Origin: Kordiimonadaceae bacterium | GTDB taxonomy: Bacteria; Pseudomonadota; Alphaproteobacteria; Sphingomonadales; Kordiimonadaceae | DNA: 10,612 nt | NCBI GenBank assembly: GCA_016763495.1 | Contig: JAESTR010000040.1 | Span: 1 to 10,612 of the forward strand | Direction: 5' to 3' | The notes under the pieces: generated by a model | Databases searched by the model: none | What the model saw: only the letters and a program-made list of their open reading frames with translations | Told to the model about the DNA's origin: nothing | Part shown: one piece after another, positions 1-10,612 of the stretch | Layout: the number at the start of each line of letters is the position of its first letter | Numbering within the stretch: position 1 is the first letter of the stretch | Program-made: the position numbers and the translations under genes

Positions 1-896
1 ACGAAAGTGACTATACTATTGGCCTGCAAGGCGCGGTCTCTGAGGCCATTGAAATTGGTAAAAAAGCCAAATTACCTGTGCACATTGCCCACATTAAGGC
101 GCTTGGTCAAAACGTATGGGGCCAAAGCACACAAGTCATTGGCCTTATCAATGCAGCCAGAAAAAACGGCCAATTAATAACCGCTGACCAGTATCCGTGG
201 GATGCTTCAGCAACAGGCCTAACAAGCGCGTTGTTACCGCGATGGGTGATGGAAGGGGGCCGAGAGAAAATGATAGGCAGGCTTTCCGACCCTGCTCTCC
301 TACCAAAAATCATCAAAGGCATAGCTAAAAATCTGCACCGCAGAGGTGGCCCTGATAAAATACAGTTCGGCACCAACTTACCCGCAACCTACGTAGGGAA
401 AACCCTTACGTTTGCAGCAAATAAACACCAAATGTCTGCTGAAAAAACAGCTATTAAATTGATAATCTCACACGCCGCTATTGGAATAATATCCTATAAT
501 ATGCAAGATGCCGACATCACCAATTTCATGGCTCAGCCATGGGTCATGACATCCTCTGATGGTAGTCGTGCTCATCCCAGAAAGTATGGCAGTTTTCCGC
601 GGAAGTACGATTATTTTGTGAAACAAAAGAGCGTTTTGTCAGTTGGGAAATTCATCAGGCAAAGCAGCGGATTACCGGCAGATACTTTCAGTATTCCCAA
701 AAGAGGATATTTGAGAACTGGGTATTTCGCAGACGTCCTGATCTTTGACCCCGGAATATTCAAAGCTAACGCAACATACGGGTCCCCTGAACGCTTGAGC
801 GACGGAGTGCGCTACCTCACAGTGAATGGGAAACTAGCTATAGAAAAAGGAGCCTACACGGGCATCTTGTCCGGGCATTTTTTGAAGCACGAATAA
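1..896 (+). CDS. N-acyl-D-amino-acid deacylase family amidohydrolase, C-terminal part (5' end outside window)
   Basis: The reading frame is open from the left edge (first full codon at 3) to the TAA at 894-896, so an internal GTG at 78 is not a real start. Members of this family are metal-dependent amidohydrolases that remove the acyl group from N-acyl-D-amino acids or related amides. Seen here: an HIAHIKALG stretch with metal-ligand-type histidines at codons 81-83 and 90-92, matching the family's ISHxK motif; a DQYPWDAS segment like the family's D-x-YPY; and an SSDGS-x-x-HPR motif whose aspartate (codon 558-560) fits the catalytic Asp and whose histidine is at 573-575. The C-terminus follows the family pattern: a PRKYGSFPR stretch, then GLPAD, then a GYFADVLIFDP segment and a VNGKLAIEKG strand of the small beta domain. 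The start, signal peptide and first metal-binding HxH motif are outside the window. The exact substrate (D-amino acid derivative or another amide) cannot be read from this part. Confidence 0.88.
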   Translation, partial: ESDYTIGLQGAVSEAIEIGKKAKLPVHIAHIKALGQNVWGQSTQVIGLINAARKNGQLITADQYPWDASATGLTSALLPRWVMEGGREKMIGRLSDPALLPKIIKGIAKNLHRRGGPDKIQFGTNLPATYVGKTLTFAANKHQMSAEKTAIKLIISHAAIGIISYNMQDADITNFMAQPWVMTSSDGSRAHPRKYGSFPRKYDYFVKQKSVLSVGKFIRQSSGLPADTFSIPKRGYLRTGYFADVLIFDPGIFKANATYGSPERLSDGVRYLTVNGKLAIEKGAYTGILSGHFLKHE

Positions 897-910
897 GCCT
901 CGCCCCGATG

Positions 911-916
911 TATAAT
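911..916 (+). promoter_or_regulatory. Consensus -10 hexamer (TATAAT), possible promoter for the YfiR-like gene
   Basis: The hexamer TATAAT matches the sigma-70 -10 consensus exactly and lies in the gap between the deacylase stop and the YfiR-like start. No good -35 lies at 16-18 bp; the nearest candidate, TTGAAG at 882-887, is 23 bp upstream, which is too far. If real, transcription would begin near 923 and give a leader of about 100 bases containing the inverted repeat at 984-1017. Chance occurrence in AT-rich DNA is possible. Confidence 0.35.
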
Positions 917-983
917 ACAAGCCGCGGTGCAAAACCCAACGCAAAGCCCTGTATTAACAGAGTTTTCACATCTATTGCGTATT

Positions 984-1017
984 TTAAGCCATTACCTAGT
1001 AACCACAGATGGCTTAA
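984..1017 (+). promoter_or_regulatory. 9-bp perfect inverted repeat just before the YfiR-like start codon
   Basis: TTAAGCCAT (984-992) is the exact reverse complement of ATGGCTTAA (1009-1017), with a 16-base spacer. The right arm ends three bases before the ATG at 1021, where a Shine-Dalgarno sequence should be, and no good purine-rich one is visible. In RNA this would be a hairpin covering the ribosome-binding region; in DNA it could be an operator. There is no T-run after it, so a terminator is unlikely. Confidence 0.45.
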
Positions 1018-1020
1018 CTT

Positions 1021-1617
1021 ATGCGCGCTGCATTCAAGAGAGATTGGCTTACTAATCAGGTGTTAATAGCCCTGCTTATCAGCTGCCTATTCTGCACAAC
1101 AGTTAGCGCTGTTCAACTACCAAGCCAGTCCACGGACAAAAACCAGTTAAAATCACTATTTCTGTACCGGCTACCCAAACTTATAAAGTGGCAAAACTCG
1201 AGCAAAGCCGGTGCTGTTTTCTTCCGATACTGTATTCTAGATGCGCCCAAATTCTCCAGTGCGCTTAGCGCTTTGGTTTCCGGTAAAAAAATAGCACGTA
1301 AAATTATTGAAGTAGTGGCATTCGACGAAAAAAATAGCCGCCAAAATTGCCACATCGTATTTGTAGGTACTGCCAGCTCCATTAACACCCAGCCATCTTC
1401 ACAAGCCTTGATCAAAAATCTAATCAACAAGGGCGTTTTACTCGTCGGTAACCATCCGAGTTTCATTGCCGCTGGAGGCCAGATTAATTTGGCCAATCAT
1501 TACAATAAACTCATTTTTGAGATCAACAAATCTGTATTGCAAAATACGAAACTTAGAATTAATTCCCGCTTACTTGATTTTGCTAATATCGTTACCCCAG
1601 AACGTGAAGGGCGATAA
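1021..1617 (+). CDS. YfiR-like periplasmic protein (DUF4154 family)
   Basis: A 198-residue protein with an N-terminal signal peptide: charged residues (R2, K6, R7), a hydrophobic core at about 13-24 and a likely cleavage after TVSA (residue 30). The mature part fits the YfiR/DUF4154 family: LKSLFLYRLPKLIKW near the start, HIVFVG in the middle, then GNHPSFIAAGGQINLA, a FEIN strand and RINSRLLDFANIV at the end. In Pseudomonas, YfiR is a periplasmic inhibitor of the CHASE8-containing diguanylate cyclase YfiN. Only two cysteines remain in the mature protein, C71 and C110, which could form the first of the two YfiR disulfides; the second pair is absent. The start at 1021 is kept because it gives the charged n-region; a GTG at 1060 would remove it. 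The stop is two bases before the downstream kinase start, so the two are very likely co-transcribed and the protein probably acts on the kinase's periplasmic domain. Confidence 0.83.
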   Translation: MRAAFKRDWLTNQVLIALLISCLFCTTVSAVQLPSQSTDKNQLKSLFLYRLPKLIKWQNSSKAGAVFFRYCILDAPKFSSALSALVSGKKIARKIIEVVAFDEKNSRQNCHIVFVGTASSINTQPSSQALIKNLINKGVLLVGNHPSFIAAGGQINLANHYNKLIFEINKSVLQNTKLRINSRLLDFANIVTPEREGR

Positions 1618-1619
1618 AA

Positions 1620-3560
1620 ATGATCAGCACTTCATTCCATTCATCAGGGAAAACCATTTCACAAGTCTTAGGCCGAGTTAGTTTTATAGCCGCCCTAGCC
1701 TTATGCCTTTTAATTGGGAATAGCTTTTTCCTTTACGATTATTTTCAGGAAAAAGACATCTCGAGCCAAACTTTAATGACCTTGGTCAAAGTTCAGGCGG
1801 GCAGTAGTTTAGTGCCTTTAACATTTAGCGACAGCGACACATTAATTCGTAATCTACAAGAGCTCAAAGCACAAAAAAATATCAGCCACGCCTGCGTTTT
1901 TAATACCGACGGCACCACTTTCGCAAGCTATGCTAAAACCACTTATGACATACGGCTATGTGACAAGTTGCCTGCCATCATTGGCTATGATTACTTACAA
2001 GGTATCACTGACATAACATACCCGATAACGTTGGACGGCGAAGAGATAGGCTTACTCTATATGCGCATGGAGTTGGGCTTTCTCCATAAACGTCACTTGT
2101 ACCTTTGGTTTTTTTCATTTCTGGTCACCATTAGCATTCTAATTCTGGTAACTATCATTTCAACGCACCTTAATAAATCCATTTCCGAGCCCCTAATTAT
2201 TTTATCCAATAGAATGGCAGATATTTCTGCCGCGAAAAACACTGGCATCCAAGTAGAGGTACCCAAAGTTGGCCTAGAGACACAAACATTAGCGAAAGAA
2301 TTCAATCAGCTGATACAAATTATACAAATGGAGAAGTCCGACCTAACACGCTTAAAAGAAGAGGCCGACTACGCAAACAGACTAAAATCTGAATTCTTAG
2401 CCAACATGTCCCACGAGTTACGCACGCCGCTAAATGCTATTATAGGGTTTGCCGATTTAATGAGTTCAAAAGGGCGGCGCAGCTTCAGTGATGCTCAAAT
2501 CCTTGAATTTTCAGATGACATCAAGCTATCTGCCGAGAATTTGCTTGGTATTGTAACTGATATTCTTGACCTATCGAAAATAGAAAACGCTGGCATTGAA
2601 ATTGCGCCAGAATTATTGCCTCTGCGCAAACTAGCTGAATCCTCCATTGACTTACTCAGCCACCGCTCAGCGCAACAAGGTGTCACAGTCATCAACAAAA
2701 TCCCCCGAAACAGTGAACTGATATTTGTAGATCCACGCAGGATCAAGCAGATTTTTATCAATTTACTCTCGAACGCGATTAAGTTTAGCAAAAAGGGTGA
2801 CGAAGTTATTTTCGAACATAAAATGCTCCCGGATGGGAAAATGGAGATCACTATCAGCGATAGTGGCATCGGCATCCCTAAAGACAAAATCGACATCGCT
2901 TTATCTCGGTTTGGTCAAATTAACAGTGGCATGAACAAACCGAACCCTGGTACCGGCCTTGGCTTACCGCTCGCTAAATCTTTTGCCGAGATGCATGAAG
3001 GAAGTTTCAGACTTGAAAGCGAAGTTGGTGAAGGAACATCAGCTATCGTAACCATTCCCAGAGGGCGCATTCACAAACCTCTAGACCTAAGTGCGGCCAC
3101 CATCCAAATTAAAAGGCCAGACCAACAAGACCCACAAAATAGAGCTCCGACCAAATCCATCACCACACATGACACCAACATAAGAATATTGGTTGTAGAA
3201 GATAACCTTATTAATCAAGGCATTATGGGTAATATGTTGGATACCATGAAACTCAATTATGACATTGTGGACAATGGCCAACAAGGCGTTGACGCGGTAT
3301 GTGCCAACGACTATTCAATTGTGCTAATGGATATGCAAATGCCCGTGATGGATGGTTATGAAGCCACTCGGGTAATCCGAGAAAAATTTCCGGACGACAA
3401 CCAAGTCCCTATCATCGCTGTTACCGCTAATTCCATGAAAGGCGACCGAGAGGAATGCATATCCAAGGGTATGAATGACCATCTAGCAAAACCTATCAAA
3501 TTGGATATTTTGGAAAATATTATCCAGCGATACAGCCGTCCAGTGGCCAGAAAAAGATAA
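1620..3560 (+). CDS. Hybrid sensor histidine kinase / response regulator with CHASE8-like periplasmic sensor
   Basis: A 646-residue inner-membrane kinase. TM1 is at about 18-40 and TM2 at about 159-181. The periplasmic segment between them resembles a CHASE8 domain and carries two cysteines (C92, C114). A HAMP segment follows (about 182-240, with SEPLIILSN), then a short coiled coil. The HisKA H-box reads FLANMSHELRTPLN with phospho-acceptor H265 (codon 2412-2414). The HATPase domain has the N-box NLLSNAIKFS (381-390), G1 box DSGIGIP (414-420) and G2 box GTGLGLP (444-450). After a linker, a receiver domain (about 521-640) carries the acidic pair E527/D528, phospho-acceptor D571 in LMDMQMPVMDG (codon 3330-3332), T602 and K624. 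All catalytic positions look intact. No HPt domain is present, so an HPt protein and output regulator should be encoded elsewhere. A GAAGG about 9 bases before the ATG serves as ribosome-binding site. It is paired with the YfiR-like gene, the arrangement known for YfiR and the CHASE8 diguanylate cyclase YfiN, but here there is no GGDEF output. Confidence 0.93.
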   Translation: MISTSFHSSGKTISQVLGRVSFIAALALCLLIGNSFFLYDYFQEKDISSQTLMTLVKVQAGSSLVPLTFSDSDTLIRNLQELKAQKNISHACVFNTDGTTFASYAKTTYDIRLCDKLPAIIGYDYLQGITDITYPITLDGEEIGLLYMRMELGFLHKRHLYLWFFSFLVTISILILVTIISTHLNKSISEPLIILSNRMADISAAKNTGIQVEVPKVGLETQTLAKEFNQLIQIIQMEKSDLTRLKEEADYANRLKSEFLANMSHELRTPLNAIIGFADLMSSKGRRSFSDAQILEFSDDIKLSAENLLGIVTDILDLSKIENAGIEIAPELLPLRKLAESSIDLLSHRSAQQGVTVINKIPRNSELIFVDPRRIKQIFINLLSNAIKFSKKGDEVIFEHKMLPDGKMEITISDSGIGIPKDKIDIALSRFGQINSGMNKPNPGTGLGLPLAKSFAEMHEGSFRLESEVGEGTSAIVTIPRGRIHKPLDLSAATIQIKRPDQQDPQNRAPTKSITTHDTNIRILVVEDNLINQGIMGNMLDTMKLNYDIVDNGQQGVDAVCANDYSIVLMDMQMPVMDGYEATRVIREKFPDDNQVPIIAVTANSMKGDREECISKGMNDHLAKPIKLDILENIIQRYSRPVARKR

Positions 3561-3630
3561 GCCATTACGGGCTTCTACTAAGTATCCCCAACAACACCAA
3601 GCCATGCAGTCAAATTAAAATAATCACAAC

Positions 3631-3644
3631 GTGACCCACATCAC
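3631..3644. promoter_or_regulatory. CRP/FNR-type palindrome (GTGA-N6-TCAC)
   Basis: GTGA at 3631-3634 and TCAC at 3641-3644 are separated by six bases, the exact core of the CRP-family consensus TGTGA-N6-TCACA. The flanking fifth bases do not match (C on the left, T on the right). It lies about 110 bp upstream of the likely molybdenum-hydroxylase start. No matching promoter is clear, so catabolite-type control of the downstream gene is only a suggestion. Confidence 0.35.
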
Positions 3645-3676
3645 TCCCAAGCGACCTTGGCTTAGTGCACCTTTTT
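3642..3676 (+). terminator. Possible rho-independent terminator after the kinase gene
   Basis: CCAAG (3647-3651) pairs with CTTGG (3656-3660) around a CGAC loop. After small mismatched bulges, the outer CACT (3642-3645) pairs with AGTG (3664-3667). A run of five T follows at 3672-3676. The stem is imperfect and the T-run starts four bases after it, so this is a weak call. It overlaps the CRP-like palindrome and includes the GTG at 3665 that could otherwise start the next gene. Confidence 0.3.
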
Positions 3677-3754
3677 ACTTCGGAAATTCATTCGGGGAAA
3701 TTGGGGCCAATCCAATCCTGCATTGTTAATCACTTCATTTGGGAACCGCGAGCC

Positions 3755-6700
3755 ATGGCACAACAAGATACTTCAGTTGTAACTTTTTTCTTAAACGGCA
3801 AGCAGGTAGAAATAGACTCACCGCCAGCAGATTTACGGTTGGTGGATTATCTACATTTACCTGAAGTGCAGCTCACTGGCTCAAAAAAAGGGTGTGGCCA
3901 AGGCGGCTGCGGGGCTTGTACCGTGGTGCTATCCGCATGGGACACGGCGAAAGGCACAGCCCAGCACCGCTCTATCAACAGCTGCTTGCGACCAGTAGCT
4001 GCGCTTAATGGTCTTGCGGTTACGACTATCGAGGGTACAGGGTCAGTTACCAGTGAAATGAACCCTGTCGCCTTCTCTCTCGCCAAAAACAATGGCAGCC
4101 AGTGCGGCTATTGTTCACCAGGCTGGGTGATGAACATGACAGCCTATATGTCGGCCAATGGCGCAAAAAAACCAACCAAGCAAGAAATTGAAAACATCTT
4201 TGATGGCAACTTGTGCCGCTGCACAGGGTACCGCCCAATCTTAGAAGCCATGAAGACCTATGCGTCTAACTGGTCCCCAGACGACCAGAAAAACTTAATG
4301 AAATGCTTGATCGACCCTGCGTTTAAACCCGCTGGAGTAGACAGTGAAATTGAGCTGGCCCTGCCCCCGTCACCTTGGGGTCCCGAAGCGCCACTAGCGT
4401 TTGAAAGCGACGGCTATGTATGGCGTAGCCCGTCTACGGTAGAAGAATTACTCAGTGACATCTCTGAGCTTGGTGGCACTTCGAACTTACGGCTTGTATG
4501 CGGCAATACTTCTGTTGGCGTGTATGACTATGAAGTAGAAAATCCGCAAAATCTAATCGACATCAACGCCATTACCTCTCTGAAACAAATCACGGTAAAT
4601 GCGTCCAGCATTACTGTTGGCTCGGCAGTGACCTACACTGACCTAATTGCCTTTTTGGAAACTCAAATAGCTACTCTGGGCGCTACCGAAGCCCGCAACT
4701 TTGAAGTCATTCATTATATGGCGAGCCGTACTGCGGGCACCATTGTACGCAACGCAGCCTCCATTGCCGGTAACAATATGCTTGTGTTCAAGCATATTCA
4801 CCAAGGGGAGCCTTTTCCGTCCGACGCCATAACGGCCTATATCGCGGCTGGTGTCACCATAGAGGTAACATCACCCGCTTGGGGCACGGCGCCGCGTACA
4901 ATGGCCATTGAAGAGTTTATCGAGCAAACCATCACTGACGAGAATTATCCGTATGACAAAGTGATCCTGTCGTACGATATGCCCTTCAGTAAGCCGAATG
5001 AATATATTCAGTGCCAGAAAGTTGCGCGCCGTGAGGTCAACAGCCACTCTATCGTCAACAGTGGCATTCAATTTGACATGGATACAGACCTCAAAGTGCT
5101 GGATTGCCGGGTGGTATTTGGCGGTGTTGCCACATACCCGTTCCGCGCAACCAATACCGAAGCTGCTTTCAAAGAGTACGGTATTTCCCTTGAAAATCTG
5201 CCGAAAATTATTACTGCCGTGCAGGAAGATGTGAAAGCAGCCTACACGGCACCCGATAAAAATACAGGCATCACCTACGACTATAAGCTGCAGTTAGCCG
5301 AAAGCTTTGTTTATAAAACGATGGTCAATGTGATCGACCAGTTAGAACCTTGCCAAGTACCCGACCAAGATAAATCCGCTGGCGTTATCAAGTGGGGCAC
5401 ATGGGGTGTAACCGGCGGCACTCAAACTTTTGAAACGGAAAAATACCGATTCCCGATCTCAGAGCCTTTCATCAAAACTGAAGCTTTCCTGCAAGCATCT
5501 GGCGAAACCACGTATGTGCATGACTATGTTATGCCGCCAAACGCCCTTTACGGTGCGGCTGTCACCTCTGAAAGAGCGTTGGCTAATTTTTGTTTTATCG
5601 CGGGTAGTGGCCCGCAAACACCTATCACGGCTGCAGATTTATCTACCCTGCTAGCTGCACGTTTCCCTGATACCTTCAAGGGCTTCATCACTGTAGCCGA
5701 TGTGCCTAACAGAGAGAATTTAGGGCCAGATGACAACGACCCAAATCTTGTGGGCATGGGCGCAGACCAGCCTGTTTATGCTGACGGCTATATCACCTAT
5801 TTTGGCCAAGCCATTGGCGTAATCTTAGCCGTCAATGATGTGGAAGCCGTTAAAATCGCGTATTATGTGACCTCTGAATGTGTTCAATACTCTCCACTGT
5901 CCGCAACTAATCCACTGCACAATGTGCCTGCGGTGCTAACCATTGATGAAGCCGCGGCAGACGGTCAGATATTCCCTGACTATCCTGAAAGTGCGAGTTT
6001 CGTTTCTCACATTTGGAAAATTAAACGTGCAGGCTCTGACATGGCATGGTTAGAGACCACACCAGAGCCTGCTCCCGGTACAATTGATGTACAGCCAACT
6101 AAAGTTGAAAATAACAGCTGCAACCTTGTGCGCGCCCAGCAAAAAACGGGCGACCAGATGCATTTCTATATGGAAACTCAGTCTACTGCCGCCTTCCCAA
6201 ATAAAGATGGCAGCATGCGATTGCACCCGTCCTCACAAAGCCCGATGGATGTGCATAGCACCGTAGCCTCAGTGCTTGGTTTGCCTCTCAATAAGGTCGC
6301 GGTTGAAATCCCATATGTAGGTGGCGGGTACGGCGGAAAAACAACCCAATCTGTGCTAGTAGCCGCGATGGCAGTTGTTGCCGCCAACAAAACCCGCGTG
6401 CCTGTCCGCCTCGCCTTGCAGCGCGCAGAGGACAGCGCCATGGTTGGCCACCGCCATGCTTACCAATGTGACTACCAGATTGCGATTGACACTGGCGCTG
6501 ACAATGCCGCTAACAAAGGCTTGATACGGGGTTGGCAAGGCAATTTCCTCGGCGATGGTGGCGCGACTTATGATTGCTCACTAGTTGTTGGTGATTGCCT
6601 TCAGTTACGGCTCGATAGCGCCTATTTTGTACGCAATTACCAGACCAAACTGGATGTAGTCCGCACCAACAAGGCCTCCAACACAGCCTTCCGCTCAATG

Positions 6701-8119
6701 GGAGATATTCAAGGCATCATCTGCTACGAGAATGCTATCGATAATGCCGCGACAAGCGTTGGCATGCCCACAGATGAAGTGCGACAGAAAAACCTGTATG
6801 ACATTGGGCAGTCCACACCGTTCGGGCAAACACTGACATACTGTTACATGCGCGATGTATGGAATTACGCCATAACCGAAAGCGATTACACCGCTCGCAA
6901 AGCGGATATTGAAACTTTCAACTCAGAAAACAAATGGCTCAAACGTGCCATTTCAATCGTGCCCGTTAAATATGCATCAGGGTATAATCTCGTGACGCTT
7001 GAACAGACCAGCGCACTCGTTTCAGTATATAGCGGTGACGGCACACTTTGCATCCGCCAAGGCGGCGTGGACATGGGCCAAGGCATCCTCACGCAAATCA
7101 TGCAGATCGCAGCTTACGAGCTGAATGTACCCCTAACAATGGTCAATGTAGAAAGCGCGGACACCAGTGTGGTGCCGAACCCGTCATCAACTGGTGCGTC
7201 CACAGGCACACAATATAATGGCTTTGCAGTACGCGAAGCTTGCAGGGCCCTTCGCACACGTCTGCAAGATTATGCACGTGAAAAGCTCGTAGATAACGGT
7301 GATACTTGGTGTAAAGACGCTGGCATTGATTATTGGAATTACGGCACAGACGAAAAGACAGGCCGCCTTGAAGGTTGGCGCCATGAAGCCGGCAACGGCA
7401 AATTAATATGGCAAAACATCGTCGGCATGGCATTTGGCGACCGAGTGAACTTGCAAGCGCAGTATCATGCAGAAATTCCTGGCGGCACCACACCGAGCTC
7501 TAACCTCACGTTCAAAACAGCGGCGGAAAACAAAGCGATCCCCGGCATACCGGTTCAAACAAACAATGTAACGCCTGAAGCAAGTGATAACTTCCTTGGC
7601 TTTACATACAATGTGGCAGTTTCAGAAGTAGAAGTGGACATTTTGACAGTGGAAACCACCGTTGTCCGTACCGACATATATTACGATATGGGTAAAAGCA
7701 TGAACCCTGCCATTGATATTGGCCAGATTGAAGGCGCGTTTGTACAAGGCATAGGCTATGTATTGACCGAAGAATCTCTATATGAAAATGACACAAGTAA
7801 GGACAGCTACGGCCAACTGAACACGCCCAATACTTGGGGATATAAAATACCCGCCACCACCAGCATTCCAAAACAGATGAATGTTACACTCTTCCCGCGG
7901 GAGAAAGCCGCCGCTGGTGTGCCTGAGGCGCCAAGCTTGTTATACTCATCCAAAGAAGTGGGGGAACCACCGCTAGTTTTGGCGGCCAGCGTGTTTATGG
8001 CAGTTAAAAATGCAGTGCGTGCCTCTCGTGTTGAACGCGGCTTGTCACCCCTGTTTGAATTGAGCTGCCCAGCTACTGTGCAAGAGGTGACGAATGCAGC
8101 TGACATTCAATTGAGCTGA
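3755..8119 (+). CDS. Single-chain xanthine dehydrogenase-like molybdenum hydroxylase ([2Fe-2S]-FAD-Mo fusion)
   Basis: A 1454-residue cytoplasmic protein of the xanthine oxidase family (no signal peptide), numbered from the ATG at 3755. These enzymes hydroxylate N-heterocycles or aldehydes at a molybdopterin centre and pass electrons through two [2Fe-2S] clusters to FAD. The plant-type ferredoxin domain has C47, C52, C55 (GCGQGGCGACTV) and C77. The helical [2Fe-2S] domain has C117, C120 (QCGYC) and C154, C156 (LCRCTGYRP). The FAD domain includes VCGNTSVGV and VRNAASIAGNN. A linker leads to the Mo part, which starts near AFLQASGETTYVHD and holds DQMHFYMET (Q801), GGGYGGKTTQS, NTAFRSMG (R980), GGVDMGQG, MNPAIDIGQIEGAFVQG and VGEPP (E1404). 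This order in one chain, with QASGE and IDIGQ-EGAFVQG segments, is like animal or fungal xanthine dehydrogenase; bacterial enzymes are usually split into XdhA and XdhB. It is about 120 residues longer than bovine XDH (1332). The start at 3755 has GGGAA 9 bases upstream; a GTG at 3665 would add 30 unrelated residues. The substrate is unknown because pocket residues differ. Confidence 0.93.
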   Translation: MAQQDTSVVTFFLNGKQVEIDSPPADLRLVDYLHLPEVQLTGSKKGCGQGGCGACTVVLSAWDTAKGTAQHRSINSCLRPVAALNGLAVTTIEGTGSVTSEMNPVAFSLAKNNGSQCGYCSPGWVMNMTAYMSANGAKKPTKQEIENIFDGNLCRCTGYRPILEAMKTYASNWSPDDQKNLMKCLIDPAFKPAGVDSEIELALPPSPWGPEAPLAFESDGYVWRSPSTVEELLSDISELGGTSNLRLVCGNTSVGVYDYEVENPQNLIDINAITSLKQITVNASSITVGSAVTYTDLIAFLETQIATLGATEARNFEVIHYMASRTAGTIVRNAASIAGNNMLVFKHIHQGEPFPSDAITAYIAAGVTIEVTSPAWGTAPRTMAIEEFIEQTITDENYPYDKVILSYDMPFSKPNEYIQCQKVARREVNSHSIVNSGIQFDMDTDLKVLDCRVVFGGVATYPFRATNTEAAFKEYGISLENLPKIITAVQEDVKAAYTAPDKNTGITYDYKLQLAESFVYKTMVNVIDQLEPCQVPDQDKSAGVIKWGTWGVTGGTQTFETEKYRFPISEPFIKTEAFLQASGETTYVHDYVMPPNALYGAAVTSERALANFCFIAGSGPQTPITAADLSTLLAARFPDTFKGFITVADVPNRENLGPDDNDPNLVGMGADQPVYADGYITYFGQAIGVILAVNDVEAVKIAYYVTSECVQYSPLSATNPLHNVPAVLTIDEAAADGQIFPDYPESASFVSHIWKIKRAGSDMAWLETTPEPAPGTIDVQPTKVENNSCNLVRAQQKTGDQMHFYMETQSTAAFPNKDGSMRLHPSSQSPMDVHSTVASVLGLPLNKVAVEIPYVGGGYGGKTTQSVLVAAMAVVAANKTRVPVRLALQRAEDSAMVGHRHAYQCDYQIAIDTGADNAANKGLIRGWQGNFLGDGGATYDCSLVVGDCLQLRLDSAYFVRNYQTKLDVVRTNKASNTAFRSMGDIQGIICYENAIDNAATSVGMPTDEVRQKNLYDIGQSTPFGQTLTYCYMRDVWNYAITESDYTARKADIETFNSENKWLKRAISIVPVKYASGYNLVTLEQTSALVSVYSGDGTLCIRQGGVDMGQGILTQIMQIAAYELNVPLTMVNVESADTSVVPNPSSTGASTGTQYNGFAVREACRALRTRLQDYAREKLVDNGDTWCKDAGIDYWNYGTDEKTGRLEGWRHEAGNGKLIWQNIVGMAFGDRVNLQAQYHAEIPGGTTPSSNLTFKTAAENKAIPGIPVQTNNVTPEASDNFLGFTYNVAVSEVEVDILTVETTVVRTDIYYDMGKSMNPAIDIGQIEGAFVQGIGYVLTEESLYENDTSKDSYGQLNTPNTWGYKIPATTSIPKQMNVTLFPREKAAAGVPEAPSLLYSSKEVGEPPLVLAASVFMAVKNAVRASRVERGLSPLFELSCPATVQEVTNAADIQLS

Positions 8120-8152
8120 CGTACAACACCTACAAACCACATCAATTGACTT

Positions 8153-8187
8153 ATATGCTGGCGCCTTGATCGAGGGCGCCAGCATAT
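8153..8187 (+). terminator. Strong 13-bp perfect hairpin after the molybdenum-hydroxylase gene
   Basis: ATATGCTGGCGCC (8153-8165) is exactly complementary to GGCGCCAGCATAT (8175-8187) around a 9-base loop, 33 bases after the TGA. It is GC-rich next to the loop and AT-rich at the base. The classic T-run is missing: TTAATGG follows. It is most likely a transcription terminator or a 3'-end stabilising structure. An operator is less likely given its place right behind the stop codon. Confidence 0.65.
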
Positions 8188-8260
8188 TAATGGTATCCAC
8201 TAAAACTGTAGTAAATTTACACCATTTCACAAAAAATACGTTCAATTTCGCCCCACCCAC

Positions 8261-8292
8261 AATACAATGGGTACATATTAAACCATTGTATT
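8261..8292. promoter_or_regulatory. 10-bp perfect inverted repeat in the receptor upstream region
   Basis: AATACAATGG (8261-8270) is the exact reverse complement of CCATTGTATT (8283-8292), with a 12-base AT-rich spacer. It stands about 215 bp before the receptor start. The left arm contains TACAAT and a TATACT lies just after the right arm, both -10-like, but neither has a convincing -35. The layout suits a dimeric regulator's operator; an AT-rich hairpin is the alternative. Confidence 0.45.
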
Positions 8293-8351
8293 AATTATAC
8301 TTTCTAAGCGATTGGCGATTGGCTTCCTTAATTTCGAAATAGTGGCCCTTT

Positions 8352-8381
8352 TTGAATCTTGCCCGGTCTTTTAGCCATAAG
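8352..8381 (+). promoter_or_regulatory. Weak candidate sigma-70 promoter for the TonB-dependent receptor
   Basis: TTGAAT (8352-8357) and CATAAG (8376-8381) are 18 bp apart and each matches the consensus at four of six positions. Transcription would start near 8388, giving a leader of about 118 bases. Other AT-rich hexamers are nearby, so this is only a candidate. Confidence 0.22.
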
Positions 8382-8454
8382 TATGAATTTACGTCATTTC
8401 GTGATGTCACACTTAAAGAAAACGTCAGACGTGCATCCATAATAAAAATAAAGA

Positions 8455-8478
8455 ATGTGAGCCAGAAAATGGTCACAT
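8455..8478 (+). promoter_or_regulatory. Leader hairpin upstream of the receptor ribosome-binding site
   Basis: ATGTGA (8455-8460) pairs with TCACAT (8473-8478). Inside it, after a one-base bulge, CC (8462-8463) pairs with GG (8471-8472) around an AGAAAAT loop. It ends 14 bases before the Shine-Dalgarno GGAGG at 8493-8497. It may affect translation or mRNA stability. The TGTGA/TCACA arms look CRP-like, but their 12-base spacing is wrong for CRP. Confidence 0.3.
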
Positions 8479-8505
8479 AACTCAGTTAAGCTGGAGGAAA
8501 CTACC

Positions 8506-10612
8506 ATGACTTTACACTTACGCCAGAGCGGCGCGAGACCATTTAGTATATGCAAATGCGTTTTAGTAGCGACGACGAGCATGCTTGCAATTTCTACAGG
8601 GTCTATTGCAGCAGATAATGAAGATTTCACCCTTGAGGAAATCATTGTAACCGCACAAAAAAGGGCGCAAAGCCTACAGGATGTACCCATTGCTGTTTCG
8701 GCCATCACCTCACAAACTTTTGACCGCCAAGCATTGCTCAACCTATCAGAAGCACTTGAGCTGACGCCAAACATTGAAGTCGTAGAAAATGATAGCGGTG
8801 CCAACGTTATCTTACGCGGCGTGTCGCGTGGTTCGGTTGCCATACTGCTTGACGGCGTCGCCCAGCTGGGTGGTGCAACTACATTTTCCTCCCCTATCAC
8901 TGACATTGAGCGCGTGGAAGTTTTGCGCGGACCACAAGGGTCAATCTATGGCAGAAATGCCGCTGGCGGTGTTATTAATTACATTACAAAAGCACCGAGC
9001 GAAGAATTTGAAGGCTCAGTGAAAGCTGACTTTGGCAACTATGGCTTCAGCCAATATTCAGGCATGCTGAATGTGCCAGTAGTCGAAGGTAAAGTATCAA
9101 CACGCTTTAACGCCTTTTATGAAGACCGCGGCGGCTGGGTAGATAATGAGTTTGACGGCTCTAAACTAGAAAGCGCCGAAAAATATGGTTTCCGCGGGCA
9201 AATTTTGTTCACACCAAACGATAATCTATCAGCTCGCTTCATGGTGCAGTATAATAACAACAAACCCTCTAGCCACACGGCTTACTACCAGACAGGCTCC
9301 GAGCTTATGGACTTTTGGGTAGCCCATGTGAATGCTGGCCTTGGCAAAAACCTGCCAACGATTGGTAATGATGCCTTCTCTGGCACGACCAACCTTGACG
9401 GCGGAGTCAGCCTGTCAACAAAACAAACTCACGCACAGGCGCACCTGACATGGGATGATGACTGGGGAACATTATTGTCCATCACAGGCTATACTGATAG
9501 GAACCGCAAAGCAGACAATTTGGACACTGACGCTTCCGCGCTCGATCTCCTCGTACTTGACAAAGAAGTAGACAATACTGACTTTTCTCAGGAATTTCGC
9601 TTTGTTTCAAACACGGATGGCAAACTGGAATATGTCGCGGGCCTCTATTACGAGCGTGAAACCTCTGACGTCACTGAAATCACTAGGTTTGGTGAAGACG
9701 GCGACTATATCGCATCGTCCCTTTTTGGTAATGCCTTTGCGACGGGCATTAACAGCGCTATTGGCGTCCCGCTATTACCAACTGACTTCACACCGTTGTT
9801 TACAACAGGCAGTTTCCTCGGAATTTGGGATTATGACGAAGACCATAGCGTCAAAAAAACTTATGCCGCGTACATAAATGCGACTTATAAGCTAACCGAA
9901 AAACTCCACCTAACTGCGGGTGGCCGCCTAAGCCGCGTGAATGACGTTAGGTCTGAACTAGGCATTCCTACGGTTTACAATCTGCAACAGTTGGCAGGTC
10001 CTGAGCTCGCTCCTTTTGCCGCTTTCGTGCCGGATGCCTTCACTATACCGGGTGCAGCGGTGCAAAACGTGCCTATCCCTGTTTATAAAAAGACAGATTG
10101 GTCTGCAGCTGTTAAGGGCACATACTTTGTATCTGACGACATTATGGTTTACGGGTCTGTTAGCCGCGGCTTCACACCAGGCCGTGTAAGTGCGCTACGT
10201 GTAAACAGTACTGATATTCAAATTGATGAATTAGAGCCAGAAGTTATCTGGAACGATGAAGTTGGAACCAAAACCAGCCTCATGGATAACCGCCTGCAGT
10301 TGAATGGTTCACTTTATTTCCTCAATTATTCAAACTTCCGGACATTTACTTTGGTGGACAATGCTTTCCAACCTGCGGACGGCGGCACTATGCATAATTA
10401 TGGTTTCGAACTTGAGGCGATTGCGCGGCCCATTCAGGGTTTAACGCTAATGGCCTCTGTTGGTTATACCAATGCCACATATAAAGATGTTGCTCGCGGC
10501 GGCGAAAATCGTACCGGCTGTTACCTTGGCCAATCCGAAGCAAACGGCTGCATTGATGGCACACAGTTACGCACGGGCCAGCAAGTGGAAGGGTCTGCGA
10601 AATGGAATGGCA
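8506..10612 (+). CDS. TonB-dependent outer-membrane receptor, N-terminal 702 residues (3' end outside window)
   Basis: The frame opens at the ATG at 8506, seven bases after a very good Shine-Dalgarno GGAGGA (8493-8498), and stays open to the right edge. The first 36 residues look like a signal peptide with an unusually long n-region, cleaved near SIA-AD. A TonB-box-like segment follows at about 41-50 (FTLEEIIVTA), then QKRAQSLQDVPIAVSAI, the usual start of the plug domain. Plug hallmarks are NVILRGVSRG, AILLDGVAQ and VEVLRGPQGSIYGRNAAGG, followed by VINYITKAPS. The rest is barrel-like, with alternating strands such as KTYAAYINATYKLTEKL, a SVSRGFTPG segment and LEPEVIWNDEVGTK. Near the right edge two cysteines (GCYLGQ and GCIDG) could close an extracellular loop. 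Such receptors take up siderophores, cobalamin, sugars or other ligands using TonB energy; the ligand is not evident. Being downstream of the molybdenum hydroxylase suggests uptake of that enzyme's substrate, but a strong hairpin and a 386-bp gap separate them, so they are probably separate transcripts. Confidence 0.92.
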   Translation, partial: MTLHLRQSGARPFSICKCVLVATTSMLAISTGSIAADNEDFTLEEIIVTAQKRAQSLQDVPIAVSAITSQTFDRQALLNLSEALELTPNIEVVENDSGANVILRGVSRGSVAILLDGVAQLGGATTFSSPITDIERVEVLRGPQGSIYGRNAAGGVINYITKAPSEEFEGSVKADFGNYGFSQYSGMLNVPVVEGKVSTRFNAFYEDRGGWVDNEFDGSKLESAEKYGFRGQILFTPNDNLSARFMVQYNNNKPSSHTAYYQTGSELMDFWVAHVNAGLGKNLPTIGNDAFSGTTNLDGGVSLSTKQTHAQAHLTWDDDWGTLLSITGYTDRNRKADNLDTDASALDLLVLDKEVDNTDFSQEFRFVSNTDGKLEYVAGLYYERETSDVTEITRFGEDGDYIASSLFGNAFATGINSAIGVPLLPTDFTPLFTTGSFLGIWDYDEDHSVKKTYAAYINATYKLTEKLHLTAGGRLSRVNDVRSELGIPTVYNLQQLAGPELAPFAAFVPDAFTIPGAAVQNVPIPVYKKTDWSAAVKGTYFVSDDIMVYGSVSRGFTPGRVSALRVNSTDIQIDELEPEVIWNDEVGTKTSLMDNRLQLNGSLYFLNYSNFRTFTLVDNAFQPADGGTMHNYGFELEAIARPIQGLTLMASVGYTNATYKDVARGGENRTGCYLGQSEANGCIDGTQLRTGQQVEGSAKWNG

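Follow-up and report, generated by a model that had tools for sequence, protein, structure and literature searches.

The gene at positions 3755 to 8119 (forward strand) of a bacterial DNA window, the whole analysed stretch of 10,612 nucleotides, has the layout of a eukaryotic xanthine dehydrogenase (XDH), which raises the questions of what enzyme it encodes and where its single chain came from. The initial annotation read it as a xanthine dehydrogenase and offered three origins: an independent bacterial fusion, a bacterial lineage close to the eukaryotic ancestor, or gene transfer. On the sequence comparisons presented here, the product is probably a single-chain, aldehyde-oxidase-like member of the xanthine oxidase family of hydroxylases, acting on a non-purine substrate and passing electrons to an acceptor other than NAD, with a fused ancestor in common with eukaryotic XDH and aldehyde oxidase (AO).

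Translation from the ATG at 3755 to the stop codon at 8117-8119 gives 1454 residues with one terminal stop; an alternative GTG at 3665 would give 1484 residues, and aligned relatives begin near the ATG. All seven expected domains were identified by Pfam, in order and in this one frame. A plant-type [2Fe-2S] domain (residues 9-90, 3779-4024; Fer2 at residues 12-61) with C47, C52, C55 and C77 is followed by the helical [2Fe-2S] domain Fer2_2 (residues 91-167, 4025-4255) with C117, C120, C154 and C156, by FAD_binding_5 (residues 223-395, 4421-4939), where the FFxGYR motif is absent, and by the flavoprotein C-terminal domain CO_deh_flav_C (residues 422-523, 5018-5323), where N429 and S430 stand for D428 and D429 of XDH. 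An FAD-to-Mo linker with likeness to that of eukaryotic XDH (residues 535-566, 5357-5452) leads to an a/b hammerhead domain (residues 582-705, 5498-5869; 28.7 bits, slightly below the 31.3 cut-off). MoCoBD_1 (residues 791-1014, 6125-6796) has Q828, T863, C948, R952 and M982 in place of Q767, E802, R880, H884 and F914 of XDH, and MoCoBD_2 (residues 1041-1372, 6875-7870) has Y1077 and N1078 in place of F1009 and T1010. An insert of the WC...GIDFWNYG...GW type (residues 1175-1211, 7277-7387) is shared by the single-chain family described below, and neither of the two eukaryotic XDH rows used for comparison has it; the catalytic glutamate E1404 (E1261 of XDH) was located by alignment at 7964-7966. 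The eight cysteines align with C43-C149 of rat XDH and are present in 24 of 24 family rows. The protein thus has two [2Fe-2S] domains, FAD and Mo domains, the eight cysteines, the active-site Gln and the catalytic Glu of the xanthine oxidase family. Translation, Pfam and alignment agree with the earlier description of eight [2Fe-2S] cysteines, an FAD domain and a complete Mo domain in one 1454-residue frame, and none of the window's five main ORFs gave an XdhC match. A chimeric ORF was ruled out because the N-half and Mo-half trees each give the single-chain family as one separate clade.

The gene is not the lone oddity that it had first seemed. Counting the query, 993 proteins are related to it at E<=1e-3, and among the matches listed (the best 120 of the 993, query counted) the relatives are single chains of 1405-1557 aa with names spanning several bacterial phyla, which excludes chance as an explanation for the architecture. 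By its sequence the protein belongs to a bacterial family, large and patchily distributed, of single-chain molybdo-flavo hydroxylases, which the trees resolve as a separate clade. When more of the order to which Roseivirga belongs was searched, no further member turned up (2 of 291, each already a seed), and viral carriage was rejected, as 33 matches in viral contigs to two short patterns contained no relatives. The motif NPAIDIGQ.EGAFVQG, cited in the initial annotation as eukaryote-like, does match rat XDH; its core NPxxDxGQxxGA is, though, common across the family (113 of the 120 rows of the first list; 214 of 240 when the two lists are pooled). A place within a large characterised family of known substrate had been named as the outcome that would overturn the annotation's reading; the family proved large, and no characterised member was found in open-licence literature. 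XdhC-type genes are present in seven of seven member genomes, which is only compatible with a sulfurated molybdenum cofactor (Moco) and hydroxylase activity. One member genome, that of Aestuariispira, additionally carries xdhABC.

The resemblance to eukaryotic XDH/XO (rat and bovine; PDB 1wyg, 1fo4) extends to the single chain, domain order, eight Fe-S cysteines, catalytic Glu and Gln, and a similar FAD-Mo linker, with 35% identity to rat XDH over the residues compared; XDH structures are the best solved-structure matches (600 bits). The differences are E802 to Thr, R880 to Cys, F1009/T1010 to Tyr/Asn and D428/D429 to Asn/Ser, the lack of FFxGYR, the 37-residue insert in the Mo domain and a position outside the eukaryotic clade. 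Across the bacterial family, 240 members from two combined lists were compared. The active-site Gln (Q767) is found in 240 of 240 rows, the catalytic Glu (E1261) in 239 with one gap, and the Fe-S cysteines in every row covering them. The xanthine-positioning pair of XDH is lost: E802 is Glu in no row (Thr in 213, Gln in one; T863 here) and R880 is Arg in no row (Cys in 231; C948 here); T1010 is likewise never Thr and is Asn in 238. Both E802 and R880 are kept in 15 of 15 canonical and 8 of 8 eukaryotic rows, and E802 is present in all 35 bacterial XdhB rows, which come from 36 input loci (none from L068; L066 and L071 are the same gene). In R. capsulatus XDH, purine activity is reported to have been lost once both positions were changed (E232V/R310M; PMC2671166); the same text cautions that specificity is not fixed by those two residues alone, so that as far as sequence tells some purine activity could still be present.

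Eukaryotic AO (TIGR02969, PDB 4uhw) is also a single chain, and is also reported to be without both purine-anchoring residues (PMC5746545). It differs from the bacterial protein in that the latter scores 575.4 bits against the AO model, below the 1912.3 cut-off; no AO row stands in any tree. The fungal nicotinate hydroxylase HxnS, described in the same source as a single-chain XDH-like enzyme with altered substrate, keeps Glu and Arg (PMC5746545), whereas the bacterial family has neither. Loss of E802, R880 and the NAD-side acidic pair, retention of the catalytic residues and cysteines, and coexistence with xdhABC in one genome make an aldehyde-oxidase-like function most likely. The substrate is most likely a non-purine aldehyde or N-heterocycle, and the acceptor one other than NAD. 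By homology, E1404 would activate Mo-OH for attack on a C-H of the substrate, either an aldehyde or an N-heterocycle poor in electrons, the hydride would move to Mo=S, and electrons would travel by way of both [2Fe-2S] clusters to FAD, then to the acceptor. O2 may fill that last role, or, in lineages where a cytochrome gene is the neighbour, a c-type cytochrome, and Moco would presumably be sulfurated with the help of XdhC.

The argument against NAD comes from two acidic residues that XDH has on its NAD side. In the family D428 is replaced by Asn in 240 of 240 rows and D429 by Ala (173) or Ser (67), never Asp, compared with Asp at D429 in 15 of 15 canonical and 8 of 8 eukaryotic rows. FFxGYR occurs in 0 of 240 family rows vs. 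100 of 120 eukaryotic rows. As judged from these alignments the argument is partial: the Tyr of the motif is kept in 84 of the 240 family rows (T392 here), and fewer than half of the canonical XdhA rows (15 of 32) have the pattern FF..Y, which makes the motif alone a weak criterion for NAD use.

A gene for a c-type cytochrome is the most constant neighbour of the enzyme gene, adjoining it in 9 of the 12 loci examined (9 of 11 from Bacteroidota), and it likewise lies beside the enzyme gene on one plasmid of the alphaproteobacterium Methylobacterium. CxxCH is present in eight of eight neighbouring cytochromes, and the cytochrome was found in five of seven genomes with the enzyme vs. 0 of 30 without it. 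It was not found in the genomes of Aestuariispira and Hymenobacter, within the flanks of a further locus (L003) or in the present window, and so is not an obligate acceptor. Structure models of the cytochrome reached mean pLDDT values of 31.6 (single sequence) and 39.7 (7 rows). Most neighbouring cytochromes look exported and lipoprotein-like, and the enzyme has no visible signal peptide. In 4 of the 12 loci a phospholipase-C-like phosphoesterase (PF04185) lies between cytochrome and enzyme.

There is thus a substantial, though less than even, chance that O2 is the only acceptor of this same class of enzyme and that the cytochrome serves another process, e.g. phospholipid handling together with the PF04185 phosphoesterase. 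The two genomes that lack the cytochrome, the intervening phosphoesterase, and the lipoprotein-like appearance of most cytochromes beside an enzyme with no visible signal peptide all speak for such an arrangement, against which stand the constancy of the neighbour and its recurrence in an alphaproteobacterium.

As to origin, the linker carries part of the evidence. The match between the linker profiles of the bacterial family and eukaryotes was reached by 0 of 3000 permutations and, when the joint alignment was made stricter, by 11 of 1500; canonical controls gave no signal in the stricter slice or row by row. A z above 2 was obtained for 21 of 39 eukaryotic linkers vs. 0 of 29 canonical ones, and none of the split bacterial XdhA/XdhB ends examined carried a family-type linker. 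Restricted to animal rows, the comparison gives a weak signal (77 of 1500 and 24 of 500). In a wider slice eukaryotes vs. canonical sequences also gave 3 of 500, but this match extends no further than column three, which still lies within the XdhA helix preceding the linker. By these comparisons the linker appears homologous to that of eukaryotic XDH/AO, less firmly so against animal rows alone, and its likeness to eukaryotic linkers rather than to split bacterial ends suggests one shared fusion. The one-piece design, linker included, may have come to the bacterial family and to eukaryotic XDH/AO through one fused gene.

The full-length tree, built without the linker, places the family beside eukaryotic XDH (support 97/92), and the six eukaryotic rows, which do not sample AO, fungi or protists, form their own clade (99/98) with the family outside. 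This tree, the fullest, favours a sister relationship to eukaryotic XDH, which the Mo-half trees weaken: the first joined family and eukaryotes at 91, the second had eukaryotes with canonical sequences as its best order (support 38), and the deeper-sampled one, comparable in its sampling to the full-length tree, gave family with eukaryotes a support of 43 and rejected no order. Among the three origins first proposed, a lineage near the eukaryotic ancestor is accordingly favoured by tree and linker, with the order of eukaryotes and canonical sequences together not rejected at full length (p = 0.136).

That order, which has p = 0.516 in the deeper-sampled Mo half, fits a single chain that arose independently of the eukaryotic one, with a linker likeness due to convergence or chance and a near-eukaryote position due to long-branch attraction. 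We regard this as possible rather than probable. The branch leading to the family is long, at about 1 change per column, and the linker has only about 32 residues. The weak result with animal rows, the Mo-half tree in which eukaryotes join canonical sequences (38) and the one with just 43 for family and eukaryotes point the same way; the permutation results, the silent canonical controls and the 97/92 obtained without the linker do not. The chances seem evenly balanced that the family is a bacterial sister lineage to the single-chain enzymes of eukaryotes, descended from one fused gene predating the eukaryotic XDH radiation, with the same linker, a non-purine substrate and an electron exit linked to cytochrome c or oxygen.

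A genuine purine-catabolic xanthine dehydrogenase, made by fusion of ordinary bacterial XdhA and XdhB, is very improbable. XDH structures are the best solved matches, JGI labels many relatives xanthine dehydrogenase/oxidase, and independent fusion of the canonical type does occur: of eight long stop-free frames seen, seven were examined (G415 was left out) and one, L067 (G118), proved a real canonical-type fusion of 1286 aa with seven domains. However, L067 keeps E802, has a dissimilar linker and is nested within canonical XdhAB, and its union with the single-chain family was rejected (p = 6e-5). XdhA/XdhB (R. capsulatus, PDB 1jro; L010 in Aestuariispira) have homologous Fe-S, FAD and Mo domains and differ in having two chains, E802 and R880 retained, no shared linker and a separate clade. 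Union of the family with canonical XdhAB was rejected at full length (p = 0.009), with p = 0.04-0.05 in the halves, yet p = 0.386 in the deeper-sampled Mo half. The query falls below the NCBIfam cut-offs for XdhA (TIGR02963, 284.3 vs. 467) and XdhB (TIGR02965, 475.3 vs. 849.5) as well as AO. Judged by the residues lost in all 240 rows, the missed cut-offs and the xdhABC genes that coexist in one member genome, the name xanthine dehydrogenase is wrong.

Movement of a eukaryotic XDH or AO gene into bacteria followed by divergence, which the architecture and linker might suggest, is scarcely credible in view of the six-row eukaryotic clade that excludes the family and the member names from several bacterial phyla. 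Recent transfer from animals is disfavoured, since a family-animal union was rejected at p = 0.017 (full length) and 0.003 (N half), though with only 0.055 in the Mo half and 0.052 there with plants.

The xanthine dehydrogenase/oxidase label that many relatives bear in at least one public source would predict purine catabolism despite the lost purine-binding residues. For biochemical work on enzymes that resemble aldehyde oxidase, the bacterial single-chain members should be practical material, and the cytochrome gene that recurs next to the enzyme hints at a route for electrons that is still uncharted. Through the shared linker the family offers a handle on the origin of eukaryotic single-chain XDH/AO: if there was one fused ancestor, the eukaryotic enzyme would not owe its single chain to the fusion of an XdhA/XdhB operon inside eukaryotes.

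The gene at 3755-8119 on the forward strand encodes, in one unbroken frame of 1454 residues, a single-chain molybdo-flavo Fe-S hydroxylase. All seven expected Pfam domains were found, arranged as Fe-S, Fe-S, FAD and Mo (the hammerhead domain lies slightly below its Pfam cut-off), and the eight [2Fe-2S] cysteines match rat xanthine dehydrogenase (XDH) positions in an alignment, so that the single-chain architecture described in the initial annotation is borne out. The surrounding genes are an ordinary bacterial setting. Upstream lie the 3' part of an amidohydrolase gene (3-896; weak Pfam and NCBIfam matches) and, at 1021-3560, a YfiR/HmsC-like gene and a gene for a CHASE8 hybrid histidine kinase with a receiver domain (Pfam); these two adjoin directly, in that order, and apparently constitute a two-gene signalling unit. 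A TonB-dependent receptor gene (8506-10611, 5' part; Pfam) starts 386 bases downstream of the enzyme gene, and its product could possibly transport the enzyme's substrate. Directly past the enzyme stop codon is a perfect 11-bp inverted repeat with a 9-base loop (8155-8185), read from the sequence; the hairpin scan accepted only loops of up to 8 bases. The repeat likely ends the transcript, although no T run accompanies it. No tRNA was found in the window, and its short flanks hold no cytochrome, PF04185 phosphoesterase or XdhC-type gene, the last as previously noted.

Searched against 5.8 billion proteins, the enzyme had 993 matches at E<=1e-3, itself counted. The best 120 of these, again with the query, are all single chains of 1405-1557 aa, with 43-51% identity to the window enzyme when that enzyme itself and a single partial alignment (P0047) are left aside, and the names among them include Aestuariispira, Aliikangiella, Marinicella, Colwellia, Algoriphagus, Flavilitoribacter, Actinomadura, Labedaea, Pyrinomonadaceae and a Candidatus Elarobacter MAG. 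In a second search 1435 proteins matched the member encoded on the Methylobacterium plasmid; the best 120 of them (1055-1551 aa, five below 1390) extend the names to Sorangium, Acidobacteriota, Verrucomicrobiota, Inhella and Spirosomataceae. Both lists together comprise 240 different sequences with 41-53% identity to the listed protein P0001. In genomes surveyed at E<=1e-150, a family enzyme occurs in 1/398 from the phylum of Aestuariispira (the seed itself), 4/247 from the phylum of Roseivirga (seed included) and 2/291 from the order of Roseivirga (both seeds). At the same threshold one plasmid carries a family enzyme; a second plasmid match was rejected as ordinary split xdhAB. This patchy occurrence combined with wide spread suggests that the family may have been passed on by horizontal transfer. 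The family is large and unusual, and apparently unstudied.

One source often calls these proteins XDH, yet by its residues the family is not xanthine dehydrogenase, and the name given in the initial annotation does not hold for the window enzyme, in which the purine-positioning residues E802 and R880 (rat numbering) are replaced by T863 and C948 and which reaches none of the curated cut-offs for XdhA, XdhB or AOX. None of the 240 members has Glu at E802 (Thr 213, Gly 11, Cys 11, Asp 2, and Ser, Ala and Gln 1 each) or Arg at R880 (Cys 231, Asn 5, four singles); T1010 is Asn in 238 and H884 is Arg in 209. The active-site Q767 is retained in all 240 and the catalytic E1261 in 239, the remaining row being a gap. 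The GGKE motif is present in 35/35 bacterial XdhB rows from 36 loci, of which one gave no row and one gene was counted twice. A study on Rhodobacter capsulatus XDH (PMC2671166) reports that exchanging both equivalents of E802 and R880 abolished purine activity, and itself warns that specificity is not wholly set by these two residues. Because the Aestuariispira genome has a full split xdhABC elsewhere, its family enzyme is an extra enzyme.

On the NAD side, D428 is Asn and D429 is Ala or Ser in 240/240 members, whereas Asp at 429 is found in 15/15 canonical (bacterial XdhAB) and 8/8 eukaryotic rows. The FFxGYR motif occurs in 0/240 members versus 100/120 eukaryotic rows, but this evidence is suggestive only, because FF..Y is present in just 15/32 canonical XdhA rows and the Tyr is kept in 84/240 members.

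Hydroxylation chemistry and electron flow from Fe-S clusters to FAD are established for the XDH and aldehyde oxidase (AO) enzymes, and the catalytic residues of this chemistry are present in the window enzyme. By homology, a base-assisted attack of Mo-OH on a carbon of the substrate would be followed by hydride transfer to Mo=S, with electrons passing through the two Fe-S clusters to FAD. The missing residues point to a substrate that would not be a purine and an acceptor that would not be NAD.

In nine of twelve relatives' loci compared with the window (11 Bacteroidota and one alphaproteobacterial), a gene for a 406-494-aa protein adjoins the enzyme gene or lies one gene off; all nine are among the 11 Bacteroidota loci, and the alphaproteobacterial Aestuariispira locus lacks it. 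Pfam matches the protein weakly to cytochrome P460; it carries an invariant CxxCH (8/8 copies) and, from its appearance, a signal- or lipoprotein-like start in most copies, exceptions being the plasmid copy as annotated and the Roseivirga spongicola copy (L004), read without its first part. The latter gene is apparently interrupted near its start (L004, about 7000-7200), where the match in that genome (G003) contains two TAG codons and is closely preceded by another, small match. The cytochrome gene was found in 5/7 enzyme-bearing genomes (not in Aestuariispira, G001, or in G004) versus 0/30 without the enzyme; because three of the five supplied query rows, only G426 and G603 are independent matches. 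Electrons might pass to this cytochrome, a hypothesis from gene neighbourhood that cannot be general. In 4/12 loci a plant non-specific phospholipase-C-like phosphoesterase gene (PF04185, two copies scanned) lies between the cytochrome and enzyme genes, directly upstream of the latter (L002 8351-9952, L004 8422-9984, L006 7905-9458, L007 8390-9976). XdhC-type genes occur in 7/7 member genomes, in G603 about 3 kb from the cytochrome gene on the same contig and at locus L005 on the opposite strand, together with mocA and about 7 kb upstream. On the Methylobacterium indicum plasmid pVL1_1, typed as conjugative (L036, 8413-20925), the enzyme gene is flanked by two CxxCH protein genes, with a homologue of the 406-494-aa protein directly upstream, followed by genes for a metallophosphoesterase, a PLD-like protein, a phosphoglycerate-mutase-like protein and DUF2278, possibly a transferable phosphoester/redox cluster.

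Fusion into one chain has also taken place independently in bacteria: a canonical-type xanthine dehydrogenase in a Pseudomonadota genome (L067, 941-4801) is, like the family, a single chain (1286 aa), but it keeps E802 and its linker shows no family- or eukaryote-like signal. The family linker between the FAD and Mo domains (consensus VPenvRSAGEITWGRWPVSdGTQhYeTQ) resembles the eukaryotic one (lpPSHlSAtqsFHRPPPaGSQDYEeV). With groups aligned separately (240 family rows and 119 eukaryotic ones, which come mainly from mammals and flowering plants), 0/3000 column permutations reach the profile match. In a smaller joint alignment 11/1500 did so, and 77/1500 for animal rows alone, with no signal between family and canonical (566/1500) or eukaryotes and canonical (699/1500). 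Scored one row at a time, the family profile reached z>2 on 21/39 sampled eukaryotic linkers and the eukaryotic profile on 25/40 family linkers, each against 0/29 canonical tail-plus-head segments. This likeness suggests that one fusion was passed down to both family and eukaryotic enzymes; descent of all three groups from a fused ancestor, with a later split in bacteria, would explain it too.

The family forms one clade with support 100, apart from eukaryotic XDH and bacterial XdhAB, in 6/6 trees (XdhAB clade 36-99). Family plus eukaryotes received 91 in a first Mo-half tree, 43 in a more deeply sampled one (which rejected no order) and 61 in the N-half tree; a second Mo-half tree gave eukaryotes plus canonical, with support 38. 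With the linker left out, a full-length tree (41 rows, 1221 columns) supported family plus eukaryotes at 91, rejecting family plus canonical (p 0.009; eukaryotes plus canonical, p 0.146). A careful 40-row full-length tree, its longest outgroup row dropped, gave this pairing of family and eukaryotes 97/92, with p 0.136 against eukaryotes plus canonical, 0.017 against family plus animals and 0.009 against family plus canonical. Outgroup rows mostly span the Mo half, except for an E. coli XdhCBA concatenate, and the tested groups are without AO, fungal, protist or archaeal XDH rows. A sister position to eukaryotes is thus favoured, not proven. Within its unusual family the window enzyme is ordinary, and the family itself may be the bacterial sister of the single-chain enzymes of eukaryotes.
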